Assembly (NCBI GenBank): GCA_020073665.1
Contig: JAIQEU010000016.1
Coordinates: 62,001-126,000, forward strand
Length of the DNA: 64,000 bases
Direction: 5' to 3'
DNA from: Terriglobia bacterium
GTDB lineage: Bacteria; Acidobacteriota; Terriglobia; Terriglobales; Acidobacteriaceae
Made by a program: the position numbers and the translations under genes. How positions within the stretch are numbered: the first letter of the stretch is position 1; each line of letters opens with the position of its first letter. Positions 1 through 64,000 of this stretch are shown piece after piece. The notes under the pieces are model-generated. The model was not told the DNA's origin and ran no database searches. It was given only the letters and a program-made list of their open reading frames with translations.

Positions 1-62
1 ATGAATCCCTAATGATAACAGCCGGGGAAAATGCCCCAGCTCGGGGGCCAGTTCCGCAAGCC

Positions 63-149
63 GCGAAGCGGCGAAAGAATGCAGCCCACGGCTTAAGCCG
101 TGGGTGGAAAGTAGAACATGTGCAAGCCCCTTTCAGGGGCGCAAGAAAC
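63..149. repeat. Interspersed two-hairpin repeat, copy 1
   Basis: Non-coding element made of two short hairpins. The first has arms CCCACGGC (85-92) and GCCGTGGG (97-104) around TTAA. The second has arms GCCCC (126-130) and GGGGC (136-140). The flanking words GCGAAGCGGCG and GAATGCAGCCC also occur in a second copy at 2771-2856, where the hairpin arms differ but pairing is kept. This is the behaviour of a REP-like palindromic element. Its mobilising enzyme is not in the window. Confidence 0.6.
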
Positions 150-158
150 CGCTGCTGA

Positions 159-719
159 TCACCCGCGCGGCACCACGCAAATATCCGGCAGATTGCGGTA
201 CCGTTCCGCGTAGTCCAGCCCATAACCCACCACGAACTCGTCGGGGATGCTGAAGCCCACGTAGTCGGCCTGGATGGGTTTTTTCCGCCGCGAAGGCTTG
301 TCGAGCAGGGTGGCGATGCGCAGTGCTTTCGGCTTGTGCGCCAGCAGAATGCTTTTCAGGTAGGTGAGCGTCAGTCCCGTATCCAGGATGTCTTCGACCA
401 GGATCACGTTCTTGTCTCGCATGGACTGATCCACATCTTTGGTCAGGCGCACCTCGCCGGTTGAGTCCCAGCCGTGCTGCAGCTCCTGGCTGGGGGTGGG
501 TCGGTTGCCGTAGCTGGAGACACCGATGAAATCGAACGTGGCATCCAGATCGACGTGCCGGGCCAGGTCGCCCAGAAAAATGGCGGCGCCTTTCAGCACG
601 CCCACAAATATGATGGACTCCCCGGCGAAGTCGCGGGTGATCTCCGCGCCCATCGCGGCCACGCGGTAGGCAATCTGATCACGCGAAATCAGAACTTTCA
701 GGTCGTTCACGGCAAACAT
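159..719 (-). CDS. hpt: Hypoxanthine phosphoribosyltransferase
   Basis: Purine salvage enzyme that joins hypoxanthine (and usually guanine) to PRPP in the cytoplasm, giving IMP or GMP. The PRPP-binding loop is visible as VILVEDILDTGLTL, and the N-terminal half carries the type I phosphoribosyltransferase pattern FVGVLKGAAIF. With the start at 719 (MFAVNDLKV) the product is 186 residues, close to the family's usual length of about 180. A longer frame starting at 746 would add nine atypical residues. The upstream gap (733-758) carries a short tandem word repeat. The gene is divergent from the rhodanese gene. Confidence 0.93.
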   Translation of the reverse strand: MFAVNDLKVLISRDQIAYRVAAMGAEITRDFAGESIIFVGVLKGAAIFLGDLARHVDLDATFDFIGVSSYGNRPTPSQELQHGWDSTGEVRLTKDVDQSMRDKNVILVEDILDTGLTLTYLKSILLAHKPKALRIATLLDKPSRRKKPIQADYVGFSIPDEFVVGYGLDYAERYRNLPDICVVPRG

Positions 720-732
720 ATTAATGCAGCAG

Positions 733-758
733 TTGGCATTTAGCACTTGGCATTTAGC
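733..758. repeat. Short direct word repeat upstream of hpt
   Basis: The 12-base word TTGGCATTTAGC occurs at 733-744 and 747-758. It belongs to the style of low-complexity intergenic word repeats seen elsewhere in this window and lies in the hpt 5' leader region. Confidence 0.5.
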
Positions 759-831
759 TTTGGCGACCGTTGCGCGCCCACGGGCCGGTCACTAGAATAG
801 GAGTTTCCCCGATGCGTGAGGACTTCTTCCT

Positions 832-1182
832 ATGGTCATACCCGAATTTCATGCGCTGGTAAACGCGGCCAAGAAAGAAATCCAGGAGATCGGACCGGAA
901 GAGCTCAAGAGACTGCAGCAATCCGGCGACGACCTCATCGTCATTGACGTACGCGAACGCGAAGATGCTGCCAAGGGCACCATCCCGGGCGCGGTCAATG
1001 TTCCGCGGGGCGTACTGGAACACAACATCGACCAGGTCACCACCGACAAAAATAAAAAGCTGGTTCTTTATTGCGGCGGTGGAAGCCGATCCGCCCTGGC
1101 CGCAGCCTCGCTCAAAAAGATGGGCTTCAAGAACGCGATCTCGCTGGCCGGCGGCTATCGGGGATGGAAAAGTACCGAGTAG
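832..1182 (+). CDS. Rhodanese-like domain protein
   Basis: Single rhodanese domain of 116 residues, a probable sulfurtransferase or persulfide carrier. The active-site loop is YCGGGSRS with the nucleophilic Cys at residue 81. The CDC25-like VIDVRE strand and the C-terminal GGYRGW signature of small GlpE/PspE-type rhodaneses are present. No signal peptide is seen, so it is probably cytoplasmic. A TAGAAT -10-like hexamer lies at 793-798. The UPF0173 hydrolase follows after a 38-base gap containing an AGCT word repeat. The physiological acceptor cannot be told from the sequence. Confidence 0.85.
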   Translation: MVIPEFHALVNAAKKEIQEIGPEELKRLQQSGDDLIVIDVREREDAAKGTIPGAVNVPRGVLEHNIDQVTTDKNKKLVLYCGGGSRSALAAASLKKMGFKNAISLAGGYRGWKSTE

Positions 1183-1185
1183 CGA

Positions 1186-1220
1186 GCAAGCTGAGGGCTA
1201 ACAGCTAAGAGCTAGAAGCT
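1186..1220. repeat. AGCT word repeat
   Basis: Low-complexity intergenic stretch built from words such as AGCTGAGGGCTAACAGCT and AAGAGCTAGAAGCT. It fills the gap between the rhodanese and UPF0173 genes up to the ATG. Related copies lie at 2679-2710, 3221-3253 (inside bshB1) and 62655-62747. Confidence 0.6.
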
Positions 1221-1919
1221 ATGAATCTCAAAGGCATCAAACTCACCTGGTTAGGACACGCGACGTTTCGCATCGAGACGCCGGGAGGCAAGACCATCCT
1301 GCTCGACCCCTGGGTCATGGGCAACCCCATGTGCCCGGCGAGCGAAAAGAACGTCAAACGAGTGGACATCATGCTCGTCACCCACGGGCACGGCGATCAC
1401 ATCGGGGATGCGGTGGAGATCGCCAAGAAGCACAACCCGCAGGTAGTCGGCATTCCCGAGCTGTGTCACTGGCTCCGCAAGAAGGGCGTCAAGCAGGCCG
1501 CGGAAATGAACAAGGGCGGCACCCAGACGCTGGGCGACATCAAGGTCACCATGGTGCACGCCGACCACTCCTGCGGCATTCAGGATGGCGACGAGATGGT
1601 CTACGGCGGCGAAGCCTGCGGCTACGTCGTCGAATTCGCCAATGGAGTGAAGATCTACCACGCCGGAGACACCAACGTCTTCGGCGATATGGCGATCATT
1701 CGCGACCTCTACGCACCGGAGATCTGCATGTTGCCCATCGGCGATCACTACACCATGTCGCCGCGCGAAGCCGCGTATGCCTGCAACCTGCTGAAGCCGA
1801 AAACCGTCATCCCGATGCACTTCGGAACGTTCCCGGTGCTGACGGGAACTCCCAGCCAGCTGCAGAAATTGGTGAAGGGCGTCGAAATAGTCGAGATGAA
1901 ACCGGGACAAACGCTGTAG
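1221..1919 (+). CDS. UPF0173-family metal-dependent hydrolase
   Basis: Metallo-beta-lactamase-fold hydrolase of 232 residues from the YtkL/UPF0173 group. The motif THGHGDHIGD supplies the metal-binding His/Asp residues. Further probable ligands are the histidine in VHADHS, the aspartate in YHAGDTN and the histidine in IPMHFGTF. The N-terminal WLGHATFRIE is typical of this group. The substrate is unknown for the family. It is co-directional with the rhodanese and O-methyltransferase genes, but repeats occupy both gaps, so an operon is only possible. Confidence 0.85.
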   Translation: MNLKGIKLTWLGHATFRIETPGGKTILLDPWVMGNPMCPASEKNVKRVDIMLVTHGHGDHIGDAVEIAKKHNPQVVGIPELCHWLRKKGVKQAAEMNKGGTQTLGDIKVTMVHADHSCGIQDGDEMVYGGEACGYVVEFANGVKIYHAGDTNVFGDMAIIRDLYAPEICMLPIGDHYTMSPREAAYACNLLKPKTVIPMHFGTFPVLTGTPSQLQKLVKGVEIVEMKPGQTL

Positions 1920-1923
1920 TTGA

Positions 1924-1988
1924 TAATTTGTAATTGGAAATTTGTAATTGAGATCAAAATTACAAATTACAAAGCGCAAATTACAAAT
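1924..1988. repeat. AT-rich inverted word repeat
   Basis: AT-rich island in GC-rich surroundings made of TTTGTAATT words and their complements. The core is a perfect 11-bp hairpin: AATTTGTAATT at 1939-1949 pairs with AATTACAAATT at 1958-1968 around an 8-base loop. It may act as an mRNA 3'-end structure for the UPF0173 gene, but no clean T-tract follows. Confidence 0.6.
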
Positions 1989-2008
1989 CAGAATTCAGGA
2001 GCCAGCCT

Positions 2009-2674
2009 TTGCCAACTCAGACCGACGTTGCCCACTGGCGCATGGGCGGGATCACCGTCAGCGCCGTCGAAGACTATCTCTACGCCATGCTTCCGCCGCG
2101 CGACGAAGTTCTGGCGGAGATGGAAGCCGAGGCCGCGACCAACAAGATCCCCATCGTCGGTCCGGCGGTGGGCCGCATCTTTCATCAGCTCGCAGTAATT
2201 TCTGGGGCGAAGACGGTGTTTGAGATGGGCTCGGCCATCGGCTACTCCACCATCTGGTGGGCCCGGGCGATTGGCGACGGCGGCAAAGTCATCTATACCG
2301 ACGGCGATCCCAAGAACGCCCAGCGCGCCCGCGGATACTTCGACCGCGCGGGCGTTTCCAACCGCATCAGCGTTAAGACCGGGGACGCCCTCGAACTTCT
2401 TTCCGAACAGAAGCAGGAGTTCGACATCATCTTCAACGACGTCGATAAAGACGACTACCCGCGCGTTTTACGCCTGGCCGGTCCGCGCCTGCGCAAAGGC
2501 GGGCTGTTTATCACTGACAACGTGCTGTGGAGCGGCAGGGTAGCGGAGGAGAATCCTGCCGACTCCCGGACCAAGGCGATTTTGGAGTTCAACCGGCTGC
2601 TGTACAACTCACCCGATTTCTACACCACGATTCTGCCGGTCAGGGATGGAGTCGCGGTGGCGGTGAAGAAGTAG
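2009..2674 (+). CDS. SAM-dependent O-methyltransferase
   Basis: Class I methyltransferase of the COG4122 (catechol/caffeoyl-CoA O-methyltransferase-like) group, 221 residues. The SAM-binding motif I is FEMGSAIGYSTIWWA. Motif II is near IYTDGD, and DIIFNDVDKDDYP holds the acidic metal/substrate residues of this family. A TTG start at 2009 is chosen because CAGGAG lies at a good distance upstream. ATG at 2042 is the alternative. The methyl acceptor is unknown. Confidence 0.85.
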   Translation: MPTQTDVAHWRMGGITVSAVEDYLYAMLPPRDEVLAEMEAEAATNKIPIVGPAVGRIFHQLAVISGAKTVFEMGSAIGYSTIWWARAIGDGGKVIYTDGDPKNAQRARGYFDRAGVSNRISVKTGDALELLSEQKQEFDIIFNDVDKDDYPRVLRLAGPRLRKGGLFITDNVLWSGRVAEENPADSRTKAILEFNRLLYNSPDFYTTILPVRDGVAVAVKK

Positions 2675-2678
2675 ATGT

Positions 2679-2710
2679 GGCTGTCAGCTCCCAGCCGTCA
2701 GCTCTCGGTC
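2679..2710. repeat. AGCT word repeat
   Basis: Words CTGTCAGCTC, CCAGCCGTCAGCTC and similar follow directly after the methyltransferase stop. Same family as 1186-1220. Confidence 0.5.
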
Positions 2711-2770
2711 CTCGCGGAGCTGTGCTGGGCTCACCCTCGCGGAAGCGGCCCAATTCCCGATGGTCCAGCG

Positions 2771-2856
2771 GCGAAGCGGCGGAAGAATGCAGCCCCGGGG
2801 CGCAAGCCCCTGGTCAAGGTAGCACAACGATCGAGCCCCGAAGGGGCGAAGGAAAC
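2771..2856. repeat. Interspersed two-hairpin repeat, copy 2
   Basis: Second copy of the element at 63-149, sharing GCGAAGCGGCG, GAATGCAGCCC and the terminal GAAAC. Hairpin 1 has GGGGC and GCCCC arms around GCAA-type bases, and hairpin 2 is GCCCC-GAA-GGGGC. The arms have changed together relative to copy 1, as expected if secondary structure is maintained. It lies between the convergent methyltransferase and bshB1 genes. Confidence 0.6.
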
Positions 2857-2890
2857 GGCAGTAGGGATCTGTTTGCGCGCTGGGCCAGGC

Positions 2891-3649
2891 CTAGATTGAT
2901 TTCACCGGAATGGCCAGCAGATCGTCCACCAGCCCCACTTCCTTCTGCAGAAACGGCTCGGCATAGTCCACTCCGCCCAGCATGCCGTAAAACCGCGCCA
3001 TAGCCTCGACGCGTGCGCGAATTTCGGCTTGGGCAGGGAATACATCTTTGCCCGCGTCCTGGTCGCTGTACTGCGACTTGTAGGCCATCAATGACTGGAA
3101 GCGGGTTTCGAACTGCTCGCTGATGTCCACCACAAAGGTGGGACGAATGTCGTAATAGAGCGTCGCATAAATGATCTTGAACGGGCGATGGGGCGCAAGA
3201 CTTGCAGCACCGGATGAACCGACAGCTGACGGCTGAGGGCTGATAGCTAATTTCCCCAATCCCGCCACAAAGCACGCCTCATATCCCAAAACCGAGGCCG
3301 TGTAATGGTCCGGATGCCGTCCCTGCCAGTAGGGCAGAATCAGCACCCGCGGCCGCTGCTCGCGAATGACGCGCGCCACCTTCAACTTGTTTTCCCAGGT
3401 GTTCTCCACCCGGCCGTCGGGAATATCAAGCGCCTGCCGCCAGGTCACCCGGAGAAGCTTGGCCGCCTCGGCGGCTTCACGGGCGCGGTCTTCCGAAGTA
3501 CCGCGCGTGCCCATCTCGCCTTGCGTCAGGTCGAGGATGCCAGTGCGGTAGCCGCGCTGCGCCATCTTCAGCAGCGTGCCGCCGCAGGTCTGTTCCACGT
3601 CATCGCGATGCGCGGCCAGGGCCAGTATGTCGAGCGGTGGTGTGGACAT
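2891..3649 (-). CDS. bshB1: Bacillithiol biosynthesis deacetylase BshB1
   Basis: Zn-dependent LmbE/PIG-L-fold deacetylase that removes acetyl from GlcNAc-malate in bacillithiol synthesis. The zinc motif appears as AHRDDVE (family AHPDD), and the second metal/substrate site is WQGRHPDHYTAS. The start at 3649 (MSTPPLDILALAAH) gives 252 residues. Residues after AGLGKL and before APHRPFKIIYA form an extra Ser/Pro/Ala-rich loop encoded by an AGCT-type intergenic repeat (3221-3253), an in-frame insertion. The start lies one base beyond the DUF190 stop, so it is probably translated from the fluoride-riboswitch transcript. Confidence 0.88.
   Translation of the reverse strand: MSTPPLDILALAAHRDDVEQTCGGTLLKMAQRGYRTGILDLTQGEMGTRGTSEDRAREAAEAAKLLRVTWRQALDIPDGRVENTWENKLKVARVIREQRPRVLILPYWQGRHPDHYTASVLGYEACFVAGLGKLAISPQPSAVGSSGAASLAPHRPFKIIYATLYYDIRPTFVVDISEQFETRFQSLMAYKSQYSDQDAGKDVFPAQAEIRARVEAMARFYGMLGGVDYAEPFLQKEVGLVDDLLAIPVKSI
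3221..3253. repeat. AGCT word repeat inside bshB1
   Basis: The words GACAGCTGACGGCTGAGGGC and TGATAGCT match the intergenic repeat family at 1186-1220 and 2679-2710, but here they lie within an open reading frame. On the minus strand they are translated as AISPQPSAVG. The frame is kept, so the insertion lengthens a loop rather than breaking the enzyme. Confidence 0.65.
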
Positions 3650-3650
3650 G

Positions 3651-3980
3651 TCAGTCCAGGTTCCCTTGTTCGAGTACGACGTTTTCACGCACGATCAAAT
3701 GGTGCGGAGCCATTTCCTTCAACTTAGGCAGCACCCGGTTCACGTGCTCGTCGGTATCCACAAAGGTGAGAATCACCGGCAGCTTGCCGCCGGCGTCCAC
3801 TAAGTGCGCGGTCTCGACCCGGTGCCGTCCCAGGAAGCCCGCCACGGCGTGCACCGCGACCGCGGCGTAAACATTTTCTTTGCGGAGATAGTTCAGCATC
3901 TCCATGTGCAGCGGCAGGTGTTGCCACTGGTCGGCTTCCTTCAGATAGAGGGTGACTTGGACGGCCATGATTGCTGACAT
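3651..3980 (-). CDS. DUF190 family protein
   Basis: Small PII-like-fold protein (COG1993) of 109 residues. The family is often encoded next to crcB, but its function is not established. Visible family features are VTLYLKEADQW near the start, the AVAGFLGRH segment and the central VILTFVDTDEHV strand. The start at 3980 lies four bases after the GNAT stop. ATG at 3968 is an alternative. Its place in the fluoride operon suggests a role in fluoride response or in regulating the channel, which is inference only. Confidence 0.85.
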   Translation of the reverse strand: MSAIMAVQVTLYLKEADQWQHLPLHMEMLNYLRKENVYAAVAVHAVAGFLGRHRVETAHLVDAGGKLPVILTFVDTDEHVNRVLPKLKEMAPHHLIVRENVVLEQGNLD

Positions 3981-3984
3981 TGTA

Positions 3985-4515
3985 CTAGCGCTTCTCCCAT
4001 TCTTCCCGCAAGATGCCGTAGAGTTCGGAGTCGACGAAGCGGTCCCACTTCAGGATGTGTTGGCGCTGGCAGCCTTCGTGGCGCATGCCCAGTTTACCCA
4101 GCACCTTTCCTGACGTGGGGTTGTGCTCGAAGTGCGACGCGAAGATGCGATGCAGTTTCAGCGCCTCGAATCCGTAACACAGCACTTCGCCGCCCGCTTC
4201 GGTAGCGTAACCTTGTCCCCAGTAAGGCACACCCAGCCAGTAACCCAGTTCGGCCCGCTGATGGTCTTTCTCGATACGTAAGCCGATTCCGCCAATCACT
4301 CGGCCGCTGGAGCAGAGCGTGATGGCAAAATTCGGCTCGGCTTCGCCCTGCATGTGCTTCAGGAAATAACGAAAATCCTCGTCGGCGTAGGGATGCGGAA
4401 TGCGAAGCGTCGTCGCGGCCACTTCGCGTGCACCGATCAACGGCCCCACCTCAGCCGCGTCGGCTTCGGTAAAGGCCCGCAACTGCAGGCGCTCGGTTTC
4501 GAGGGTCGGAAGCAT
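3985..4515 (-). CDS. GNAT acetyltransferase, RimJ/RimL type
   Basis: N-acetyltransferase of 176 residues from the ribosomal-protein-alanine acetyltransferase group. It begins LETERLQLRAFTEADA, the usual opening of RimJ/RimL members. It contains the acetyl-CoA loop region YWGQGYATEA and the C-terminal NPTSGKVLGKLGM. The start at 4515 lies 8 bases downstream of the crcB stop, so it belongs to the fluoride operon. The substrate could be a protein N-terminus or a small amine and cannot be predicted. Confidence 0.85.
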   Translation of the reverse strand: MLPTLETERLQLRAFTEADAAEVGPLIGAREVAATTLRIPHPYADEDFRYFLKHMQGEAEPNFAITLCSSGRVIGGIGLRIEKDHQRAELGYWLGVPYWGQGYATEAGGEVLCYGFEALKLHRIFASHFEHNPTSGKVLGKLGMRHEGCQRQHILKWDRFVDSELYGILREEWEKR

Positions 4516-4523
4516 GATTTTCC

Positions 4524-4898
4524 CTACAGTACCCGAGCCAGCGCCATTCCCGCCAGCGCCGCTCCCAGGCACAGCAGGTTGTTGCTGAGGATGTTGCCCA
4601 GCATGAGCGACCACTGGCCCTGCTCAAAGAAGGCCATGCTCTCGAAGGCGTAGCTGGAGAAAGTGGTGAACGCTCCGCAGAAGCCGACCACCACCAGCAG
4701 GCGCCAGCGCGGATCGACCAATGCTCGTTCCGAGGTCCAGACCACGAAGAATCCGACGACCAAGCTGCCCAGGATGTTGATAATGAGCGTGCCGTAGGGG
4801 AATACCGGCCCCAACAACTTGACGGCATAGCGGCTCAGCAGGTAACGGGCGTTGGCTCCGGCAATTGCGCCCAGGGATATGACGAGGAAATCTTGCAC
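4524..4898 (-). CDS. crcB: Fluoride ion channel CrcB/Fluc
   Basis: Dual-topology membrane channel that exports fluoride. It has four hydrophobic segments in 124 residues and the family motifs GANARYLLSR, PYGTLIINILGS and GFCGAFTTFSSYAFE, including the Asn and Phe-box residues of the pore. A GTG start at 4898 is chosen because GGGAG precedes it and because an upstream ATG would translate the riboswitch aptamer. First gene of a four-gene minus-strand operon with GNAT, DUF190 and bshB1. Confidence 0.94.
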   Translation of the reverse strand: MQDFLVISLGAIAGANARYLLSRYAVKLLGPVFPYGTLIINILGSLVVGFFVVWTSERALVDPRWRLLVVVGFCGAFTTFSSYAFESMAFFEQGQWSLMLGNILSNNLLCLGAALAGMALARVL

Positions 4899-4971
4899 GA
4901 TGGAGTTCTCCCGGCGAAGTTGGTAGGAGTCATCAGCCTGCAGGCAGGCGGTTATGGCGAACTCCATCGCC
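4898..4971 (-). promoter_or_regulatory. Fluoride riboswitch (crcB motif) with translational expression platform
   Basis: Reading the minus strand, GGCGATGGAGTTCGCC, then TAACCGCC, then GCTGATGACTCCTACC reproduces the conserved fluoride (crcB) aptamer at 4971-4922. The aptamer word CGATGGAGTT (4969-4960) is perfectly complementary over ten bases to AACTCCATCG (4907-4898). That second word covers the space between the GGGAG ribosome site and the first base of the GTG start. Without fluoride this pairing could mask the start codon. With fluoride the aptamer fold would release it. Confidence 0.93.
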
Positions 4972-4984
4972 TTCAGGAGTTTTT

Positions 4985-5011
4985 ACCACAGAGGACGCGG
5001 AGGACACAGGG
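4985..5011. repeat. CACAGAGGACGC-type intergenic repeat
   Basis: ACCACAGAGGACGCGGAGGA begins here. Similar stretches lie at about 16131-16150 (CCCAGAGGACGCAGAGG) and 50351-50378 (GGGGACGCGGGGGACGCTGAGG). Non-coding. A short GTCGTCAG word repeat follows at 5024-5040. Confidence 0.45.
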
Positions 5012-5110
5012 GAATTTGCTCGCAGTCGTCAGTCGTCTGTTTTCCGCAAGACCCCACGACGGACAACCGGCGCCCAAACTGTTATTATCTATAAGTTAAT
5101 ATCGCGTTTA

Positions 5111-5250
5111 GGGGCCCGGTGGCGGGGTCCTGCCTTGAGATTGACCCCTCAGGCGGATCGAGGGTTGCGACGCTCTCCTAGGCCGTTCCAGGCGCGTCTA
5201 AATGGCATTCCACGCGATGACCAGGGTGGGCCTTGCCGCTGCCGGGGCCG
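5111..5250 (+). ncRNA. Candidate structured RNA, 6S-like
   Basis: A 300-base gap between crcB and the prenyl synthase gene contains a long closing helix. GGCCCGGUGGCGGGGUCC (5113-5130) pairs with GGGCC..GCCGCUGCCGGGGCC (5228-5249), roughly 18 pairs with small bulges, leaving an interior of about 95 bases. Inside is a CCCUC/GAGGG hairpin (5146-5165). One long closing stem, an internal open region and a distal stem resemble 6S RNA. AT-rich TTATCTATAAGTTAATA upstream (5084-5100) could hold a -10 element. SRP, tmRNA and RNase P signatures are absent. The strand and identity are tentative. Confidence 0.4.
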
Positions 5251-5306
5251 TCAACCGCGTTTCAACAACTTAGCTCATAGTGAATCATGTTGAGACGCAC
5301 GGCGAT

Positions 5307-6188
5307 CTATTTCTTGCGCTCTACCAGGAAGTGCGCCAGCGCCTTCAGCGTCTCGGCTCCCCCGGCGAAACTGTCCAGCGAAGCGCAGGCGCGGTTGACC
5401 AGTGCGTCGGCCTGGAGGATGGACTCGTCAATGCCAAACAGGGCGGGATAGGTCACCTTCTCCGCGGCCATGTCTTTGCCTGCGGTCTTGCCCAGTTGCT
5501 CGGAAGTCTGAGTGACGTCGAGCACGTCGTCCACGATCTGAAACGCCAACCCGATGGATTGTCCAAAGGTGCGCAGCTGACCCACGGCGGAGTCGCCGGC
5601 TCCGGCGTAAAGTCCGCCGCTGACTACGCTGGCGGTGATCAGGGCGGCGGTCTTGGAGCGATGGATGTACTCCAGCATCTTGATATCCGGCCGGGTATGC
5701 TCGGCCTCAAGGTCGACGACCTGGCCCCCGATCATGCCTTCGATGGTGCCGGTGCCGCGAGCGATTTCGGCAATGATGCGCACCCGAGCTTCCGCCGGAC
5801 AATGGAGCTGCGCCAGCACTTCGTAGGCCTGGGTCTGCAAGGCATCGCCGGCCAGGATGGCGACCGCTTCGCCGAAGACTTTGTGGCAGGTGGGACGCCC
5901 GCGGCGCAAGTCATCGTTGTCGAGAGCGGGCAGATCGTCGTGGATGAGGGAGTAGGTGTGGAGCATCTCCAGGGCTGCACCAACCTCTTCGATTCCAGCG
6001 GGCAGGGAACCGGCCACCATGCGTCCCGCCTCCATGGCGAGGATCGGCCGCAGGCGCTTGCCGCCGGCGAAGACGCTGTGCCGCATGGCCTGGTGAATGG
6101 ACGTGGGGTGCTGAGTGGCCGCGGGCAGCAGGCGCTCCAGCGCGGCATCGGTGGCGGCTCGGCCTTGTTCGAGGGTCTGCTTCAGCAT
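5307..6188 (-). CDS. ispA: Polyprenyl (farnesyl/geranylgeranyl) diphosphate synthase
   Basis: Trans-prenyltransferase of 293 residues that condenses isopentenyl diphosphate with allylic diphosphates. The first aspartate-rich motif is HDDLPALDNDD (D84, D85, D90). The second is VDDVLD (D220, D221, D224), with Mg-diphosphate binding expected at both. GGKRLRPIL is the IPP-binding region. The size fits the short-chain IspA group, although the exact chain length is uncertain. The start at 6188 gives the normal family N-terminus, and longer frames add unrelated residues. Confidence 0.9.
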   Translation of the reverse strand: MLKQTLEQGRAATDAALERLLPAATQHPTSIHQAMRHSVFAGGKRLRPILAMEAGRMVAGSLPAGIEEVGAALEMLHTYSLIHDDLPALDNDDLRRGRPTCHKVFGEAVAILAGDALQTQAYEVLAQLHCPAEARVRIIAEIARGTGTIEGMIGGQVVDLEAEHTRPDIKMLEYIHRSKTAALITASVVSGGLYAGAGDSAVGQLRTFGQSIGLAFQIVDDVLDVTQTSEQLGKTAGKDMAAEKVTYPALFGIDESILQADALVNRACASLDSFAGGAETLKALAHFLVERKK

Positions 6189-6267
6189 GGCGGTTGAGTA
6201 TAACAAGACGCTTGGGGACAAGGGCTGGCTCCGTTCCCGGGAATTGTAGATGGAAACCCGCTTCTGC

Positions 6268-6295
6268 AAAAAGAAAGGACGCCCGCAGGCGTCCT
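6268..6295 (-). terminator. Rho-independent terminator after the receiver gene
   Basis: On the minus strand, AGGACGCC (6295-6288) and GGCGTCCT (6283-6276) form an 8-bp stem with a 4-base loop, followed by TTTCTTTTT. It lies just beyond the receiver-domain stop and ends that transcript before the prenyl synthase gene. Confidence 0.85.
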
Positions 6296-6313
6296 CAATT
6301 TTGCGAACAGGAC

Positions 6314-6685
6314 TCAAGCAGCCGCGGAACGCGTTTGGGACCCATTGCGCAGCGCGGCCATCAAAATACTCTGGGCGTCGGTCGAAGGACAGATGTCCAC
6401 GGCTCCGGCATTAAGCGCGGCTGTCCACATTTCCTCGTCGGCCAGACGATGAGTACACACAATACAGGCCTGGGGAAATTCACGCGACAAGCGCTCGACA
6501 TCGGAGAGGGTAGCTACCTCCATATCGAGCACCACTACGTCACAGCGATGTTTGGGAATGCTGGTACGCAACTCGTCCAGGGACCGGACCATACGGACCG
6601 AATGGAAAGAGCTGCACAAGGAAGCGACCAGGGTCTGGGCGACGCTGGAGTCGCTCTGGAGGAGGATAACGTTGAGGGACTGCAT
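6314..6685 (-). CDS. Stand-alone receiver-like protein, probably degenerate
   Basis: A 123-residue protein with the length and beta-alpha pattern of a CheY-like receiver domain. The phosphoacceptor candidate is the Asp in VVVLDMEV (about residue 54). The usual N-terminal acidic pair is reduced (LLQSDSS in place of LLVDDD), and the conserved beta-5 Lys of the K-P motif is replaced (DICPSTD). It may therefore be a pseudo-receiver that signals without normal phosphorylation. No sensor kinase is adjacent. A clear terminator follows it. Confidence 0.7.
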   Translation of the reverse strand: MQSLNVILLQSDSSVAQTLVASLCSSFHSVRMVRSLDELRTSIPKHRCDVVVLDMEVATLSDVERLSREFPQACIVCTHRLADEEMWTAALNAGAVDICPSTDAQSILMAALRNGSQTRSAAA

Positions 6686-6797
6686 ACGGACTGCCTCGCG
6701 CTGTCGTCGAACAAATAAGGCTGCAGCAGCGGCTCACCGGCGTGATCGCTGTTGCGGACGTTAATGACAATGAGCGACGGGGGACCGGGCCGGCGCT

Positions 6798-7037
6798 TTA
6801 CCTCCGGGTTTGCGCCTTCTCGGTCATGGGCTCGAACGATTCTGCCTGGAGTTTCCCGTTCTGCTTCAGCAGGATCTCCACTTTGCCTTCCGCTTCATCC
6901 AGTTCTTTGCGGCAGGCGGCGGAGAGCTGCATCCCTTCCTCAAACAGCGTCAGCGAGCTTTCCAGAGGAACCTCACCCTTTTCCAGCTCTTGCACAATCT
7001 TCTCCAGACGCTGGAGGCACTCTTCGAATTTCGCCAA
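6798..7037 (-). CDS. xseB: Exodeoxyribonuclease VII small subunit
   Basis: 79-residue helical protein with the family opening FEECLQRLEKIVQELEKGEV, followed by PLESSLTLFEEGMQL, diagnostic of XseB. It pairs with XseA to degrade single-stranded DNA to oligonucleotides. The large-subunit gene xseA is not in the window. Length matches the family (about 70-80 residues). Confidence 0.93.
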   Translation of the reverse strand: MAKFEECLQRLEKIVQELEKGEVPLESSLTLFEEGMQLSAACRKELDEAEGKVEILLKQNGKLQAESFEPMTEKAQTRR

Positions 7038-7179
7038 CGGGGTTAACTCCTACTCTTATTGTAATGCGCCTTTTTCGCTGACATGTCCAGTGAAAACTTG
7101 ATGAATTTCCTCTTATATAAGTGACGAGGAGCCGTTTCAAAAGAAATGCCCACCCGTCGGCAGGAATCGATGCGAATGT

Positions 7180-9045
7180 TTACAACGAAGCCGCAGAACG
7201 GGAGGTCCCGAGAGCTTCCAAGACGTCGACCGCCGAGGCGTAGCGGCCCAGGGGGGCGCTGATCTGGGCACCTTGCACCATGCCGCGCACCGCCATCAGC
7301 ATCTCGCGGGCGATGGCGACGCCTTCTTCGCGGGCGGCTTCGGGTGACTTGACGCTGGCCATGCGCTCCAGGATGGAATCGGGAACGGAGACGCGCAACT
7401 CGTTCTTCATGAACTCCGCGTTGCGCACACTCACCAGCGGCCAGATCCCGGCCACTACTGGAATGCGGCAGTGCTCGATGCGGCGTAGAAAAGTCTCCAG
7501 CAACCCCAGGTCAAACACCGGCTGAGTGACTGCGTATTCCGCCCCCGCTTCAACCTTGTACTCGAAGCGGCGGATCTCCTCGTCCAGATTGGGCAGGCCG
7601 GGATTGGCGCCAACGCCCACCACAAACCCGGTACCGATGCCGATCGGGTTGCCGCCAATGTCCTGGCCGCGATTCAGATTGTGGACGATGTTGACCAGCC
7701 CGATCGAGTCCACATCAAACACCGCGGTGGCGTCGGGATAGTTCCCCATCTTGGGCGGATCGCCGGTTATGCAGATCAGGTTGCGGATGCCGGTGGCAGC
7801 CGCGCCCAGCAGGTCCGACTGGATGCACAGCACGTTGCGGTCGCGGCAGGTGTAATGCAGGATAGCCTCCATGCCGACTTCCTGCTGGATGAGCAGGGAC
7901 AGGGCCTGGTTGCTCATGCGCGCCGAAGCCCGTGGACTATCCGGAATGTTGACCGCGTCGACTCCCACCGACTTAAGGAAGCGTGCGCCTTCGACCTCTT
8001 TGCGGATGTCGGTGCCCTTGGGCGGAACAATCTCCACCATGGTCAGAAACTCGCCCGCCGCCAGCTTGCGGCCCAGGCGGGAACGCTTTTCCATGGGAAC
8101 TGCGGGAACTGCGGCGGGCCCGGGCGCGCTGCCGGCAGACGCGACGGTGGCGGTCTTGAGACGGGCCTCACCCATACGCAACGCCGATTTCATTACCCGG
8201 ATGTGATCGGGCGTGCTTCCACAGCAGCCCCCCACCAGCTTGACGCCGGCGGCGACAAACTTGCGCGCATAGCTGGCCATGTATTCCGGCGAGCACAGGT
8301 AGATATTGCGGCCTTCGACCGAGCGCGGTACGCCGGCGTTGGGTTGCGCGGCCAGAGGCACAGAGGTGACAGCTCGCACCCGCTCAATGGCGTCCAGCAT
8401 CGCGACCGGGCCCACGCTGCAATTGCACCCGATTACTTCGGCGCCCCAATCGGTAAGACGGGGTGCGAAAGCTTCCGGGGTGGAACCGTCCAGGCAGTTG
8501 CCGTCTTCGTCAATGGTGACCTGGGCCACGACTGGAATCTTCGGATTCACCTCCCGAGCGGCAAGCAGGGCCTGGTGCAGCTCCTCCAGGTAGCCGAAGG
8601 TCTCGAGCATGATGACATCCACGCCGCCTTCCACCAGGGCCGCGATCTGGTCGCGAAATGCGGCGCGAGCCTCGGTGAACGAGGTTTTGCCCAGGGGCTC
8701 AATGCGTATGCCCAACGGTCCAACCGATCCCGCTACCCAGCCATCGAACTTCTTGGCGGCTTCCCGAGCCAGACGGGCCCCGGCGAGGTTGATATCGTGC
8801 ACCCGGTCCACCAGGCTATGGCGTGCCAGCCGGAAGGCGTTACCGCCGAAGGTGTTGGTCTCAATGATTTCCGCACCCGCCTGGAGGTATTCCTGATGAA
8901 TTCCCTGAATCAGCTCGGGTTGCGAAAGATTGAGCTCGTCGTAACAGCGGTTGATGAAGATGCCTTTAGCGTACAAGAGCGTCCCCATCGCGCCGTCGCA
9001 AAGCACGGGGGAAGCTTTCAGTCGGGCAAGCAGGTCGGCAGCCAT
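7180..9045 (-). CDS. Bifunctional homocysteine S-methyltransferase / methylenetetrahydrofolate reductase
   Basis: Fusion enzyme (YitJ/MetH-N plus MetF layout) of 621 residues from the start at 9045. Residues 1 to about 290 form the homocysteine methyltransferase barrel, with zinc ligands at C207 (IGCNC) and C274/C275 (VGGCCGS). Residues from about 330 (GEFLTMVEIVPPKGTD) form the FAD-dependent methylene-THF reductase with NLICITGDPPKMG. The fusion would make methyl-THF and support methionine synthesis. The frame is open further upstream to 9114, but those residues do not look like the family N-terminus. I see no recognisable SAM or cobalamin riboswitch upstream. Confidence 0.9.
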   Translation of the reverse strand: MAADLLARLKASPVLCDGAMGTLLYAKGIFINRCYDELNLSQPELIQGIHQEYLQAGAEIIETNTFGGNAFRLARHSLVDRVHDINLAGARLAREAAKKFDGWVAGSVGPLGIRIEPLGKTSFTEARAAFRDQIAALVEGGVDVIMLETFGYLEELHQALLAAREVNPKIPVVAQVTIDEDGNCLDGSTPEAFAPRLTDWGAEVIGCNCSVGPVAMLDAIERVRAVTSVPLAAQPNAGVPRSVEGRNIYLCSPEYMASYARKFVAAGVKLVGGCCGSTPDHIRVMKSALRMGEARLKTATVASAGSAPGPAAVPAVPMEKRSRLGRKLAAGEFLTMVEIVPPKGTDIRKEVEGARFLKSVGVDAVNIPDSPRASARMSNQALSLLIQQEVGMEAILHYTCRDRNVLCIQSDLLGAAATGIRNLICITGDPPKMGNYPDATAVFDVDSIGLVNIVHNLNRGQDIGGNPIGIGTGFVVGVGANPGLPNLDEEIRRFEYKVEAGAEYAVTQPVFDLGLLETFLRRIEHCRIPVVAGIWPLVSVRNAEFMKNELRVSVPDSILERMASVKSPEAAREEGVAIAREMLMAVRGMVQGAQISAPLGRYASAVDVLEALGTSRSAASL

Positions 9046-9134
9046 TGGATTTGAGAATACAAGATGATTCGCGCTTTTGCATCCCCGGGCGGGGATTGGG
9101 GGCTGGAGTAACAAGTTGCCGCACAGGGCTCTGC

Positions 9135-9140
9135 TATAAT
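9135..9140 (+). promoter_or_regulatory. Candidate -10 element for the beta-propeller lipoprotein
   Basis: Perfect TATAAT 32 bases before the ATG at 9172. No convincing -35 at 16-18 bases. TTGCCG at 9116-9121 has only a 13-base spacer. Confidence 0.5.
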
Positions 9141-9171
9141 CCGTTTTTTCGCATCTAAATCTCTGTCCCTC

Positions 9172-10566
9172 ATGCGCTTGGAGTCCCAGCTTTTGAAAAG
9201 AACCCCGATTACCTTTGCTGTGCTTGTCGCCGCCAGCCTGGTTATGCTCTCGTGCGGAACCTCGACCCCAAACCCCAATCAGACCATTACCAGCGGCCTA
9301 ACCTTCCGGGCATTTGTGTCCAACCCGTTGGAGCCGGCGGCTGGGGGCGGAGGCACGCCCGTACTCAACATTGTTAACGCGGCCACCGATCAGTTGACCG
9401 GCTTCAGGATTAGTGTGGCCAGTCAGCTTGCGCAACCCGGCCTGATGGCACTTACGCCGGACAAGAAGTTCACCATCGTTTTCAGCGCCGCTAACAATGC
9501 CGTCTCGACTGTGGACAACACCAACGAGAGCTTGGCGGTCTCCGGCACCCAGACCCTGCCGGTGATCAACCTTCCCGGGTTCACCCAAAGCATGTTCGTG
9601 GGGCCGGACAACGCCACCGCATATGCGGCCGTGCCCACGGCTACGGTGCTGGGACAAACGCCCGGGGCAGTGATCCGGATGAACCTCGGGGTAGGGACGG
9701 TTTCAGGAATGGTGGCAGTGCCGGGGGTGCGTTACATTGTCGCGAGCCACACCGGCAGCCGTATTCTGGCGATGGATGGCAGCAGCAACATCCTCACATT
9801 GATTGCGCCCAGCTTGATTGGCACCAACGCTGATGCGCGTACCTTGATCTGTCCGGACGGCACGCCGGCGGCGCAATACGATGTCACTTTGTGCGCCTCC
9901 AATCCTCCGCTCCCGCGCTTCGATCATCCCGCATGGGCGGTATTCAGTGCCGATGACACGACCGCCTACATCTTTAATTCCGGGCCGGAACGCGGTGGGA
10001 CGACGGCGAGTATTACCGTTCTCGACCTCAACACCAATTCGGCCACGGTAACGATTCCGGTGGAAGGCGCCACTTTCGGCCTGCTTGTCGGCACCAACCT
10101 ATACGTGGCGGGGACGCCGCCAACGCCGCCTGGTATCAACAGCTGCGCTGGATCGACTACCTTGGCCACGACCTGCGGGCGACTCGACACGGTTGACCTC
10201 GGCACCATGACCGTGACCAGCTCGGCCATCATCACGGATGGCTACCACTCCCACATGGAATTGGGAGCCAATGGACGACTCTTTATCGGAGCGACCGGCT
10301 GTACCAACGTCAACGTGGCGCCCAGCGGCGGGAACGCGGGCGAAATCCGCGGCTGCCTCTCGATGCTTAACACCAGCAATTCAAATGTCGTGGTCGCCCC
10401 AGTGAACGGGGACGTCACCGGAATAGCGCCCATCACCAATCGCAATGTCGTCTATGTAGCCCAGGCAGGCGAGTTGGAAATCTTCGACACCACTACCGAC
10501 GCCCTGCAAAGCAAGCAGATCGACATTATCGGTCAGGCGATTGACGTGAAACTCGTCGATAAGTAG
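9172..10566 (+). CDS. Beta-propeller lipoprotein (YVTN/lactonase-like)
   Basis: Exported 464-residue lipoprotein. A hydrophobic segment ends in LVMLSCGTS, a lipobox with Cys as the acylated residue. The rest consists of beta-rich repeats with recurring (L/V)TPDKKFTIVFSAANN and VGPDNATAYAAV type blades, like the YVTN/lactonase-type propellers common in Acidobacteria. The substrate and any catalytic role are unknown, so it may be a binding or scaffold protein. Monocistronic, flanked by the divergent methionine-synthesis gene and the convergent acylase gene. Confidence 0.75.
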   Translation: MRLESQLLKRTPITFAVLVAASLVMLSCGTSTPNPNQTITSGLTFRAFVSNPLEPAAGGGGTPVLNIVNAATDQLTGFRISVASQLAQPGLMALTPDKKFTIVFSAANNAVSTVDNTNESLAVSGTQTLPVINLPGFTQSMFVGPDNATAYAAVPTATVLGQTPGAVIRMNLGVGTVSGMVAVPGVRYIVASHTGSRILAMDGSSNILTLIAPSLIGTNADARTLICPDGTPAAQYDVTLCASNPPLPRFDHPAWAVFSADDTTAYIFNSGPERGGTTASITVLDLNTNSATVTIPVEGATFGLLVGTNLYVAGTPPTPPGINSCAGSTTLATTCGRLDTVDLGTMTVTSSAIITDGYHSHMELGANGRLFIGATGCTNVNVAPSGGNAGEIRGCLSMLNTSNSNVVVAPVNGDVTGIAPITNRNVVYVAQAGELEIFDTTTDALQSKQIDIIGQAIDVKLVDK

Positions 10567-10652
10567 TAGCGAGTACTTAGTACCCGGTCCGAGCAACGCG
10601 AGCGTCTCGGGTTTTCTCGGTACTCGGTACTAGGTACTCGGCACTTTTCTCG
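10567..10652. repeat. GGTACTCG word repeat between convergent genes
   Basis: Words GAGTACTTAGTAC, TCGGTACTCGGTAC and TAGGTACTCGGCAC fill the space between the lipoprotein and acylase genes and run into the acylase C-terminus, whose stop lies inside the repeat. A CCGAG..CTCGG stem followed by GTTTTCT (about 10590-10617) could serve as a weak terminator for the lipoprotein gene. Confidence 0.55.
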
Positions 10653-13104
10653 GTTCCAGCAGCAGTTCATGCGCGCGTGCCTTGTCCACCGCGGGCTTGG
10701 AGAACGGCAAGGTGTAGGTAAATCCCTCGTACCAGGCTTTCCACTGGTCCATATAGTACGGGCTCAGGAAATTTCCTGACTGGCCAGTAACTAGGTTCAA
10801 GGTGGATTGGTCCAGGTTAGACAAGTCAACCGTCATGCGCTCCGAAGGGCCGTGGGTTCGAGTGACGGCTTTCACCGTGTATCCGCTGCCGGATTGCGGG
10901 TGCAGGCCGGGACCAGTCCAGGCCTTGAGAAAAGTAATTCTGCCCAGGATCGGATGCTGGATCTCGACTGGGTGGAACGGTCCCCATTTCCAGGAGTTCA
11001 GGTCGCGAGGTGCCTCCGCGTCGCCGACGGCCGCGCTGACCGCTGCTGCCAGCAGTTCGTCGTAGCCCGGATAGGCATCGGGCAGCCACCGTTTGGGCTG
11101 GTGCAAGAGGACATTCTCCAGCCACACCGACTGCATGCCCCAGTTATAGGTTTTCCAGCTCAGGGTGGCTTCAAGCTGGTGCCGGTCTTTCGGAGCCGGG
11201 CCGAGCTTGGGCTCCAGCAGCAGGCGCATCAACTCCACGCGCGCGCGATAGGCGATGGTGGGCGCGGCGGAATCCGCTGTCATGCGCCCGTCCCATCCTC
11301 GCATGATTTCTGCCGCCTCTTTGGCCCGGGCAGAGGCGTTCTTGGCATGATCCACGGCGTACACGAAGCGCTCGGCAAAGAAGCGATCCGGGTCGGAATA
11401 GATATCGGTTTCGAGCGCCAGCATGTCGGACGGAGAAAATTTCTTCCCCGATTCCAGCACCCGGTAGATGCGCGCCGCCCGCCAGGGCGCTTCCCACCCG
11501 GAGCTGATCGAATTCGGATAGTTGTCGGGCGAAATGCGGGCGTTGGCGGTGGCCGCGATTCCGGAGGGCGGATTGAAGACGCTGGGCAATTGTTCGAACG
11601 GAATGTATCCGGTCCACTCGTGGGCGTTGTCGCTGCCATCAACCGGCAGGCTGCCGTCCCCGGCGGCACGGATGGGAACCTTGCCGGTGGTCTGGTAGCC
11701 GATGTTGCCATCCACATCGGCATAGACCACGTTCTGGCCGGGGGCGTCCAGTTGGGAGAACGCGCCGCGGAATTCCTCCCAGTTCTGGGCGGAGTTAACT
11801 TCGAAGAACGGGTTTCGCACGCCCTCGTAAAGCGTCCAGCGCAGCGCCAGCTTGCGGGTCTCGCCGGGAACCAGTTCGCTGATGATCGGCCCATGGCGAG
11901 TGAGGACCACGTCCACCACCACGTCGGGCTTATTCTTCACGTGGATCACTTCTCGGCGATGCTCCGGCTGCTTCCAGCCGTCCGGGGTTTGATATTGGCC
12001 GTCGGCGTTGAAGTGCTCGATGTAGACGTCTTCCACGGTCGGGCCAACATTGGTGAAACCCCAGGCGATGCGCTGGTTGTGACCTACGGTGACGTAGGGT
12101 ATGCCGGGAAGAGTGACCCCGGCGACGTCGAAGCTGCCGCAGCGCAGGTGGGCTTCGTACCACAAGTTGGGCATCTGATGGCCCAGGTGCATGTCGTTCG
12201 ACAGCAGCGGCTTGCCGGAAACCGTGTGGGCTCCCGAGACCACCCAGTTGTTGGAGCCAACGACCCAATGTGATTCAGCGACAGCGGGCAGCGGCTGCGG
12301 AAAAACAGGTCGGTGGAGGCCAGTGACTGAGCTGTCTTCGCCAGTGTCGGAGTCGTCGTCCGGAGAAACAGAATTCTCGTCGAACTTGGGCCGCGAGACC
12401 GTCGGCGGACGGTCATGCCAGGAAGAATTCACAAACAGGTCGGTGGTCAGTTCCGGGCCGAGCTTCGCCAGTATTTTTTCGCGCGCCAGCGCATCGGCGT
12501 AGGGACCGTGGTTCAGTTCCTGCACCATCTCGGCGGCAATCAGAGTGGAGTCTTCCGGCTTCCAGGGCTGCGGCGAGTAGCGCAGGATCTGAAACTCCAG
12601 CGGCAGGCGGTCGCGATGCGATTCAATGTAGGCATTGACCCCGCGCGCATAGTCAGCAAAGTGCGCGCGATTCTGGTCGGAGGCCGCTGCCACCGCCAGA
12701 CGTGCCGCGACGCGCAGGCCCAGAATGCGCTGCTCCCGGTCGTGCTCGACAAAATCATCACCCAAAAGTTCGGCCAACTCGCCGGCGGCGGCCCGGCGCA
12801 TGATGTCCATTTGCCACAGCCGGTCTTGTGCGGTCACGTAGCCTTGCGCGAAGAAGAGATCGTCCAAGGTATTCGCATCGATGGTGGGAACGCCATGCGC
12901 GTCCCGGGCGACCGTGACTTTCGCCGACAAGCCGGGAACCTGCACCGTGCCGTCCAGTTGGGGCAGGGCGGAGTGCGCCAGGTGGTAAAAGACGCCGGAA
13001 GCCGCGAGTCCGGCGAGCACAACCGCTAACAGCAGGGACCCGGCGACCCGACCCCAGCGAAAACCCTGGCGCGAGGAAGAAACCGTAAGAGTGGTAGTGG
13101 CCAT
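10630..13104 (-). CDS. Penicillin acylase family (Ntn-hydrolase) protein
   Basis: 824-residue S45 amidohydrolase precursor with an N-terminal membrane anchor or signal (residues about 20-42). The alpha region carries RDAHGVPTIDA and GYVTAQDRLWQMD. The autoprocessing and nucleophile Ser is expected at residue 284 in VGSNNWVVSG, followed by SGKPLLSNDMHL. This family cleaves amide bonds of penicillins, acyl-homoserine lactones or other N-acyl compounds. The real substrate is unknown. An acidic linker (about residues 243-258) precedes the processing site. The last residues, KVPST, come from the adjoining word repeat. Confidence 0.9.
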   Translation of the reverse strand: MATTTLTVSSSRQGFRWGRVAGSLLLAVVLAGLAASGVFYHLAHSALPQLDGTVQVPGLSAKVTVARDAHGVPTIDANTLDDLFFAQGYVTAQDRLWQMDIMRRAAAGELAELLGDDFVEHDREQRILGLRVAARLAVAAASDQNRAHFADYARGVNAYIESHRDRLPLEFQILRYSPQPWKPEDSTLIAAEMVQELNHGPYADALAREKILAKLGPELTTDLFVNSSWHDRPPTVSRPKFDENSVSPDDDSDTGEDSSVTGLHRPVFPQPLPAVAESHWVVGSNNWVVSGAHTVSGKPLLSNDMHLGHQMPNLWYEAHLRCGSFDVAGVTLPGIPYVTVGHNQRIAWGFTNVGPTVEDVYIEHFNADGQYQTPDGWKQPEHRREVIHVKNKPDVVVDVVLTRHGPIISELVPGETRKLALRWTLYEGVRNPFFEVNSAQNWEEFRGAFSQLDAPGQNVVYADVDGNIGYQTTGKVPIRAAGDGSLPVDGSDNAHEWTGYIPFEQLPSVFNPPSGIAATANARISPDNYPNSISSGWEAPWRAARIYRVLESGKKFSPSDMLALETDIYSDPDRFFAERFVYAVDHAKNASARAKEAAEIMRGWDGRMTADSAAPTIAYRARVELMRLLLEPKLGPAPKDRHQLEATLSWKTYNWGMQSVWLENVLLHQPKRWLPDAYPGYDELLAAAVSAAVGDAEAPRDLNSWKWGPFHPVEIQHPILGRITFLKAWTGPGLHPQSGSGYTVKAVTRTHGPSERMTVDLSNLDQSTLNLVTGQSGNFLSPYYMDQWKAWYEGFTYTLPFSKPAVDKARAHELLLEPRKVPST

Positions 13105-13233
13105 GGCGAAGTTTGATTCTAGGGGGTCATGGGGCAGGATGACAAACAGCTCAATTCGCGGCCGGGAGGGTTGGCGGTCCGCTCAAAGGCCAGTATTATT
13201 CTGATATCCCTGCCAACGTGGGATAGATAGATC

Positions 13234-13734
13234 ATGTTGCAGAAACGCATTGACGATCAACCCAGCATCTCGCGCAGCATGATGCGGGAAGCGGAAGAAA
13301 TCCTGCACCGCCACCTGAAGCGGGTCGGGCTGAAGCAGACGGCGCAGCGGGACACCATTCTGCGTACCTTCCTGGAAACCCGCGAGCACCTCTCCACCGA
13401 CGAATTGCACCGCCTGGTCAAGAAAAAAGACGCGCGCATCGGAATCACCACCGTGTATCGCACCCTCAAACTGCTGGCCGAGTGTGGGCTGGCCAGTGAG
13501 GTGGCCTTTCACGACGGCATTGCCCGCTACGAGCACCAGTACAACCGCCGCAGCCACCATCACATGGTCTGCACCGAATGCGGCAGTTCGGTGGAATTTT
13601 TCTCGCCCGAAGTGGAGCGACTGGAGCAGGAGATCGGCCGCAAACATCACTACCTGACTACTCGCCACACTTTTCAGGTCTACGGGGTGTGCGAGGATTG
13701 CCGCAAGAAGAATGGGTCAAGGCGGGTGGTGTAG
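13234..13734 (+). CDS. fur: Fur-family transcriptional regulator
   Basis: 166-residue ferric-uptake/peroxide/zinc regulator. The winged helix contains RVGLKQTAQRDTILRTFL and the recognition helix region GITTVYRTLKLL. The structural zinc site is formed by C113/C116 (CTEC) and C153/C156 (CEDC), and HHH at 108-110 contributes to metal binding. Fur, PerR and Zur cannot be separated reliably by eye. No Fur box search was possible. Divergent from the acylase gene, sharing a 130-base gap. Confidence 0.9.
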   Translation: MLQKRIDDQPSISRSMMREAEEILHRHLKRVGLKQTAQRDTILRTFLETREHLSTDELHRLVKKKDARIGITTVYRTLKLLAECGLASEVAFHDGIARYEHQYNRRSHHHMVCTECGSSVEFFSPEVERLEQEIGRKHHYLTTRHTFQVYGVCEDCRKKNGSRRVV

Positions 13735-13894
13735 GGAAGCAGTTCTCACCCGCTCGGGTTATTCGATGGGGGCTGTGCGAAAATATGGCCTGCGAAAGGG
13801 GCTTGTTCTGACCTGTATCCGCCTGTGGCGATGCCGCCGCAGCGTTCCTTGGGGCATGAAATGATCCCGTTCCCTGAGTGATGTAAGGAGATTC

Positions 13895-14359
13895 ATGCTT
13901 CTGACCTGCTCCCACTGCGGGGCACAAATGCCGGAGATCAGTGCTTTCTGCCCGGGTTGCGGGATGGGCGTTGCGACCGCCGCGGCCGCTACTGTGGTTG
14001 CAAGTGCTGGAGTACGCGACCGCATCTTCGGCGCCTTCGCCTATTTCACATTCGTTCCCGCGGTCGTTTTTCTGCGCCTTGACCGTTACAAGCGAAACCG
14101 CTTTGTGCGCTTCCACTCGTGGCAGTCGATCTTCCTGACGCTGGCCGCCGCGGTGATCGGTGTGAGCTTCTGGCTGCTGTTATCGGTTCTGGCGTGGTTG
14201 CCGCGGGTCGGCCCCTTGCTGTCTCTGCTGGGCGCAACGCTGGCGTTGCTGGCTGGCATGATTTTGTGGGTGGTGATGATGGTGAAAGCGCTTCAAGGCG
14301 AGGCCTTCCAGTTGCCCCTGCTTGGCCGGCTAGCCGAAAAGCAGGTCACTCCGCTTTAG
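13895..14359 (+). CDS. Zinc-ribbon membrane protein, DUF4870-like (copy 1)
   Basis: 154 residues. The N-terminal zinc ribbon CSHCG..CPGCG is followed by three to four hydrophobic segments with the family hallmark RNRFVRFHSWQSIF between the first two. Ends LPLLGRLAEKQ. Function is unknown in the family. A paralogue lies 158 bases downstream with the same layout, so the pair arose by tandem duplication. Confidence 0.75.
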   Translation: MLLTCSHCGAQMPEISAFCPGCGMGVATAAAATVVASAGVRDRIFGAFAYFTFVPAVVFLRLDRYKRNRFVRFHSWQSIFLTLAAAVIGVSFWLLLSVLAWLPRVGPLLSLLGATLALLAGMILWVVMMVKALQGEAFQLPLLGRLAEKQVTPL

Positions 14360-14517
14360 CTCCCGTCGGGAAGCCCATCAGAAGATGCACTTGGCGCGGA
14401 TTCCGTTTGCTTTGGGCCGCCGATTCTGTTACTTTCCGCGCGACGTACCTGACAAGCTGTTGGGGCGCATCGGTTTCCCGAACAGGCGCCTTAAACCTTT
14501 AGGTTTGGGGGGAGAAC

Positions 14518-14955
14518 ATGGCTTTTTGCAGCGTGTGTGGAACGCAGATACCCGATGGCACGACAACGTGTGCGGCGCACAGCGCATCGTCGGCGGGCGC
14601 CGCCCAAGGCTCGACTGGGGGCATGGCCGACAACGTGGCCGGGATGCTTGCCTACATCACTATCGTTCCTGCCATCATCTTCCTGGTGATGGAGCCCTAC
14701 AACAAAAGCAAGTTCATCCGGTTCCATGCATTTCAATGCATCTTCCTTTGCGTGGCCTGGATCGCGCTTTGGATCGCACTCTCCATGGTCGGCATGATTC
14801 CGGTGCTGGGTTGGATGACGTTGCTGATCTGGCCGCTAATCGGTCTGGGAGGCCTGGTGATCTGGATTATTCTCCTGCTCAAAGCCAATAAAGGGGAGAT
14901 GTTCAAGCTTCCGGTGATTGGGGACTTGGCTGAGAAACAGGCGAACGCCGTCTGA
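14518..14955 (+). CDS. Zinc-ribbon membrane protein, DUF4870-like (copy 2)
   Basis: 145 residues, paralogous to the upstream gene: KSKFIRFHAFQCIF, three transmembrane segments, and an almost identical tail LPVIGDLAEKQ. The ribbon is altered: CSVCG is kept, but the second pair reads CAAH, so the fourth ligand would be His or zinc binding is weakened. The RBS GGGGGAGA precedes the ATG. Role unknown. Confidence 0.75.
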   Translation: MAFCSVCGTQIPDGTTTCAAHSASSAGAAQGSTGGMADNVAGMLAYITIVPAIIFLVMEPYNKSKFIRFHAFQCIFLCVAWIALWIALSMVGMIPVLGWMTLLIWPLIGLGGLVIWIILLLKANKGEMFKLPVIGDLAEKQANAV

Positions 14956-15151
14956 TTTTGCTGACCGAGTGGTTTTGGGCGGCCGCTCTGCCATCCGATT
15001 GAAACTATGCCGGTGCTTCGCTTTGCCTGGCGCGAGGCGGACACCGGCTTTCTCCGCTTGACAGAAGCACTCCGCTACGGCAATCCTAGTTGCTTTTGAT
15101 TTGTGTGGCGACGCTTGTCTCATTACCCAGGTGGATCGCCAGGGGTGAGGG

Positions 15152-16117
15152 TTGAAGGTTCGGGTTTTTTATCACGACAAGTGTTTTGATGGGGCTTCGT
15201 CAGCCGCGCTTTTCTCCCGCTTCTACCGGGAACGCATCCGCAGTGACGTCGACTTCGTGTTCTCGGGCCTGCTGCACCGGGCCGGCGCCCTGTTCAATGA
15301 GGGTCATTTCGATGGCGACGAGAATGCCATTGTTGACTTCAAGTATTCCAGCTCGCCCAAGATCACCTGGTGGTTCGATCATCATGAGAGCGCGTTCCTG
15401 ACTCCGGCTGATGCCGCCCACTTCGAGCAGGACCAGAGCAATCGCAAGTTCTACGATCCGGATTTCAAATCGTGCACCAGTTTCATCGCCACCGTGGCCG
15501 AAGACCGCTTCGGCTTCGACCCCGTACCCGTAGCCGATCTCGTCCACTGGACCGATATTATTGACGGCGCCCTATACCCGGACGCGCGCACCGCAGTCGA
15601 AATGCGCGCGCCCGCCATGAAACTGACCATGGTGATCGAGTCGACCCAGGATGCCAACTTCGTTCCCCGCCTGATTCCCATGCTGGCCAGCAAGCCTCTG
15701 GCGGAGATTCTCGCCGAGCCCTTCGTGGCCTCTCTGCTGCCGCCGCTGCTGGAACGTCACGAGCGTTCCATCACCGTACTGCGGGAACGCATCGAGTCGA
15801 AAGAGGGCACGATTTTCTTCGACATCACCGACCATGACCTCGAGGGTTACAACAAGTTCGTTCCTTACTTTGTGCATCCCGAGTGCACCTACAGCGTGGG
15901 CTTGAGCAAGAGCAGCTTCCGGGTGAAAGTTTCTGTGGGATCGAATCCGTGGGCGGAAGTAGAACCACAAGTGAACCTGGCCAAGATTTGTGAGCGCTAC
16001 GGCGGCGGTGGGCACGCGCGCGTCGGCGCCATCTCGTTCGACGTGAACCAGCACGAAGCCGCCCGCAAGGCCGCCAGCGAGATTGTGGAAGAGCTTCGCG
16101 CCAGCATGCGCGGGTAG
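15152..16117 (+). CDS. DHH-family phosphoesterase
   Basis: 321-residue DHH/DHHA1 protein. Mn-binding residues are visible as H8-D9 and D13 (YHDKCFDG), D62 and the signature D76-H77-H78 (FDHHES). The C-terminal GGGGHARVGA is the DHHA1 substrate loop. Such proteins cleave nano-RNA, cyclic dinucleotides or pAp. Which one applies here is unknown. The TTG start at 15152 is supported by GGGGTGAGGG just upstream. Confidence 0.85.
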   Translation: MKVRVFYHDKCFDGASSAALFSRFYRERIRSDVDFVFSGLLHRAGALFNEGHFDGDENAIVDFKYSSSPKITWWFDHHESAFLTPADAAHFEQDQSNRKFYDPDFKSCTSFIATVAEDRFGFDPVPVADLVHWTDIIDGALYPDARTAVEMRAPAMKLTMVIESTQDANFVPRLIPMLASKPLAEILAEPFVASLLPPLLERHERSITVLRERIESKEGTIFFDITDHDLEGYNKFVPYFVHPECTYSVGLSKSSFRVKVSVGSNPWAEVEPQVNLAKICERYGGGGHARVGAISFDVNQHEAARKAASEIVEELRASMRG

Positions 16118-16186
16118 GAAAAGCTTCTCAACCCAGAGGACGCAGAGGCCTTCTCTCAGATCATGCAGTTGCGGTAATCAATCCAG

Positions 16187-16882
16187 GTGAGCACCCTTCC
16201 CACTTCCGGCTCCATCGTCTTGCGGGCCGACCGCCTGTTCCGCAGCGTGAACGACAAATCGCTGGTCGAAGACGTCAGCTTCGATGTGCGTGCCGGCGAT
16301 GTGCTGGCCATTGTCGGACCTAGTGGTTCAGGAAAGACTTCGCTGTTGCGCCTGCTGAACCGGCTCGACGAACCCACCAAGGGAACGGTCTACGTCGAGG
16401 GAACCGACTATCGCCAGATTGCCCCGCGGGAGCTGCGACGCAAGCTGGGCATGGTCACGCAGCGGCCCTACCTGTTTCCGGGGACGGTGGCGGACAACTT
16501 GCAATTCGGTCCTAGCCAGCGCGGCGAGACGTTACCTCAAAATGCGGTGGAAGCATTGTTGGCGGACGTTGGCCTGGCAGGCGCGACGGCCCGCAACGTG
16601 GCCAATCTTTCCGGAGGCGAGGCCCAACGTGTTTCCTTCGCCCGCACCCTGGCCAACTCTCCGCTGGTGCTCTTGCTCGACGAACCGACGTCCGCGCTCG
16701 ACGATGCCGCCAAGTTGGGCATCGAAGGCGTCATTCAGCGGATCGTCCGGGACCACGGCCTCACATGTGTGATGGTGACGCACGACATTGCTCAGGCGTC
16801 ACGCCTCGCCGACCGTGCGCTGGTGCTGGAACACGGACGCATCGTGCGCGAGGGCAGTGTGAAGGAGGTATTGCATGCTTAA
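16187..16882 (+). CDS. fetA: FetA/YbbL-type ABC transporter ATP-binding protein
   Basis: 231-residue ATPase. Walker A is GPSGSGKTS, Q-loop VTQRPYLFPGT, signature LSGGEAQR, Walker B VLLLDEPTSALDD and the switch His VTHD. Together with the overlapping permease it matches the FetAB (YbbLM) exporter, which in Escherichia coli is linked to iron homeostasis and oxidative stress resistance. GTG start at 16187. A CAGAGGACGCAGAGG repeat lies just upstream. Confidence 0.88.
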   Translation: MSTLPTSGSIVLRADRLFRSVNDKSLVEDVSFDVRAGDVLAIVGPSGSGKTSLLRLLNRLDEPTKGTVYVEGTDYRQIAPRELRRKLGMVTQRPYLFPGTVADNLQFGPSQRGETLPQNAVEALLADVGLAGATARNVANLSGGEAQRVSFARTLANSPLVLLLDEPTSALDDAAKLGIEGVIQRIVRDHGLTCVMVTHDIAQASRLADRALVLEHGRIVREGSVKEVLHA

Positions 16883-17663
16883 GCTGATCTTCCACGGCGA
16901 ACTCCAACTAGGCCTGGCGCAGGCCGCGGTGGCCGCTCTGGCAGCCCTGGGGATGGTGTTGCTGGCCCGGCGGCGAGGAATTCACTTGGAGAGTGAAACC
17001 CTGGTCGCATTGGTTCGCGGCCTGGTTCAGATTGTCGCTGTAGGGTCGATTCTGCTGCTGTTGCTGCGCGGCCCGGTGTGGACCAGCGGATTTCTGCTGG
17101 TGGCCATGATCGTCGCCGCCGGTGCAACCTCGGGCCGCCGCGCCAAGGGTGTGCCCGGAGCTTTTCAAGTATCCACCTGGGCGATCGCTTGTGGCGCCGG
17201 ATCGGTGATCGCGCTAATGACCTGGCTGGGGGTGATCGACACCGCGATTACGTCCTTGGTGCCGGTGGGAAGCATGCTGATCGCCAACGCCATGAACACC
17301 AATTCACTGGCGCTGAACCGGTTCCGCGCCGATGTGCTGGCGCATGCCGGCGAAATTGAAGCTGCGCTGGCGCTGGGAGCCGAGGCGGGCCACAGCGTCT
17401 CGCCCTACACCCAGGCTTCCCTTGAAGCCAGCCTGATTCCGGCAATTGATTCGCTCCGTTCCCTCGGGATTGTCTGGATCCCCGGGCTGATGGCAGGGAT
17501 GCTGCTCTCGGGCGCGCGCCCGGTGTACGCCGCGGTCTACCAGTTTGTGCTGCTGGCCATGGTGTTTGCCGCCTCCGGTCTCACCTCGATGATCAGCACG
17601 CTGATGATCCGGGGGAGGGTTTTCTCGCCCGCGGAGCAACTCATGCTGCAGCCCGGCAAATAG
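16875..17663 (+). CDS. fetB: FetB/YbbM-type ABC transporter permease
   Basis: 262-residue membrane protein with about seven hydrophobic segments. Family features are LVRGLVQIVAVGSILLLLL, PVGSMLIANAMNTNSLAL and the cytoplasmic coupling stretch EAALALGAEAGHSVSPYTQ followed by SLIPAIDSLRSLGIVWIPG. The start overlaps the fetA end by 8 bases, so translation is coupled. Probable iron or metal-stress exporter. The actual substrate is not proven. Confidence 0.9.
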   Translation: MLKLIFHGELQLGLAQAAVAALAALGMVLLARRRGIHLESETLVALVRGLVQIVAVGSILLLLLRGPVWTSGFLLVAMIVAAGATSGRRAKGVPGAFQVSTWAIACGAGSVIALMTWLGVIDTAITSLVPVGSMLIANAMNTNSLALNRFRADVLAHAGEIEAALALGAEAGHSVSPYTQASLEASLIPAIDSLRSLGIVWIPGLMAGMLLSGARPVYAAVYQFVLLAMVFAASGLTSMISTLMIRGRVFSPAEQLMLQPGK

Positions 17664-17682
17664 GGGGACGCAGGAAAACTGC

Positions 17683-18144
17683 CTAAGCCGTGGTGGCGCC
17701 GGGTTGGGCGGAGTTCTTGAGTTTCGCCCGCCGCTCGATTTCTTCCTCGGAATACAGAGTGCCGCGACAGTTGGCAGCGCGGCAGAAGCAGAGTGACTCG
17801 TCGTTGTCTTCACCGTCGTAGAGGTTGTAGTCGTAGGCCAGTTCTTCTCCGGCCGCGATGTCGCGCATGGCAATGATCCAGACCTGGCCATCTACTTCAT
17901 CCGCCTCGCAGTTAGGATTACAGGAGTGATTGATGTACGCGGCAATGCCGTTGCCGTCAATGACGTGGGTGCCGCAGTCCAGTCCGAACAGGTAGGTCTT
18001 TTCGCAGTGTTTGTAGCGTTCGTCGGCTTCCTGGAGCGTGATGCGGGGCCCGGTGTACTCGACAATGTAAGTGCCCTGCTCAATCGCAGACGTGGTGTAA
18101 CAGCCAGATTCGTGAATCTGTGAAGAACGAATGAGAAGCGCCAT
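17683..18144 (-). CDS. SET domain protein
   Basis: 153-residue SET-fold protein, probably a protein-lysine methyltransferase. The SAM-binding and catalytic motifs are NHSCNPNCE (72-80) and GEELAYDYN with Tyr 104/106. A post-SET-like Cys set follows at C119, C121 and C126 (CFCRAANCRGTL). Start at 18144 gives MALLIRSSQIHESG, the usual small bacterial SET N-terminus. The target is unknown. Divergent from the 90-residue hypothetical gene. Confidence 0.88.
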   Translation of the reverse strand: MALLIRSSQIHESGCYTTSAIEQGTYIVEYTGPRITLQEADERYKHCEKTYLFGLDCGTHVIDGNGIAAYINHSCNPNCEADEVDGQVWIIAMRDIAAGEELAYDYNLYDGEDNDESLCFCRAANCRGTLYSEEEIERRAKLKNSAQPGATTA

Positions 18145-18229
18145 GGCCCAATCCCGGGGTGATTTCTTAGCTGACAACCCAGGTGAGAAAATACCACAGG
18201 CCAGCGGATTCCGGCTGGGTGCGTGCTGC

Positions 18230-18502
18230 ATGACCAAAGACGAGAAGAAGCGACTGACAGCGGTTATTCGGGCGACGGAGTACCTGTTCCTGGAAAATGT
18301 CGCACTGAAACTTGTACTTGAGCATCGCGCCGTCTCCAACTGGCAGAAGCTACTGGAGAGACTGCTGACAGACAAAGAGATGCTGGCGGGGGTGCGTCTG
18401 CAGTTTCGAGATCTCTACGATGCGCTGGAGCACGCCGGTGATCCGTCAAGCGCTTTGGAGGCGGTCCTGGCCGGCCTTCCGGCACCGAAGAAGCCGCACT
18501 AG
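18230..18502 (+). CDS. Hypothetical protein, helical
   Basis: 90 residues from MTKDEKKRLTAVIRATEYLF. Predicted almost entirely alpha-helical with a charged N-terminus and a Pro/Lys tail. No signal peptide or membrane segment. I do not recognise the family. A longer frame (start 18131) overlaps the SET gene and looks spurious. Confidence 0.6.
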   Translation: MTKDEKKRLTAVIRATEYLFLENVALKLVLEHRAVSNWQKLLERLLTDKEMLAGVRLQFRDLYDALEHAGDPSSALEAVLAGLPAPKKPH

Positions 18503-18517
18503 TCAGCGGCAGGGCAA

Positions 18518-18703
18518 TCAATTTGCGGGCGCAGCGGACGGGTCGCTCAGCGCAATGAGCTTGCCCAGCGGGTAGTCCTCCTGGGTAAGAGGCGCTTCAG
18601 CAGCGGCGTTGATAACCAGTATCTCCCCGCTCTGAACTCCGCGAATGACCAGACGCTGACTCTCAACCGCGACGACCCGATATTTTTCGTCGAAGATTGC
18701 CAT
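18518..18703 (-). CDS. Hypothetical 61-residue protein
   Basis: Short protein from MAIFDEKYRVVAVESQRLVI, beta-rich, with a conserved-looking GEILVINAAAEAPLT stretch and a C-terminal Ala/Pro tail. The strong ribosome site GGGGGAG sits 8 bases before the ATG at 18703, which supports translation and this start. No family recognised. Convergent with the 90-residue hypothetical gene. Confidence 0.6.
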   Translation of the reverse strand: MAIFDEKYRVVAVESQRLVIRGVQSGEILVINAAAEAPLTQEDYPLGKLIALSDPSAAPAN

Positions 18704-18830
18704 CTTGGTCTCCCCCGTGTGGTAGTTAGATGCACAATTTCGTGTTCGCGATTCCTGTGCTGGAACCGGTGGCGAGTCGGGCATTCCCCTACTTCCTAAG
18801 GTTTTTGGTTTAAGATAACAACTTCGGACA

Positions 18831-19985
18831 ATGAACTCCGCCCGACTGAAGCCGCTCGTGCATCGGCCCTCGGTAGTGATTGCAGGCCTGACAGTGATTG
18901 CCATTCTGGCGTTTGTTAGTGTCGGACGCCTGGCGAGTCGTTTTCGCGAGCAACAGAAAGCCCTGGCGCGGCGACTCTATGCCCGCGGGCTGGACGAACA
19001 AAGGTCAGGCCACTCCGACCTCGCCATCGAGGATTTCCGCACCGCGCTCGGCTATAACCGGGACGAGTTTCAATACCAGCTCAGCCTGGCCCGTGCGCTG
19101 CGCGACACCGGGCGGACCGATGAAGCGGAAGCATACCTGGTCAGCCTTTGGGAGCGGGCTCCACAGGACGGCGCGGTGAACCTGGCGCTGGGCCGGCTGG
19201 CAGCACGGGAAGGAACCATCGACAAAGCCATTCAGTACTATCACAACGCCATCTATGGCGTATGGGGGCCCAACCAGGACGCGAACCGGCGCAATGCACG
19301 CTTTGAACTCATCGACTTTTTATTAGGGAAAGGTGCCCGTCCCCAGGCTGAAGCTGAACTCATCACGCTGGCGGCAGAGTTGCCTCCTGATCCGGCTCTG
19401 GAACTGCGTGCAGCCCAGTTGCTTATTCGTGCTCAGGACTACGAACGCGCGCTCAAACAGTACCAGAAGATCCTGCAACGCGAGCCTTCTTCTACCGTTG
19501 CCCTGGCTGGGGCCGGGGAAGCTGCATTTCGGTTGGGACGCTATCGTGCAGCCTGTGCCTACCTGCGGACAGCGGCGGCTTCCAACCCGCAGGACGCACA
19601 GACCCAACAGTTACTCGAGACTTGCAACCTGATCCTGCAAGCCGATCCTTCCCGCCGTGGCCTTTCCAACGCGGAACGCCGCCGCCGTCTGCGCGCAGCT
19701 TTTGACCAGGCCGGCCAGCGGCTGGCGAGTTGCGCATCGAGCCAGGCGGCCCGTGCTGCCGATCCGTCCGTGGGTGCCGCTCTCGCTTCGCTTAAGTCAG
19801 ACTGGATGCGGCTCAAACCTAGAGTGGAGGCTTCTGCGACCACAGTCCGGGCCGACACCGCTGACACCGCCATGGACCTGGTATTCCAGATCGAGCAGCA
19901 GACGCAACAACAATGCGGCCCACCGGCTGGCTTGGATCAGGCCCTGCTCTTGCTTTCGCAGGTTCGCGGGGGAGTGGATCGATGA
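18831..19985 (+). CDS. Membrane-anchored TPR protein
   Basis: 384 residues. One N-terminal transmembrane anchor (about 17-33) is followed by tetratricopeptide repeats, for example ARGLDEQRSGHSDLAIEDFR, ALGRLAAREGTIDKAIQYY and LLIRAQDYERALKQYQKI. The C-terminal 100 residues are Arg/Ala-rich and helical. Probably a scaffold for an envelope complex. Its stop overlaps the ClC start (ATGA at 19982-19985), so the two are translationally coupled. Confidence 0.8.
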   Translation: MNSARLKPLVHRPSVVIAGLTVIAILAFVSVGRLASRFREQQKALARRLYARGLDEQRSGHSDLAIEDFRTALGYNRDEFQYQLSLARALRDTGRTDEAEAYLVSLWERAPQDGAVNLALGRLAAREGTIDKAIQYYHNAIYGVWGPNQDANRRNARFELIDFLLGKGARPQAEAELITLAAELPPDPALELRAAQLLIRAQDYERALKQYQKILQREPSSTVALAGAGEAAFRLGRYRAACAYLRTAAASNPQDAQTQQLLETCNLILQADPSRRGLSNAERRRRLRAAFDQAGQRLASCASSQAARAADPSVGAALASLKSDWMRLKPRVEASATTVRADTADTAMDLVFQIEQQTQQQCGPPAGLDQALLLLSQVRGGVDR

Positions 19986-21763
19986 CGCTGTCCAACTCTC
20001 CCCACGCCTCAGCACCGCCCCCCGCTAGTTCGCCGGAGCCCGTCACGCGTGAGGCGAGCGGTAACAAACGCTCTGCCTGGAGCATGGCCCAGGAGGAGCG
20101 ATTTTTTCTCATTCTGGCGGTTTTCATCGGACTGTTCTCGGGTTTGGCGGTGGTTTGTTTTCGTTTGGCCATCGAATGGAGCAAGATCGGGCTGCTCGGC
20201 CCAAGGCTTGAGCCTCACAACTGGCGCTTACTGGCGGCTCCTACACTGGTCGGATTGCTGATCTCCGTGCTGGTGATCTACATATTCCCCCAGGTCCGCG
20301 GTAGCGGCGTCAACCAGACCAAGGCAGCTCTTTACATCTATAACGGCTATATCCCGTTTCGCACGGCCATCGGGAAATTCATTTGCGCGGCGCTGGCCAT
20401 CGGTTCCGGGCAATCGCTCGGTCCTGAGGATCCATCGCTGCAAATCGGAGCCAGCCTCGCCTCTGCTCTGGGGCGACGGTTGGAACTCTCGCGCGAGAAG
20501 CTGCGCTTGCTGGCTCCGGTCGGCGCTGCGGCTGGCTTGGCCGCGGCCTTCAATGCACCTATCTCTGCGGTGCTGTTTGTCATTGAGGAAGTGATCGGAC
20601 GCTGGAGCGCCGGGATTCTTGGCTCCGTGGTGCTCTCGGCCGTCTCCAGCGTGGTGGTGGTGCGCTGGTTCCTCGGTTCGGAACCGCTGTTTCGCATCCC
20701 AGCCGTCGCCCTGGTCCGGCCGGCCGAGTTGGTTGCATACGTCGTGCTGGGCATCGTGGGAGGATTCGCCGCCGTTATCTTTGCCAAGTCCATCGGCTAT
20801 TTCCGGCCGCGCCTGCGCGCCTTGCCGCGCTGGACGCAGTATCTGCAGCCCGCACTGGCCGGGTTCCTGATCGGCCTCATCGGATTCTTCGGCGCGCCCC
20901 AGATCATGGGTGCAGGTTACGAATACATGGACCAGGCCATGCACGACCAGTTCACCTGGAAGATACTCGCACTGCTGGCCGGCCTGAAAATCATCGCCAC
21001 CACGCTTTCTTTCGTCAGCGGCACTCCCGGCGGCATGTTTGCGCCCACGCTGTTTGTCGGAGCCATGCTCGGCGGCGCGGTGGGCGGGGTGGAGCACATT
21101 CTGTCCCCACATTTGACCGGCTCCACTGGAACTTATGCGCTGGTCGGAATGGGCGTGCTCTTCGCGGGATTTCTTCGCGCGCCCATGACCTCTGTATTCA
21201 TGGTGCTGGAAGTCAGCGGCAACTACTCCATCATCGTTCCCGTCATTCTGGCCAACACTTTCGCCTACGTGATCTCGCGCAGTTTGCAGCCCACGCCGAT
21301 TTTTGACCTGCTCACCCGCCAGGACGGAATGGATCTTCCCTCTATGGAAGAGCAGAGGGAGGAAAGTATTCTGCGGGTGGAGGATGCCATGCAAGCGGTC
21401 ACGAGCCCAGTACTGAATGCCGAAGAGCCGGTAGAGCAGGCGCTGCACCGCGTGCAATCGCTCGATGCCGATTTGTTCCTGGTGCGGATGAGCCCCAGCG
21501 GCTGGAGCAGCGTCAGCCGCGACTTGCTCAAGCGGCTCGCCAGCGAAGGCAAGGGCGAACTGAGTTTAGGCTCAGCTCTGCCGACGGGTCGCCTGCCGTA
21601 TCTCCATCCCGACCTGCCGCTCGAGGTCGCGCTGCGTCACGTATACCAATCGCCGCTGGTGCCAGTGGTCAGCCGTGCCGACTTCCGCCACCTGGAGGGC
21701 GTCATCTCTCGCGATGCCGTCCTCAACAAGTACCGCGTCGTCAGCCGGGAACGGCGCGACTGA
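19982..21763 (+). CDS. ClC-family chloride channel/transporter with CBS domains
   Basis: 593 residues from the ATG at 19982. The ClC core has about ten membrane helices with the selectivity-filter motifs GSGVNQ, GPEDPSLQIG (Glu of the family G-x-E-G-P retained, next residue Asp) and SGTPGGMFAPTLFVG. C-terminal residues from about 460 hold a CBS pair, including VEQALHRVQSLDADLFLV. The retained gating Glu suggests a Cl-/H+ exchanger, but channel activity cannot be excluded. Confidence 0.9.
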   Translation: MTLSNSPHASAPPPASSPEPVTREASGNKRSAWSMAQEERFFLILAVFIGLFSGLAVVCFRLAIEWSKIGLLGPRLEPHNWRLLAAPTLVGLLISVLVIYIFPQVRGSGVNQTKAALYIYNGYIPFRTAIGKFICAALAIGSGQSLGPEDPSLQIGASLASALGRRLELSREKLRLLAPVGAAAGLAAAFNAPISAVLFVIEEVIGRWSAGILGSVVLSAVSSVVVVRWFLGSEPLFRIPAVALVRPAELVAYVVLGIVGGFAAVIFAKSIGYFRPRLRALPRWTQYLQPALAGFLIGLIGFFGAPQIMGAGYEYMDQAMHDQFTWKILALLAGLKIIATTLSFVSGTPGGMFAPTLFVGAMLGGAVGGVEHILSPHLTGSTGTYALVGMGVLFAGFLRAPMTSVFMVLEVSGNYSIIVPVILANTFAYVISRSLQPTPIFDLLTRQDGMDLPSMEEQREESILRVEDAMQAVTSPVLNAEEPVEQALHRVQSLDADLFLVRMSPSGWSSVSRDLLKRLASEGKGELSLGSALPTGRLPYLHPDLPLEVALRHVYQSPLVPVVSRADFRHLEGVISRDAVLNKYRVVSRERRD

Positions 21764-21832
21764 CCGGTTTCACCTCAGCAATGCAAAGACCATCGGGATT
21801 CGATGGTTGCGAAGGTATGATGTGCAGAACTC

Positions 21833-22447
21833 ATGGCAGGAATGTCGCAGATCTTCGCGCGAGTGCGGCTGGCAATTCGCAGAACCAGGCGTGGCGTGCT
21901 CTGGATGGGCTGCGCTTACGCGCTTGGGCTAACTGTGGGGATGGTCTCGGTCCATCTGGGGCACCAGCGGAGCCTGGCATATCGCGATCGCATCGTTTCG
22001 AAAGCGCAGGCGTCCTCGACCATTCTTCGCTATTCCGATGCACACCCAGTGGCTGCGGCTGCTCTCGACTTCGGAAGCAATCTTCTGGGGGCCACTCTGA
22101 CGGCTGCCGCTGGCTGGTATGCGCCTGCTCCTTTCCCTCTTGCCATTTATCGCGGTTGGATCGGTGGCATCGTATCGGTGGACGGCCACCACCGAAGCCG
22201 ATTCAGAACCATGGAAGGCGGGCTCTACTATGGCTTGGTTGTGGCTCTGCAACTTGTTGGCTACGTACTCTCCGGAGGCGCCGGAGTGAATCTTGGGCTG
22301 GCTCGTACCGGGACAAGGCCGGAATACAGAGGTTCTCGTCTACTGAGCGTGCCGACTGAGGCCTTCCGGGATGCCGCCTGGATGTTTGTTCTTGTTATTC
22401 CGATCTTTGCGCTTGCCTCTGCGCTGGAGTTTCTCTGGGATGTCTAA
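21833..22447 (+). CDS. SpoIIM-like integral membrane protein
   Basis: 204 residues with a basic N-terminus (ARVRLAIRRTRRG) and about five hydrophobic segments. The pattern of an early anchor, an N-containing segment (GSNLLGATLTAAAG), a central glycine-rich pair and a terminal helix ending FALASALEFLWDV resembles stage II sporulation protein M/DUF95 proteins, which occur widely in non-sporulating bacteria. No catalytic motif. ATG at 21842 is an alternative start. Confidence 0.5.
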   Translation: MAGMSQIFARVRLAIRRTRRGVLWMGCAYALGLTVGMVSVHLGHQRSLAYRDRIVSKAQASSTILRYSDAHPVAAAALDFGSNLLGATLTAAAGWYAPAPFPLAIYRGWIGGIVSVDGHHRSRFRTMEGGLYYGLVVALQLVGYVLSGGAGVNLGLARTGTRPEYRGSRLLSVPTEAFRDAAWMFVLVIPIFALASALEFLWDV

Positions 22448-22532
22448 GACTAGCGCGAATTAGCGCGCTTCGCTTGATTGCTCGGTTCCTGCTTCCCTAA
22501 ACTGACATGTCATAATGGAAGTACGTCGCAGT

Positions 22533-22609
22533 GGCCCCGTAGCTCAGATGGATAGAGCAGCGGTTTCCTAAACCGTTGGTCGGCGGTTCGACTCCGCCCG
22601 GGGCCTCCA
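22533..22609 (+). tRNA. tRNA-Arg (anticodon CCT)
   Basis: Full cloverleaf: acceptor GGCCCCG/CGGGGCC, D-loop AGCTCAGATGGATAGAGC, anticodon stem CGGTT/AACCG with loop TTCCTAA (anticodon CCT), T-arm GGCGG-TTCGACT-CCGCC, and encoded CCA. 77 bases. Confidence 0.97.
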
Positions 22610-22922
22610 CTTTTCCGTCGTGCAACCGGCTTCCTGCACGAAAAATGCAGATTCACTGCACAATTAGTTTCATTATGTGCAATTCATTTCACCAAGCGGG
22701 CTGGTCAGCCTCGAAAATCAGTCTCGGTCGGAAACCCGCGCCAGTTGCGAAGGCCAGCGCGTACCAGCAATCTCAACAATCCTGTCTAATCCACAGAATC
22801 AGTGCGACTGACACCTTGACAAGCGGTGTACAATCCGTCTGCTTGGGAGTCCCGAAAAAGGAATCCTGTCGCCAAGGGAAGGGAACTCTCGGGCGTATTC
22901 AGCCTTTCCAAGGAGAGATTCA
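22610..22922. other. Gene-free stretch after tRNA-Arg
   Basis: About 310 bases with no supportable gene. It contains TTGACA at 22816-22821 and TACAAT at 22829-22834, which are too close to be one promoter but may be parts of overlapping promoters for the secreted-protein gene. No tRNA-end duplication that would suggest an attachment site is seen. Confidence 0.5.
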
Positions 22923-23363
22923 ATGAGGAAGCTCGCGGTTCTTAGCATCGTGGTTCTGGCTTTGATCGCCTCCGGCGCAACACCTGCGCTCGCCGCCGGT
23001 CCGTTTTGCCTCCACTTCGTAAACTTTTGCGATGACATCACAACCACCACCGATAACAGCGGGAACAACGGTGGCACCTGGGACTGGACCTGCGACGATA
23101 TCACTTTGACGTCGGTGCTCGGCATTCAAAGCGCCGGCCTGATTACGTCTGCTACCCGGCCGGTTGACGCCAACGGCGTCCCTTTCACCTATACCACCAA
23201 CTTTGCGTTCAACAAGAAGACCTTGACGTTCAACCTGTGGGCGACGGACGGCACGACCACCTTCCCGCTCCAGTTGGGTCAACCCTACACTCTGAGCGCC
23301 GGAGTTTGCTCCAGTTCTGACGCTCACAATGGCAAGAAGCCCTCGATTAGTGGATTGCAGTAG
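22923..23363 (+). CDS. Secreted hypothetical protein
   Basis: 146 residues with a clear signal peptide (MRKLAVLSIVVLALIASG, cleavage probably after ALA at about 25). The mature part is Thr/Asn/Asp-rich and beta-like with four cysteines (C30, C36, C57, C128), so disulfides are likely. AAGGAGAG precedes the ATG. Monocistronic: tRNA and promoter-like bases upstream, strong terminator downstream. Family not recognised. Confidence 0.7.
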   Translation: MRKLAVLSIVVLALIASGATPALAAGPFCLHFVNFCDDITTTTDNSGNNGGTWDWTCDDITLTSVLGIQSAGLITSATRPVDANGVPFTYTTNFAFNKKTLTFNLWATDGTTTFPLQLGQPYTLSAGVCSSSDAHNGKKPSISGLQ

Positions 23364-23403
23364 CAACTGCTGCGTCGCCGACAGTAACGCGACAAATTGG
23401 CTT

Positions 23404-23457
23404 TCGGCCCCCTATGGTTGCCCACCGTGGCAACCGCTCAGGGGGCCGATGTTTTTT
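23404..23457 (+). terminator. Strong rho-independent terminator
   Basis: TCGGCCCCCT (23404-23413) pairs with AGGGGGCCGA (23440-23449). An inner GGTTGCC/GGCAACC stem extends the hairpin, and TTTTTT follows at 23452-23457. It ends the secreted-protein transcript just before the convergent epimerase gene. Confidence 0.9.
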
Positions 23458-23460
23458 AGC

Positions 23461-24408
23461 CTAGACCGCCAACGGAAGGGACTTGGCGGCCCGCTCGAAG
23501 AAAGCGATGGTCTGGCGCGCTCCTAAGGAAAGCGAAGTGGCAGGTGACCAGCCCAGCAAATGGTGCGCCTTGCTGATGTCGAGGTAAATGCGTTCGACTT
23601 CCCCGGCCCGCCTCGGGGCATACTCCGCCTGCATCTCGTGCCGCCCCAGCAAATCTCGCACCAGCGTGAAGACCTGCTGGTCAGTGGTGGGAACTCCGCT
23701 GGCAATGTTGAAGATCTCGCCGCGGCCCTTGTCTAAGGCGAGCAGGTTCGCTCGCACCACGTCGTCGATGAAAATGTAGTCCCGCACTTTACTGCCATCT
23801 CCATAAATTACCGGCTGGATGCCGGCCAGCATCTGTTCGGCGAAGATCGCGAACACGCCGGCTTCTCCCTTAGAACTCTGACGCGGACCGTAAACATTGG
23901 CGTACCGCAGGACGATGTAGGAGATCCCATACAAGCCAGCATAGGTATAGAGATAGTGCTCGACCGTATGCTTGCTGACGCCGTAGGGACTGAGCGCCTG
24001 GATGGGCGCGTCTTCAAGCACTGGTAGCTGTCGCGGCTCACCGTATGCCGCGCCCGCCGATGAGATGTAGATGAAGTGGCGGGTCTGGTGGGCGACGGCC
24101 TCTTCCAACAGATTCAACGAGCCCAGGATGTTGACGGCGGCATCGAACAGCGGCTCGCGCACCGCGCGGCAGACCTCCATCTGGGCGGCATGGTGGTTGA
24201 TTACCTCGGGCTGGAACTCGGAAAACACCGTCGCCAGGAAGGCCCGGTCCTGAATGTCACCCAGGTGAAAGGCTGCGTGGGGATTGAGATTGGTTCGCGA
24301 CCCGCGCGAGAGGTTATCCACCACCGCGACTTCGTGCCCCTGTGCGACGTAGGCATCGACCACGTGGGAAGCGATGAAACCGGCGCCGCCGGTGACCAGG
24401 ATTCGCAT
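23461..24408 (-). CDS. NAD-dependent nucleotide-sugar epimerase (GalE-like)
   Basis: 315-residue extended SDR protein. N-terminal Rossmann motif TGGAGFIASH, Asp-Asn specificity loop VVDNLSRG, active-site SSAGAAYGE and YGVSK (Tyr and Lys), and C-terminal GDGSKVRDYIFIDDVV. Probably interconverts UDP-glucose/galactose or a related sugar for envelope glycans. The precise substrate is undetermined. Confidence 0.88.
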   Translation of the reverse strand: MRILVTGGAGFIASHVVDAYVAQGHEVAVVDNLSRGSRTNLNPHAAFHLGDIQDRAFLATVFSEFQPEVINHHAAQMEVCRAVREPLFDAAVNILGSLNLLEEAVAHQTRHFIYISSAGAAYGEPRQLPVLEDAPIQALSPYGVSKHTVEHYLYTYAGLYGISYIVLRYANVYGPRQSSKGEAGVFAIFAEQMLAGIQPVIYGDGSKVRDYIFIDDVVRANLLALDKGRGEIFNIASGVPTTDQQVFTLVRDLLGRHEMQAEYAPRRAGEVERIYLDISKAHHLLGWSPATSLSLGARQTIAFFERAAKSLPLAV

Positions 24409-24590
24409 TGCCCGCCTTCGAATTTGTGGCGGTCTCCTCCACCGGGGTGGTGAGACAGCCGGTTCGATCGGCCGGGGTAGCGGCGAATAGAAAGTATGCG
24501 CTGGACTCAGGGCAGAACGTAAGGGTCAAAGGTGATCTAACGGGAATACCAAGTTTGTACCAATCCACCGCGACCGTAACGCCGGGCCTG

Positions 24591-26267
24591 CTAGTAGTGA
24601 GTGCTCTTGTCCGAGAGCACGCTGGATGAGAACTGCGGCGGTTTCCGGGCTTTGACGGTTTGCTCGAAGGCGTACGCAATCTTCAGCAGCGTGGGTTCAC
24701 TCCAGGCTCGCCCGAAGAACGAGATCCCTACCGGCAACCCGAAAATGAATCCGGCCGGCACCGAGATGTCCGGGTAGCCTGCGACGGCGGCGGCGTTGGA
24801 ACTTCCACCAGCCGCATGATCGCCATTCACCAGGTCAGTGAGCCAGGCCGGGCTGCCAGTGGGCGCAACGATGGCATCCAGATGATTCTGGTCCATGACC
24901 GCGTCAATTCCTTCCGTCCGTGACAGGCGGTGATTGGTTTCCAGGGCGTCAAGGTACTCCTTGCTGGTCAGCGGACCTTTAGCCTGGGCCTTGAGGAAAA
25001 TGTCCTGGCCGAAGTAGGGCATCTCGGTATCGCGATGCTGGTCGTTGTAGGCGATGATCTCTTCCAACGAATGCACCGGCGCTTGCGGTCGCGCTGCCAG
25101 ATACGCATTGAGATCGGCCTTCAGTTCGTACAGCAGCACGGTGAACTCGGTGTCGTCGAACTTGCCGTGCGAGGGCAGGTCAGCAGGATCTACGATGATG
25201 GCGCCGTGCTGCTTCATTTCGGCGATCACGTCGTTCATCAGTTGATCCACCTGGTCATTGAACCCGAAATACTTGCGCGCCACCCCGATGCGGGCGCCGC
25301 GTAGCCCGTTGACATCGAGGAACTGGGTGTAATCAGGAGAGGCCTTTCCAGTGCTTGCAGCAGTGGCCGGGTCACGGGGATCTACCCCGGCCAGCAGGTT
25401 CAACAGCAGGGCGGCGTCACGGACAGTGCGCGCCATGGGCCCGGGAGTGTCCTGGCTATGTGCGATGGGAATGACGCCCGAGCGGCTTACCAGCCCCAGC
25501 GTGGGTTTGATACCGACGATCCCGTTGGCCGAGGCGGGGCAGACCACCGACCCATCCGTCTCGGTGCCGACCGCCACGGCGCAGAGATTCGCGGCCACCG
25601 CAACTCCAGATCCAGAACTTGACCCGCAGGGATTGCGATCGAGGGCATAAGGATTCTTGGTCTGGCCGCCACGTCCGCTCCATCCGCTGCTGGAGTGACT
25701 GGAGCGGATGTTCGCCCACTCGCTGAGATTAGTCTTGCCCATGATGACCGCTCCAGCCTCGCGCAGCTTCTGGGCCACGAAGGAGTCTTTCGAGGCGGGC
25801 TTGCCTACCAGGGCCAGCGAACCGGCGGAGGTCTGCATCTGGTCGGCAGTGTCGATGTTGTCCTTTATCAGTACGGGGATGCCGTGGAAGGGGCCGCGCG
25901 GACCTTTCTTTTGCCGCTCCTGGTCAAGGGCGTAAGCCGTGGCCAGAGCGTCAGGATTGATTTCAATCACGCAGCTCAATTGCGGACCGCGGCGGTCGAC
26001 GTCATCCAGGCGTCCCATGTAGGTCTGCAACAGGTCCACCCCACTGAGTTTTCCTGTGGACATCGCGGTCTGCAGGTTGGCGATGGTGGCCTCGTCGAGC
26101 TCAAAAGCGGGCACATCGTGGGTCTTGGCGGTGTCGGTGCCAAATTGACGCGCGCCACTCAGGGCGGGCAGCAGGGCCGCACTGGCGCCGCCGAGCAAGC
26201 TGGTCTGCAGGAAGCGCCGGCGCCCAGGCGCCTCACAATTGTTTTGCACCGATCTCTTCTTACTCAC
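24591..26267 (-). CDS. Tat-exported amidase (amidase signature family)
   Basis: 558-residue amidase. A twin-arginine signal is visible (APGRRRFLQTSLLGGASAAL). The catalytic triad is seen as Lys135 (VLIKDNIDT), a cis-Ser near 217 (CGSSSGSG) and Ser241 (TETDGSVVCPAS). GTG start at 26267 with AGGAGG upstream. The enzyme would act in the periplasm on amides or peptides. The substrate is unknown. Divergent from the tricorn-like protease gene. Confidence 0.9.
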   Translation of the reverse strand: MSKKRSVQNNCEAPGRRRFLQTSLLGGASAALLPALSGARQFGTDTAKTHDVPAFELDEATIANLQTAMSTGKLSGVDLLQTYMGRLDDVDRRGPQLSCVIEINPDALATAYALDQERQKKGPRGPFHGIPVLIKDNIDTADQMQTSAGSLALVGKPASKDSFVAQKLREAGAVIMGKTNLSEWANIRSSHSSSGWSGRGGQTKNPYALDRNPCGSSSGSGVAVAANLCAVAVGTETDGSVVCPASANGIVGIKPTLGLVSRSGVIPIAHSQDTPGPMARTVRDAALLLNLLAGVDPRDPATAASTGKASPDYTQFLDVNGLRGARIGVARKYFGFNDQVDQLMNDVIAEMKQHGAIIVDPADLPSHGKFDDTEFTVLLYELKADLNAYLAARPQAPVHSLEEIIAYNDQHRDTEMPYFGQDIFLKAQAKGPLTSKEYLDALETNHRLSRTEGIDAVMDQNHLDAIVAPTGSPAWLTDLVNGDHAAGGSSNAAAVAGYPDISVPAGFIFGLPVGISFFGRAWSEPTLLKIAYAFEQTVKARKPPQFSSSVLSDKSTHY

Positions 26268-26546
26268 GCAGGTTCCTCCTGTTCGACGGTCCTGGCTTGG
26301 GAAACGCGATTATAGGGGATTTTGGGGGCGCCCGGTACACGCCTTCCGCTTGCGCTTTCCTTTTGCGCGACCGCCCGTCAAAACAGTGTCCAGGTGTCTT
26401 GTGGCACTCAACCAAGGTTCCAGGTCGGGCATATGCGGCCTGATCACAACCGTCCTGGCCCGGAAGCTGGTACAATCGCACGTTTCCCGCAATGATTGCT
26501 GGTCCCCTGATCCCGTCCAGAGAACTTCCACGAGGAGGAGTCTTAA

Positions 26547-29500
26547 ATGTCTTTACTTAAAAGGTGGGTTGCAGTGTGCGTGGTGGGTTTCGCCTGCCTG
26601 GCGTTTGGGCAGGAAATGCAGGAAGGCCGATTGATGCGTTTTCCTGATATTTACAAAGACAAGATCGTCTTCATGTATGGCGGCGACCTGTGGCTGGCGT
26701 CCAGCTCGGGAGGAGTGGCGCGGCAAATCACGTCGCACGCGGGCCGCGAACTGTTTCCCAAGTTCTCACCCGACGGCAAGTGGATCGCGTTCACCGGCCA
26801 GTACGATGGCAACTTCAACGTCTACGTGATGCCTGCCGAAGGTGGACAGCCGAAGCAACTGACTTTCTACCAGGGGTCCGCCCAGCCGCTGAGCGACCGC
26901 ATGGGCATCCTTAATGAAGTCGTCACCTGGTTTCCTGACGGCAAGCGGATTGTCTTCCTGTCGCGCAGCGATGCATCCAACGGATGGACCAAGCGTCCCT
27001 TCAGCGTCAGCATTGACGGTGGCTTGCCCGAACCGTTGCCCATGAACCAGGGCGGGCTGACCTCGTTTTCGCCGGATGGAAACAAGGTCGCGTACAACCA
27101 GATCTTCCGCAATTTCCGCCAGTGGAAGCGCTACACCGGCGGCCTTGCGCAGGACATTACCATCTACGACCTGAAGAACAACACCGTCGATGCCACCATA
27201 CCGCACACGGAGTGGACCGATTCCTTCCCTATGTGGCACGGCAACACCATCTATTTCAGTTCCGATCGCGGTCCCGAGCATCACCTCAACCTCTACAGTT
27301 ACGACCTGAACAGCAAGCAGGTGGAGCAGATCACGCACTTCACCGAGTTTGACGTGATGTGGCCGAGCCTGGGTCCGGACGGGATTGTTTTTGAAAACGC
27401 CGGATATCTGTACACCCTCGATTTCCAATCCAAAGAGCCGAAAAAGCTGACCATCTATGTGCCTGGAGAACACGACCAGAGCATGAAGCGTTGGGTCAGC
27501 GTCAGCAAGAACGTTTCGGACTTTGACATTTCGCCGGAAGGGAAGCGTGCGGTATTTTCCGCGCGCGGCGACGTCTTTACCGCGCCGGCCAAGGACGGCA
27601 GCGTTCGCAACCTGACCCGCACCCCCGGTATCCGCGAGAAAAACGTGGCTTGGTCTCCCGACGGGCGCTGGATCGCCTATGTTTCCGACCGCACCGGAGA
27701 AGATGAGATCTACATCACGCCGCACGATGGCATGGGCAAGGAGCAGCAGGTGACCAGCGGATACAAGGGCTTCAAGTATGGCCTGGTCTGGGCTCCCGAC
27801 AGCAAGAAGATTGCCTGGTCCGACAAGGATGTGCGCCTGTGGTATGTGGACATCAACGAGAAGAAACCGGTGCAGGTCGACCAGGGACACTACGGTGAAT
27901 TCGGGAACTACAACTGGTCTCCGGACAGCAAGTGGCTGGCCTACGACAAGAACGGGGAAAACTTTCTTTCGACGATAAACCTGTATTCGCTGGCCGACCG
28001 CAAAATCACTCCGGTCACCACCAGCATGACCAACAGCTACGCTCCCCTGTTTGATCCCGAAGGGAAATATCTTTACTTCCTTTCCGACCGTGACTTCAAC
28101 GAGGTACTCGGGAACATTGATTTCGAGTTCGCCAACCCTAAGACCACCCGGATCTACGTGGTGACCCTGAAGAAGGATGAGCCCTCGCCTTTCCCCGCAC
28201 TCAGCGACGAGGCCCAGGTAAAGAAAGAAGAGCCTGCCGCCAGCGCAACGGCTGCCAAGGGCGAAGCCAAAGCCGAGTCCAAAGACAAAGGCAAGGAAGC
28301 TAAGGACAACGATAAAGACAAAGATAAAGATAAAGATAAAGATAAAGATAAAGATAAAGACAAGGAGAAGCCGGTCGAGTTTCGCATTGACCTCGACGGC
28401 CTGCAGGAGCGGGTCGTGGCTCTGCCCACCGATCCGGCCGTGATTCGCTCGATCGGCGCGGCCAAGGGCTTCTTCTATTACACGACTGTGCCAATACAGG
28501 GGTTGGACGGCCCGCTCCCGGGCGAGACCTCAGCCCTCCGGGTTTACGACCTGAAGGAGCGCAAGAGCAAAGACCTGATCGACGGTGTGGAACGTTTTGC
28601 TATTTCCTTCGACGGTTCCAAAGTGCTGTATGAAGCGCGCGGTCCGGCGGGGCCGTCCTACGGGATCGTCGACGCCAAGCCCGATGGTGCGAAAAAGGTC
28701 GGCGACGGAGCACTCAACCTCGCGGGCATGCGGGCCGAGGTAGATCCACCCCAGGAGTGGAAGCAGATTTTTGAAGAAGTGTGGCGGCAGGAACGCGACT
28801 TCTTCTATGAAGCGGCCATGAACGGAGTGGACTGGCAGAAGATGCACGATAAGTACGCCCAGTTGCTGCCCTACGTAGCTGACCGCTACAGCCTGACCTA
28901 CATTCTGGGCGACATGATCGGCGAGCTCTCTAATTCGCACACCTACGTGGGCGGCGGAGACTTTCCCGACCTTCACCCGATAAATGTAGGTTTGCTGGGC
29001 GCCGACTATGAGGTCGACAAGGCCACCGGCATGTACCGCATCAAGAAAATCTATCCCGGGGAGAACTGGGACCAGAAGGTGCGTTCACCGCTCACCGAAC
29101 CGGGAGTGAATGTGAAGGAAGGTGACTACCTGGTAGCGATCAACGGCCGTGCCTTGAAAGCGCCACAGACCCCGTACGAGTTAATGGTCAACACGGTGAA
29201 CGAAACCGTGACCCTGACCATCAACTCGAAACCGTCCGAAGAAGGCTCCCACACCGTGCAGGTGAAACCCATCGGAGACGAGTATGACTTGCACGAACTG
29301 AACTGGATTGAAGGCAATCGCAAGAAAGTCGAAGCCGCCACCAAGGGGCGCGTGGGCTACGTCTACCTGCCCGACATGGGCGCGCCCGGCCTGGATGAAT
29401 TCGTGAAGCAGTACTTCCCGCAGGTCCGCAAAGAAGGCCTCATCTTCGACGTGCGTTACAACGGAGGAGGTTTTGTCGATCAACTCATCTTCGCGCGGCT

Positions 29501-29957
29501 GCGGCGGGTGCTGGCCGCCATGCAATCGGCGCGAAACTTTGAGAGCAACCCGTTTCCATTTCCGGTAGCCAACGCCTACATGGCCTGCATCACGAACCAC
29601 TACGCCGCTTCCGATGGGGACTTCTTCAGCTACTTCTTCAAGCAGTACAAGCTGGGGCCGCTCATTGGCGAGCGCACCTGGGGTGGAGTTCGCGGTATCC
29701 GCGGTCAGATGCCCCTGATTGACGGCGGGTACATTACCCGGCCGGAGTTCGCCCTCTATGGTCTGGACAGCAAGTGGCTAATCGAGAACAAGGGAGTGCA
29801 ACCTGACGTAGTGGTCGAGAACCGTCCCGACCTGGTGGTCAAGGGGCAGGATCCTCAACTGGAGAAAGCCATTGAGATGGTGATGAAGGAGATCCAGAAC
29901 AATCCCAAGAAGACGCCGCCGCGGCCTCCGGATTTGCCCGCGTACCGACCTCCATGA
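26547..29957 (+). CDS. Tricorn-like S41 protease
   Basis: 1136 residues with a signal peptide (cleavage near AFG-Q, residue 21). Residues about 35-560 are PD40/WD40-type propeller repeats (FSPDGKWIAFTGQ, WSPDGRWIAYVSD). A Lys/Asp-rich low-complexity linker lies near 565-610. The C-terminal half has the tricorn core, a PDZ domain (about 830-915) and the S41 region with Ser1022 in YAASDGDFF and the downstream G-G-V-R-G-I segment. It is an exported peptidase of the tricorn-homologue group, common in Acidobacteria. Confidence 0.92.
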   Translation: MSLLKRWVAVCVVGFACLAFGQEMQEGRLMRFPDIYKDKIVFMYGGDLWLASSSGGVARQITSHAGRELFPKFSPDGKWIAFTGQYDGNFNVYVMPAEGGQPKQLTFYQGSAQPLSDRMGILNEVVTWFPDGKRIVFLSRSDASNGWTKRPFSVSIDGGLPEPLPMNQGGLTSFSPDGNKVAYNQIFRNFRQWKRYTGGLAQDITIYDLKNNTVDATIPHTEWTDSFPMWHGNTIYFSSDRGPEHHLNLYSYDLNSKQVEQITHFTEFDVMWPSLGPDGIVFENAGYLYTLDFQSKEPKKLTIYVPGEHDQSMKRWVSVSKNVSDFDISPEGKRAVFSARGDVFTAPAKDGSVRNLTRTPGIREKNVAWSPDGRWIAYVSDRTGEDEIYITPHDGMGKEQQVTSGYKGFKYGLVWAPDSKKIAWSDKDVRLWYVDINEKKPVQVDQGHYGEFGNYNWSPDSKWLAYDKNGENFLSTINLYSLADRKITPVTTSMTNSYAPLFDPEGKYLYFLSDRDFNEVLGNIDFEFANPKTTRIYVVTLKKDEPSPFPALSDEAQVKKEEPAASATAAKGEAKAESKDKGKEAKDNDKDKDKDKDKDKDKDKDKEKPVEFRIDLDGLQERVVALPTDPAVIRSIGAAKGFFYYTTVPIQGLDGPLPGETSALRVYDLKERKSKDLIDGVERFAISFDGSKVLYEARGPAGPSYGIVDAKPDGAKKVGDGALNLAGMRAEVDPPQEWKQIFEEVWRQERDFFYEAAMNGVDWQKMHDKYAQLLPYVADRYSLTYILGDMIGELSNSHTYVGGGDFPDLHPINVGLLGADYEVDKATGMYRIKKIYPGENWDQKVRSPLTEPGVNVKEGDYLVAINGRALKAPQTPYELMVNTVNETVTLTINSKPSEEGSHTVQVKPIGDEYDLHELNWIEGNRKKVEAATKGRVGYVYLPDMGAPGLDEFVKQYFPQVRKEGLIFDVRYNGGGFVDQLIFARLRRVLAAMQSARNFESNPFPFPVANAYMACITNHYAASDGDFFSYFFKQYKLGPLIGERTWGGVRGIRGQMPLIDGGYITRPEFALYGLDSKWLIENKGVQPDVVVENRPDLVVKGQDPQLEKAIEMVMKEIQNNPKKTPPRPPDLPAYRPP
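28311..28364 (+). repeat. GATAAA hexanucleotide microsatellite in the protease gene
   Basis: Nine tandem 6-base units: GATAAA, GACAAA, six GATAAA, GACAAG. It encodes alternating Asp-Lys at about residues 589-606 in the linker between propeller and protease parts. Length changes by slippage would keep the frame and alter only linker length. Confidence 0.9.
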
Positions 29958-30161
29958 AAGTGAGCGAGCTTGTCATGCAAATCACCGCGCCGAACATGAT
30001 CAGCATTATCGTATCCATTCTGGCGGGCTCCCCTCCCGCGTAAGTAGCTGATTGGACTGGACACAGGATTGCCAACACCATTCAGCCAAATGATACGCCT
30101 AACCTCGGATTGCGGGGGTATTGTTCTGGATTCGGGACACTCCCCAAGGTGCGGATAACAA

Positions 30162-30192
30162 TTGCAGGAAAATGGGACCGGGCCCGTATAAT
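30162..30192 (+). promoter_or_regulatory. Candidate promoter of GT2 gene, nearly leaderless
   Basis: TATAAT at 30187-30192 and TTGCAG at 30162-30167 with a 19-base spacer. The ATG at 30202 lies only nine bases after the -10, about where transcription should start. No ribosome site is therefore possible on this transcript. Confidence 0.5.
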
Positions 30193-30201
30193 AAGTTATT
30201 C

Positions 30202-31179
30202 ATGCCCAAGTATTCCATCGTGGTCCCGCTGCATAACGAGCAGGAGAATGTGACCGACCTCTATGACCGTCTGAAAGCGGTCATGGAAGCCCACGGCGAA
30301 AGCTTTGAGATGGTGCTGGTCGACGACGGTTCCACCGACCGTACGTTCCACATCTTGAAGGAAGTAGCTGCAATCGACAGCCGGGTGGCTGTGGTCAAGC
30401 TGCGGCGCAACTTCGGCCAAACCTCGGCGCTGGCGGCCGGTTTCGACCATGCGCGCGGCGAGTACATCATCGCCATGGACGGCGATCTGCAACATGATCC
30501 CGCCGACATCCCGGTCTTCCTGGAGAAAATTGCCGAGGGGTACGACATCGTCAGCGGGTGGCGCAAGCAGCGGATTGATAACCTGTGGCTGCGCCGCATT
30601 CCCTCGCGCTGCGCCAACTGGCTGATGGCCAAGCTGAGTGGCGTGGATATCCACGATTTTGGCACCACCTTCAAGGCCTACCGCCGCGAAATCCTGGAGC
30701 AGGTCCCGCTGTACGGGGAGTTGCACCGTTTTATTCCGGCGCTGGCGTCGTGGCATGGGGCATCCATCTGCGAAGTGCCCATCCGGAACATCAACCGCGA
30801 GCGCGGAGCGTCGCATTACGGCATCGGGCGGACGTTCCGGGTGTTCTTTGATCTGATCACCATTCGCTTCCTGCTGCGTTACCTGTCTCGCCCGCTGCAT
30901 TTCTTCGGCACCGTGGGCATGATGAGTATCTTCGGGGGGGCGGCAGTCACGGTCTGGCTGTTTGCGGAGAAATTCCTGAACCATGCGGACGTGATGACCA
31001 AGCACGGCCCACTCATGATTTTTGCCGCAGTCCTGTTGCTGGCGGGGTTCAACATGCTGGCCATCGGATTGTTGGGCGAAATGCAAGTGCGCCACTTCCA
31101 CGAACCCACCCAGCGCGCCCCCTATTCCGTCGACCGCGTCCTGCGGGCGCAGAACGAAGAGCACTCGGTCAGCGAGTAG
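30202..31179 (+). CDS. GT2 family glycosyltransferase, DPM1/GtrB type
   Basis: 325 residues. GT-A fold opening SIVVPLHNEQENV, nucleotide-binding LVDDGSTDRT (D41/D42) and the metal motif MDGDLQHDP (D93-x-D95). Two C-terminal transmembrane helices (about 230-255 and 270-300) are as in bacterial polyprenyl-phosphate sugar transferases (ArnC/GtrB). It likely moves a sugar from a nucleotide donor to undecaprenyl phosphate. Start at 30202 is chosen because the upstream frame would include the TATAAT promoter. Confidence 0.9.
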   Translation: MPKYSIVVPLHNEQENVTDLYDRLKAVMEAHGESFEMVLVDDGSTDRTFHILKEVAAIDSRVAVVKLRRNFGQTSALAAGFDHARGEYIIAMDGDLQHDPADIPVFLEKIAEGYDIVSGWRKQRIDNLWLRRIPSRCANWLMAKLSGVDIHDFGTTFKAYRREILEQVPLYGELHRFIPALASWHGASICEVPIRNINRERGASHYGIGRTFRVFFDLITIRFLLRYLSRPLHFFGTVGMMSIFGGAAVTVWLFAEKFLNHADVMTKHGPLMIFAAVLLLAGFNMLAIGLLGEMQVRHFHEPTQRAPYSVDRVLRAQNEEHSVSE

Positions 31180-31234
31180 ACCGGTTTTCCCATTTGCAAT
31201 CTACGTAACCTGGGATTAGTGTGTCTCACCAAAG

Positions 31235-32353
31235 ATGGTGAGTCCGGCGCTAGTTTCGAGTGTGCTTGGGGTTATTGCCTACTACGTCTTCGCCTGGGCA
31301 TCGGTCGGACGCGACCCAAAGCCTGGCACGATCGTGTCTGTTTATAGCCCGCCGCGCGACGTCTCTCCAGCAATGCTGCGATATGTTTGGAAAGAGACCT
31401 TCGACGATCGCACCGTGTGGTCGAGCCTGCTCAGTCTTGTGTCAAAGGGACTGGTCACAATGGAGTCCGAGGGTAGCGTTGCGGTGCTGCGGCCCATTCA
31501 TGGCGTAACCCTTGGGCAGGCAACATTGCCTCCTGAAGAACAAATTTTCCTCGAGGAGTTGCTCCGCTCTCACAAAAAGAAGGGCATGACCATCAGCATG
31601 CTGGATGGGCGTACCTGTCTTGTGGTGGCCAAAATGGCTGATATGCTGCGCCGCGCGGCCGTGGGAAGGTGGTTCGAAGAGAACCGCGAGTACGTAATCG
31701 TCGGTACCGTTCTGTCGGCACTCGGCCTTTGCATCGCCGCCATGCCGCGCCGCATGGATGAATGGTTTGCGCTGGTTGTGTCATTGGCACTGATGGCTCC
31801 GGGCGCATTTTATTTGGTATTTCTTCTTCTCAGGATCCGCGATCTGTATAAAGCGGCGCGGATGAAGTTCGATGTTGCACTGGTCGGTCGAACCGCTCTA
31901 CTCGGCGCATTCCTCGTGTGCTGCCTCGCATCCATCCTAATGGGAAGCGTTGTGCTAGGAGGCGCGTTTGGTTGGCCTGTAGTTGCAGTTGCGGGACTCT
32001 TTGCCGTGCTGAATGTGAGCTTCCTGCATCTGATGAAAGCGCCGACGGCCGAGGGGAGGAAACTTCTGGATGAGATCGAGGGCTTCCGCGTTTTTCTAAA
32101 CTCCGTGGAACGGCCGACCATGGATCGCTCAGAAGCCCCAAATCAGCAGCCTGGAGTTTACGAGAAGTATCTGCCTTACGCGGTGGCGCTTGAAGTAGAA
32201 CAGGCCTGGGGAGACAGGTTCGTTGCGTTGGCTTCCTCCTACCACCGTCCTGAGCCGACGCTCGGTGCCGAGTCGCTTTACCTGGGCATGTGGAACGGAA
32301 AACCGGTTGAAGTCGTCTACAAGCCGCAACCAGTCAGGCGCGGTGGAGGCTAG
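31235..32353 (+). CDS. DUF2207-like membrane protein lacking the N-terminal domain
   Basis: 372 residues. The opening YYVFAWASVGRDPKPGTIVSVYSPPRDVSPAMLRYV matches the cytoplasmic part of DUF2207 proteins just after their first large membrane segment; cited here as YYVFAWASVGRDP and YSPPRDVSPAMLRYV. Three to four membrane helices follow, and YLPYAVALEVEQAWGDRF is the family C-terminal motif. The signal peptide and extracytoplasmic beta domain of full-length members are absent, and no remnant is seen upstream. It is a truncated or reduced member. Function unknown. Confidence 0.65.
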   Translation: MVSPALVSSVLGVIAYYVFAWASVGRDPKPGTIVSVYSPPRDVSPAMLRYVWKETFDDRTVWSSLLSLVSKGLVTMESEGSVAVLRPIHGVTLGQATLPPEEQIFLEELLRSHKKKGMTISMLDGRTCLVVAKMADMLRRAAVGRWFEENREYVIVGTVLSALGLCIAAMPRRMDEWFALVVSLALMAPGAFYLVFLLLRIRDLYKAARMKFDVALVGRTALLGAFLVCCLASILMGSVVLGGAFGWPVVAVAGLFAVLNVSFLHLMKAPTAEGRKLLDEIEGFRVFLNSVERPTMDRSEAPNQQPGVYEKYLPYAVALEVEQAWGDRFVALASSYHRPEPTLGAESLYLGMWNGKPVEVVYKPQPVRRGGG

Positions 32354-32375
32354 GTAGTTCGAAGATATTCTATGA

Positions 32376-33485
32376 TCAACGAGTAAACGCCTCCTTGTTC
32401 ACCACGTAAGGCATCTTCGTAAAATCTCCGCCATAGTTGCTTTCCAGCACGTCAATCAACCCTTGCACGCAGCGTCCGGCCATACCCCGGTTGGGGTCGG
32501 TGGAAAGCCGGGTGATGCGGGCAGCGCTGGCGAAGTGGGGAAGCAGGCGGCAGCGGTCTTCGATGGGGGGGTCGCGTAACGGCGAGTCAGCCGGGAGCGG
32601 CTCTTTTTCGTAGACATCGAGGGCGGCGCCGGCGATCCATTTCTCGCGCAGCGCTTTGGCCAGGGCGGCCTCGTCCAGTACCGGGCCGCGGGAGGTGTTC
32701 ACCAGAAACGCCGTCGGTTTCATCATCCGCAAGGTACGTTCGTTGAAAAGATGGTACGTCGGGGTGGTGCTCTCGCCCTCGCGCAGCAGCGGCACGTGCA
32801 CGCTGACGAAGTCGGCGCTGGTCAGTGCCTCATCAAGCGTCACATACTTGATCCAGGTCTTTTCCCGCGAGATGCCGCGGTCGTATTGTAAGTCTTTCAG
32901 TTCCTGGATGGCCTTTACGTATTCGTGGTTCTGATACGCCGGGTCATAGCACAGCATGTTCATGTCGAACCCGGCGCACTTCTTGATCATGGCCAGCCCG
33001 ATGCGTCCGGTGCCGACGATGGCGACGGTTTTCCCGGTGACTTCGTCACCCAGGAACGGCAGGTACGGATGCCAGTAGCCCCACTTGTTCTCGCGGGTCA
33101 GGTGCTCGGCCGTCCACATCTTGCGGGCCAGCGCGCCCATCAGGAAAAAGGCAAACTCGGCGGTGGCTTCGGTGAGCACGTCGGCAGTGTGGGTGAAAGG
33201 GACTTTGTAACGGTTGGCGTCGGCGCGGTTGATATTGTCGAAGCCCACCGCGATCTGGGCCACCACCTTTAGCGTGCCTTTGCCGGCCTCGAAGACTTCG
33301 GCGTCAATGGGATCGCGCAGCGTCGTGATCAGCCCGTCGATGCCGGATTTGACCTTTTCCAGAATCAGTTTCTTGGGCGGGGCTTCGGGTTGGGGATAGA
33401 CCTCAACCTCATAACCGCGCTGGCGCAGCAGTTCAAGCGACTCGCCGATGTCGCAGGTGGCAAAAACACGGAATTTCCTGGTCAT
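32376..33485 (-). CDS. D-2-hydroxyacid dehydrogenase (glycerate/hydroxypyruvate type)
   Basis: 369-residue NAD(P)-dependent dehydrogenase. Rossmann motif VGTGRIGLAM, substrate loop VAQIAVGFDNIN, catalytic Arg in NTSRGPVLDE, Glu in DVYEKEPL and His in LLPHFASA. The family reduces glyoxylate, hydroxypyruvate or similar acids. Compared with typical 320-residue members it has a longer middle insertion after the coenzyme motif (about residues 185-225). Convergent with the DUF2207 gene. Confidence 0.85.
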   Translation of the reverse strand: MTRKFRVFATCDIGESLELLRQRGYEVEVYPQPEAPPKKLILEKVKSGIDGLITTLRDPIDAEVFEAGKGTLKVVAQIAVGFDNINRADANRYKVPFTHTADVLTEATAEFAFFLMGALARKMWTAEHLTRENKWGYWHPYLPFLGDEVTGKTVAIVGTGRIGLAMIKKCAGFDMNMLCYDPAYQNHEYVKAIQELKDLQYDRGISREKTWIKYVTLDEALTSADFVSVHVPLLREGESTTPTYHLFNERTLRMMKPTAFLVNTSRGPVLDEAALAKALREKWIAGAALDVYEKEPLPADSPLRDPPIEDRCRLLPHFASAARITRLSTDPNRGMAGRCVQGLIDVLESNYGGDFTKMPYVVNKEAFTR

Positions 33486-33668
33486 GCGTTCTCTCGGGTT
33501 GGAAGTCTTGCAGATAAGCTATCTGGGGCCCAACAAATCATACTACCCCGGCGCGCTGCGCCACCCTGTAACCAACTGAGAACCAATGATCGGGCAGCCA
33601 ACCGTCCGATTTCGGACACTTACATCCCACGAGCGTACAATCTGGCGCGCCCGGGCGTTTCGGGAGGG

Positions 33669-33697
33669 TTGATATAGCTCTTTGAATTCAATGTATT
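33669..33697 (+). promoter_or_regulatory. Candidate sigma-70 promoter of the PP2C regulator
   Basis: TTGATA (33669-33674) and TGTATT (33692-33697) with exactly 17 bases between, 44 bases before the ATG. The rest of the 256-base gap (33486-33741) shows nothing else I can name. Confidence 0.4.
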
Positions 33698-33741
33698 AAG
33701 CAAGCGGTGAGAACGGTACGCGCCGTGCCATTCCTATTTTC

Positions 33742-34959
33742 ATGGAAACCGCCGTACACCTGCTGGCCGACGAGGGGCGCGGGCTGTGGACACACCCAGG
33801 TGCCTCCCCCGATTTGGACTCCCATCCGGACCCGAGTTTCACTTTCCATGCGCCGCGGGTGCTGATTGCGGACGACCAGGAGACCGTGTGCGAGGCCCTG
33901 CGCCTGTTGCTGAAGGGCGAGGGCTACGAGACCGAACTGGTCAGCGGGCCGGCATCGCTGTTGGACAGCCTGGCACGCCGCGAGTTTGATCTGGTGCTGC
34001 TGGACCTCAACTATACCCGCGACACCACGTCGGGACGGGAAGGTCTCGACTTGCTGACGCGCATCCGCGCCATGGACCAGCACCTGCCGGTGGTAGTAAT
34101 GACAGCGTGGAGCAACGTGGACCTGGCGGTTGAGGCCATGCGCCGCGGGGCTTGCGACTTTGTGCAGAAGCCCTGGGACAACCAGCAGGTGCTGGCCAGT
34201 GTTCGCCACCAGGTGGAGCGGTCCCGCACCCAACGGCGGCAGCGTTCGTACTTGAGCGCGGAACTGAACGATGCGATCGAAACCCAGCGCCGCTTCCTGC
34301 CTGAGCAACTCCCGCAACCGCTGGGGTGCGACATCGCCGTCGCCTACCTGCCTGCGCGCTTTGTGGGTGGAGATTATTTTGACGTAATAGAAACGGACCA
34401 GCACACGGCCATCTGCGTTGCCGATGTGGCGGGCAAGGGCTTGCCGGCGGCGTTGCTGATGGCCAATTTGCAGGCCACACTGAAGCCGCAGATGCAGTGT
34501 GCCAGCAACCCGGCCGAGATCTGCCGCGACTTGAACCTCCATGTCCGCCGCTCGGGAAAATTCATTTCGCTGTTTCACGCGTTGCTCGATGCCGATGCCC
34601 GGCGACTGGTGTACAGCAATGCCGGACACCTGCCGCCATTGCTGGTGCGCGCCGATGGTTCTTGTGAGCGGTTGCTGAGCGAGGGCGCCGTCCTGGGCGC
34701 CTTCGAGAACTGGGATTACCGGGAGAAGGAAGTGGCACTCGAGCCAGGAAGCCGGTTGGTGCTCTACACCGACGGGATCGTTGAGGCCAACAATGCCAGC
34801 GGCAAGGATTTTGGGGAAGAGCGACTGCGAGACCTGGCCGTCGCTAACCGTCAGCAGACGGCGGAAGAACTCAAGCAAACTATTCTGGCAGCGGTGATGG
34901 ACCACTGCGGAGCCCAGCTGCAGGATGATGTCACCCTGCTGGTGATTGCGGTGAAGTAG
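33742..34959 (+). CDS. Response regulator with PP2C/SpoIIE phosphatase output
   Basis: 405 residues. The receiver domain (about 38-160) has the complete set: acidic pair D44/D45, phosphoacceptor D88 (LVLLDLNY) and Lys143 (VQKPWD). A short coiled linker is followed by a SpoIIE/RsbU-type PP2C phosphatase (about 195-405) with FVGGDYFDV, VADVAGKGLPAAL, LVLYTDGIVEA and LQDDVTLLVI. Such proteins dephosphorylate anti-sigma-factor antagonists in partner-switching pathways. No sigma-regulator genes are adjacent. Phosphorylation by an unlinked kinase is expected. Confidence 0.9.
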   Translation: METAVHLLADEGRGLWTHPGASPDLDSHPDPSFTFHAPRVLIADDQETVCEALRLLLKGEGYETELVSGPASLLDSLARREFDLVLLDLNYTRDTTSGREGLDLLTRIRAMDQHLPVVVMTAWSNVDLAVEAMRRGACDFVQKPWDNQQVLASVRHQVERSRTQRRQRSYLSAELNDAIETQRRFLPEQLPQPLGCDIAVAYLPARFVGGDYFDVIETDQHTAICVADVAGKGLPAALLMANLQATLKPQMQCASNPAEICRDLNLHVRRSGKFISLFHALLDADARRLVYSNAGHLPPLLVRADGSCERLLSEGAVLGAFENWDYREKEVALEPGSRLVLYTDGIVEANNASGKDFGEERLRDLAVANRQQTAEELKQTILAAVMDHCGAQLQDDVTLLVIAVK

Positions 34960-35012
34960 AACCGGCGTAGAGCCGGCTGGCCAGCGACCGCAAGAGCGTT
35001 TGCCCGCAACGA

Positions 35013-37073
35013 CTAGCGGGTTGGGCCAGCGAACAGCACCCGCTCCTCACGCTCGTGCCGCTCTTTCTTGAACCCCATCAACTCTACCGCTTTGTGGGCG
35101 ATGTGCTCGGCGCTGACTTCAAACTCCTTGATCAGTTCCCAGGGTGCGCCAGAGTCGCCAAAACGGTCCTTGACGCCGATAGCGCCCGTGATCACGGGCA
35201 CGCCGTAGATCTGGGGAGCTTCGGTAATGACGCTGCTTACCCGCCAGGCCAAGCCGCCGATCTGGTGCTCTTCCGCGGTCACAACTACGCCGGTGTCCCG
35301 GGCTGCCCGCACGATGGCCGCCTCGTCAATGGGCTTGAGCGTGTGCAAGTTCACGATGCGGGTTTCGTATCCGAAATCTTTTTTCAGGATCCAGGCGGCG
35401 CGCATGGCTTCCGGCACCATCGGACCGCAGGCAATGATGGTCAAGTCCTCGTGCTCGTTCTGGTACTCCGCCGCCAGTTTGGTTTCGAAGGCGTCAATGA
35501 AATTCGGCGCTTCCTGGCGGAACCGGGTGACATTGGCTTTTCCAAAAACAAATGGCGTCTTGTCGTCGGTAACGATTGGAGTGGCCTCACGGGCGAAGCG
35601 GATGTACTTCGGCCCATCGTGCCGGAGCAACAGGTAAGTCGTAGCCTTGCGCGTCTCTACTGAGTCACAGGGCACGACCACTGACATGTTGGGCAGGCCA
35701 CACATGGCGAAAAGGTCTTCCAGCGCTTGGTGGGTGGCGCCGTCGGGGCCGACCGAGACGCCGCCGTGAGCGCCGGCAATCATCACATTGAAGTTGCCAT
35801 AGCAGACCGAAGTGCGAATCTGGTCGAGATTGCGCGCTGCCGCGAAGGTGGCATAGGTGCCCAGCACCGGGAGCTTGCCTTCTTTGGCCAGGCCCGCGGC
35901 GGCCGAGGTCGCCGACTGCTCAGCGATACCCATGCTGATCCAGCGGTTCTTGCGTTCGGGATTCTTGGCGTAAAACTCGCTGATGGTGATGGACCCGGAG
36001 ATATCCAGTCCAAGGCACACCACGCGTTCGTCGCTACCATTTTCTGCCAGCGACTGGCCGAAGCCCATGCGCGTGGGCTTCATCTGCACTTTCATGTTCT
36101 CGGGGGTGTTCCACCAGAAGTTGCGGCTGAACTTGGGCATCTTGGCGTCAAGCCGCTTGTCCACCTCAGCCTGGTAGAACTTGGCGGTGTCGAGCAGGCG
36201 CTGGTAAGGAATCTTCTCCAGCAGCCCGAGTTCGGTGAGGGCTTTGACCAACTCTTCCTGGTTGGGCGAGCGGCCATGCCAGCCGGCCAGGTCTTCCATG
36301 AAACTTACACCCTTGCCCTTAATCGTCTCGGCCATGATAACCATGGGCTTCCCGGTGGACGCCTTGGCTTTTTCCAGCGCTTCCACCACTTGCTTCATAT
36401 CGTGGCCGTCAATGCGGACAACTTCCCAGCCGAAGCTGCGGTACTTGTCATCCAGGGGATCGATGTTCATGACGTCGGAAACCTTGCCGTCAATCTGCAG
36501 CCGGTTGCAGTCCACAATGCCGACCAGGTTGTCGAGCTTGTGGTGCGCGGCTTCCATCACCGCTTCCCAGATCTGGCCTTCCTGCTGTTCGCCGTCGCCC
36601 ATGATGCAAAACGTCTTGTAGTTCTTGCCATTGAGCTTGCCGGCCAGCGCGATACCCACGGCTATACTCAGGCCCTGCCCCAGCGATCCAGTGGAAACTT
36701 CGACGCCGGGCAGCTTCAGCCAATGCGGATGTCCCTGGTAAGGCGTCCACAGCTTGCGGAGGAGTGCCACTTCGTCCAGCGGACAAAAACCGGCGAAGGC
36801 GAGCCCGAGATACAGGCTGGGCGCTTTGTGGCCGGTGGACCACACGATACGGTCGCGATCTTCCCAGGAGGGACGCTGCGGATCATGATCGGCGACCCGC
36901 AAATACAGGGCGGCGGTGATGTCCATGATGGACAGCGTGCCCCCGGCATGCCCGGAACCGGCTGCGCACAAGGCTACCAAGTCGTAGCCACGCATCTGGT
37001 TAGCGGCAATCTTCAAATCGTCGATGGAATACTCGCGAGTCGTGGTTCCGGTGCTGGAATTCTTGATGGCCAT
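35013..37073 (-). CDS. tkt: Transketolase
   Basis: 686 residues from MAIKNSSTG at 37073. Thiamine diphosphate motif GDGEQQEGQIWEAVM, His-rich substrate region STGHKAPSLYLG and GSLGQGLSIAVG. Pyrimidine-binding half with GIAEQSATSAAAGLA, and C-terminal domain from about 560. It is a single chain, whereas some archaea and bacteria split this enzyme. Works in the pentose phosphate pathway, linking to the glycolytic genes at 50-54 kb. A longer frame to 37130 adds atypical residues. Confidence 0.92.
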   Translation of the reverse strand: MAIKNSSTGTTTREYSIDDLKIAANQMRGYDLVALCAAGSGHAGGTLSIMDITAALYLRVADHDPQRPSWEDRDRIVWSTGHKAPSLYLGLAFAGFCPLDEVALLRKLWTPYQGHPHWLKLPGVEVSTGSLGQGLSIAVGIALAGKLNGKNYKTFCIMGDGEQQEGQIWEAVMEAAHHKLDNLVGIVDCNRLQIDGKVSDVMNIDPLDDKYRSFGWEVVRIDGHDMKQVVEALEKAKASTGKPMVIMAETIKGKGVSFMEDLAGWHGRSPNQEELVKALTELGLLEKIPYQRLLDTAKFYQAEVDKRLDAKMPKFSRNFWWNTPENMKVQMKPTRMGFGQSLAENGSDERVVCLGLDISGSITISEFYAKNPERKNRWISMGIAEQSATSAAAGLAKEGKLPVLGTYATFAAARNLDQIRTSVCYGNFNVMIAGAHGGVSVGPDGATHQALEDLFAMCGLPNMSVVVPCDSVETRKATTYLLLRHDGPKYIRFAREATPIVTDDKTPFVFGKANVTRFRQEAPNFIDAFETKLAAEYQNEHEDLTIIACGPMVPEAMRAAWILKKDFGYETRIVNLHTLKPIDEAAIVRAARDTGVVVTAEEHQIGGLAWRVSSVITEAPQIYGVPVITGAIGVKDRFGDSGAPWELIKEFEVSAEHIAHKAVELMGFKKERHEREERVLFAGPTR

Positions 37074-37201
37074 GTCTTTAAGTCCTTCGGCGCCAGGCAC
37101 AAGGCTGCAGGCGCGCAAAATGGTCCGCAAACCGAGGCTATCCGGGAATGTCCGGTGGGGCAGTGAGGGTAATCACAAGAGGGGGTGATGCATGAACAAG
37201 G

Positions 37202-37226
37202 GTAGCGCCGGCGGCCCGCCGGCAAT
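37202..37226. repeat. GCCGGC palindromic repeat, forward copy
   Basis: GTAGCGCCGGCGGCCCGCCG and the following bases form a GCCGGCGG/CCGCCGGC hairpin. The inverted copy is at 37838-37862, and the two flank the PNPOx gene. Confidence 0.6.
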
Positions 37227-37252
37227 CCGTGCATTCACCAAGGGCAAGCGGA

Positions 37253-37753
37253 TTAGAACTGCCAGCGAGTAGCGCTCCCTTGGAATCGCTTCTCGTAGAG
37301 TCCGAACGCCACCTGCGAGCGAACCACATAGATGGGCTCAGCGAAGTTCTGCATGTCCCATTTGTATTTCTTCTCGTACGCCCGGCCGAACCACTTGAGG
37401 GTCGCGGGGTCATCGGTAAGGCTCGCCTTACCCTCGAGGATGACTGCCTCGGCAGCATAGTCTGTAGCAACCACGCAGTGCGGGTTCTTGGCGAGATTTC
37501 GCGCCTTGCGCGACTTTGCTCCGGTGCTGAAATAGAAAGCGCCTTTGTCCCAGAGTCCCCACACCACCATGGTGTGTGGCGAGCCGTCGGGCTTAGTGGT
37601 GGAGATCCAGTAGTTGTGCGACTTCTTCAAACGCTGCTCGGCCCAGCTCCAGGGGAGCAGGCCTTTCCTGGTCTCAGGGATGCCGTAGCCGGGCATGTGG
37701 GGACGAGTGGCGGTGGGCTTCACGCTGGTAGTTTTCTTGGCTATTGCGGGCAT
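37253..37753 (-). CDS. Pyridoxamine 5'-phosphate oxidase-like flavoprotein
   Basis: 166-residue split-barrel protein of the PNPOx superfamily. It has the FMN-binding type strand NYWISTTKPDGSPHTMVVWG, cited as ISTTKPDGSPHTMVVWG, then GAFYFSTGAKSRKARNLAKN, which are typical of F420/FMN-dependent small reductases. Not a true PdxH: the PLP-site motifs are missing. Substrate unknown. Flanked by inverted GC-rich repeats. Confidence 0.8.
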   Translation of the reverse strand: MPAIAKKTTSVKPTATRPHMPGYGIPETRKGLLPWSWAEQRLKKSHNYWISTTKPDGSPHTMVVWGLWDKGAFYFSTGAKSRKARNLAKNPHCVVATDYAAEAVILEGKASLTDDPATLKWFGRAYEKKYKWDMQNFAEPIYVVRSQVAFGLYEKRFQGSATRWQF

Positions 37754-37814
37754 GACGGGAGCAGATTACACCAGGCGGGACGGCGGCATGCTTGCTTTGT
37801 TTGCCTTGCAGAAA

Positions 37815-37862
37815 GCGGGGGCGAGGACGCCCCCGCGACAGCCGGCGGGACGCCGGCGCTAC
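37815..37862. repeat. GC-rich double hairpin with inverted GCCGGC repeat
   Basis: GCGGGGGCG-AGGA-CGCCCCCGC (37815-37836) is followed by the reverse complement of the 37202 element (37838-37862). The last bases supply the TAG stop of the aminotransferase gene (37859-37861). Confidence 0.6.
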
Positions 37863-39067
37863 AAATTCTTCTTCGTCCAGTCGTCGATCCGCTCCAGCGC
37901 CTTATTCAGGTTCTCCAGCGAATTGGCTACGCTGAAGCGCAGGTAGCCTTCGCCGTATTCGCCAAACGAAGTTCCGGACAAGCCCGCGATGCCCGCATCT
38001 TCCAGCAACGCATCGGCCAGCTTCTTCGACTTCCAGCCTGTTCCGGTGATGTTGGGAAACACGTAGAACGCGCCTTTGGGCATGCGGCAGGAGAAGCCCT
38101 TGATCTTGTTCAGTCCGGCTACGAAGGCATCGCGACGGCGCTGGAATTCGTTGCGCATGCGGTCCACCGAAGTCTGGTCGCCGCGGACGGCCTCGATCCC
38201 GGCTACCTGGGTAAAGCTGGCGGTGCAGGAATTCGAGTTGGTCATCAGGCGGGTGATGTGGGGCGCGAGGTCGGCCCGCATCACACCGTAGCCCATGCGC
38301 CAGCCGGTCATGGCATAGGTCTTGGAGAAGCCGTCGAGCAGGATGGTGCGGTCCTGGAAGCCGGGCAGTGACATGATGGAATGGTGCTGGCCACCGTCGA
38401 AAATCAGGCGGCTGTAGATTTCGTCGGACAGCACCATGATGTTGCGGTCGCCGATCACGTCGGCAATGTCGCGGATGTCCTGCTGGGTAAGCACGCCGCC
38501 GGTGGGGTTCTGCGGCGAGTTAATGATGATCAGCCGGGTGCGGTCGGTGATCAGCGAAGCCAGTTCGTTCACGTCGAAGCCGAAATCCTTCTCTTCGCGC
38601 AGCCGGATGGGCACGGCCTTGGCCCCAACGTAGCGAATCATCGACTCATAGATCGGGAAGCCGGGATTGGGATAAATGACCTCATCCTCAATGTCAGCTA
38701 ACGCCAAAATGCTGAAGAAAATAATGGGCTTGCCGCCGGGGACGACGACCACCTCGTCGCTCGTGACCTTGATCCCGCGGGAGCGGCTGACTTCTTCGGC
38801 GATGGCCTGGCGCAGTTCCGGCAAACCGGCGGACGGCCCGTAGTGGGTCCAGCCCTTTTTCAGGGCCTGAACGCCAGCTTCCACAATGTTGCCGGGAGTG
38901 TCGAAGTCGGGCTCGCCAATTTCCAGATGAATAATCTGTTTGCCCTGGCGCTCCAGGGCGCGTGCCTTGTTCAGGACCTCAAAGGCAGTTTCAGTGCCGA
39001 GACGCGACATGCGCTCGGCTAAGCGAAGTTCATACTGCGTAACTGGTTCCATAGCGAAGGTCGTCAT
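37859..39067 (-). CDS. Class I/II aminotransferase
   Basis: 402-residue PLP enzyme of the aspartate-aminotransferase (AspB) group. Substrate-loop HLEIGEPDFDTP, GGKPIIFFSILAL, IINSPQNPTGG, DEIYS and the PLP-binding Lys in DGFSKTYAMTGWRMGY are all present, with the C-terminal Arg in YLRFSVANS. Likely amino acceptor pyruvate or oxoglutarate. The exact amino acid is uncertain. The C-terminus abuts an intergenic hairpin. Confidence 0.9.
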   Translation of the reverse strand: MTTFAMEPVTQYELRLAERMSRLGTETAFEVLNKARALERQGKQIIHLEIGEPDFDTPGNIVEAGVQALKKGWTHYGPSAGLPELRQAIAEEVSRSRGIKVTSDEVVVVPGGKPIIFFSILALADIEDEVIYPNPGFPIYESMIRYVGAKAVPIRLREEKDFGFDVNELASLITDRTRLIIINSPQNPTGGVLTQQDIRDIADVIGDRNIMVLSDEIYSRLIFDGGQHHSIMSLPGFQDRTILLDGFSKTYAMTGWRMGYGVMRADLAPHITRLMTNSNSCTASFTQVAGIEAVRGDQTSVDRMRNEFQRRRDAFVAGLNKIKGFSCRMPKGAFYVFPNITGTGWKSKKLADALLEDAGIAGLSGTSFGEYGEGYLRFSVANSLENLNKALERIDDWTKKNL

Positions 39068-39168
39068 TATATACCTCGAGGCGGCTGGCTTGGCCTGCAG
39101 CAGTCATTGTTTCGCGGGGGCGTCGATGTGTCAGGGATGCAGGTCACGTGAGGGTGTGACGTGGCGGC

Positions 39169-40149
39169 CTATTTCTGGTTTACCCACTCCCAGCCGAAGC
39201 GGCCTTTGATGCACAGGTGCCCGTGGGTGACTTGCTGGTCGAGCGGCGAAGTTACCTTGACGATCTTCTCGTCCTGCACTTGCAGGGTAAGAGTGCAGCC
39301 TACGCCGCAGTACGGGCAGATAGTGTCGGTCTTCGTTTGCTTGGATTCATCCCAGGTGCCGGCCTGGCGCATTTCGTATTCGCTGCGGAACATCAGCGCG
39401 CCGGTGGGACAAACGCCGATGCAGTTGCCGCAGTACACGCATGCCGAATCGGTCAACGGAACGTTGTATTCGGTGGAGATGCGTGCGTCGAAGCCGCGTC
39501 CGGCAACCGCGATGGCGAAGGTGTTCTGGGCGTCGGTGCCGCAGGCTTCCACGCACTTGTAGCAGAGGATGCACTTGCCGTAGTCGCGGACGTAGAGGTC
39601 GTTGTCGATCTTGACCGACTGGGCGACGGCCGCAGCATGGCTCGGCTCCGGAGCGTGATGATGGCCGGGATGCGAAGCATCTCGCTCGCCGGTTGGCGCC
39701 GGCGGCGCGGGTGTCCCGAACCGCTCCGGCTTGGCGTCGTAGCGGCGCATGTATTCCTGGAACTGAGGCGCGGTGGAGACGTCCACCGACGATGCCAGCA
39801 ACTCCAGCACCAGGCGTCGACTCAGGCGCACCCGCTCGGAGTCCGTCTTTACTACCATGCCGGGCTCGACGGTGCGCGAGCACGCCGGAACCAGGGTGCG
39901 TGAACCCACGACCTCGACCACACAAATGCGGCATACGTTGACCGGGGTGAGATTTTCGAGGAAGCAAAGCGTGGGGGTGTCGATGCCAACGCTGCGCGCG
40001 GCCTGGAGCAACGTCGAACCCTCAGGGACAGCAACAACCTTACCGTCGATCGTGATCTCAACCGTGCGCGCCGGACGCGGCGGCGGCAATATGGGCAGCG
40101 GGCCGCGTGGGACCGGCGTCGTCAGGTCGGGGGCGTTTTGCGTGCTCAT
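39169..40149 (-). CDS. Formate dehydrogenase iron-sulfur subunit carrying the detached Mo-enzyme [4Fe-4S] domain
   Basis: 326 residues. Ferredoxin-type 2Fe-2S ligands are C62, C73, C76, C90. Two 4Fe-4S clusters are bound by C193/196/199/203 and C237/240/243/247. The last about 50 residues (C278, C281, C285, C313; CPYCGVGC..CIKGRFGWEWVN) are the Molybdop_Fe4S4 domain that normally begins FdhF/FdsA catalytic chains. The chain stops exactly where the catalytic domain should start. The usual His-Cys3 cluster motif after the 2Fe-2S domain is missing, replaced by a His-rich linker (159-171). ATGA overlap with the diaphorase subunit gene. Confidence 0.9.
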   Translation of the reverse strand: MSTQNAPDLTTPVPRGPLPILPPPRPARTVEITIDGKVVAVPEGSTLLQAARSVGIDTPTLCFLENLTPVNVCRICVVEVVGSRTLVPACSRTVEPGMVVKTDSERVRLSRRLVLELLASSVDVSTAPQFQEYMRRYDAKPERFGTPAPPAPTGERDASHPGHHHAPEPSHAAAVAQSVKIDNDLYVRDYGKCILCYKCVEACGTDAQNTFAIAVAGRGFDARISTEYNVPLTDSACVYCGNCIGVCPTGALMFRSEYEMRQAGTWDESKQTKTDTICPYCGVGCTLTLQVQDEKIVKVTSPLDQQVTHGHLCIKGRFGWEWVNQK

Positions 40150-41936
40150 GGCTTGCCCCCGAACACCGGGAACCGGGCCAGTGCTGATTCAATCGCGCTG
40201 GAGGCAGTCTGGCCCAGGCCGCAGATGGAGGCATCGCGCATCGCCTGCCCAACCTCCTTGAGCAGTACGACTTCGCCGCCGGGCGAAGACAACGGCTTGC
40301 CGCAATGCAAGCGGTGCAGGATCTCTTCCTGGCGCACGGTGCCGACGCGGCAGGGAACACACTGGCCGCAGGACTCGTCGCGGAAAAACGAAGCGATACG
40401 CAGCAGGATTCCTCGCAGATCAACGGCGTCGTCGAAGGGCATCACCACCGCCGATCCCAAGGTTGCGCCGGCGGCGCGGGTACCCTCAAAGGTCATGGGA
40501 ATATCGAGATCGTTCGGTCCCACGAAGGCTCCCGCGGCCCCGCCAATCAGAACGGCTTGCAGCTTTCCGCTGCCCGCGATCCCTCCCGCCATATCGAGCA
40601 ACTGGCGCAGGGTGACTCCGAAGGGCGCTTCGTAGACTCCCGGCCGGGCTACGTGTCCGGAGAGGCAGAACAGCTTGGTTCCGGTCGAGCCAGCCGTGCC
40701 GATCGCGGCGAACGCTTCTCCGCCCTCGAGCACGATGTGCGGAACGTTAATCAGTGTCTCGACATTGTTGATGACCGTGGGACGTCCGAAGAGTCCGACT
40801 TGGGTGGGGAAAGGCGGCTTGTTGCGGGGCTCGCCGCGATTGCCTTCGATGGAGTTCAGCAGCGCGGTCTCCTCGCCGCAGATGTAGGCTCCGGCGCCGA
40901 TGCGGATTTCGATATCGAAGCGCACACCGTCACCCAGAATGTTGTCACCCAGGAAGCCGCGCGACCGGCACTCGCGAATGGCGTGTTCCATGCGGCGAGC
41001 GGACAGTGGGTATTCGCCGCGGATGTAGAGGTATCCCTGCTCGCATCCGGTGGCGTAGCCGGCAATGATCATGGACTCGACCAGGGCGTAAGGGTCGCCT
41101 TCAAGGATCACACGATCTTTGGTGGTGCCGGGTTCGGATTCATCGGCGTTGCACACCAGGTAGCGCGGCAGGGAAGTGAGGCGCACCGCGTTCCATTTCT
41201 GACCCGCGGGGAACGCAGCTCCGCCGCGGCCTACCAGCTTTGAGGCCATGACTTCACGGATGACTTCCCCCGGCCCCATGGCAATGGCGCGACGCAAGGC
41301 CTGGAAGCCGCCGGTGGCGCGGTAATCGTCGAGGCTTTCGGGATTGACCTGTCCCACCCGGCGCAGCAATTTCAGTCCAGGCTGGCCTTTCTGTGGAACC
41401 GAGGAGCTCAGGATCGGCTGCGGAATCTGGCGGCCCCGCATGGCGGTCTCGACATCAATCGCCTTAGGGGATGCGAGAAGCTGGTCGTTGGGCTTCTCAC
41501 CGGCGGTGCGAACCAGAACGGCTGGAGCGTATTCACACAGGCCGAGACACGGGCTGCGGTACCAGGTGGCCTTGCCGTCGGCGCTGGAGCCTTCAGGCCC
41601 ATGCAGTTTCTCCATCGCGGCACAGAGCTGGTCAGCGCCTTTCACCTTGCAGGCAATGTCATCGCAAATATGAGCCACGGCGGGCGGCTGTTTGCGGGTG
41701 GAGAGAAGTCCGTAGAAGTCAGCGACACCGAAGGCCTCGGCGGGCGGGACGGCGAGCACGCGGCTGGCATAGTTCAACGCGCCCGGGCTGATCCAGCCGA
41801 TGCGATTCTGGATGGCATGAAGAACCGGCAAGAGATAGGTGCGCTTAGAGCCGTCGGCGCGGATGAGTGTTGCCACTCCGTCGACCGCCGCTTGCTCTTC
41901 TGCGGTTGGTTCGTCTGCGGTGAAGTGCAGGTCCAT
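40146..41936 (-). CDS. Formate dehydrogenase NADH-binding diaphorase subunit (NuoE-NuoF fusion)
   Basis: 596 residues. Residues 1-150 are a NuoE-like thioredoxin-fold 2Fe-2S domain (C91, C96, C130, C134). From about 180 it is NuoF-like: FMN site GRGGAAFPAGQKW (236-248), NADH site GAGAYICGEETALLNSIEGN (about 347-366), and a 4Fe-4S cluster with C523, C526, C529 (ESCGQCVPC) and C572 (SICGLGQ). It passes electrons between the Fe-S subunit and NAD. Middle gene of the operon: 156 bases after the catalytic gene, overlapping the Fe-S subunit gene by four bases. Confidence 0.93.
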   Translation of the reverse strand: MDLHFTADEPTAEEQAAVDGVATLIRADGSKRTYLLPVLHAIQNRIGWISPGALNYASRVLAVPPAEAFGVADFYGLLSTRKQPPAVAHICDDIACKVKGADQLCAAMEKLHGPEGSSADGKATWYRSPCLGLCEYAPAVLVRTAGEKPNDQLLASPKAIDVETAMRGRQIPQPILSSSVPQKGQPGLKLLRRVGQVNPESLDDYRATGGFQALRRAIAMGPGEVIREVMASKLVGRGGAAFPAGQKWNAVRLTSLPRYLVCNADESEPGTTKDRVILEGDPYALVESMIIAGYATGCEQGYLYIRGEYPLSARRMEHAIRECRSRGFLGDNILGDGVRFDIEIRIGAGAYICGEETALLNSIEGNRGEPRNKPPFPTQVGLFGRPTVINNVETLINVPHIVLEGGEAFAAIGTAGSTGTKLFCLSGHVARPGVYEAPFGVTLRQLLDMAGGIAGSGKLQAVLIGGAAGAFVGPNDLDIPMTFEGTRAAGATLGSAVVMPFDDAVDLRGILLRIASFFRDESCGQCVPCRVGTVRQEEILHRLHCGKPLSSPGGEVVLLKEVGQAMRDASICGLGQTASSAIESALARFPVFGGKP

Positions 41937-42002
41937 GTTGTTTGGAACTCTGGCGTATCGGTGACTGTTCGGTTCGATACCGGGAAGGTCCCCCGACTTA
42001 CG

Positions 42003-42036
42003 CGCAGCTGTTCAGCACGACTAAAGTCGCGCCCTT
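42003..42036. repeat. GCACGACTAAAGTCGC hairpin repeat
   Basis: GCACGACTAAAGTCGCGC (42013-42030) forms a 7-bp stem with one mismatch around TAAA. It lies in the 156-base gap between the formate dehydrogenase catalytic and diaphorase genes. No other gene or promoter is evident in that gap. Confidence 0.5.
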
Positions 42037-42092
42037 CCCAATTAATGCCCCGGAATTAGTGCGCGGGGCCCGAATGCTCAGCGGTCGCGACG

Positions 42093-44006
42093 CTAGTCCG
42101 CAACCGCGACTGTGTCGCCCACCTTCTCGATCCGTACCGCGGTGGCTTTGAACTCTGACGTTCCCGACTTCGGGTCCACCGCGTCGATGGTCAGCTCGTT
42201 GGTCGCAACCTGGTCGGGAAAGTGTAACGTCATGAACGCCAGTCCAGGACGCAGGCCGGGATCGAAACGCACGGGCGCCTTCACTGCACCACGCCGCGAC
42301 ACTACGCGTACGGTTTCTCCCTCGTGAACGCCGTATTTCTGGCCGTCTTCGGGCGACAGGTCAATCGTTTCGCCGTGGCGCAATGGCGACGAGTAGCGTG
42401 ACGTCTGCACCCCGGTGTTATAGGAATCGAGGCGGCGGCCGGTGGTCAGGCGAAGCGGAAAATCCTGGTTGAGCGCGTCGACCGGAGGCACCTGCGTGGC
42501 ACAACTGAACGGTGCCCGCGGACCGACGATCGGACGCGCCCACAGGCGCCCGTGCAGGTACTGCTCACCAGGATGGTTCTCGTCGTAGCAAGGCCACTGC
42601 AGGCCCTGCATCGCCTCGAGGCGGGCATAGCTCATGCCCGCGTGCACCGGGCTCAGGTTGCGCAGTTCGTTCCAGAGTTCTTCCGAAGTTGGATTGCCCA
42701 GGTCGCGGCCCATTCGGCGCGCCAGATCGCAAAGAATCTCAATGTCATCGCGCACCCCCTTCGGAGGTGGCAGTGCGCGCCGCACACGCTGCACGCGGCG
42801 TTCGCTGTTGGTGACGGTGCCCTCGGATTCGCACCATCCGGCGGCTGCGGGGAAGACCACGTCAGCCATCTCGGCGGTTTTTGACATGAGCATGTCCTGC
42901 ACCACCAGGATGTCGAGACTCTTCAACAGCTTCATGGTTCGGTGTTGGTCGGATTCCGAGTTGGCGGGATTTTCGCCAATCACGTAGAGCCCTTTAAGTT
43001 CGCCTCGCTCCATGGCGTCAAACATTCCGCTCAAATGCCAGCCTTTCTTGGGCGGAATCGTCGTGCCCCAGGCTTTCTCGAACTTGGCGCGCAGCGCATC
43101 GTTCTCCACGTGCTGGAACCCAGGCAAGCGGTCAGGCAGCGCGCCCATGTCGCCCCCACCCTGGACGTTGTTCTGCCCGCGCAGCGGATTCACCCCGGAG
43201 CCGTAACATCCTACATGTCCGGTCAACAGGCTCAGGTTGATCAATGCCAGAACGTTGTCCACCGCGTTGTGATGCTCGGTGATGCCCAGCGTCCAGCAGA
43301 TCTGGGCGCGGTCGGCGCGGGCGTAGGCGTGGGCCAGTTCGCGAATTGACTCTGCCGGCACGCCGCAAAGCTTTTCCGCATACTCGAGCGTGTAGGTCTC
43401 CACGTGCTGCCGGAATTCGGTAAAGCCACTGGTGGCGTTTTCGATGAAGCTGCGATTCTCGAGTCCGGCGACAAGAATCTCCCGGGCGACGGCATTCGCC
43501 AACGCGATGTCCGTTCCCACATGCAGCCCCAGCCATTTCTCCGCCCACTGGGCAGAGCTGGTCCGCCGAGGGTCCACGACGAAGAGTTTCGCCCCGTTGT
43601 GGATTCCCTTCAGCACGTGGTGAAAGAAGATGGGATGCGTCTCCCGGGCATTCGATCCCCAGAGGACGATCAGGTCCGTCTCTTCTATCTCACGATAGGA
43701 GCTGGTGCCGCCACCTGCGCCGAATACCGTCGCCAGACCGACGACGCTAGGGGCGTGTCAAGTGCGGTTACAGCTGTCGATATTGTTACTGCCGATCACC
43801 ACCCGCGCGAACTTCTGTGCCAGGAAGTTCATCTCGTTGGTCGTCTTGGAGCAGCTGAACAGCCCAAAACTCTGCGGACCGTTCTTTGCGACAACACCGC
43901 GGAAACCTTGTGCGGCGCGGTCGAGCGCTTCGTCCCAGGTAGCGGGGCGCAGCTTGCCGCCCTCGCGGACCATCGGGGTAGTGAGTCGTGAAGCTTGAGT
44001 TGCCAT
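42093..44006 (-). CDS. fdhA: Selenocysteine-containing formate dehydrogenase catalytic subunit
   Basis: 637 residues if the in-frame TGA at 43758-43760 is read as selenocysteine (Sec83). The context NNIDSCNRT-U-HAPSVVGL aligns with Sec140 of Escherichia coli FdhF (CCARV-U-HGPSVAGL). Frame and homology continue without a break: TDLIVLWGSNARETHP, NGAKLFVVDPRRT, QNNVQGGGDMG, then the C-terminal molybdopterin-binding domain (SGTSEFKATAVRIEKV). The chain begins at RLTTPMVREGGKL and lacks the usual N-terminal [4Fe-4S] domain. GGTGAGGA precedes the ATG at 44006. It oxidises formate or reduces CO2 at a Mo/W-bis-pterin centre and is first gene of the operon. Confidence 0.92.
43728..43760 (-). promoter_or_regulatory. 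Bacterial SECIS element after the UGA codon
   Basis: UGA (43760-43758) is followed by an 11-base spacer, then CGUCGUC-GGUCU-GGCGACG (43746-43728): seven pairs, including one U-G, closing a GGUCU loop. A GGUCU apical loop 11-12 bases after UGA is the SelB-recognised SECIS of E. coli fdhF. Two further pairs (43749-43748 with 43726-43725) extend the stem beyond a G-G mismatch. Confidence 0.92.
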
Positions 44007-44040
44007 AGCGGGTCCTCACCCGTGGATGACATTCTAGGAG

Positions 44041-44123
44041 GAATTGAATCATTTGGCCATTGAGTCATTGAATCATTGACTCAATCCCTTAATGCTTCAA
44101 TCTCTCAGTGATTCAATCGAGTA
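44041..44123. repeat. TTGAATCATT word repeat
   Basis: AT-rich words TTGAATCATT, TTGAGTCATTGAATCATTGA and complementary forms fill the divergent gap between the formate dehydrogenase operon and the aminotransferase gene. Any promoters for both transcripts must lie in or beside it. None is clear. Confidence 0.55.
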
Positions 44124-44156
44124 TCATGTGTAGTTTCCCTAAGAAGCTGAGGCCCC

Positions 44157-45326
44157 ATGTTCTCCCACCGCACCGACTGGAAGCTGACGCCCAACCGCTT
44201 CACTGAAGCGCAGCGGGAGGTGTCCGCGGCGGGCTTTGAAGTGCTGGATCTGACCGTGTCGAACCCGACTCGCGCCGGGCTGGCTTACGATTCCGAGACC
44301 ATCCTGGGTGCGCTGGCTCGCCCGGAGGCCATGGACTACGATCCCCAGCCGCGGGGCCTGCGCAGCGCGCGCGAGGCGGTTGCGGCCTACTACCGGGAAC
44401 AGCACGAGGGTTTTGACGTCGATCCCGACGCGATCGTGCTGACCACCAGCACCAGCGAAGGTTATTCCTACGTGTTTCGCCTGCTGTGCAATGCCGAAGA
44501 CGAGATTTTGGTTCCCAAGCCCAGCTACCCGCTGTTCGAGTTTCTGGCCGACCTGCAGGATGTAAAGCTGGTGCCCTATCCGCTGCTTTACGATCATGGC
44601 TGGCAGATCGATTTTCCGTCGCTCTACAAAGCCGTGAGCCATCGCACGCGGGCGGTGGTGGTCGTGCATCCCAACAATCCCACTGGATCGTATGTGAGCG
44701 ACGCGGAGCGGAGTGCGCTCAACGCCTTCTGCGCGGAATACGGCTTGGCGCTGATGGTGGACGAAGTGTTTCTCGATTACCCGCACGACGGCGCGGCCCG
44801 GGCGACATTTGCGGTGAACGCCGAGGCGCTGACTTTTACCCTTAGCGGCTTATCGAAGATCTCCGGACTGCCGCAGATGAAGCTGGCTTGGGTGACGACC
44901 AGCGGGCCGAAAGACAAAGTCTCGGCGGCGCTGGAGAGGCTGGAAGTGATTGCCGACACCTATCTGTCGATGAACGCGCCGGTACAGTTGGCGGCGCCAG
45001 TCCTGTTGGAGCAGAGGAGACAGATTCAGCCGTTGCTGCTGGATCGCCTGCGCGCCAACCTGGAGGAACTCGACCGCCAACTAGGGAAACAAAAAGCGTG
45101 CGAGCGGCTGGATGTGGAAGGCGGATGGTATGCGGTGTTGCGGGTGCCGGTGACCCAGTCCGACGAGGACTTGACTATTGAAATCCTGCGCAAGGTTTCG
45201 GTGCTGGTGCATCCGGGGCACTTCTATGATTTCCCGACGGATGGGTATTTGATCGTAAGTTTGATTACGCCGCCGGAGCAGTTTCGCGAGGGGATGGGGC
45301 GGGTGCTGGGGGTGGTGAATGGCTAG
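44157..45326 (+). CDS. PLP-dependent aminotransferase
   Basis: 389-residue fold-type I aminotransferase. It has LDLTVSNPTRAGL near the start, HPNNPTGSYVS, MVDEVFLDY and the PLP Lys in SGLSKISGLPQMKLAW, and a C-terminal Arg in YLIVSLITPP. Distinct from the aminotransferase at 37859. This sub-group often occurs as a stand-alone enzyme, with substrate undetermined. Confidence 0.87.
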   Translation: MFSHRTDWKLTPNRFTEAQREVSAAGFEVLDLTVSNPTRAGLAYDSETILGALARPEAMDYDPQPRGLRSAREAVAAYYREQHEGFDVDPDAIVLTTSTSEGYSYVFRLLCNAEDEILVPKPSYPLFEFLADLQDVKLVPYPLLYDHGWQIDFPSLYKAVSHRTRAVVVVHPNNPTGSYVSDAERSALNAFCAEYGLALMVDEVFLDYPHDGAARATFAVNAEALTFTLSGLSKISGLPQMKLAWVTTSGPKDKVSAALERLEVIADTYLSMNAPVQLAAPVLLEQRRQIQPLLLDRLRANLEELDRQLGKQKACERLDVEGGWYAVLRVPVTQSDEDLTIEILRKVSVLVHPGHFYDFPTDGYLIVSLITPPEQFREGMGRVLGVVNG

Positions 45327-45361
45327 AATCCAGAAGCAAGGCGCTGAGGGTCGCTAGTGTA

Positions 45362-45493
45362 ATGGCGATGTTTCAACAGTTCTTATCCGAGATTGATGAT
45401 GATTTTACAGAGGTTGACAGCGGGTCCATTTCGATCGCCCCCGATTTGGGCAGAGAGCTTAGAGTCTTTCAGCCCCTTGGGGCAGGATTATGA
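45362..45493 (+). CDS. Possible 43-residue peptide
   Basis: MAMFQQFLSEIDDDFTEVDS and 23 more residues, acidic. A second frame (45393-45578) overlaps it. Neither has a good ribosome site. Listed as the more protein-like of the two, with low certainty. Confidence 0.2.
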   Translation: MAMFQQFLSEIDDDFTEVDSGSISIAPDLGRELRVFQPLGAGL

Positions 45494-45597
45494 GTGCTAT
45501 AGGGATGTTACGCCAATTGACTCTCCTGTTGACGTGAAACTCTCGTCTCCTCTTTGGTGTCAGAGCTTAGAGGAGTAGTGTTTTTAAAAGGAGAGCC

Positions 45598-46080
45598 ATG
45601 ACACAAGCGTCGAGGGTTGCCATTATGTTATCCGCGCTCGTTATGTGGCCGTCGTGCTCTTCCAAGCCGGACTACAGCCCGAATCCCATATACCGCTCAA
45701 CGAGGTTTCCACAGACACGCACGGAGAGCGAGGCAAAGTTGTGGCTTCACTGGAGCGCCTCAGAACGGCTTGCGTTCGTCCGGGCGTTCGTCATCGGATA
45801 TCGACAAGGGAGCGACGAAGGATGCCAGGTCGCAGAAAGGGCGGCGCAGCCTTCCGTTTCCGAATCGATTTGTTGGAAGCAGACGGAGCGCTTACCATCA
45901 ACGTTTCGTGCGCTATTTTACGACGACGACGTGAGCCAGCATTCACGGTCGATGACCACATTCTACGAAAGGTATCCAGAGGACGATGATGTCCCCATAA
46001 CCTTCCTGCTCGAATCGATCGTCTTCGAGCAGAAGACACCCGTGCAGGTCCACAACCTGCTGCCAACTAGAAATCCGTGA
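45598..46080 (+). CDS. Hypothetical lipoprotein
   Basis: 160 residues. The N-terminal hydrophobic stretch ends ALVMWPSCSS, a plausible though imperfect lipobox. The body has WSASERLAFVRAFVIGYRQG, two Cys (in DEGCQVAE and ESICWKQ) that could pair, and an acidic DDDVSQHS/PEDDDVP region. AAAGGAGAG precedes the ATG. The layout is vaguely like small periplasmic immunity-type proteins, but I do not recognise the family. It lies in an accessory pocket of lower GC. Confidence 0.6.
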   Translation: MTQASRVAIMLSALVMWPSCSSKPDYSPNPIYRSTRFPQTRTESEAKLWLHWSASERLAFVRAFVIGYRQGSDEGCQVAERAAQPSVSESICWKQTERLPSTFRALFYDDDVSQHSRSMTTFYERYPEDDDVPITFLLESIVFEQKTPVQVHNLLPTRNP

Positions 46081-46127
46081 GCAATGAGGATTGCTGACGT
46101 AAGCAGGCGATTACACTCATTGGCACC

Positions 46128-46241
46128 TCAATGGGTGTCTGCCCGGTTGCGATTGCGCCACTCGGTCAGACGAACGGCCAGCAGTCCCGAGACTGCGATT
46201 GCAAAGACAGGCGTTTACACCAGCAATCGGAGCCCGTTCAT
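46128..46241 (-). pseudogene. Possible decayed small membrane peptide
   Basis: The minus-strand frame reads MNGLRLLV, a TAA, then TPVFAIAVSGLLAVRLTEW and a basic tail. Replacing one base of the TAA would give a 37-residue single-span membrane peptide. It lies just downstream of the intact 27-residue peptide gene. Weak ribosome site, so this is tentative. Confidence 0.25.
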
Positions 46242-46284
46242 GCCAGTTCGGGTGTGCCCACTGATCGGAAGACGGCGTCCTGGC

Positions 46285-46368
46285 TTATCCTCTTTTCCTA
46301 AAAAAACGAACCGCCAGGTAGACCACGATCACTACTACTACGATTTCAAGGATCTGCTGAAATGTCAT
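46285..46368 (-). CDS. 27-residue single-span membrane peptide
   Basis: Sequence begins MTFQQILEIVVVVIVVYLAV and ends RFFRKRG: one hydrophobic helix with a basic C-terminus, predicted N-out/C-in or a small membrane modulator. AAGGAG lies 8 bases before the ATG at 46368, which makes translation believable. Too short for routine gene calls. Function unknown. Confidence 0.55.
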   Translation of the reverse strand: MTFQQILEIVVVVIVVYLAVRFFRKRG

Positions 46369-46495
46369 TTGGTGGTCTCCTTAGCGCGGCCCAATTGTCG
46401 CACTGATCCCTCCAGCGGCCAAGAAGTTATGCGCCGCAAGCGCGAGAAATGAAGCCGACCCAGAGCGGTCTGGAACCTCCGGCTGCGGTAAACAG

Positions 46496-46539
46496 GCGAT
46501 TTCACCACCAGCCGGCTTCCCGGTTGGTGGTGAAATCGC
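46496..46539. repeat. 20-bp near-perfect hairpin
   Basis: GCGATTTCACCACCAGCCGG (46496-46515) pairs with CCGGTTGGTGGTGAAATCGC (46520-46539) around a CTTC loop, with only one G-T pair. It lies about 100 bases before the DUF4386 ATG and upstream of the divergent 27-residue peptide. No T-tract, so it is not a standard terminator. Short related words (GGCGATTTCA, GGCGATTACA) recur at about 46107 and 47418. Confidence 0.75.
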
Positions 46540-46638
46540 GATATTACGCCAATCAGTCGTTGAGGAGCTAAAATCAGGCGCCCAGAGTTCCTGCGATTAA
46601 TGCGCTTCATTCTTCGTAGAAGCTTAGGAGGTCATGAA

Positions 46639-47367
46639 ATGACAATCAGCCCTATCGACGAATCACAACGAACGGCTGCAAGAGTGGCGGGTTTTGCTTA
46701 CCTAATCACGTTCGCGACCGTGGTCTGCGTCAATTTTGGTATCCACAACCGTCTGATTGTCGGGAACAATGCCGCGGAAACCGCTCGGAATATCCTGGCG
46801 CACGAACGACTCTTTCGTATCGGTATCGCCGGCGATCTCATGTACTGCGCAGGCGTTGTCGTGCTTGTCACAGCCCTCTACGTGATTCTCAAGCCGGTCA
46901 ATAGGGGCCTTGCCTTGCTTGCGGCATTCTGGAGACTCGTATGGGTCTTGATGTGGCTTGTTATGACACTCAATCTCTTTGACGCTCTGCGGCTCCTCAG
47001 TGGCGCTGATTACTTGCGAGCATTTGAAGCGGAGCGATTGCAGGCCCTGGCGAGGCTCTATCTCGGCACGAGTTTTGACTACTATTACGTTGGTTTGCTG
47101 TTTGATGCATTGGCATCCACAGTCTGCGGCTACCTGTGGTTCAAGTCCCGCTATATCCCTCGAGCACTGGCTGCCTTCGGGGTGATTTCGTCCGCATTTT
47201 GCGTGGCGTGTACGTTCGTTTTCTACATTTTCCCTGACTTCGACAAGATCGTTAACCTGTGGTGGTTCGATACGCCGATGGGTATCTTCGATATAGCACT
47301 GAGTTTTTGGCTCTTATTTAAGGGACTAAGGCCGTCTGGGGTAGCCGAAGCCCGAGCACAGGTTTAA
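46639..47367 (+). CDS. DUF4386 membrane protein
   Basis: 242 residues, about six transmembrane helices. The family pattern is visible: RTAARVAGFAYLITF, NILAHERLFRIGIAGDL, LVTALYVILKPVNRGLALLA and WLLFKGL at the end. Function unknown in the family. Start at 46639 is set by TAGGAGGT 6-7 bases upstream. An earlier ATG at 46634 runs straight into a stop. Confidence 0.82.
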   Translation: MTISPIDESQRTAARVAGFAYLITFATVVCVNFGIHNRLIVGNNAAETARNILAHERLFRIGIAGDLMYCAGVVVLVTALYVILKPVNRGLALLAAFWRLVWVLMWLVMTLNLFDALRLLSGADYLRAFEAERLQALARLYLGTSFDYYYVGLLFDALASTVCGYLWFKSRYIPRALAAFGVISSAFCVACTFVFYIFPDFDKIVNLWWFDTPMGIFDIALSFWLLFKGLRPSGVAEARAQV

Positions 47368-47520
47368 GTTGCGCTGATGGTCGGTGAACTCGAAGTCTAG
47401 AAGTAACTATTGTTAACCGGCGATTTCAGCAATTATGCTGCGCAGGTCACTTCGAAAGTGGCTCCTAAACATCGACCGCGTGTTTAGACGAAGGCCCTTT
47501 TTCCCGCCACATAATCGGCC

Positions 47521-47526
47521 TATACT
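47521..47526 (+). promoter_or_regulatory. Candidate -10 of a leaderless VOC transcript
   Basis: TATACT ends only eight bases before the ATG at 47535. No purine-rich ribosome site is present (CTTTCTCCTT). This suggests transcription starts at or next to the start codon. Confidence 0.4.
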
Positions 47527-47534
47527 TTCTCCTT

Positions 47535-48329
47535 ATGTCGCACATCGAAAAGCATCGTCCCGGCTCTTTCTGCTGGATTGAACTCGCCACCACCGACCAG
47601 GATGCCGCCAAGAAGTTTTACGGATCGCTGTTCGGTTGGGGGGTCAACGAATTCCCCATGGGGCCGGGTGAGGTTTACACGATATTCCGGCTGCAGGGTC
47701 GCGATGCTGCCGCGGCGTACACCTTGCGCCCGGAACAGCGCTCGGCCGGAGTACCTCCGCACTGGATGATCTACATTGCCGTGGACAGCGCCGACTCGAC
47801 CGCCAAGCGGGCGGCCGAGGTCGGAGGCAAAGTGCTGGCGCCTCCGTTCGATGTGGGTACGTTTGGGAGAATGGCGGTGATTCAGGACCCGACCGGCGCG
47901 ACCTTCGCGCTATGGCAGCCAAAGGAGAACAGGGGCACGGGCATTACCGGGGAATCTGGCACACTCTGCTGGGCCGACCTCAGCACGCCGGATCCCGCGC
48001 GTGCCGGCAAATTCTACTCTGACTTGTTTGGCTGGAAATTGACGGACGACACCGACGACGATCCGCCGTCTGGATATGTTCACATCCAAAATGGCGAAGA
48101 CTTCATCGGCGGGATTCCGCCTACCACGCATCGCGACCCGAAGATGCCGGCGCACTGGTTGGCGTATTTCCTGGTGGCGAATTGCGATGCCAGCGCGGCC
48201 AAGGCCAAGGAACTTGGGGCCAACTTCTACCTGCAGCCCATGACCATGGAGGGCGTAGGGCGATTTGCCGTGGTGGCCGATCCCCAGCGGGCGGTGTTTG
48301 CAATCTTCCAGGCGATGCCGCGCAAATGA
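47535..48329 (+). CDS. VOC family protein with two glyoxalase-like domains
   Basis: 264 residues formed by two vicinal-oxygen-chelate domains (about 8-130 and 138-262). Each starts with a C/WxEL type strand (FCWIELATTDQDAAKKFY, LCWADLSTPDPARAGKFY) and ends with a GATFALWQ or RAVFAIFQ strand. These occur in proteins annotated as hydroxylases, antibiotic-resistance or glyoxalase relatives. The reaction is unknown. The stop overlaps the enoyl-CoA hydratase start (ATGA). Confidence 0.85.
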   Translation: MSHIEKHRPGSFCWIELATTDQDAAKKFYGSLFGWGVNEFPMGPGEVYTIFRLQGRDAAAAYTLRPEQRSAGVPPHWMIYIAVDSADSTAKRAAEVGGKVLAPPFDVGTFGRMAVIQDPTGATFALWQPKENRGTGITGESGTLCWADLSTPDPARAGKFYSDLFGWKLTDDTDDDPPSGYVHIQNGEDFIGGIPPTTHRDPKMPAHWLAYFLVANCDASAAKAKELGANFYLQPMTMEGVGRFAVVADPQRAVFAIFQAMPRK

Positions 48330-49090
48330 TCCAAACTATCGAACACGGGCCAGTCAGGGAGTTGAGACTTGACCGTCCTCCGGCGAACGCACTTTCTCCG
48401 GAACTGATTGTGGCACTCCGGCAGGCCGTCGAGGTTGCTCCGCGAGAGGGCGCCCGGGCACTGGTTCTCTCTGGCGCGCCGCGGAGATTTTCAGGGGGAC
48501 TGGATGTGCCGCTGCTGCTGACACTCGATCGCCGGGCCATGGACGCGGTGTGGCGCGACTTCTATGGGTTGCTGCGCGCTCTTGCCGCCTCCACCGTCCC
48601 GATCGCAGCCGCCATCACAGGTCACGCTCCCGCCGGTGGCACGGTGCTTGCTCTGTTTTGCGATTGGCGAATTGTGGCGGCAGGGGACTGGGCGATTGGT
48701 CTCAACGAGGTGCAGGTCGGCCTGCCGCTGCCGCCCGTCATTTATCGGGCTTTGCAGCGGCTGGTGGGCCCGCGCCAGGCCGGGCGTCTGGCGTTGGAGG
48801 GTGTGCTGATTTCGCCGGTGGAGGCTGCGAGTATCGGGCTGGTAGACGAAGTTGTGCCACCCGACCAGGTCGTGGAGTCGGCGGTTGCGTGGTGTCAGAA
48901 GCTGCTCGCGGTGCCCCAGGGGGCGTTGGCCCTCACCCGACGCGAAGCTCGCGCGGAGCTGGTTGGATTTTTCGGGTCGGACCTTTCCAGCGAACTCCAG
49001 GAAGTTTCGGCGGCCTGGTGGGCGGATGAGACTCAGCGAGTGCTGCGTGGCCTGGTCGAAAGGCTGGCGCAAAAGAAGTCAAGCAAGTAG
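48326..49090 (+). CDS. Enoyl-CoA hydratase/isomerase family protein
   Basis: 254-residue crotonase-fold protein. LRLDRPPANALSPELI is the family opening, GAPRRFSGGLDVPLL the first oxyanion-hole loop and GHAPAGGTVLALFCDWRI the second. The acid at NEVQVGLPLP fits the catalytic-Glu region. Hydratase, isomerase or another crotonase reaction cannot be told apart. Translationally coupled to the VOC gene. Confidence 0.85.
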   Translation: MIQTIEHGPVRELRLDRPPANALSPELIVALRQAVEVAPREGARALVLSGAPRRFSGGLDVPLLLTLDRRAMDAVWRDFYGLLRALAASTVPIAAAITGHAPAGGTVLALFCDWRIVAAGDWAIGLNEVQVGLPLPPVIYRALQRLVGPRQAGRLALEGVLISPVEAASIGLVDEVVPPDQVVESAVAWCQKLLAVPQGALALTRREARAELVGFFGSDLSSELQEVSAAWWADETQRVLRGLVERLAQKKSSK

Positions 49091-49163
49091 CGCTGCCGTC
49101 CCGGCGGCTGTCCTGCGCCCCAAGCCATACCCTGATACGAATCCTGAGTTCTTCCGCCGCCTG

Positions 49164-49796
49164 CTAACTCTTCACCAGAAACGGGTTGCTCTCCCGCTCT
49201 TCGCCGATCGTGGTCAGGCCTCCGTGGCCTGGCACGACAACGGTGTCATCGGGCAACGCGAGAACCTTCTCGTGCAGGGAATTGATGATTTTCTTGAACG
49301 AGCCGCCCGGCAGGTCGGTGCGGCCGATGCTTCCGGCAAACAGGGTGTCTCCCGCGATCAGCGTTTTCTCTACCGGGAAATACAAGCAGACGCTGCCTTC
49401 GGTGTGGCCGGGCGTGTGGAGCACGTTTGCGGTGAGGCCTCCGGCCTTGACGGTGTCGGCCTGGTCCACACTCTGGTCGATCTTCACTTCGCCGGGAGAG
49501 GGCATGCCAATCCACGATGCCTGCACGTCGAGCATCTTCAGCAGGGCATAGTCATTCTGGTTCAGCAGAATGGGAGCATTCGTGATCGCGCGCAGCTTCA
49601 TGGCGCCGCCAACGTGGTCTATGTGAGCGTGGGTGATGATGATCTGTTTGACCTGCAGATTGTGCTTGCGAACCAGGGCGAGGACGTCATCGATGTCGTC
49701 CCCGGGATCGATCACCATGGCCTCGCGTGTAGTCTCGTCGCCAATGACGGAGCAGTTGCACTGCAGCGGGCCAACGGGAAGGATTTCGTGAATCAT
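49164..49796 (-). CDS. Metallo-beta-lactamase-fold hydrolase (glyoxalase II-like)
   Basis: 210 residues. Metal motif THAHIDHVGG, further ligands in HTPGHTEGSV, GDTLFAGSIGR and VPGHGGLTTIG: the complete GloB-type dinuclear site. The short C-terminus lacks the glutathione-binding domain of true glyoxalase II, so the thioester could be another thiol, for example bacillithiol, given bshB1 in the window (inference). Downstream of secG across a word repeat. Confidence 0.88.
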   Translation of the reverse strand: MIHEILPVGPLQCNCSVIGDETTREAMVIDPGDDIDDVLALVRKHNLQVKQIIITHAHIDHVGGAMKLRAITNAPILLNQNDYALLKMLDVQASWIGMPSPGEVKIDQSVDQADTVKAGGLTANVLHTPGHTEGSVCLYFPVEKTLIAGDTLFAGSIGRTDLPGGSFKKIINSLHEKVLALPDDTVVVPGHGGLTTIGEERESNPFLVKS

Positions 49797-49797
49797 G

Positions 49798-49872
49798 GGG
49801 ATCAGTCGTCGGTCGTCAGTCGTCCGTCGTCAGCCAACACAGATACCTGACGACGGAGGACAGATGAGTGAC
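49798..49872. repeat. GTCGTCAGTCGTC word repeat
   Basis: GTCGTCGGTCGTCAGTCGTC, CGTCGTCAGCC and the complementary CTGACGACGGAGGAC fill the secG-MBL gap. Similar words lie at 5024-5040. Confidence 0.55.
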
Positions 49873-49874
49873 GA

Positions 49875-50198
49875 TTATTTCTGTGGCGGAGCGGGTGCCG
49901 GAGTCGCGGGCTGCGTCTTGGTTGTCTGCGCGGGCACACCCTGCAGGACGGATTTCGAGGTGCTGCCTCCGCGGGAGGCGAAGATCGACAGCGTGATCGA
50001 GGTCACCATGAAAATGATGGCCGACCAGGTCGTAGCCTTGGACAGCGCCGTAGCCGCGCCGCGGGGACCGAATGCCGTCTGGCTGCCCATGCCGCCGAAG
50101 GCAGCCGCGATATCACCGCTCTTGCCGCTCTGCAGCAGCACAACAATGATGAGGAAGAAGCAAACGATAATGTGGACGATGGTGATCAGTGTAATCAT
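49875..50198 (-). CDS. secG: Protein translocase subunit SecG
   Basis: 107 residues. Two transmembrane segments ([20 protein letters not shown], then [15 protein letters not shown]) with the family loop [20 protein letters not shown] and [15 protein letters not shown] between them. Accessory subunit of the SecYEG channel. Start at 50198 because the longer frame would cross the tRNA. Pro/Ala-rich tail. Sits in a gapA-pgk-tpiA-secG order seen in many bacteria. Confidence 0.93.
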
Positions 50199-50232
50199 GC
50201 GGTTCGAATCCGGCTCCTGGAAATGAATGCGA

Positions 50233-50317
50233 TGGTGCGGAAGGGGGGATTTGAACCCCCACGCCTTTCGGCGCCACCCCCTCAAGATGGTGTGTCTGCC
50301 AGTTCCACCACTTCCGC
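50233..50317 (-). tRNA. tRNA-Leu (anticodon GAG)
   Basis: Minus strand: acceptor GCGGAAG/CTTCCGC, anticodon stem CCATC/GGTGG with loop TTGAGGG (anticodon GAG), long variable arm CGCCGAAAGGCG typical of Leu, T-arm GGGGG-TTCAAAT-CCCCC, discriminator A and encoded CCA at 50233-50235. 85 bases. Located between tpiA and secG. In E. coli the GAG leucine tRNA gene (leuU) is also next to secG. Confidence 0.95.
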
Positions 50318-50417
50318 GGAAGCTGCCTAATTATAACAAAGGCAATGAAAACCGCAGGGGACGCGGGGGACGCTGAGGATTTTAACTCCGAAGAGCCTCT
50401 GTGTCTGTGGTTGTGTC

Positions 50418-51170
50418 TTAGTACTTTACGATTGCCGCAAACGACCTGGGGTCGAGGCTCGCCCCGCCCACCAGGGCGCCGTCGATCTCTTCCTCAGCCA
50501 TCAGGGCTTTGGCGTTCTCGGGCTTTACTGACCCGCCGTACAGGATGCGGAGTTTGTCCGCCAATTCCTGACCAAAAGCCTTAGCTGCTTCGCCGCGGAT
50601 CAGGGCATGGGCTTCGGAAGCAAGTTGGGGAGTGGCGGTCTTGCCAGTGCCAATCGCCCACACCGGCTCGTAGGCTACGACCAGCTTGGTGGCTTTTTTG
50701 CCCGAGATGGCGTGGAAAGCGCGCAGGCACTGGCGGCGCAGCACGTCTTCGGTCAGGTTAGCCTCTCGCTCTTCCAGCACTTCACCCACGCAGACGATGG
50801 GCGTGAGTCCGGCAGCGAGCGCCGCCTTCAGTTTCAAGTTCACGGTGTCGTCGCTTTCGCCGAAGTACTGCCGGCGCTCCGAGTGCCCGATGATCACGTG
50901 GGTGCAGCCTACCGCCAGCAGCATGCCGGTCGAGACCTCGCCGGTGAAGGCGCCTTCCTGCTCCCAGAACATGTCCTGTCCGCCGATGGCGACGTTCGAT
51001 CCCTTGGCGGCCTCGACGGCGGCGGGTAGACAGACAAACGGCGGGCAGACGGCGATCTCGTCGCGGTCATGACCGGCCACCAAGGGCAAAAAGTCGCGGA
51101 AGAACTCCCGTGCCTGGTCGGGGGTTTTGAACATCTTCCAGTTGGCAGCCATCAGTTTTTTTCTACTCAT
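50418..51170 (-). CDS. tpiA: Triosephosphate isomerase
   Basis: 250 residues, glycolytic interconversion of dihydroxyacetone phosphate and glyceraldehyde 3-phosphate. Active-site residues N10/K12 (AANWKM), H96 (IIGHSERR) and E168 (AYEPVWAIGTG), with phosphate loop GGSVKPEN and GALVGGASL. The start overlaps the macro-domain gene end by 8 bases, indicating coupling with it. Confidence 0.96.
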   Translation of the reverse strand: MSRKKLMAANWKMFKTPDQAREFFRDFLPLVAGHDRDEIAVCPPFVCLPAAVEAAKGSNVAIGGQDMFWEQEGAFTGEVSTGMLLAVGCTHVIIGHSERRQYFGESDDTVNLKLKAALAAGLTPIVCVGEVLEEREANLTEDVLRRQCLRAFHAISGKKATKLVVAYEPVWAIGTGKTATPQLASEAHALIRGEAAKAFGQELADKLRILYGGSVKPENAKALMAEEEIDGALVGGASLDPRSFAAIVKY

Positions 51171-51789
51171 GCATCACTCCAATCTCGACTTCGTAGGGAT
51201 TGCCAGACGCCGGCTTCCGTTGCGCCATCGCGATCCTGGCGAAGACGTCGAGCGTGGCTCGGTCGTACAGCACCAGGAACGCCCGCGTCAGATGCTTCGC
51301 CGTTCGCAGACTTTCAAGTACGGTTGGAACCGCTACCCGGGCAGCCTTTTCGACGGGGTATCCGAAGATTCCGGTAGACACTGCAGGAAAGGCGATGCTG
51401 TGCAGGCCTAACTCGTCCGCAATCCGCATGGATTCGCGATAGCAGCTTGCCAGCACCTCGGCTTCACCCTCGCGGCCACCGTGCCAGACCGGTCCGACGG
51501 TATGGATCACGTACTTGGTGGGGAGCAGGCCGGCAGTAGTTGCAACTGCCTGGCCCGGAGGAACTGGCCCACGCTCGAGGTTGATACGACGACAGTCATC
51601 CGCGATCGCCGGCCCGGCAGCACGGTAAATCGCGCCACATACTCCACCTCCGGGCAGCAGTTCGGAGTTGGCGGCGTTCACAATGGCATCCGCGGAACAT
51701 TTCGTGATGTCACCACACTCCAGGCGCACTTCGTCGGGATCACTCACCTGTAGCCGTACGAAGTAGTCTTTGTCGCGAGGGAGATCCAT
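51163..51789 (-). CDS. Macro domain protein (ADP-ribose binding/hydrolase)
   Basis: 208 residues from MDLPRDKDYFVRL at 51789. GDITKCSADAIVNAANSELL and PGGGVCGAIYRAAG are the ADP-ribose-binding motifs of MacroD/YmdB-type proteins, and STGIFGYPVEKAARVA is the second loop. Family activities include removal of mono-ADP-ribose and deacetylation of O-acetyl-ADP-ribose. It is embedded tightly between pgk (8-base gap) and tpiA (overlap), an unusual place. Confidence 0.92.
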   Translation of the reverse strand: MDLPRDKDYFVRLQVSDPDEVRLECGDITKCSADAIVNAANSELLPGGGVCGAIYRAAGPAIADDCRRINLERGPVPPGQAVATTAGLLPTKYVIHTVGPVWHGGREGEAEVLASCYRESMRIADELGLHSIAFPAVSTGIFGYPVEKAARVAVPTVLESLRTAKHLTRAFLVLYDRATLDVFARIAMAQRKPASGNPYEVEIGVMHE

Positions 51790-51797
51790 TTGCTGTG

Positions 51798-53006
51798 TTA
51801 CTTGTTGGTCAACGCTTCCACTCCCGGGAGTTTCTTGCCTTCCAGAAACTCGAGCGAGGCTCCGCCGCCCGTCGAAATATGAGTGATGTGCTCGGCGACT
51901 CCGGCAGCGTGCACGGCGGAGACCGAGTCGCCGCCCCCTACAATCGAAATTGCCCCGGGATTGTCCGCGATGGCGTGGGCAATCTTGAAGGTTCCCTTGG
52001 AGAAGGGCGAGACCTCGAACACCCCCATGGGTCCGTTCCATACGATGGTGCGCGCCCGCGAAATTTCCTCGCTGAAAGCTTCGATGGTTTTGGGTCCGAT
52101 ATCGAGCGCCATAAGGTTCGCCGGAATAGGGTTCCCGCTGTTGATGGTGCGCACAACGGCGTTGACGTCAATCTTTTCGGCCACCACGTGGTCGGTAGGC
52201 AGCAGGAATCTCAGCTTACGGGTCTTGGCCTCCTGCAATAGTTGCCGCGCCAGGTCAACCTTGTCTTCTTCGACCAACGATTTGCCAACCTGCTCCCCGT
52301 GTGCCTTCAGGAAGGTGTAGGCCATGCCGCCGCCGATAATCAGGGCGTCTACTTTATCCATCAGGTTATGGATGACCCCGATTTTGTCGCTGACCTTGGC
52401 TCCGCCCAGGATGGCGATGAACGGGCGCTCGGGATGGTGCAGGGCCTTGCCCAGATACTCCAGTTCTTTCTCCATGAGCAGCCCGGCAGCGGCCTTCTGC
52501 ATGAACTTGGTCATGCCAACGGTGGAGGCGTGGGCGCGATGCGCGGTGCCGAAGGCGTCGTTGATATAGAAGTCGGCAAGGCTGGCAAGCTGCTTGGAAA
52601 ATTTCTCGTCGTTGGCTTCTTCTTCCGCATGAAAGCGCAGATTCTCCAACAATAAGGTCTGGCCCTTTTCGAGCTTGCCCGCCATTTCCTCGGCTTCCAT
52701 GCCTACACATTCCGGACAAAAGCCTACGTTTTCTCCACGGGCCAGTTCCTTGTCGAGCAGCATGCGCAGTCGCTCGGCCGCGGGCTTCAGGCTCATCTTG
52801 GGATTCGGCTTGCCCTTGGGACGGCCAAGATGCGAACCAAGAATGAGTCGCGCCCCATGCCGCAGCGCATACTCGATGGTCGGCAGGGTCTCGCGGATGC
52901 GGGTGTCGTCCATGACCCGCCCGTCTTCCATGGGGACGTTGAAGTCCACCCGCATGAAGACGCGACGATCGTTGAGGGAGAGATCGCGAATTGAAAGCTT
53001 GGACAT
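51798..53006 (-). CDS. pgk: Phosphoglycerate kinase
   Basis: 402 residues. N-terminal [13 protein letters not shown], substrate-binding [36 protein letters not shown], and C-terminal nucleotide loop [10 protein letters not shown] and [10 protein letters not shown]. Makes ATP and 3-phosphoglycerate. Follows gapA after an 85-base gap that carries a GC hairpin and is followed directly by the macro-domain gene. Confidence 0.96.
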
Positions 53007-53055
53007 GGCTGGTCCTCGAAACGAGCGCCGGCCGAAGCCGCCGCCTGCACGCTGT

Positions 53056-53090
53056 GAAACGCGGACGAGGGCGTCCGCGCCACATGCGCA
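53056..53090. repeat. CGCGGACG hairpin repeat
   Basis: CGCGGACG-AGGG-CGTCCGCG (53060-53079), an 8-bp perfect stem in the gapA-pgk gap. It could stabilise mRNA ends or lower read-through between the two genes. Confidence 0.5.
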
Positions 53091-53091
53091 A

Positions 53092-54102
53092 TTACAGTCC
53101 TTTGCTGCCGATGTAGTTGATCAGATCGCGGACGCGGCAAGAGTATCCCCACTCGTTGTCGTACCAGGAGATTACCTTGACCATGTTGCCGCCGACCACC
53201 AGGGTCATGAGCGCATCTACGATGGACGAGTAGGGATTGCCCTTGAAGTCGGCCGACACCAACTCTTCTTCCTCGTAGGCGAGGTACCCCTTCAGCGGAC
53301 CGGCCTCGGATGCTTTCTTCAGCGCCGCGTTTACTTCTTCCTTGGAAGTCTTGTTCTCGACGTAGCAGACCAGGTCCACCACCGAAACGTTCGGGGTGGG
53401 GACGCGCATGGCAAAACCGTCGAGTTTGCCTGCCATTTCAGGGATGACCAGTTTCAGCGCCTTGGCTGCTCCCGTGGAAGTCGGAATCATGGAGAGCGCC
53501 GCGGCGCGCGCCCGCCGCAGGTCCTTGTGCGGGAAATCGAGGATAACCTGGTCGTTGGTGTAAGAGTGGATGGTCGTCATGGTGCCGCTGACGATCTTGA
53601 AATTGTCGTGCACTACCTTGGCGATCGGGGCCAGGCAGTTAGTGGTGCAGGACGCGTTCGAGATGATGTGATGCTTGGCGGGGTCGTACTTGTCGTGATT
53701 CACGCCCAGCACCACGGTGAAGTCTTCATTCTTGGCGGGAGCTGAAATGATGACCTTCTTCACTGGCCCGCGCATGTGCTTCTTGGCATCTTCTGCGTTG
53801 GTGAAACGCCCGGTCGACTCGATCACTACCTGCGCGCCCACCGAGTCCCAGGGAAGCTTGGCAGGGTCCTTTTCTGCGAACACCTTGATGGTCTTGTTGT
53901 CGACCGTAATGCTGTCGGCGCCCGCGGTGATCTTGTTGGGCAAGTTGCCGAGGATGGAATCGTACTTCAGCAGGTGGGCCAGCGTTTTGGGGTCGGTGAG
54001 ATCGTTGACCGCAACGAAATCCAGATTGGAGTCCTTGAGAGAGGCGCGCAACACGTTGCGGCCGATGCGTCCGAAACCGTTAATACCTACTTTGATTGCC
54101 AT
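53092..54102 (-). CDS. gapA: Glyceraldehyde-3-phosphate dehydrogenase
   Basis: 336 residues from [16 protein letters not shown] at 54102, with GGAGG seven bases upstream. NAD motif GFGRIGR, Asp34 in VNDLTD favouring NAD, catalytic Cys152 in [17 protein letters not shown] and the C-terminal [11 protein letters not shown]. First gene of the minus-strand glycolytic operon. A longer open frame to 54393 overlaps the divergent mntH gene and is not real. Confidence 0.96.
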
Positions 54103-54287
54103 ACTGCCTCCGGAAAGAAGATAAACACAGCCGGTAAGAGAACTGCGCCGGGAAACAGAAAAATGGTAACAGGGTACGGAGCCAGCGGCAAATTGCGCGG
54201 AGAGACGAAGGTGCCGGTCGCGGGCGGCAGGTGGTGGGCGCGCTTGCCGCATCAGCACCGACATTATCCACGGTGGCCTGGGGCGGA

Positions 54288-54293
54288 TATAAT
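54288..54293 (+). promoter_or_regulatory. Candidate -10 element of mntH
   Basis: TATAAT 45 bases before the ATG at 54338. A convincing -35 is not seen, and no manganese riboswitch is evident in the 235-base divergent gap. Confidence 0.4.
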
Positions 54294-54337
54294 CGCGCCA
54301 GAATACGACGAGCGCGGATTGAAAGCAGGCGGTAGGG

Positions 54338-55720
54338 ATGGGAACCGAAGTTCCGGAGAGCGGCCACTTGTCTTTGGAGGGGATGCACAGCACCGTCGAG
54401 GTGCCGCATCACCAGGCCGGGTTCTGGGAGCAGTGGCGGGCTTTTGTCGGTCCCGCGATTCTGGTCAGCGTTGGTTACATGGACCCCGGCAACTGGGGAA
54501 CCGACCTGCAAGCCGGAGCTCAGTTCAAGTACGGGCTGTTGTGGGTGGTCGGACTAGCCAGCCTGATGGCCATTTTCATGCAGGTAATCTCGGCTCGACT
54601 GGGCGTGGTGACGGGAAAAGATCTCGCGCAATGTTGCCGCGACTGGTATCCCGCGTGGACCCGCTGGCCCAACTGGCTGTTGAGCGAAGTGGCCATTGGA
54701 GCCTGCGACCTGGCGGAGGTGCTCGGCAGCGCCGTGGCCCTCAACCTGTTGTTCCATATCCCGCTGCTCTGGGCGGTCATCATCACCGGCGTGGACGTGC
54801 TGCTGCTACTGGCCCTGCAGAGCTTTGGGATGCGCACCATTGAAGCCATTGTCCTGCTGCTGATCGCGACCATCGGGGTGTGCTACTTCATCGAACTGTT
54901 TGTTCTTCCCCAGACCCAACCCAGCTTCCTGGAAATGGGCAGAGCACTGGTAACGCCGCACTTTCGTCGCGCGGGGATGCTGTACGTCGCCATCGGCATC
55001 ATCGGGGCGACGGTGATGCCGCACAATCTATACCTGCACTCGGCCCTGGTACAGAGCCGCCGCTTGCAAAAGGACGAAGCTTCCATGCGGCGCGCCATCC
55101 AGTTCAACACCATTGACTCCACCGCGGCGCTGACCATCGCCTTCTTCGTCAATGCGGCCATCCTGGTGCTGGCGGCGACGGTGTTCTTTGGCAAGCAGAG
55201 TGTGACCGTGGCGGGCGGGCATGTAGTGACATTTGGCGGTCAAAGTGATTGGATACGGGTCGCTTATCTGACGCTGGCGCCGTTGTTGGGGACGGCGGCG
55301 GCCAGCACCCTGTTTGCGGTAGCGTTGTTGGCCAGCGGCCAGAGCAGCACCATCACCGGCACGCTCGCCGGGCAAGTCGTAATGGAAGGCTTCATGCATT
55401 GGCGGCTCAAACCCTGGGTGCGGCGCCTCATCACCCGCACCCTGGCCATCCTGCCGGCGGTCTTCATCGTTGGTCTGCGGGGCGACGGCAGTGTCACCGA
55501 ATTGCTGACCCTTAGCCAGGTGGTGCTGGCCCTGCAGCTTCCATTTGCCATGTTTCCGCTCCTGCATTTCACCAGTTCCCGTAAGCGAATGGGAACCTGG
55601 CAGAACGGTTGGTTGCTGCTGATTGCCGGTTGGGCCAGCGCTGTTCTGATCACCGCGATGGATATTGTTGGCTTGCCGGACTCGCTCCGGGCTGCGTGGC
55701 AAATCGTCTCCGGCGGATGA
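54338..55720 (+). CDS. mntH: Nramp-family divalent metal transporter
   Basis: 460 residues with about eleven membrane helices. The metal site motifs are DPGN (D49-N52 in [12 protein letters not shown]) and MPHNLYLHS in helix 6, with [17 protein letters not shown] and GQVVMEGFM matching the transport signature. Imports Mn2+ (or Fe2+) with protons. The longer N-terminus (about 30 polar residues) is variable in the family. Followed by a universal stress protein gene 27 bases later, probably co-transcribed. Confidence 0.92.
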
Positions 55721-55747
55721 CGCTGTAACGATAGAAACGGAACTATC

Positions 55748-56164
55748 ATGTACGACAAAATTCTCGTGACCCTGGACGGCACGCCCACGGACCGGGCAAT
55801 GATCGAACACGTCAAACAGCTGGCGACGCTGGCGCACAGCCATCTGGTGTTGCTGCATGTGGCCGACGGATGGGCAGCCCGAACCTATGGCCCGGACGCC
55901 GTCAGCCCGGAAATCGTCGAAGATACTGCCTATCTGGAAAAAATTAGGGCAGAGTTCCAAGCGGCGGGCATTCCTGCCCAGGCCGAACTGGCGTACGGCG
56001 AGCCGGTGAAGGAAATCATCAAGTGGGTCGAGCAGAAGGGTTGCGACCTGGTGGCCATGAGCACCCACGGGCACCGCTTCCTCGCAGACCTATTTCTCGG
56101 CACCACGGCCAGTCGAGTTCAGCACAGCATCCGCGTGCCGGTTCTGCTGCTCAAGGCGAAATGA
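55748..56164 (+). CDS. Universal stress protein (UspA family)
   Basis: 138 residues, starting MYDKILVTLDGTPTDRAMIE. The C-terminal ATP-binding type motif is MSTHGHRFLADLFLGTTASR followed by VQHSIRVPVLLLK. Cytoplasmic stress-related nucleotide-binding protein. Co-directional with mntH and the outer-membrane-like gene, with short gaps on both sides. Confidence 0.9.
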   Translation: MYDKILVTLDGTPTDRAMIEHVKQLATLAHSHLVLLHVADGWAARTYGPDAVSPEIVEDTAYLEKIRAEFQAAGIPAQAELAYGEPVKEIIKWVEQKGCDLVAMSTHGHRFLADLFLGTTASRVQHSIRVPVLLLKAK

Positions 56165-56186
56165 AGCGCTCGACGGAAAGAAGGGG

Positions 56187-56987
56187 ATGAGCATTCGCCT
56201 ACTGACGTGCATTCTGGCGAGCGCGCTGGTCGCGGCAGCGCAGCAGGGCCCGCAGGGAACACCCGCGCCAGACGATCCCACAGCCAATCCCGGCCGGCCT
56301 ACGATCGCTACGCCTGCCACGCTCACTCCGGTTGGCTATCTTCAGTTCGAAAGCGGATTCCTGGGGGCAAGGCACTCCCCGGAGTTTTCTTCGCAGTCGA
56401 ATCTTAATGAAGTGGTGAAGTTTTCCGTGTCGCGCCGGATCGAATTGCTGGCCGCAGCTGAACCGTTTGCGTATTCCCGGGTTGGAGGTCAAGCGGGAAA
56501 CGGGACGGGAGGCGTTTCCCTGGGGGTGCAAGGGGTTGTGTACCAGGGAGAAGGATCGACGCCGACCATCGCTCTGAGTTATTTCCGCGGGGTCTACAGC
56601 GGAGACGCGCCCGACCTTGACATTGGGAGTGCCAGCAACTCCGTCCTGTTCCTGGTCAGCGCGGACGTAAGAGGTTTTCACTACGACACCAATTATTTTT
56701 TCAACGAAGTCGACGAAACCGGGATTCGCCGTGCGCAGTTCGGGCAGACGCTGTCGGTGTCCCATGCCCTGGGGAAGAAGTTCGGCGCGACCGGGGAAAT
56801 ATGGCACTTCACCCAGCCCTTTCTCCGCGGCAATACCGTGGGCAATTTGTGGGCGCTGAACTACAACGCGCGGGACAACCTGGTGTTCGACGGCGGTTTC
56901 AACCGCGGGCTCACGAGCACGTCCACTCGCTGGGAAGTGTTTGTCGGGGTAACGTACCTCCTGCCGCACAAGGTTCGACTGCAATGA
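56187..56987 (+). CDS. Outer-membrane-like beta-barrel protein
   Basis: 266 residues. Signal peptide MSIRLLTCILASALVAAAQQ. After a Pro/Thr-rich stretch the sequence alternates polar and hydrophobic residues (GYLQFESGFLGARHS, EVVKFSVSRRIELLAAAE, GGVSLGVQGVVYQ) and ends in a strand WEVFVGVTYLLPH. It resembles the phenol-meta-pathway type transporter barrels. Ligand unknown. Third gene after mntH and usp. Confidence 0.65.
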   Translation: MSIRLLTCILASALVAAAQQGPQGTPAPDDPTANPGRPTIATPATLTPVGYLQFESGFLGARHSPEFSSQSNLNEVVKFSVSRRIELLAAAEPFAYSRVGGQAGNGTGGVSLGVQGVVYQGEGSTPTIALSYFRGVYSGDAPDLDIGSASNSVLFLVSADVRGFHYDTNYFFNEVDETGIRRAQFGQTLSVSHALGKKFGATGEIWHFTQPFLRGNTVGNLWALNYNARDNLVFDGGFNRGLTSTSTRWEVFVGVTYLLPHKVRLQ

Positions 56988-57098
56988 CAGCCAACCCGGG
57001 CTGCAACTCCTGGTTGAACCGGTCATTTGAGCCGCTCTCGGCGGAGGGATCTCCGCAAGTCTCCTTGAGTCGCGGTGGTGGGCTACTTTGAATCTTGG

Positions 57099-57257
57099 TC
57101 ACCCTCCTTCTTGTAAGGCGCGGATCTCTTGACGAATCTTATCAATTCGCTTTTTGATCTCAGTTGCCAAATGACCTAGATCCGGTCTTGTTTCCAAATC
57201 TGGCAAGAGTTTTTCTAGAAAGGCCAACTCGTCTTTCAATATTGGCAGCCGAATCAT
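57099..57257 (-). CDS. Hypothetical 52-residue coiled-coil protein
   Basis: MIRLPILKDELAFLEKLLPD followed by a helical, Glu/Lys/Ile-rich tail (KKRIDKIRQEIRALQ), a good amphipathic coiled coil. TGAGGTG lies about 12 bases before the ATG at 57257, somewhat far. AT-richer than its neighbours and next to the transposase remnant, so it may be part of an inserted segment. Unknown function. Confidence 0.4.
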   Translation of the reverse strand: MIRLPILKDELAFLEKLLPDLETRPDLGHLATEIKKRIDKIRQEIRALQEGG

Positions 57258-57302
57258 AAGATCAGAACACCTCAGACGTGCGCCACAACTACCGGAATCA
57301 CC

Positions 57303-57506
57303 TCAGGCTACCTGTCTTTCCGCCCTCCGCTGTTTGTAGGCTTCCCAGATGGCCACCGAATCCTCCACGCTCCAGAGATGGTCTGTGACGCCAGCGGCCA
57401 TTGCCGGAGACATGCGAAGTGTACGATGAATCTTGATGAAATTGTAGGCGAAGTAGTTTAGAGCCGTAGCAGCCGCATGGTTATGCAGCTTAATGAAAGT
57501 AGCCCA
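57303..57506 (-). pseudogene. Transposase C-terminal remnant
   Basis: A 67-residue tail preceded by a stop: IKLHNHAAATALNYFAYNF, IKIHRTLRMSPAMAAGVTDH, LWSVEDSVAIWEAYKQRR. The N-H-x-H-x-T-L-R-x-(T/S)-P-A-M-x-A-G pattern followed by (H)xW is the C-terminal end of IS1-like DDE transposases seen in many soil bacteria. No start, no DNA-binding domain and no terminal repeats are visible, so it is a dead fragment. Confidence 0.7.
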
Positions 57507-57634
57507 CTACCCGAGTCGCCGCGGGTTGGAAAGTCGCGGTTTTTGGGGTATAAGAGAAGGTTGCGGCAGCACGCGTTTTTCTATCCTTCCCGTGCGGCGA
57601 CGACCAAAATTCTGAGGAGTTCGAGCGAGGTACC

Positions 57635-58777
57635 ATGTCCAGCCTGTCTTCCACGCACGCCCCCAAGGGGCTGGAGGGAGTGGTAGCCACCACCTCCAGC
57701 ATCTGCTATATCGATGGGGAGCGCGGCGTTTTGGCCTATCGTGGCATCGACATTCACGAACTGGCCGACAACTCCACTTTTGAGGAGACCTGTCACCTGC
57801 TGTGGTATGGCCACTTGCCCAGCCACAACGAACTGCGGGACCTGCGCGAGCGCCTGGCGGAAGAGCGCAAGCTCGATGCCTCCATTATTTACCGCCTGCA
57901 GTTGGCGCCCAAGCACGCCCTGCCCATGGACGTGCTGCGGACCATCGTTTCCGCGCTCTCTTTCTACGATCCCGAAGAGAAGAACAACGATCACGATGCC
58001 AATTTCCACAAAGCCATCCGGCTGACTTCGCAGATCGCTATGGTGGTGGCGGCCTACGATCGCATCCGCAAGGGCAAGCCGGTGGTCGAACCCGACCGCA
58101 CTCTTTCGCACGCCGCCAATTTCCTGCTGATGCTCAACGGTACCGCGCCGTCAAAAACCGCGGAGCGCGCGCTCGATATCGCCCTTATTCTGCACGCCGA
58201 TCACGAACTCAATGCCTCCACCTTCGCCGCTCGCGTGACCGCAGCTACGCTCTCGGATATGCATTCCGCGATCACTTCCGCCATCGGTGCGCTGAAGGGG
58301 CCGCTGCACGGCGGCGCCAACGAGGCGGTGTTCCACATCCTGGAGGCCATCGACGCCTCCGGCGCCGACCCGGTGGAGTACGTTAAGGGTATGCTGGCGC
58401 AGAAGAAAAAAATCCCCGGCTTCGGCCACCGCGTGTATCACACCGAAGACCCGCGGGCCACCCACTTGCGCACCATGTCGCGCGACTTGGGCCACTCCAG
58501 CGGGCAGACCAAGTGGTTCGACTTCTCGCACGCCATCGAAGAGTTCGTGAGGAAAGACAAGAAGCTTAACGCCAACGTCGATTTCTACTCGGCTTCCACC
58601 TACCACACGCTGGGGATTGACGTAGACCTGTTTACGCCAGTGTTCGCCGTGTCACGGGTCAGCGGCTGGACTGCCCATGTCATCGAGCAACTCGACGACA
58701 ACCGCTTAATCCGCCCCCGCGCCGATTACATCGGGCCCGCCTACCCGCAGCACTACTTGCCGATGGATAAGCGTTAG
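57635..58777 (+). CDS. gltA: Citrate synthase
   Basis: 380-residue short-form citrate synthase. GLEGVVATTSSICYIDGERG, YRGIDIHEL, catalytic His in HADHELNAS and GPLHGGANE, the G-F-G-H-R-V-Y loop and catalytic Asp in LGIDVDLFTP. Condenses oxaloacetate and acetyl-CoA in the TCA cycle. The short form could also be a 2-methylcitrate synthase. No prp genes are near, which favours citrate synthase. Confidence 0.93.
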   Translation: MSSLSSTHAPKGLEGVVATTSSICYIDGERGVLAYRGIDIHELADNSTFEETCHLLWYGHLPSHNELRDLRERLAEERKLDASIIYRLQLAPKHALPMDVLRTIVSALSFYDPEEKNNDHDANFHKAIRLTSQIAMVVAAYDRIRKGKPVVEPDRTLSHAANFLLMLNGTAPSKTAERALDIALILHADHELNASTFAARVTAATLSDMHSAITSAIGALKGPLHGGANEAVFHILEAIDASGADPVEYVKGMLAQKKKIPGFGHRVYHTEDPRATHLRTMSRDLGHSSGQTKWFDFSHAIEEFVRKDKKLNANVDFYSASTYHTLGIDVDLFTPVFAVSRVSGWTAHVIEQLDDNRLIRPRADYIGPAYPQHYLPMDKR

Positions 58778-58793
58778 TAAGATTCGGGCGGGC

Positions 58794-61244
58794 CTACTCG
58801 TACCTCAGCGCGACCATGGGATCAACCCTGGTAGCCCGTCTGGCAGGAATGTAACAGGCGGCCAGGGCCACCAGGGCAAGCAGTAGTGCGACTCCCGCGA
58901 AAGTCAGCGGATCGGTTGCTCCCACTCCGTAGAGCAGACTCGCCATCAGCCGGGTGATGCCCAAGGCTGCGGCCAGACCCAATCCCACCCCGGCGAGCGC
59001 AAGTTTGCCTCCGCTTCCCAGGATCATCCGCAGAATGTCCCCGCGCCGCGCCCCCAGCGCCATGCGGATGCCGATTTCGTGCACCCGCTGTTTCACCACG
59101 TAAGAGATCACGCCGTAGATGCCGACGCTGGCCAGCAGCAGCGCCAGGCCGGCGAATACGCTGAGCAGAATCATGGAAAATCGCCGGGTCGCGAGCGAAC
59201 TGGCAATGATCTCGTCCATGGTCTGCGCGCCGGAGATGACTTGCTGGCCGCTCATTTGCTCACTGGTGTGGCGGATCGAGTTGAAGAGCCCGTCGGCTCC
59301 GTCAGAACGCACCACCACACTCATGCCAGAAGCCGACAGCTTGATAAATTCGTCTGGCATCTGCATGCCGGGTATATAGAACTGTGCCCGCAGGGATTCG
59401 GTGTCGTCGGAATCGAGGCCCCACTGCTTCACATGGCCGACCACGCCGATGATTTCTGCCGGTGCGGTGGAGTTGTTCAGGTGAATGCGCTTGCCGACTG
59501 CATCTTCATGGGGAAAGAACTTGTGGGCGAAGACCTCATCAACGACAACCACTGCTGGGGCGTGCTCGTTGTCGGCCTCAGTAAAGAACCGGCCCCGCTG
59601 CAGCGGAGTTCCCATGACCTTCAGATAGTCCGGGGCGACAATGTAGTCGATTGCCCAGCTCATATCATTCTGGCTCGCGGGTTTAGGTTGGCCGTCGAGC
59701 CAGAACAACTGCTCATCATCGCTGCTCAGGGGAAGCGCCCCCATGGTGAGCGAGACGGACTGAACCCCGGGAGTGGATTTGAGCTGATCGTGGAGGCCGC
59801 GCATGGCGGCGCGAATCGCGTCGGGAGTTGCGGTCCGCAGCGATGGGGGTGGGGAAACATTAAAGGTCAAGACCTGGTGCGGGTTGAATCCCGGGTCAAC
59901 GCTCCAGAGCCGGGCCAGGCTGCGAATCATCAGGCCCGCACCGATCAGCAGAACCAGGGCCAAGGCCATTTCAATGACAACAAAAACAGCCTGAGCACGG
60001 TGGCGTGCGCCGCTGGTCCCGCGGACACCTTCCTGAAGAGTTTCATGCAAGTTGGGCTGCGATACCTTTAGCGCGGGCGCCAGGCCGAACAGAATCCCCG
60101 CGAGCAAGGTGATCCCCATCGTAAAGATGAGCACGCGAGGGTCAAGTCCGATTTCCTCGGCACGGGGCAAAGCCGTGGGCAACACGCCCAGCGCTGCCCG
60201 GGTTCCCCAAGCGGCCAGAAGCAGACCCAGAGCGCCGCCCACCAGGGCCAGCAGGATACTTTCGGTGAGAAGTTGGCGCAGCACTCGGAACCGGCTCGCG
60301 CCCAGCGCCGCACGAATGGCGAATTCGCGCGTCCTGCCGGTGGAACGGGCCAGCAACAGATTGGCGACGTTTACACACGCAATCAGCAACACGAATCCCA
60401 CCGCAGCCAGCAGCATCAGCAGGAGCGGCTGGACGTTGCCCACCATCTGTTCTCTCAACGGGACGAGGCTCGCGCTGATGCCCCGGTCGGCATCGGGGAA
60501 AGCTCCGGCCAGATTGCGCGTGACGGCCTCCATGTCGGCCCGTGCCTGCTCGATGGTCACGCCAGGCTTGAGGCGTCCGATGCCGTGAATCCCAAGTCCA
60601 GCGCCCCGGGTGGGCAATAGCGGATTGCTCCACTGGCCGATGGGTGCATACACCTCACGCTCCTGAAAGCTGGGAATGCGCAGATGGAAGCTCGCAGGAA
60701 TCACGCCGATGACGGTGTAGTTCCTGCCGTCCAGAGTGAGGGCCTTGCCCAGTATGTCAGGCGCGGAGCCGAACTTGCGCTGCCAGAAACCCGCGCTGAC
60801 GAGCGCCACGGGAGGGGCGCCGATTTCGTCTTCTCCAGGCGCGAAGGTTCGCCCGATCACGGGAGTAACTCCGAGCAGGGGGAAGAAATCGGACGAAACG
60901 AACTCGGCGCTTACCTGTTCAGCCTCGCCTGTGCCCGTCAGGCTGAATGCATAGCCGCGATAAACGGCCAGCGCGGAGAGGGTATGGTTGTCCTTCTGCC
61001 AGTCGCGAAAATTCGGGTAGGAGATGGAACCTTGTTCGAAGTTCGGTTTGCTCTCGTGCAGGGTAATGAGCTGATCGGGCTGGGGAAAGGGTAGCGGGTT
61101 AAGAAGCACGCCGTTGACCACGGAAAACAGCGCCGTGTTGACGCCGATGCCCAGAGCCAGCGTCAGCACCGCCACGGCGGTGAAACCGGGACTCTTGCGC
61201 AGCGTACGCAATCCATACTGGATGTCCTGGAACAAGGTCGTCAT
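58794..61244 (-). CDS. ADOP-type ABC transporter permease (MacB-FtsX duplicated)
   Basis: 816 residues. N-terminal MTTLFQDIQYGLRTLRKSPG is the hallmark start of acidobacterial duplicated orphan permeases. Layout: helix, MacB-like periplasmic domain (about 45-240), three FtsX helices with NVANLLLARSTGRTREFAIR, a second MacB-like domain (about 450-660) and final FtsX helices with QRVHEIGIRMALGARRGDI. Second periplasmic half and FtsX-C repeat the first. No ATPase gene is adjacent, as is usual for these orphans. Role unknown, possibly efflux or lipoprotein handling. Confidence 0.93.
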   Translation of the reverse strand: MTTLFQDIQYGLRTLRKSPGFTAVAVLTLALGIGVNTALFSVVNGVLLNPLPFPQPDQLITLHESKPNFEQGSISYPNFRDWQKDNHTLSALAVYRGYAFSLTGTGEAEQVSAEFVSSDFFPLLGVTPVIGRTFAPGEDEIGAPPVALVSAGFWQRKFGSAPDILGKALTLDGRNYTVIGVIPASFHLRIPSFQEREVYAPIGQWSNPLLPTRGAGLGIHGIGRLKPGVTIEQARADMEAVTRNLAGAFPDADRGISASLVPLREQMVGNVQPLLLMLLAAVGFVLLIACVNVANLLLARSTGRTREFAIRAALGASRFRVLRQLLTESILLALVGGALGLLLAAWGTRAALGVLPTALPRAEEIGLDPRVLIFTMGITLLAGILFGLAPALKVSQPNLHETLQEGVRGTSGARHRAQAVFVVIEMALALVLLIGAGLMIRSLARLWSVDPGFNPHQVLTFNVSPPPSLRTATPDAIRAAMRGLHDQLKSTPGVQSVSLTMGALPLSSDDEQLFWLDGQPKPASQNDMSWAIDYIVAPDYLKVMGTPLQRGRFFTEADNEHAPAVVVVDEVFAHKFFPHEDAVGKRIHLNNSTAPAEIIGVVGHVKQWGLDSDDTESLRAQFYIPGMQMPDEFIKLSASGMSVVVRSDGADGLFNSIRHTSEQMSGQQVISGAQTMDEIIASSLATRRFSMILLSVFAGLALLLASVGIYGVISYVVKQRVHEIGIRMALGARRGDILRMILGSGGKLALAGVGLGLAAALGITRLMASLLYGVGATDPLTFAGVALLLALVALAACYIPARRATRVDPMVALRYE

Positions 61245-61502
61245 GGCAGATGCTTCCTTAGGGTGGTACTTGCTTGTGGCTTATCCGTGTGCAAGTTCGG
61301 TTCCGCCAAGCTCTGCGCTATACCGTTGATTCGACGAGGGAATCTGCCGGGTGTGAGCGAGGCGGGTGTTCGTAGACGACATGGGGATGTTCGGAATCGG
61401 ACAGTCGCTTCGGGGCCAGAGTTTGTTCACCGGCTCGGCGATGGCCTGCCCCTCATACCTGACACCGGGGACGCCACGTCATACAATGAGGTTGGGGTGA
61501 AG

Positions 61503-62672
61503 ATGCGCCGCGTCTATTTCGACAATAATGCCACCACGCCCGTGCTGCCCGAGGTCTTTGAGGCCATGCGCCCCTACTTCGGCGAGCAGTTCGGCAACGC
61601 CTCTTCCATCCATCACCACGGACAGGAAACTCGGGCGGCGGTGGAGCGTGCCCGCGAATCGGTGGCAGCGCTGCTAGGATGCCGGGCGTCGGAAATTGTC
61701 TTCACCAGCGGCGGCACCGAAGGCGACAACCTCGCCATTTTCGGATTGGCCAAGGCTGGCGATCACGTTGTCACCTCCACCCTCGAACATCATGCGGTCC
61801 TGAATGCCTGCAAGCATCTGGAGGGCGCGGGCTGCGAGATCACATTCGTCCCGGTCGACGGACGTGGACTGGTGGATCCGGATGACGTGCGCCGCGCCCT
61901 GCGCCCCAATACCAAGCTCATCACTGTGATGATGGCGAACAACGAAACCGGCGTGCGCCAGCCGGTGGAGGAAATTGGCAGGATCGCGGCCGAAGCCGAC
62001 GTCTACTTCCATAGCGATGGGGTGCAGGCAGCTGGGAAGGTTCCGATCGATGTAGCCCGTATCGGTTGCGATCTGCTCTCGATTTCGGGCCACAAGATGC
62101 ACGCTCCCCAGGGTGTAGGTGCGCTCTACGTGCGCAAGGGAACTCTTCTGCAGCCCATGCTCTATGGCGGCAGTCACGAGCGCTCGCGGCGCGCGGGCAC
62201 GGAAAATGTACCCGGCATCGTCGCCCTGGGCAAGGCGGCGGAACTGGCCCGGGAAGGATTGGCCGACGGCAGTGTCGCTCGCATCGCCGCCCTGCGCGAT
62301 CGCATCGAGCAGACGATTCTGGAATCCGTCGAAGCTACGGGTGTAAACGGAGCGGACGCGCCGCGCGTACCTAACACTGTGAACATCCATTTCGATTACA
62401 TCGAAGGTGAGGCGCTCGTGATCGCTCTCGACTTGAAGGGACTGGCGGTCTCGACTGGCGCGGCTTGTTCGTCCGGAGCAATTGAACCCTCGCACGTGTT
62501 GACTGCCATGGGACTGACACCGGACCGTGCCCGTGCCAGCTTACGCTTCAGCCTGGGCAAGCAGAACACCGCGGAAGATGTCGATTTTGCCCTGCAACTG
62601 GTTCCCAGTACTGTTGCCCGACTGCGCGAACTGTCTCCCGTTTACAATAGGAAACAAGCTATTAGCTCCTAG
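61503..62672 (+). CDS. iscS: Cysteine desulfurase
   Basis: 389 residues from MRRVYFDNNATTPV. PLP Lys198 in SGHKMHAPQG, catalytic Cys322 in STGAACSSGAIEPS, with the long group I type loop after Cys. Produces persulfide sulfur from cysteine. It lies 79 bases before mnmA, on the same strand, which points to sulfur supply for tRNA thiolation. The last residues (AISS) and stop are formed by the adjoining AGCT word repeat. Symbol by family, since no isc cluster is present. Confidence 0.92.
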   Translation: MRRVYFDNNATTPVLPEVFEAMRPYFGEQFGNASSIHHHGQETRAAVERARESVAALLGCRASEIVFTSGGTEGDNLAIFGLAKAGDHVVTSTLEHHAVLNACKHLEGAGCEITFVPVDGRGLVDPDDVRRALRPNTKLITVMMANNETGVRQPVEEIGRIAAEADVYFHSDGVQAAGKVPIDVARIGCDLLSISGHKMHAPQGVGALYVRKGTLLQPMLYGGSHERSRRAGTENVPGIVALGKAAELAREGLADGSVARIAALRDRIEQTILESVEATGVNGADAPRVPNTVNIHFDYIEGEALVIALDLKGLAVSTGAACSSGAIEPSHVLTAMGLTPDRARASLRFSLGKQNTAEDVDFALQLVPSTVARLRELSPVYNRKQAISS

Positions 62673-62747
62673 CTCCTAGCTCCTAGCTCTTAGCGATTAG
62701 CTGGGGCTATCGGTCGCAATCGTCGGTGAGCTAAGAGCCAGAAGCCG
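62655..62747. repeat. AGCTCCT tandem word repeat
   Basis: TAGCTCCTAGCTCCTAGCTC and flanking AGCTATTAGCTC/TTAGCGATTAGC make a tandem array starting inside the cysteine desulfurase C-terminus, with a second GAGCTAAGAGCCAGAAGCC word at 62729-62747 just before the mnmA ATG. Same family as 1186-1220. Confidence 0.7.
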
Positions 62748-62751
62748 CTTT

Positions 62752-63861
62752 ATGCCTTCCACTACCATCGCCGTCGCTATGTCGGGAGGAGTTGACTCCT
62801 CCACCGTCGCAGCCATGCTGCGCGCCGACGGACACCAGGTGATCGGCCTGACTATGCAGCTGTGGAACCAGCGACGGCTGGCGGGTCATGCGGGCATGCC
62901 CGAGGCGGTACAGGGCCGCTGCTGCTCGCTGGACGACGTGTACGACGCGCGCCGCGTCGCCGAGACCATCGGCATCCCCTACTATGTCGTCAATCAGGAG
63001 GAGCGGTTCGAGCGCGATGTAGTGCGCCCGTTTGTGGACGAATACCTCTCGGGACGCACGCCCATCCCTTGTAGTCTGTGCAACAATCACTTGAAGTTTG
63101 ACCAGCTATTGATTGTCGCCAAGCAGATTGGCGCCGACACGCTGGCCACCGGCCACTACGCCCGCGTGGAGCGCGACGAGCTGCGGGGCCGCTGGCTGCT
63201 CAAGCGCGCCGCCGATCCCTCGAAGGACCAGACCTATTTCCTGTTTGGCCTGACCCAGGAGCAGCTCAGCCGCACCCGCTTCCCCCTGGGGGGCATGACC
63301 AAGCCTGAGGTTCGCGAGTTGGCGCGGCGGTATGGGCTGGCTCTCGCCGAGAAGCCGGACTCGCAGGAGATTTGCTTCGTCCCCGGCGGCGATTACAAGA
63401 GCTTTCTCGATGCCTATCTCGCCGAGCGCGGTGAGACCCTGCCCGACACCGCGGGCGAACTAGTCACCAGCGATGGGCAAGTTATCGGCGAGCATGGCGG
63501 TATTCACAATTTCACCGTCGGACAGCGCAAAGGATTGGGCGTGGCCACTGGCTCGCCGCTTTACGTCCTGCAGATCAAGGGGGACGCTCGCCAGGTAGTG
63601 GTTGGCCATCAGGAGGAGCTGTACTCGAAGACCCTCCGCGCCCGCCAGGTGAACCTGATTGCGGTGGATGAGTTGCGCGAACCCATGCGCGTTACCGTGA
63701 AGATCCGTCACCGTCACGAGGGGGCCCCGGCTACTGTCGAGAAGTCGGGCGACGACGAGTTGCTGGCCACCTTTGACCAGCCTCAGCGCGCCATCACTCC
63801 TGGCCAGGCAGCCGTCTTCTACAACGGAGATATCGTGGTTGGCGGCGGCTGGATCGCGTAA
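62752..63861 (+). CDS. mnmA: tRNA-specific 2-thiouridylase MnmA
   Basis: 369 residues. PP-loop [15 protein letters not shown], catalytic Cys110 in [11 protein letters not shown] and persulfide Cys208 in [19 protein letters not shown] and GQRKGLGV near the C-terminal beta domain. Adds sulfur at uridine 34 of Lys/Glu/Gln tRNAs. An extended segment with CC at 57-58 is usual in this clade. Paired with the upstream cysteine desulfurase. Confidence 0.95.
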
Positions 63862-63866
63862 GGCCA

Positions 63867-63898
63867 AAATAAAAAAGGCAGCGTCGGAACGCTGCCTT
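63867..63898 (-). terminator. Rho-independent terminator of the edge gene
   Basis: On the minus strand, AAGGCAGCGT (63898-63889) and ACGCTGCCTT (63884-63875) form a perfect 10-bp stem with loop TCCG, followed by TTTTATTTTG. It terminates the partial minus-strand gene and may also slow mnmA transcription from the other side. Confidence 0.85.
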
Positions 63899-63917
63899 CG
63901 TGGTCTCTCGCGATCTC

Positions 63918-64000
63918 TTAAATGAACATCTCGTCCTGGGGCACGCTGACGCCGTCGCGCCGCCGCTTTTTTCCACCCAGCAGGAATTCCAATCCGGCGG
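63918..64000 (-). CDS. Partial gene at window edge, C-terminus only
   Basis: The last 26 codons of a minus-strand gene running off the window: AGLEFLLGGKKRRRDGVSV then PQDEMFI and TAA at 63918-63920. The good terminator just beyond supports a real 3' end. The family cannot be named from this piece. Confidence 0.55.
   Translation of the reverse strand, partial: AGLEFLLGGKKRRRDGVSVPQDEMFI

What the first reader, a model, noticed from the sequence alone, without database searches (positions are those of the whole stretch)
3221..3253. Intergenic word repeat inserted in frame in bshB1
The AGCT word family found in gaps at 1186, 2679 and 62655 also occurs inside bshB1, adding a Ser/Pro/Ala loop before APHRPFKIIYA while the catalytic motifs stay intact. 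This recalls the palindromic elements that enter coding genes in Rickettsia.
Basis: partly seen in the sequence, partly recalled or inferred. Interest (0 to 1): 0.5.

Follow-up and report, generated by a model that had tools for sequence, protein, structure and literature searches.

The report
Enzyme loop that collects genomic repeats
In these bacteria one loop of an otherwise length-constant enzyme appears to pick up, in reading frame, short repeats that mostly lie between genes, so that repeat DNA becomes protein at a spot that can bear it.

Summary
Window 3221-3250, inside bshB1 (minus strand), is a degenerate tandem heptamer array of the family found in the gaps at 1189, 2684 and 62657. 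The genome has 52 pattern hits against 0 in the reversed control. In 155 distinct BshB1 loci all length variation between the first catalytic motif and the stop falls in this loop: 9-78 residues, with 116 and 99 on either side in 155 of 155. In 14 parsed distant homologs it has 9-11. Loops hold unrelated repeats: heptamers of several words (lag-7 z 16), GTAG-type REPs (12 loci), CTTCGAC..CTCAG (2 genomes). 61 of 76 close pairs differ in loop length. A RecA-like gene has two such loops. Perfect units are stop-free on this strand and carry stops on the other. Best reading: chance capture in a permissive loop, seen through survival. It works like Rickettsia palindromic elements but fails their definition, being a non-palindromic 30-base array. 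What spreads the heptamers is unknown.

The parts
2891..3649 (-). bshB1, bacillithiol biosynthesis deacetylase, 252 aa
   Evidence: TIGR04001 227.3 bits, cut-off 182.5; PIG-L Pfam; a BshC gene also in the genome
3191..3256 (-). hypervariable loop, 22 residues GKLAISPQPSAVGSSGAASLAP between helix and strand (9 residues in the short form)
   Evidence: model pLDDT under 50 at residues 139-148
3221..3250 (-). in-frame heptamer array TTAGCTA TCAGCCC TCAGCCG TCAGCTG TC
1189..1220 (-). gap copy of the heptamer array (AGCTTCT AGCTCTT AGCTGTT AGCCCTC AGCT), reaching up to the start codon at 1221
2684..2709 (+). gap copy of the heptamer array just after the stop of the ORF ending at 2674
62657..62703 (+). 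gap copy of the heptamer array (TAGCTCC word)
62729..62746 (-). shorter inverse arm opposite the array at 62657
   Evidence: the pair does not fold better than shuffles (z -0.11)
728..758 (+). gap array of a related heptamer word (AGCACTT GGCATTT)

Best explanation
A loop of BshB1, between the helix that follows the HPDH motif and the next strand, tolerates very varied added peptides. Short interspersed repeats of the genome (tandem heptamer arrays, GTAG-type REPs, CTTCGAC..CTCAG repeats) that land there in frame and free of stops are kept, while copies landing elsewhere in the gene are purged; they then decay or are replaced. The window's insert is one such capture. Perfect AGCYNTC units are stop-free in all three frames of this strand and read as the same cyclic heptapeptide (S-x-Q-P/L-S-A-x) in any frame; the window's array, because of its leading TTAG, is open in two frames of three. 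Shown: the repeats, their place, orientation, variety, and different loops in close relatives. Inferred: neutrality, the order insertion then decay, exposure of the loop, and a RAYT-type transposase as mover of the REPs. Unknown: what spreads the heptamers.
For: Length is fixed on both sides of the loop in 155 of 155 distinct loci and varies from 9 to 78 inside; the core aligns without gaps, 222 of 222 columns kept. Base identity at lags 7, 14 and 21 in the 109 loops over 13 aa exceeds codon shuffles by z 16.1, 11.6 and 7.9, and the rest of the gene has no such peak. Different heptamer words occupy the loop (AGCTCTC, GAAACTA, CTCAGAA, CGCAACT, ATCAGGG). The GAAAC word of L057 has 72 hits in its own genome G073 and 0 in the control, two overlapping ones inside bshB1. 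TCAGC arrays of score 12 or more: 39 loops sense, 0 antisense, 0.57 expected; at 11 it is 48 and 3. GTAG-REP: 138 hits in G051, 0 in the control, one inside its bshB1; in frame in 12 loci, 0 off-frame or antisense; third positions of the element are more alike than those of the flanks in 66 of 66 pairs. 61 of 76 pairs with core identity of 92% or more differ in loop length; L116 and L133 share 98.2% of the core and have different loops. A RecA-like gene has two variable loops with period 7 (18 aligned copies). TIGR04001 is over its cut-off with a 9-, 22- and 78-residue loop.
Against: Heptamer-rich genomes have longer loops (Spearman 0.50 over 107 genomes), but with kinship taken into account there are only 5 supported independent pairs and no significance; 3 of the 15 genomes with a heptamer loop have no hit of the genome pattern. 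Two repeat-like peptides were not shown to be multi-copy in the genomes that carry them: HGFSRAER and ASAVASVVAGE. The GAAAC word is also common in genomes whose loop lacks it (25 hits in G000, 61 in G051), so abundance does not predict the loop. 11 of 12 GTAG-REPs sit at the same distance from HRPFK and in the same frame, which fits one old insertion kept alike by exchange as well as repeated insertion. Heptamer elements are less alike overall than the flanks (median 0.73 against 0.77), though more alike at third positions (0.70 against 0.49). The closest relatives L032 and L033 have a 17-residue loop without the array, so decay and fresh insertion cannot be told apart for the window's copy. 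The tree is weak (65 of 152 inner branches open).
Confidence: 0.75

Rival explanations
1. The array grew in place by replication slippage from a chance seed in the loop and owes nothing to the gap repeats.
For: Tandem 7-mers can grow by slippage (general knowledge); the units are degenerate.
Against: The word matches the genome's dispersed family (52 hits, 0 control); L057 carries the GAAAC word that is dispersed in its own genome; one added 7-mer shifts the frame; loops also hold GTAG-REPs, which slippage of a heptamer cannot make.
Confidence: 0.12
2. The loop is a preferred DNA target: a transposase or recombination system inserts repeats at this very site.
For: GTAG-REPs in 11 of 12 loci stand exactly 4 codons before HRPFK, all in one orientation and frame; 12 carriers need 12 changes on the tree.
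Against: Unrelated repeats share the loop; a second gene has repeat-bearing loops; one frame and orientation can come from survival alone; L053 has another distance.
Confidence: 0.1
3. One ancestral expansion of the loop, inherited and drifting, with homogenising exchange between gene and gap copies.
For: Many heptamer loops share the left junction KLA[ILV]S; partial REP ends (GAT) persist in some loops.
Against: Different heptamer words and REP families in different loci; short loops nested among long ones; near-identical cores with different loops.
Confidence: 0.2
4. The added peptide has a function (for example partner binding or oligomer control) and is selected.
For: The expansion is present in most parsed loci (109 of 155 loops over 13 aa).
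Against: Sequence and length are often not kept even between close pairs; low model confidence suggests disorder; 9-residue loops recur within the clade.
Confidence: 0.08

Closest known systems
Rickettsia palindromic elements (RPE; known to me here from passages of the review PMC2229807)
   Same: Interspersed repeat that is also found in frame inside conserved genes, with at least one such enzyme active
   Different: RPE are 105-146 bp palindromes; the window's insert is a 30-base tandem heptamer array without a hairpin better than shuffles
TAACTGA heptamer repeats of Beggiatoaceae and Cyanobacteria (MacGregor 2015, PMC4679880; passages and section 15 read)
   Same: Dispersed direct heptamer arrays, mostly in gaps; one orientation gives stops in all frames, the other is open; the complement TCAGTTA resembles TCAGCYN
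   Different: Different, here more degenerate word; there most ORF copies lie at protein ends or in short hypothetical proteins, here in an internal loop of a conserved enzyme in many species
GTAG/CGTC-tagged REPs inside ORFs (Di Nocera and others 2013, PMC3733652; passages and section 15 read)
   Same: GTAG-tagged palindromes within ORFs; recB of two Xanthomonas species hit at about the same site; RAYT transposases
   Different: In the passages seen, the phyla named for GTAG repeats do not include Acidobacteria, whose RAYTs are mentioned; here one loop holds several unrelated families including heptamers
Intragenic RU/ERIC elements of enterobacteria (Delihas 2007, PMC2759123; passages seen)
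   Same: Small mobile repeats translated as part of genes
   Different: Different elements (103-168 bp); no recurrent loop in the passages seen

Membership tests
Rickettsia palindromic element | multi-copy repeat shared by gaps and genes | tested here: met
   52 hits, control 0
Rickettsia palindromic element | in-frame insertion in a conserved gene, absent from distant homologs | tested here: met
   (14 of 21 distant loci parsed)
Rickettsia palindromic element | palindrome of about 105-146 bp | tested here: not met
   30-base tandem array; fold z -0.79
TAACTGA heptamer repeats | direct repeats of exactly TAACTGA/TCAGTTA | tested here: not met
   units of the window's array are TCAGCYN after a leading TTAGCTA
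TAACTGA heptamer repeats | stop codons in every frame of one strand, none in the other | tested here: met
   8 of 8 perfect unit variants AGCYNTC; the window's own array has a stop in one sense frame from its leading TTAG
GTAG-REP (a second loop family, in relatives) | GTAG-tagged short palindrome in high copy, often as inverted pairs | tested here: met
   ends GGCGCTAC (complement GTAGCGCC); 138 hits in G051, 23 in G000, inverted pairs visible in both listings of G051
GTAG-REP (a second loop family, in relatives) | RAYT transposase gene flanked by the repeat | tested here: inconclusive
   of 57 Y1_Tnp matches in 8 genomes 12 loci were examined: L291 (the window's genome) has a full repeat on one side and only an 8-base end match on the other; 11 have neither
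BshB1 deacetylase | equivalog model over its cut-off | tested here: met
   TIGR04001 227.3 against 182.5
BshB1 deacetylase | deacetylase activity with the expanded loop | not testable with these tools
   needs an assay

The most novel reading that the evidence does not exclude
The heptamer arrays are a kind of mobile repeat not described as such in the papers I found: tandem 7-base arms, of any of several words, often laid out as inverted pairs with starts about 40-70 bases apart, spread by an unknown agent through this bacterial family. Single arms of them, together with REPs, repeatedly enter the same permissive loops of BshB1 and of a RecA-like protein, so that these loops are standing landing pads where protein sequence is renewed from gap DNA between close relatives.
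Probability: 0.3. Interest if true: 0.7.

Novelty: new variant of a known kind. Interest (0 to 1): 0.52.

Why it matters
In-frame capture of repeats by genes is known from Rickettsia, enterobacteria and REP-rich genomes. Here is one protein position, sampled in 155 loci, where several unrelated repeat families are found while the rest of the enzyme keeps its length. That makes the gain and loss of protein segments from repeat DNA measurable, gives a natural set of loop variants of one enzyme, and may serve as a trap for active repeats. It also suggests that Ser/Ala/Gln-rich stretches in such proteins may derive from repeats.

Tried and rejected
Chance: rejected by the reversed-pattern control and the period-7 test. 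Palindrome reading of the window's insert: rejected. Loop conserved in distant homologs: rejected (14 of 21 distant loci parsed, 7 not recognised by my script). HGFSRAER and ASAVASVVAGE as multi-copy repeats: not supported with the patterns used. Genome heptamer content as driver of loop length: raw correlation present, not significant after kinship correction. Comparison of the model with solved structures: BshB and related deacetylases lead the Foldseek list, but with rmsd about 15-16 and TM 0.56-0.58 for the BshB entries, so I use the model only for the position and low confidence of the loop. Genes over the 36 heptamer sites: the longest ORF over a site was 120 aa or more in 20 cases; all 20 were scanned with Pfam and 5 matched: bshB1, a RecA-like gene, a polysaccharide deacetylase and an M28 peptidase (both with the array at the C-terminal end), and a GNAT gene (array near the N-terminal end, probably before the true start). 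Second-longest ORFs were not scanned. Print: searches returned no paper; the papers listed show, by title and start of abstract, none on heptamers in Acidobacteria or on repeats in BshB; of these I opened only PMC2229807, PMC4679880, PMC4692102, PMC3733652 and PMC2759123. The 4 papers were seen as a listing only.

Full report
What is there. The window lies in a genome of 5.42 Mb (G000); the named relatives found by its BshB1 are acidobacterial assemblies (Candidatus Sulfotelmatobacter, Acidobacteriaceae, Terriglobia and others). The minus-strand gene 2891-3649 encodes a 252-aa protein that passes the equivalog cut-off for bacillithiol deacetylase BshB1, and the genome also has BshC. Inside it, 3221-3250 reads on the coding strand TTAGCTA TCAGCCC TCAGCCG TCAGCTG TC, a degenerate tandem heptamer. 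The same family lies in gaps at 1189-1220, 2684-2709 and 62657-62703. In the whole genome the pattern AGCYNNCAGCYNNCAGCY has 52 hits and its reversed control none; they merge to 36 sites.

The loop in relatives. I parsed the loop in 187 of 190 BshB1 loci, 155 of them distinct. From the first catalytic motif to the loop is 116 residues in 155 of 155, and from HRPFK to the stop is 99 in 155 of 155; the loop itself runs from 9 (33 loci) to 78 residues. The sample is not random: it is the best hits of two searches plus 80 further matches of the first. In other families of the phylum the loop has 9-11 residues (14 parsed of 21 loci), and the alignments with three solved homologs leave out 11-13 residues here.

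What fills it. Among the 109 loops over 13 aa, base identity at lags 7, 14 and 21 stands z 16.1, 11.6 and 7.9 above codon shuffles, lags 6 and 8 do not exceed them, and the rest of the gene shows no such peak. 30 of 109 hold a 28-base stretch with at least 15 of 21 matches at lag 7; 20 shuffles give 0.05 on average. The words differ: AGCTCTC, CACTCAG, AGTTCTC, GAAACTA, CTCAGAA, CGCAACT, ATCAGGG. The GAAAC word of L057 has 72 hits in its own genome G073 and 0 in the control, and the hits at G073:C144:1970-1995 lie inside its bshB1. The word is also common in genomes whose loop lacks it (25 in G000, 61 in G051) and absent from two short-loop genomes. A second kind is a GTAG-tagged palindrome, GAGGGCGGGACGCCCTCAGGACAGCCGGCAAGATGCCGGCGCTAC, whose right part has 138 pattern hits in G051 and 0 in the control, many as inverted pairs; the hit at G051:C75:16678 lies inside bshB1. 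In L040, L053 and L120 the inserted stretch begins and ends like complete gap copies of G051 such as L251, with a different middle. A third, CCTTCGAC..CTCAGG, has 35 hits in G027 (1 in the control) and 9 in G091 (0), including their bshB1 copies; it is also found in genomes without it in the loop. Two further repeat-like peptides were not shown to be multi-copy in their genomes.

Orientation and frame. All 8 perfect AGCYNTC units are free of stops in three frames on this strand and have stops in all three on the other; the window's own array, with its leading TTAG, has a stop in one sense frame. 39 loops hold a TCAGC array of score 12 or more in sense and none in antisense; codon shuffles give 0.57; at score 11 it is 48 and 3; the rest of the gene gives 8 of 1776 windows at 12 and none at 13. 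The 12 GTAG-REPs are all in one frame and strand.

Turnover. Of 76 pairs of loci with at least 92% core identity, 61 differ in loop length. L116 and L133 share 98.2% of the core and have different loops; L078 and L081 share 97.3% and differ by a stretch with a GTAG-REP. On the core tree the 12 REP carriers need 12 changes, the 39 heptamer loops 25, and loops up to 13 aa against longer ones 16; the tree has weak support. In 66 of 66 pairs the REP is more alike at third positions than the flanks (medians 0.79 and 0.51), which points to recent arrival or exchange with other copies. For the heptamers third positions have medians 0.70 and 0.49 over 105 pairs, but overall identity is lower than in the flanks (0.73 and 0.77). 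Both sets were chosen by likeness to the motif, which inflates such figures.

A second gene. Of the 36 heptamer sites of the genome, 5 lie in ORFs with a Pfam match. Besides bshB1 the clear internal case is a RecA-like gene with an ImuA match far below its cut-off. Of 30 loci from a search of 60 genomes, 18 passed my motif and were aligned: two variable loops, 15-54 and 20-51 residues, with lag-7 z 5.0 and 9.4. Peptides in single copies include SAFSSQLSATNK, QRHRDTEKT and HAERSEAS..RFARND; that the last two come from gap repeats is my recollection, not tested. One CCTTCGAC..CTCAGG hit of G027 lies in this gene. So the property is not confined to BshB1.

Mechanism. In the model the loop lies between helix 113-129 and strand 158-163, with confidence under 50 at residues 139-148; with a 78-residue loop 161-204 is under 50. 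Most likely repeats land in many places, and in genes only in-frame, stop-free copies in such loops or at protein ends survive. For GTAG-REPs a mover is plausible but not shown: one Y1 transposase gene of this genome (L291) has a full repeat on one side and an 8-base end match (GGCGCTAC complement) on the other, while 11 other Y1 loci examined, of 57 matches in 8 genomes, have neither. For the heptamers no mover is known. In gaps they sometimes form inverted pairs: 7 of 38 examined sites (36 distinct, two counted twice; two of the 7 are each other's partner) have an opposite arm downstream within 120 bases, 0 of 38 upstream, 2 of 292 control stretches. For the GAAAC word there are 8 pairs one way and 0 the other in G051 (36 arrays as scripted, one of them split in two), and 2 and 0 among 42 arrays of G073, with starts 38-71 bases apart. 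The bshB1 copy of the window has no such second arm (score 8 on either side), which the stops of that arm would explain.

Results against. Heptamer-rich genomes tend to have long loops (Spearman 0.50, 107 genomes; the 15 heptamer-loop genomes are richer than the 92 others, p 0.002, though 3 of the 15 have no hit), but with kinship taken into account there are only 5 supported pairs and no significance. The closest relatives L032 and L033 have 17-residue loops without an array, so the age of the window's array is open. 11 of 12 REPs stand at the same codon, which one old insertion with later exchange would also give.

What is known. RPE in Rickettsia genes (passages), TAACTGA heptamers inside ORFs of Beggiatoaceae (passages and section 15), and REPs within ORFs including recB of two Xanthomonas species at about the same site (passages and section 15) are in print; heptameric repeats over-represented in bacteria are noted in PMC4692102 (passages). 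In the searches named under Tried and rejected I did not find a report of a single protein loop holding several unrelated repeat families across a bacterial family, or of these heptamers in Acidobacteria. The library holds open-licence papers only.

Noticed in passing
window 1921-1990: A+T-rich heptamer arrays (AATTTGT.. and ..AAATTAC) as an inverted pair in a gap; the stretch 1921-1992 folds as a hairpin far better than shuffles (z -4.17).
   Followed up: partly
window 10616-10645: CTCGGTA heptamers overlap the 3' end of the 824-aa ORF 10630-13104 (-), which ends RKVPST.
   Followed up: no
window 49802-49833: TCAGTCG heptamers just upstream of the ORF 49164-49796 (-).
   Followed up: no
window 55-150 and 2765-2855: Two gap stretches share AAGAATGCAGCCC and, read by eye, hairpin-like arms that differ in sequence.
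   Followed up: partly
window 28280-28363: Tandem repeat of period 6 (CAAAGA) inside the 1136-aa ORF 26547-29957 (+).
   Followed up: no
L229/L255 (G000:C35:46288-47175): RecA-like gene with two variable loops bearing repeat-like peptides, also in the 17 relatives aligned.
   Followed up: partly
L018 and L221 (G000): The ORFs of a polysaccharide deacetylase and an M28 peptidase run into sense heptamer arrays at their C-terminal ends.
   Followed up: partly
L291 (G000:C16 about 117748): Y1 transposase (RAYT-like) gene with a full GTAG-REP on one side and an 8-base REP-end match on the other.
   Followed up: partly
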